A stretch of 5,349 nt of DNA from Pseudomonadota bacterium. Lineage in GTDB: Bacteria; Pseudomonadota; Gammaproteobacteria; Burkholderiales; Thiobacillaceae. This document shows positions 1-5,349 of this stretch, one piece after another. The translations under genes were made by a program, and so were the position numbers. The first letter of the stretch is position 1. The number at the start of each line of letters is the position of its first letter. The notes under the pieces were generated by a model, which saw only the letters and a list, made by a program, of their open reading frames with translations, did not search any database and had not been told where the DNA came from. Location: positions 1-5,349 of the forward strand of contig JAJYXA010000301.1 in the NCBI GenBank assembly GCA_021791235.1. The letters run 5' to 3'.

Positions 1-1
1 C

Positions 2-652
2 ACCCAGCTGTTCCATCCCGGCCGCCGCGACCCGGCCTTGCGCGTGCGCTGGGGGGTGGGCGAAAACGAAACCGCGGCGCTGTATGTGGGACGCCTGGCG
101 GCCGAAAAGAACCTGGCGCTGGTATTCCGCGCCTTCGACGCCATGCGCGAGGCGCATCCCGCCACCCGCCTGGTGCTGGTGGGCGACGGCCCGGAACGCG
201 CCAGCTGGCAGGCCAAGCGCCCGGATGCGATATTCTGCGGCACCCAGATCGGCGAGGCCCTGGCCGCCCATTACGCCTCCGGCGACGTGTTCCTGTTTCC
301 CAGCCTGACCGAGACCTGGGGCAACGTGACGATCGAGGCGATGGCCTCCGGCCTGGCAGTGGTGGCCTACGACTGCGCCGCCGCCGAGGAAATCATCCGG
401 CACGGCGAAAACGGTCTCAAGGCGCCGCCCGAGGACGAGGCCGCGTTCATCGCGCAGGCGGTGTCGCTCGCCCCGGATGCTGCTCGACAACGCCGCCTGG
501 GCGCTGCCGCTGCCGCGCGTGCCGCCCAATTGTCGTGGGACGCCATCATCGACAGCTTCGAGCGCGTGCTGCTGCGGCTCGTCCATCCCCAGCCCGCGAC
601 CGATCCCCAGATGGGCTGGCCTGCTGCCGCCCCAACCACCCCGACCCATTAA
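2..652 (+). CDS. GT4-type glycosyltransferase, C-terminal part (5' end outside window)
   Basis: The reading frame is open from the first bases and begins TQLFHPGRRDPALR, the usual linker of GT4 (glycosyltransferase family 1, GT-B fold) enzymes just before the nucleotide-sugar-binding half, so the N-terminal acceptor domain lies upstream of the window. Visible landmarks, in order, are LYVGRLAAEKN, VGDGPE, and the E-x7-E element in TETWGNVTIEAMASG (first Glu codon at 311, second at 335), which in this family binds the donor nucleotide and sugar. A GENGL motif follows. The protein ends in a Pro/Ala/Thr-rich tail. Enzymes of this type move a sugar from an NDP-sugar to a lipid or polysaccharide acceptor at the cytoplasmic face of the inner membrane; the acceptor cannot be told from this part. 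The PAP2 phosphatase starts 17 nt after the stop, so the two probably form an operon and may share a lipid substrate (inference). A TTG at 38 could be called as a start but lies inside the domain. Confidence 0.9.
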   Translation, partial: TQLFHPGRRDPALRVRWGVGENETAALYVGRLAAEKNLALVFRAFDAMREAHPATRLVLVGDGPERASWQAKRPDAIFCGTQIGEALAAHYASGDVFLFPSLTETWGNVTIEAMASGLAVVAYDCAAAEEIIRHGENGLKAPPEDEAAFIAQAVSLAPDAARQRRLGAAAAARAAQLSWDAIIDSFERVLLRLVHPQPATDPQMGWPAAAPTTPTH

Positions 653-669
653 TCAATCAGGAGCCCACC

Positions 670-1215
670 ATGCAGCGCCGCCTGAGTCTGGTTGCCCATC
701 ACGGCCTTGATCGACTGGCCGCACGCGAACATGCCTGGCTGGAACGCCTCAACGGCGTACGCCTGCCCGACTGGGAGGTCAGCCTGCTGCGGCTTGCCAG
801 CCGCCTCGGCGACGGCGTGTTCTGGTATGCGTTGATGCTGGCGCTGATCGCCTGGCTGGGCACAGAAGCCCTGCCGGTCGTGCTGCACATGATCGCGGCC
901 GGCCTCGTCGGCACGTTCACCTACAAATGGCTGAAAGGCGCCACCGAACGCCCGCGCCCCTACCAGGCCTGCCCGTCGATCTGCTGCCTGACCGCGCCAC
1001 TCGACCGTTTCAGCTTCCCCTCTGGCCACACCCTGCATGCGGTGGTGTTCAGCACGGTCGCCACCGCCTATTATCCCGCGCTGGGCTGGCTGGTATGGCC
1101 GTTCACTGCGCTGGTCGCGCTGTCGCGCCTGGTGCTGGGGCTGCACTATGTGAGCGACGTCCTGGTGGGCGCACTGCTCGGCGGCACGATCGCCGCCCTC
1201 TCGCTGGCGCTGTAA
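670..1215 (+). CDS. PAP2-family membrane phosphatase
   Basis: This 181-residue integral membrane protein carries all three signature motifs of the PAP2 (type 2 phosphatidic acid phosphatase) superfamily. Motif 1 is K-x6-RP with Lys89 (KGATERPRP), motif 2 is PSGH at 117-120, and motif 3 is SR-x5-H-x3-D at 152-163 (SRLVLGLHYVSD). His120 and His159 are the expected catalytic pair and Asp163 the supporting acid. Hydrophobic stretches near 50-63, 68-83, 122-150 and 164-181 fit a short multi-spanning bundle. Members dephosphorylate lipid phosphates such as phosphatidate, phosphatidylglycerophosphate or undecaprenyl pyrophosphate, usually with the active site facing the periplasm; which substrate applies here cannot be read from sequence. 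The ATG at 670 is chosen because AGGAG at 659-663 lies 6 nt upstream. A longer in-frame start at 535 would overlap the glycosyltransferase and has no such support. It follows the glycosyltransferase closely and ends 25 bp before the convergent phospholipase gene. Confidence 0.93.
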   Translation: MQRRLSLVAHHGLDRLAAREHAWLERLNGVRLPDWEVSLLRLASRLGDGVFWYALMLALIAWLGTEALPVVLHMIAAGLVGTFTYKWLKGATERPRPYQACPSICCLTAPLDRFSFPSGHTLHAVVFSTVATAYYPALGWLVWPFTALVALSRLVLGLHYVSDVLVGALLGGTIAALSLAL

Positions 1216-1221
1216 GGCGCC

Positions 1222-1247
1222 TCTCTTAAAAAAGAAAGCCTCAGGCT
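1222..1247 (-). terminator. Possible short rho-independent terminator of the phospholipase gene
   Basis: Read on the minus strand, AGCC-TGA-GGCT is followed directly by TTTCTTTTTT. The 4-bp stem is very short, but the U-rich tract is good. The three-base loop is the TGA stop codon of the phospholipase gene. It lies in the 25-bp gap between the two convergent genes, where a terminator is expected. No matching signal is seen for the plus-strand phosphatase gene. Confidence 0.35.
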
Positions 1248-2434
1248 GCGTTGCGAAAACGCGGCTGCGTCTCGGCTTCGAACAGATCCCCCGGCAACGG
1301 CAGCCGGCACGCCACCAGCTCCGGCGCGTGCGCGGCGATGCGTTCGCGCGCGACTGCGACCGGCGGACAATCCGCCAGCCAGGCAGGCGCTTCGCCGGCC
1401 AGAACCCGGTTCATCTGCGGCAGCCGGGCCGTCACTTCCTGGATGTAGTAATCGAAGCGCGCGGCGAGTTTGCGATCCAGTACCCGCCCCATTCCGTGCA
1501 GCGCATGGGGAAGGCGGCTGTGCCGCAGCAGGCGCTCGGCACCCGCCAGCTGGCGGATCGCGCGGCGGCTGGCGGCGGGCGGGCAATCGAAGTTGCATGC
1601 CACATAGTCCACCAGCCAATCGTCGGCCTGCAGCAGAGGCGCGGGCGGGCGGAGCGGGGTGGTTGCTGCTTCAGCAGATTTACAATCACGGCCTGCCCCT
1701 TGCGAGCGGAACCGGTGCCGCACGATGTGATGGTCCATCGCCCATTCCGCCACGGCATGTGTGAGCATCGGCACGTTGCACCACAAGTGCTCGTGCGCGG
1801 GGACGAAATGATTGTGCGCGATGATGTCGACCCACAGATGGCTCATCGCGCCGACCGCGCAGGCCCGCGACTCGTCGTCGTGCGCCGCATCCAGCAGGGC
1901 ATGGGCCGTCTCCCAGCGGTGGCTGGCGTCGAAGGCCCGGGTGCCCGCCGTGGTTCCCACCAGGGCCAGATCGGGCAGGCAGGCGCCAGCCATCAGGCGC
2001 TGCGGGAAGCGCCGCACTGCGCGGCGCAGCGCGGGGTCGGCCAGCGGCACTGCCCAGACGAGCAGTTGCGCGAAATACACGTGGGTGGTCAGACCCCATG
2101 CCAATGCATCCGCGGCAAACAGGCTTGCCGGAATCGACCACCAGAGCGCGAGACGCCCGGCGAGCCTGTTAACGCTAATTTCGCGCTTGCGTTGCCGCGA
2201 GAAAGCGATGGATGCAAGGCGTGTCGCGCAGGCAAGGGCCATCCCTTGCCAAGTGACACAACGCCGCAGACGCGCTTTCTCGCGGCAACCCGGAGGGACG
2301 GGCCAATTCGGGCGCATTTCTTTGTCGCGACCCGCTTTCAGTGAATGACACTGCGGCGCGTCTCGCTTCGCGGACTGCATCCCGAATTGATCCCGTCGCA
2401 GGCGTGAAATTGGCGTTAGCAGGCTCGCTTTCAT
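1241..2434 (-). CDS. Zinc-dependent phospholipase C-like secreted protein, N-terminus lengthened by a palindromic insertion
   Basis: The body of this protein matches the zinc-dependent phospholipase C family (Bacillus PC-PLC / Clostridium alpha-toxin fold). Numbering from an upstream ATG at 2458 (405 aa), plausible zinc ligands are Trp121 (first residue after a predicted signal-peptide cut, DALA|WGLTTH), His126, Asp163 (LPD), His180, His207 and Asp211 (SHLWVD), His215, and His234 and Glu238 (HAVAE). In PC-PLC the N-terminal Trp itself binds zinc, so correct processing should matter. Family members hydrolyse phospholipid head groups outside the cytoplasm; the substrate here is unknown. The start is uncertain: no ribosome site is clear before 2458 or 2434, and other in-frame ATGs lie inside the insertion. 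I chose 2434 because the ATG AAA GC there joins cleanly to the signal-peptide codons once the 267-bp insertion is removed, giving a 308-residue protein starting MKAGRLALWW. In the present sequence residues 11-99 (numbering from 2458) are encoded by the element. A low-complexity linker lies near 250-275. Confidence 0.78.
   Translation of the reverse strand: MKASLLTPISRLRRDQFGMQSAKRDAPQCHSLKAGRDKEMRPNWPVPPGCREKARLRRCVTWQGMALACATRLASIAFSRQRKREISVNRLAGRLALWWSIPASLFAADALAWGLTTHVYFAQLLVWAVPLADPALRRAVRRFPQRLMAGACLPDLALVGTTAGTRAFDASHRWETAHALLDAAHDDESRACAVGAMSHLWVDIIAHNHFVPAHEHLWCNVPMLTHAVAEWAMDHHIVRHRFRSQGAGRDCKSAEAATTPLRPPAPLLQADDWLVDYVACNFDCPPAASRRAIRQLAGAERLLRHSRLPHALHGMGRVLDRKLAARFDYYIQEVTARLPQMNRVLAGEAPAWLADCPPVAVARERIAAHAPELVACRLPLPGDLFEAETQPRFRNAA
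2160..2191 (+). repeat. Left terminal inverted repeat of the element
   Basis: This arm begins GCGAGCCTGTTAACGC and pairs base by base with 2397-2428. Of the 32 positions 28 are Watson-Crick. The other four (2169, 2176, 2183, 2187) are transitions that give G-T pairs if the + strand folds. The similarity stops sharply outside 2160: the next two bases both mismatch. Confidence 0.85.
2191..2289. repeat. Hairpin domain A of the element
   Basis: The outer stem is a perfect 17-bp inverted repeat, 2191-2207 with 2273-2289 (GTTGCCGCGAGAAAGCG and its complement). Inside it GTGTC at 2221-2225 pairs with GACAC at 2255-2259. The core is a perfect 8-bp stem, 2231-2238 with 2243-2250 (GGCAAGGG / CCCTTGCC), with the 4-base loop CCAT at 2239-2242. 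On the minus strand the loop carries an ATG that is in frame with the phospholipase. Confidence 0.85.
2297..2397. repeat. Hairpin domain B of the element
   Basis: GACGGG at 2297-2302 pairs with CCCGTC at 2392-2397, and CAATTCGGG at 2304-2312 pairs with CCCGAATTG at 2381-2389, giving 15 bp around a small 1x2 internal loop. Further in, CGCG at 2326-2329 can pair with 2357-2360, CCG at 2332-2334 with CGG at 2354-2356, and CAGTG at 2339-2343 with CACTG at 2349-2353 around a 5-base loop (AATGA). The inner pairs are weaker than those of domain A. GTCGCGAC at 2324-2331 is also a self-complementary 8-mer. Confidence 0.75.
2397..2428 (-). repeat. Right terminal inverted repeat of the element
   Basis: This is the partner of 2160-2191; read on the minus strand it begins GCGAGCCTGCTAACGC. 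It begins immediately after ATG AAA of the phospholipase frame (minus strand, ATG at 2434-2432), so that frame runs straight into the element. Confidence 0.85.
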
Positions 2435-2515
2435 GCGCGCAATATGGCCGCGCAGCATGACCGTGCGCTGTCAGTCGCATGAATCTTCCGTGAATCGCCA
2501 TCCTGGCGGCCTGCG

Positions 2516-2521
2516 TATAAT
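2516..2521 (+). promoter_or_regulatory. -10 box of the kinase gene promoter
   Basis: A perfect TATAAT lies 30 nt before the kinase ATG at 2552. No good -35 hexamer is visible 16-18 bp upstream; a small palindrome CGCCA-TCC-TGGCG at 2496-2508 fills that space and could be a regulator site. The expected transcript has a leader of about 24 nt with no purine-rich ribosome site. On the opposite strand the same AT-rich patch could also serve the divergent phospholipase gene, but its hexamers are weak. Confidence 0.5.
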
Positions 2522-2551
2522 CCGGGCTGTCGTTTTCAATCCAAATCCATC

Positions 2552-3484
2552 ATGCGCACCCTCATCTGCGGTTCCCTCGCCTTCGATTCCATCATGGTGT
2601 TCCAGGACCACTTCAAGCACCACATCCTGCCCGACAAGATCCACATGCTGAACGTGTCATTTCTGGTGCCGGAGATGCGCCGCGAGTACGGCGGCTGCGC
2701 CGGCAACATCGCCTACAACCTGAAACTGCTGGGCGGCGAGCCGCTGATCATGGCGACCGTGGGCGACGACTTCGGCAGCTACGCCGAGCGCCTCGACGCG
2801 CAGGCGATTTCGCGCGAACACATTCGTCATGTCGCCGGCACCTACACCGCGCAGGCCTTCATCACCACCGACCTCGACGACAACCAGATCACTGCGTTCC
2901 ACCCCGGCGCGATGAACTATTCGCACGAGAACGACGTGCGCCAGGTGCAGGACGTCAAGCTCGGCATCGTCGCCCCGGATGGCCGCGACGGCATGCTGCG
3001 CCACGTGCGCGGCTTTCACGAGGCCGGCGTACCGTGCGTCTTCGATCCGGGTCAGGGCATGCCGCTGTTTTCCGGCGAAGAATTGCTGGAGTGCGTCCAC
3101 AAGTCCCGCTACGTCATCCTCAACGACTACGAAGCCGAGCTGCTGCAGAGCCGCACCGGCGAGAACCTCGCCACGCTGGCGCGCCACGTCGAAGCGCTGA
3201 TCGTGACGCGCGGCGCGGAAGGTTCGGTGATCCACACGGCCGGCCGGCAGATCGACATCCCGGCGGTGCGCCCGGCGGCCATCCTCGACCCCACCGGCTG
3301 TGGCGACGCCTACCGCAGCGGCATCCTGTATGGCATCGTCAAAGGCCTCGACTGGGAAACCGCCGGCCAGCTGGCGAGCGTGATGGGCGCGATCAAGATC
3401 GAGCACCGCGGCGGACAAAACCACAAGCCAACGCGCGACGACATCGCTGCGCGGCTCAAGGCCGCATTCGGCAAGACGTTCTGA
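2552..3484 (+). CDS. PfkB/ribokinase-family carbohydrate or nucleoside kinase
   Basis: This 310-residue protein has the usual length of the PfkB family and is cytoplasmic, with no signal peptide. It starts with the first beta strand MRTLICGSLAFDSI. The first PfkB signature is around residues 46-58 (YGGCAGNIAYNL). NDYE at 191-194 matches the Mg/ATP-associated N-x-x-E motif, VTRGAEGS lies at 218-225, and the second signature is DPTGCGDAYRSG at 246-257, where Asp252 is the expected catalytic base and the glycines form the anion hole. The reaction is ATP-dependent phosphorylation of a sugar or nucleoside hydroxyl. Homologues of this subgroup are often labelled ribokinase or adenosine kinase, but the substrate cannot be fixed from motifs. 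The lid region (about 10-45) is distinctive, with many His residues (HFKHHILPDKIH). The start at 2552 is the only ATG ahead of the first beta strand and lies downstream of a TATAAT box. It is probably transcribed alone: the phospholipase is divergent and the lipoprotein downstream has its own ribosome site after a 65-bp gap. Confidence 0.9.
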   Translation: MRTLICGSLAFDSIMVFQDHFKHHILPDKIHMLNVSFLVPEMRREYGGCAGNIAYNLKLLGGEPLIMATVGDDFGSYAERLDAQAISREHIRHVAGTYTAQAFITTDLDDNQITAFHPGAMNYSHENDVRQVQDVKLGIVAPDGRDGMLRHVRGFHEAGVPCVFDPGQGMPLFSGEELLECVHKSRYVILNDYEAELLQSRTGENLATLARHVEALIVTRGAEGSVIHTAGRQIDIPAVRPAAILDPTGCGDAYRSGILYGIVKGLDWETAGQLASVMGAIKIEHRGGQNHKPTRDDIAARLKAAFGKTF

Positions 3485-3514
3485 ACCCCGCCGAAGGCCG
3501 ACGGTCTCATCGCC

Positions 3515-3520
3515 TATATT
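3515..3520 (+). promoter_or_regulatory. Possible -10 box of the lipoprotein gene
   Basis: TATATT lies 29 nt before the lipoprotein ATG, at almost the same distance as the kinase -10 box from its start. No convincing -35 element is seen, so this rests on the -10 match and the position in a GC-rich gap. Confidence 0.25.
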
Positions 3521-3549
3521 GAGATGTGTGCAACCAGAGGACAGGCATC

Positions 3550-4011
3550 ATGAAGAAATCTCCCGCTATCGTCACCGCAACCCTGCTGACGGCAGCCCTG
3601 GCCGTGCTCGGCGGCTGTGCCAGCGGCACCGGCGGCAAGGACTACAGCCGCGACCAGACCCGGGCCGTGCAGGAAGTCCAGATGGGCGTGGTGGAATCGG
3701 TGCGCGAAGTGAACATCGAGGGGACGAAGACGCCGATCGGCGCTGGCGCCGGTGCGGTCGTCGGCGGCGTGGCCGGCAGCACGGTCGGCGGCGGCCGTGG
3801 CAGCATCGTCGGCGCAACGCTGGGGGCCGTGCTCGGCGGCCTCGGCGGGGCGGCGACGGAAGAAGCGGTGACCCGCCAAGGCGTGGAGATCACCGTCAAG
3901 CTCGATTCGGGACGGATGATCGCCGTCACCCAGGCGGCTGACGAGGAATTCCGGGTGGGTGATCGCGTACGGATCCTCTCCGGCGGCGGAGCGACGCGCG
4001 TATCGCATTGA
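3550..4011 (+). CDS. slyB: SlyB/Pcp-type glycine-zipper outer-membrane lipoprotein
   Basis: This 153-residue lipoprotein has a lipoprotein signal peptide (MKKSPAIVTATLL...), with the lipobox LGGC ending at Cys23. The residues after Cys are Ala-Ser rather than Asp, which points to the outer membrane. Residues 45-58 (MGVVESVREVNIEG) and the following glycine-rich double segment 62-100 (IGAGAGAVVGG, VGGGRGSIVG, LGAVLGGLGG) match the glycine-zipper 2TM domain. The C-terminal part QGVEITVKLDSGRMIAVTQ...FRVGDRVRIL lines up well with the end of E. coli SlyB as I recall it. SlyB-type proteins are small envelope-integrity lipoproteins, under PhoPQ/Mg2+ control in enterics; control here is unknown. The ATG at 3550 is preferred over an in-frame GTG at 3526 because AGAGGA at 3536-3541 lies 8 nt before it and the ATG gives a clean signal peptide. 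The symbol reflects family membership, not proven orthology. Confidence 0.9.
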   Translation: MKKSPAIVTATLLTAALAVLGGCASGTGGKDYSRDQTRAVQEVQMGVVESVREVNIEGTKTPIGAGAGAVVGGVAGSTVGGGRGSIVGATLGAVLGGLGGAATEEAVTRQGVEITVKLDSGRMIAVTQAADEEFRVGDRVRILSGGGATRVSH

Positions 4012-4133
4012 AGCGAAGCCTGCGCCGACATCCGGTGGTGCGGGTTTGCCGGTCATCATTCCGAAATCTGAACGTCATGCCGGGTTAACACCGGGTCTCT
4101 AAGCTGGGCGCATTCCATTTATGGGAGCGCCCC

Positions 4134-4883
4134 ATGCTCGACGTCAGCAGCAATGCTCAACTCACCCCCGCCAGCCGCTACCACGTGTCGCTGGCGGTGG
4201 ACGACAGTGAAATCCGCGAGGCGCAGCGCCTGCGCTACAAGGTATTCGCAGAGGAGATGGGCGCGCGCCTGTCGTCCATCCTGCCAGGACACGATATCGA
4301 TCTATACGACCCCTTCTGCGACCACCTGCTGGTCCGCGACCTTGATCGGGGAGAAGTCGTCGGCACCTATCGCATTCTGCCCCCCGACGCCGCCAAGCGC
4401 GTCGGCAGCTATTACTCCGAACAGGAATTCGATCTCACCCGGCTGCATTTCCTGCGCCCGCGCATGGCCGAACTGGGACGTTCGTGCGTGCACCCGGCGC
4501 ACCGCAGCGGCGCCGTCATCGCCCGCCTGTGGATGGGTCTGGCCGATTACATGACGCGCTACGGCTACGAATATATCGTCGGCTGCGCCAGCATCGGCAT
4601 GGCCGATGGCGGCCACATCGCCGCCAGCGTGCATCGCCAGCTGGCGGCACGTCATCTCGCGCCGATCGAATGGCGCGCCACCCCGCGCACCCGCCTGCCG
4701 GTCGAGTCGCTCGACAACGGCCAGACGGTTGCGCTGCCGCCGCTGATCAAGGGGTACAGCCGCCTGGGCGCGCTGGTGTGCGGCGACCCGGCGTGGGACC
4801 CCGACTTCAACACCGCCGATCTCCTGATGCTGTTGCCGATGAAGCAACTCAACCGCAGTTATGCCCGCCGCTTCCTCGGATAA
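4134..4883 (+). CDS. olsB: OlsB-like N-acyltransferase (ornithine-lipid synthesis, GNAT fold)
   Basis: This 249-residue protein has the pattern of the OlsB / 'putative hemolysin' acyltransferase family (GNAT-like fold). LRYKVFAEEMG at 33-43 is followed by YDPFCDHLLVRD (58-69), VVGTYRIL (75-82), ELGRSCVHPAHR (113-124), YIVGCASIG (147-155) and PPLIKGYSRLGA (202-213), with a closing segment rich in acidic and Leu residues (NTADLLMLLPMKQLNRSY). OlsB transfers a 3-hydroxyacyl group from acyl carrier protein to the alpha-amino group of ornithine, giving lyso-ornithine lipid at the cytoplasmic side of the inner membrane. The amino-acid acceptor could differ. The next gene is an OlsA-like acyltransferase, the partner that adds the second acyl chain, which strongly supports this role. 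The start at 4134 has GGGAG at 4123-4127, 6 nt upstream. No transmembrane segment is evident. Confidence 0.85.
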   Translation: MLDVSSNAQLTPASRYHVSLAVDDSEIREAQRLRYKVFAEEMGARLSSILPGHDIDLYDPFCDHLLVRDLDRGEVVGTYRILPPDAAKRVGSYYSEQEFDLTRLHFLRPRMAELGRSCVHPAHRSGAVIARLWMGLADYMTRYGYEYIVGCASIGMADGGHIAASVHRQLAARHLAPIEWRATPRTRLPVESLDNGQTVALPPLIKGYSRLGALVCGDPAWDPDFNTADLLMLLPMKQLNRSYARRFLG

Positions 4884-4929
4884 CAGCGTAGCTGTTCAAC
4901 CCTGGTCTGCCTCCTTGCGGCTGGGGCCG

Positions 4930-4935
4930 TACAAT
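4930..4935 (+). promoter_or_regulatory. Possible -10 box just before the olsA start
   Basis: TACAAT (5 of 6 to the consensus) ends 6 nt before the ATG at 4942, a distance that would place a transcript start at or next to the start codon itself. The -35 region is poor, and read-through from the upstream gene is also likely, so this is only a candidate. Confidence 0.2.
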
Positions 4936-4941
4936 GAACGG

Positions 4942-5349
4942 ATGATTCTTGCCCACTTCCCCGTTTCCCTGCGCCGCGCCCTCCGCATCATCCAGCTGAT
5001 GCTGCACCTCGCGTGGGGGGTGACATTGGCGGGACTGATCTTCCCTCTGCTCAGCCCCGCCCAGCGCGACCGCCGCATCATGGCCTGGGCCCAACGCCTG
5101 CTGCGGGTGCTCGGCGTGCGACTGAAAGCGGACGTCGCGCCGCGCCTGCCGGGCGGCGCGCTGTTGGTGTGCAATCACGTGTCGTGGCTGGACATTTATC
5201 TGATCTATGCGGCCCAGCGGGTGCATTTCGTGTCCAAAGCCGAAGTGCGCAACTGGCCGGTGGCGGGCTGGCTGGCGCACAAGACCGGCACCCTGTTCAT
5301 CGAACGCGGCCGCCGGGCCGATACCGCGCGCATCAACACCGAAATGCGG
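4942..5349 (+). CDS. olsA: OlsA/PlsC-like 1-acyl-sn-glycerol-3-phosphate acyltransferase family protein, N-terminal part (3' end outside window)
   Basis: The frame is open for 136 codons to the window end. A basic N-terminus with a hydrophobic stretch (about 17-37, IQLMLHLAWGVTLAGLIFPLL) suggests an inner-membrane anchor. The catalytic H-x4-D motif of the PlsC/LPLAT superfamily is NHVSWLD at 78-84 (His79, Asp84). FVSKAEV at 97-103 and GTLFIERGRR at 116-125 are the following substrate-binding blocks. With the OlsB-like gene 58 nt upstream, the likely role is O-acylation of lyso-ornithine lipid by acyl-ACP to give ornithine lipid; OlsA proteins can also acylate lysophosphatidate, so a dual or general PlsC role is possible. 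The ATG at 4942 is chosen as the first ATG in frame before the hydrophobic segment. No ribosome site is visible, and the frame stays open upstream with only a TTG at 4915 as an alternative. The C-terminal part is missing. Confidence 0.87.
   Translation, partial: MILAHFPVSLRRALRIIQLMLHLAWGVTLAGLIFPLLSPAQRDRRIMAWAQRLLRVLGVRLKADVAPRLPGGALLVCNHVSWLDIYLIYAAQRVHFVSKAEVRNWPVAGWLAHKTGTLFIERGRRADTARINTEMR

Follow-up and report, generated by a model that had tools for sequence, protein, structure and literature searches.

The described systems closest to the element analyzed here are MITEs, REPINs and the CIR repeats. MITEPsy1 of Pseudomonas syringae is a non-coding, IS5-related MITE with the target CTAG/YTAA, thought to derive from an IS5-type insertion sequence (IS) (PMC3189936). 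Its tip GGAAGGTCTG is common to one end type of our element (the G699-type end), tip and target being nearly matching, but it is described as 100 nt long with 18-nt repeats and a 4-nt duplication, the cited passages mentioning no paired arms, whereas copies of our element with ends of type F1 show TA only as flanking repeat (PMC3189936). REPINs are likewise inverted doublets with compensatory changes; in the passages cited, however, they consist of two REPs beside RAYT genes and form one hairpin, whereas our element is about 269 bp long and has terminal repeats, two arms and no link to a RAYT that we could see (PMC3116915). The CIR repeats of Caulobacter also have two long stem-loop arms with a linker between them, but contain a GANTC motif and are described, in the part of the account cited, without a stem from pairing of the 5' and 3' ends, in contrast to the 32-bp closing stem found here (PMC2229807). 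QMITE2 of Coxiella is, like our element, a MITE, of about 190 bp with repeats of 23–29 bp, and its truncated copies resemble REPs, but the cited passages of a review describe no two-arm dyad (PMC10969869). As far as these passages show, each of the systems matches the element in single traits and none in its whole layout.

The window, i.e. the whole stretch of DNA analyzed (5,349 nucleotides), was originally predicted to contain a Y-shaped, self-complementary element of no recognised family at positions 2160–2428. Folding bears out the self-complementarity: the minimum free energy is -172.9 against a mean of -107.2 in 200 dinucleotide shuffles (z = -11.8), none of which folds as well, and the minus strand reaches z = -10.1. 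Both the 32-nt arms (2160–2191 and 2397–2428, 88% complementary) and the 17-nt pair (2191–2207 and 2273–2289, 100% complementary) were recovered. The Y shape holds as regards the closing stem and the two hairpin arms, but the fold also contains a small CCC-GGG hairpin at 2289–2297 between the arms, unlisted in the original prediction, which brings the layout nearer to a cloverleaf. Eight further copies from seven genomes give z-values from -12.1 to -18.2 (60 shuffles each). The features are as follows.

1241–2434, minus strand: zinc-dependent phospholipase C-like gene, assigned from Pfam on 1241–2158 and the uninterrupted start in contig L002
2160–2191, plus strand: left terminal inverted repeat, one side of the closing stem; 2164–2180 (GCCTGTTAACGCTAATT) is identical to the left end of an IS5-family element in L271
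2190–2288, plus strand: hairpin arm A with conserved internal loops GATGGATGCAAGGCG and CAACGCCGCAGACG; match to profile R1 at 2190–2297, 123 bits
2191–2207, plus strand: 5' side of the basal stem of arm A, partner of 2273–2289
2231–2250, plus strand: apical hairpin of arm A, GGCAAGGGCCATCCCTTGCC, from sequence and fold
2289–2297, no strand: hinge mini-hairpin CCCGGAGGG, the dyad centre, from sequence, fold and alignment
2298–2396, minus strand: hairpin arm B, inverted homologue of arm A; the arm A profile matches 2289–2398 on the minus strand, 33.7 bits, E = 2.2e-5
2397–2428, plus strand: right terminal inverted repeat, other side of the closing stem, from complementarity and alignment

Most other full copies are homologous to the window over 2164–2424, and the outer GCGA/TCGC of the window copy occupies the place of TAGG/CCTA in many of them. 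The window copy lies near the start of the phospholipase C-like gene, ahead of a signal-peptide-like region, and the frame of this gene stays open through the entire element, which makes it 89 residues longer than with the L002 start. A coding role for the element was considered and rejected, no frame being common to the copies: 62 of 127 elements have no open frame, and no single frame is open in more than 28 of the 127. According to a crude reading, the flanking genes run in the same direction in 37 cases, convergently in 7 and divergently in 9 (12 of 65 copies were uncalled), with no preference for convergent gene gaps among the 53 copies called on both sides. The contig most like the window (L009, 93% in PfkB) is filed as a Rhizobium sp. 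MAG, the other close relatives being Thiobacillus-like; this is probably a binning error.

Multiple copies with conserved ends, originally named as possible support for a mobile or RNA element, were recovered from other genomes. By blastn, 4 of 6 genomes had matches, as did 31 of 60 relatives; the matches include fragments and palindromic self-matches and are not copy numbers. We extracted 65 near-complete copies, the one in the window included, and aligned 53; the 12 left out (L082, L089, L113, L119, L126, L133, L136, L143, L144, L147, L149 and L180) were set aside mostly for insertions, deletions or near-identity. Seven copies (L089, L113, L136, L143, L144, L147 and L149) have an extra arm B segment with AGCCGGGC or GGCCGGGC, perhaps a second version of arm B or a nested insertion. 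The element measures 265–286 bp in 118 of 127 cases, within length limits set by us (240–310 or 255–305). Common to the copies is a layout of a closing stem formed by the terminal inverted repeats, two hairpin arms and a CCCnnnGGG hinge, CCCnnn(n)GGG standing near the middle of 122 of the 127 elements. The closing stems belong to sequence types unlike one another (F1, GGGCSTGTTAAC..; F2, GAGCCTGTTTCAG..; F3, GGGCTCGTTAATG..; and others), and yet the arms keep their loops and layout in common.

A covariance model of arm A plus the hinge (R1) matched, at E 1e-5, 131 of 399 genomes of the order to which G021 belongs and 99 of 369 of the class, which we take to be Gammaproteobacteria in the wide sense. 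Scoring was limited to 9 or 10 candidates per genome, so that copies per genome are "at least" values, and the E-values of the model are rough. In 767 kb (the window and 80 loci) R1 gave only two weak matches outside the window, with E over 0.4. The layout was checked in the best R1 loci rather than in weaker matches: 49 were fetched and 41 examined, among which 37 have a closing stem of 18 or more points (two of these are about 195 bp long), two gave no result and two had no proper stem. Such a stem is also present in 35 of 38 further copies. Named carriers are plasmids of Azotobacter chroococcum, Variovorax paradoxus and Pseudomonas aeruginosa, and Burkholderia stagnalis has a diverged copy. 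The window itself matched no phage and, at E 1e-5, no plasmid; the core searched against plasmids at E 1 gave six records, five of which were opened and one of which (L270, Achromobacter) is not a full copy, while the exact core pattern had 0 matches in viral contigs. Rfam yielded no family match for window positions 2000–2560, its only two hits lying far below their gathering scores, and a literature search at title and abstract level found no description of the layout. The statement that the element belongs to no recognised family thus stands, and it appears to be undescribed so far.

Contig L002 is without the element at the orthologous place, both flanks matching with one base between them, and both edges of the window-type insertion are present in G006 (L092, L097). 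Predicted empty sites of other copies occur in many genomes among the matches listed; junctions were read for L081, L165, L169, L170, L181 and L126, the exact target bases being blurred by divergence. Copies in the same genome (G079, G457; L100/L126, L141/L142) are 96 to over 99% identical, whereas their flanks are only 53–65% alike in gapped alignment, an uncalibrated figure (the right flank of L357 is cut by the contig end); L108 and L109 are orthologous and do not represent a jump. Near-identical copies at unrelated sites and orthologous empty sites thus confirm mobility, which the original prediction had put forward as an inference, and show the element to be a dispersed, recently mobile multi-copy family. 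TA stands on both sides of 16 of 32 copies with GGG tips, 0 of 8 with GGGCTC tips and 2 of 19 others, after dropping 6 of the 65 copies whose tips could not be set; TA makes up 1.5% of the dinucleotides in element loci, and the window copy has no TA on both sides.

Arm loss leaves end-to-end palindromes of roughly 20–55 bp, and a Variovorax sister plasmid (L273) keeps little beyond the two ends at the site of L267. Armless remnants of this kind, which resemble REP hairpins, were seen at L384:1378, L386:3463, L387:3423, L388:276, L193:697 and L194:762, and are a possible origin of some REP-like repeats. In the Azotobacter plasmid L269 the string TAGTGTCTCAACACACTTCAATCTGCG is an end of an IS630-annotated gene region; in L266, also an Azotobacter plasmid, it borders the element on the right, at CTAG, as if this edge were a target for another IS. 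The IS630 gene beside an Azotobacter copy was rejected as the element's own transposase, being a neighbour with other ends.

In the 53-copy alignment, 72 of 90 consensus pairs show changes on both sides. Paired cells amount to 94.7% compared with 73.7% expected, and cells changed on both sides number 904 against a shuffled mean of 255.6; 0 of 500 shuffles reach either value, counts that, although the alignment is sequence-based, are not probabilities, the structure being derived from it and the sequences being related. Sliding the stem partners out of register destroys the covariation. Such a strong fold with covariation, together with conserved internal loops and many G-U pairs in the inner helix of arm A in the plus-strand fold, could denote a non-coding RNA of mobile or regulatory kind, with selection acting on its stems in the transcript; such a structured RNA was one of the two uses originally envisaged. 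The consensus fold energies of plus and minus strand are, however, equal (-141.5 and -141.3), and the 75 pairs shared by both strand folds contain 63 GU and 79 AC cells, whereas RNase P from relatives of G021, taken through the same steps, has 46 GU and 16 AC (29 of 30 loci, L248 left out) and its subset of the 17 highest locus numbers, mostly Thiobacillus-like, 18 GU and 7 AC. When 127 distinct elements were folded individually on both strands (mean -178.2 for plus and -177.5 for minus), the plus strand was better in 68 of 127 (p 0.29), as against 29 of 29 RNase P sequences folding better on their own strand. The G-U excess of the inner arm A helix is mirrored in another register of the minus-strand fold, and therefore does not decide between DNA and RNA. 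Stem pairing is kept on both strands alike, and this lack of strand preference argues for DNA, not RNA; with the absence of an Rfam match added, we regard the structured RNA as very unlikely.

The two arms are related to each other. R1, although built on arm A, matches arm B of a Variovorax copy with 58.3 bits. Run at E 0.01 on 38 copies from seven genomes, it recovers an opposite-strand arm B in 32, missing L337, L344, L362, L365, L366 and L367. Arms A and B are thus shown to be inverted homologues around the CCC..GGG centre. With at most one mismatch, the first half contains the motif CAAGGCGC in 125 of 127 elements and GCAACGCC in 115 (shuffles 16 and 13), in a set whose copies were selected by motif or profile. 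In the second half, their complements GGCGTTGC and GCGCCTTG are found with the same tolerance in 46 and 56 of 62 wider copies (shuffles 7 and 12), but in only 21 and 28 of 65 copies of the Thiobacillus-group set (shuffles 13 and 10).

Pairing alike on both strands would also follow if it were kept by templated correction of the palindrome, i.e. template switching at hairpins, rather than by selection, the arms being passive. This agrees with the hairpin deletions in the end-to-end remnants and with the behaviour of the tips: in G457 and G699 the outer tip bases vary among copies, mostly in step at both ends (e.g. TAGTGTCCCTTAACA and TAGTGTCCTGTCTCC on the same inner stem), and 19 of 22 end pairs of G699, from a pattern search allowing one mismatch, agree at tip bases 5–6. 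Such correction should, however, erase the unpaired internal loops, and these are the most conserved part of the element, with the reservation that copies were chosen with motifs or a profile favouring the arm A loop. Since the conserved loops speak for a function of the arms, we consider purely passive arms possible but rather doubtful.

Information on how the element moves comes from its ends. An IS5-family element on a P. aeruginosa plasmid (L271) has the ends TAGGGCCTGTTAACGCTAATTAGC and TAGGGCCTGTTAACACAACC, and its end TAGGGCCTGTTAACGCTAATT matches the element end at 21 of 21 positions; the left ends of its relatives in Variovorax SRS16 and Polaromonas JS666 (L274/L275), CTAGGGCGTGTTAACACTAATT, are those of the other F1 subtype, pieces of the Variovorax IS matching DUF4096 and DDE_Tnp_1. 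The G699-type end, TAGGGAAGGTCTGCACGAAT, which is very unlike these, recurs on an Acidovorax plasmid (L399) at the terminus of an IS5-family element with DUF772 and DDE_Tnp_1, with 20 of 20 matches at one end and 4 mismatches of 20 at the other. Two end types of the element thus match two different IS5-family ISs, found only in organisms other than the carriers. Both ends of F1 copies resemble the left rather than the right end of the IS, which suggests inverted duplication. In the same genomes no IS with the same ends was found by a transposase search covering the DUF4096 (PF13340) subgroup of IS5: PF13340 occurs in 1 of 12 element-rich genomes (G129), where GAACGTG, the tip of the copies, was not seen around the two IS5 loci. 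The 64 end matches in G699 (a single contig) include no IS-spaced pair, and four stretches have a convergent end pair 0.9–2.6 kb apart only if one end is allowed 4 mismatches of 17. For F2, F3 and two further end types, no IS was recognised among the plasmid matches listed, weak chance-level hits aside. Seven unpaired F1-type ends were examined as candidate autonomous ISs and rejected for want of a convincing IS-spaced partner, up to 3 mismatches of 14 occurring by chance; three of them (L186, L187 and L191) are decayed orthologous copies.

The folded single strand had also been compared with the substrates of REP-associated tyrosine transposases. A REP/REPIN-like element on which a RAYT (Y1) transposase acts through single-stranded hairpins would account for bulged hairpin arms in inverted pairs, and Y1 genes are present in 15 of 20 element-bearing genomes; yet they are absent from the other five (G792, G278, G382, G021 and G025, of which G792 and G025 are apparently single contigs), and among the 10 Y1 loci read, out of 35 matches listed, none has a copy of the element within about 1.5 kb. 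As terminal inverted repeats, IS5-like at that, and TA flanks fit DDE transposition instead, we hold a RAYT substrate to be extremely improbable.

Because it is short, lacks a conserved frame, has terminal inverted repeats, occurs as dispersed copies with empty sites and ends in sequences matching IS5-family ISs, the element fits best among the MITEs, its interior being organised in an unusual way. Probably, it constitutes a non-coding, non-autonomous MITE superfamily that is moved in trans by IS5-type transposases and in which a conserved DNA-hairpin core is joined to changing ends. Such transposases would act on the element ends, with YTAR as the site of insertion. An IS left end together with one arm may have given rise to the element through inverted duplication; its arms would act as DNA hairpins, in a cruciform or in single strands, to its own benefit, and the core would survive as the ends adapt to one IS5 transposase or another. 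The arms may aid transposition or serve as the binding site of a host protein, or their pairing may be maintained by template switching. Tentatively, one may go further and regard the core, not the ends, as the persisting unit: a selfish DNA hairpin that a conserved factor, from the host or associated with a transposase, might recognise in cruciform or single-stranded form through the internal loops, and which might repeatedly gain new IS5-type ends and so parasitise many transposases across Gammaproteobacteria.

The finding adds a gene-free element, the arm profile of which matches roughly a quarter to one third of the genomes sampled from its class and order. It offers a natural case of DNA, not RNA, secondary structure covarying over long evolution, in which the use of cruciform or single-stranded hairpins is directly testable, and the comparison of both strands for bias is a cheap filter by which RNA catalogues can be kept free of such elements. 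A possible source of REP-like palindromes is suggested by the short end-to-end remnants, and the combination of a conserved core with changing ends is relevant to how a non-autonomous transposon passes from one exploited transposase to another.
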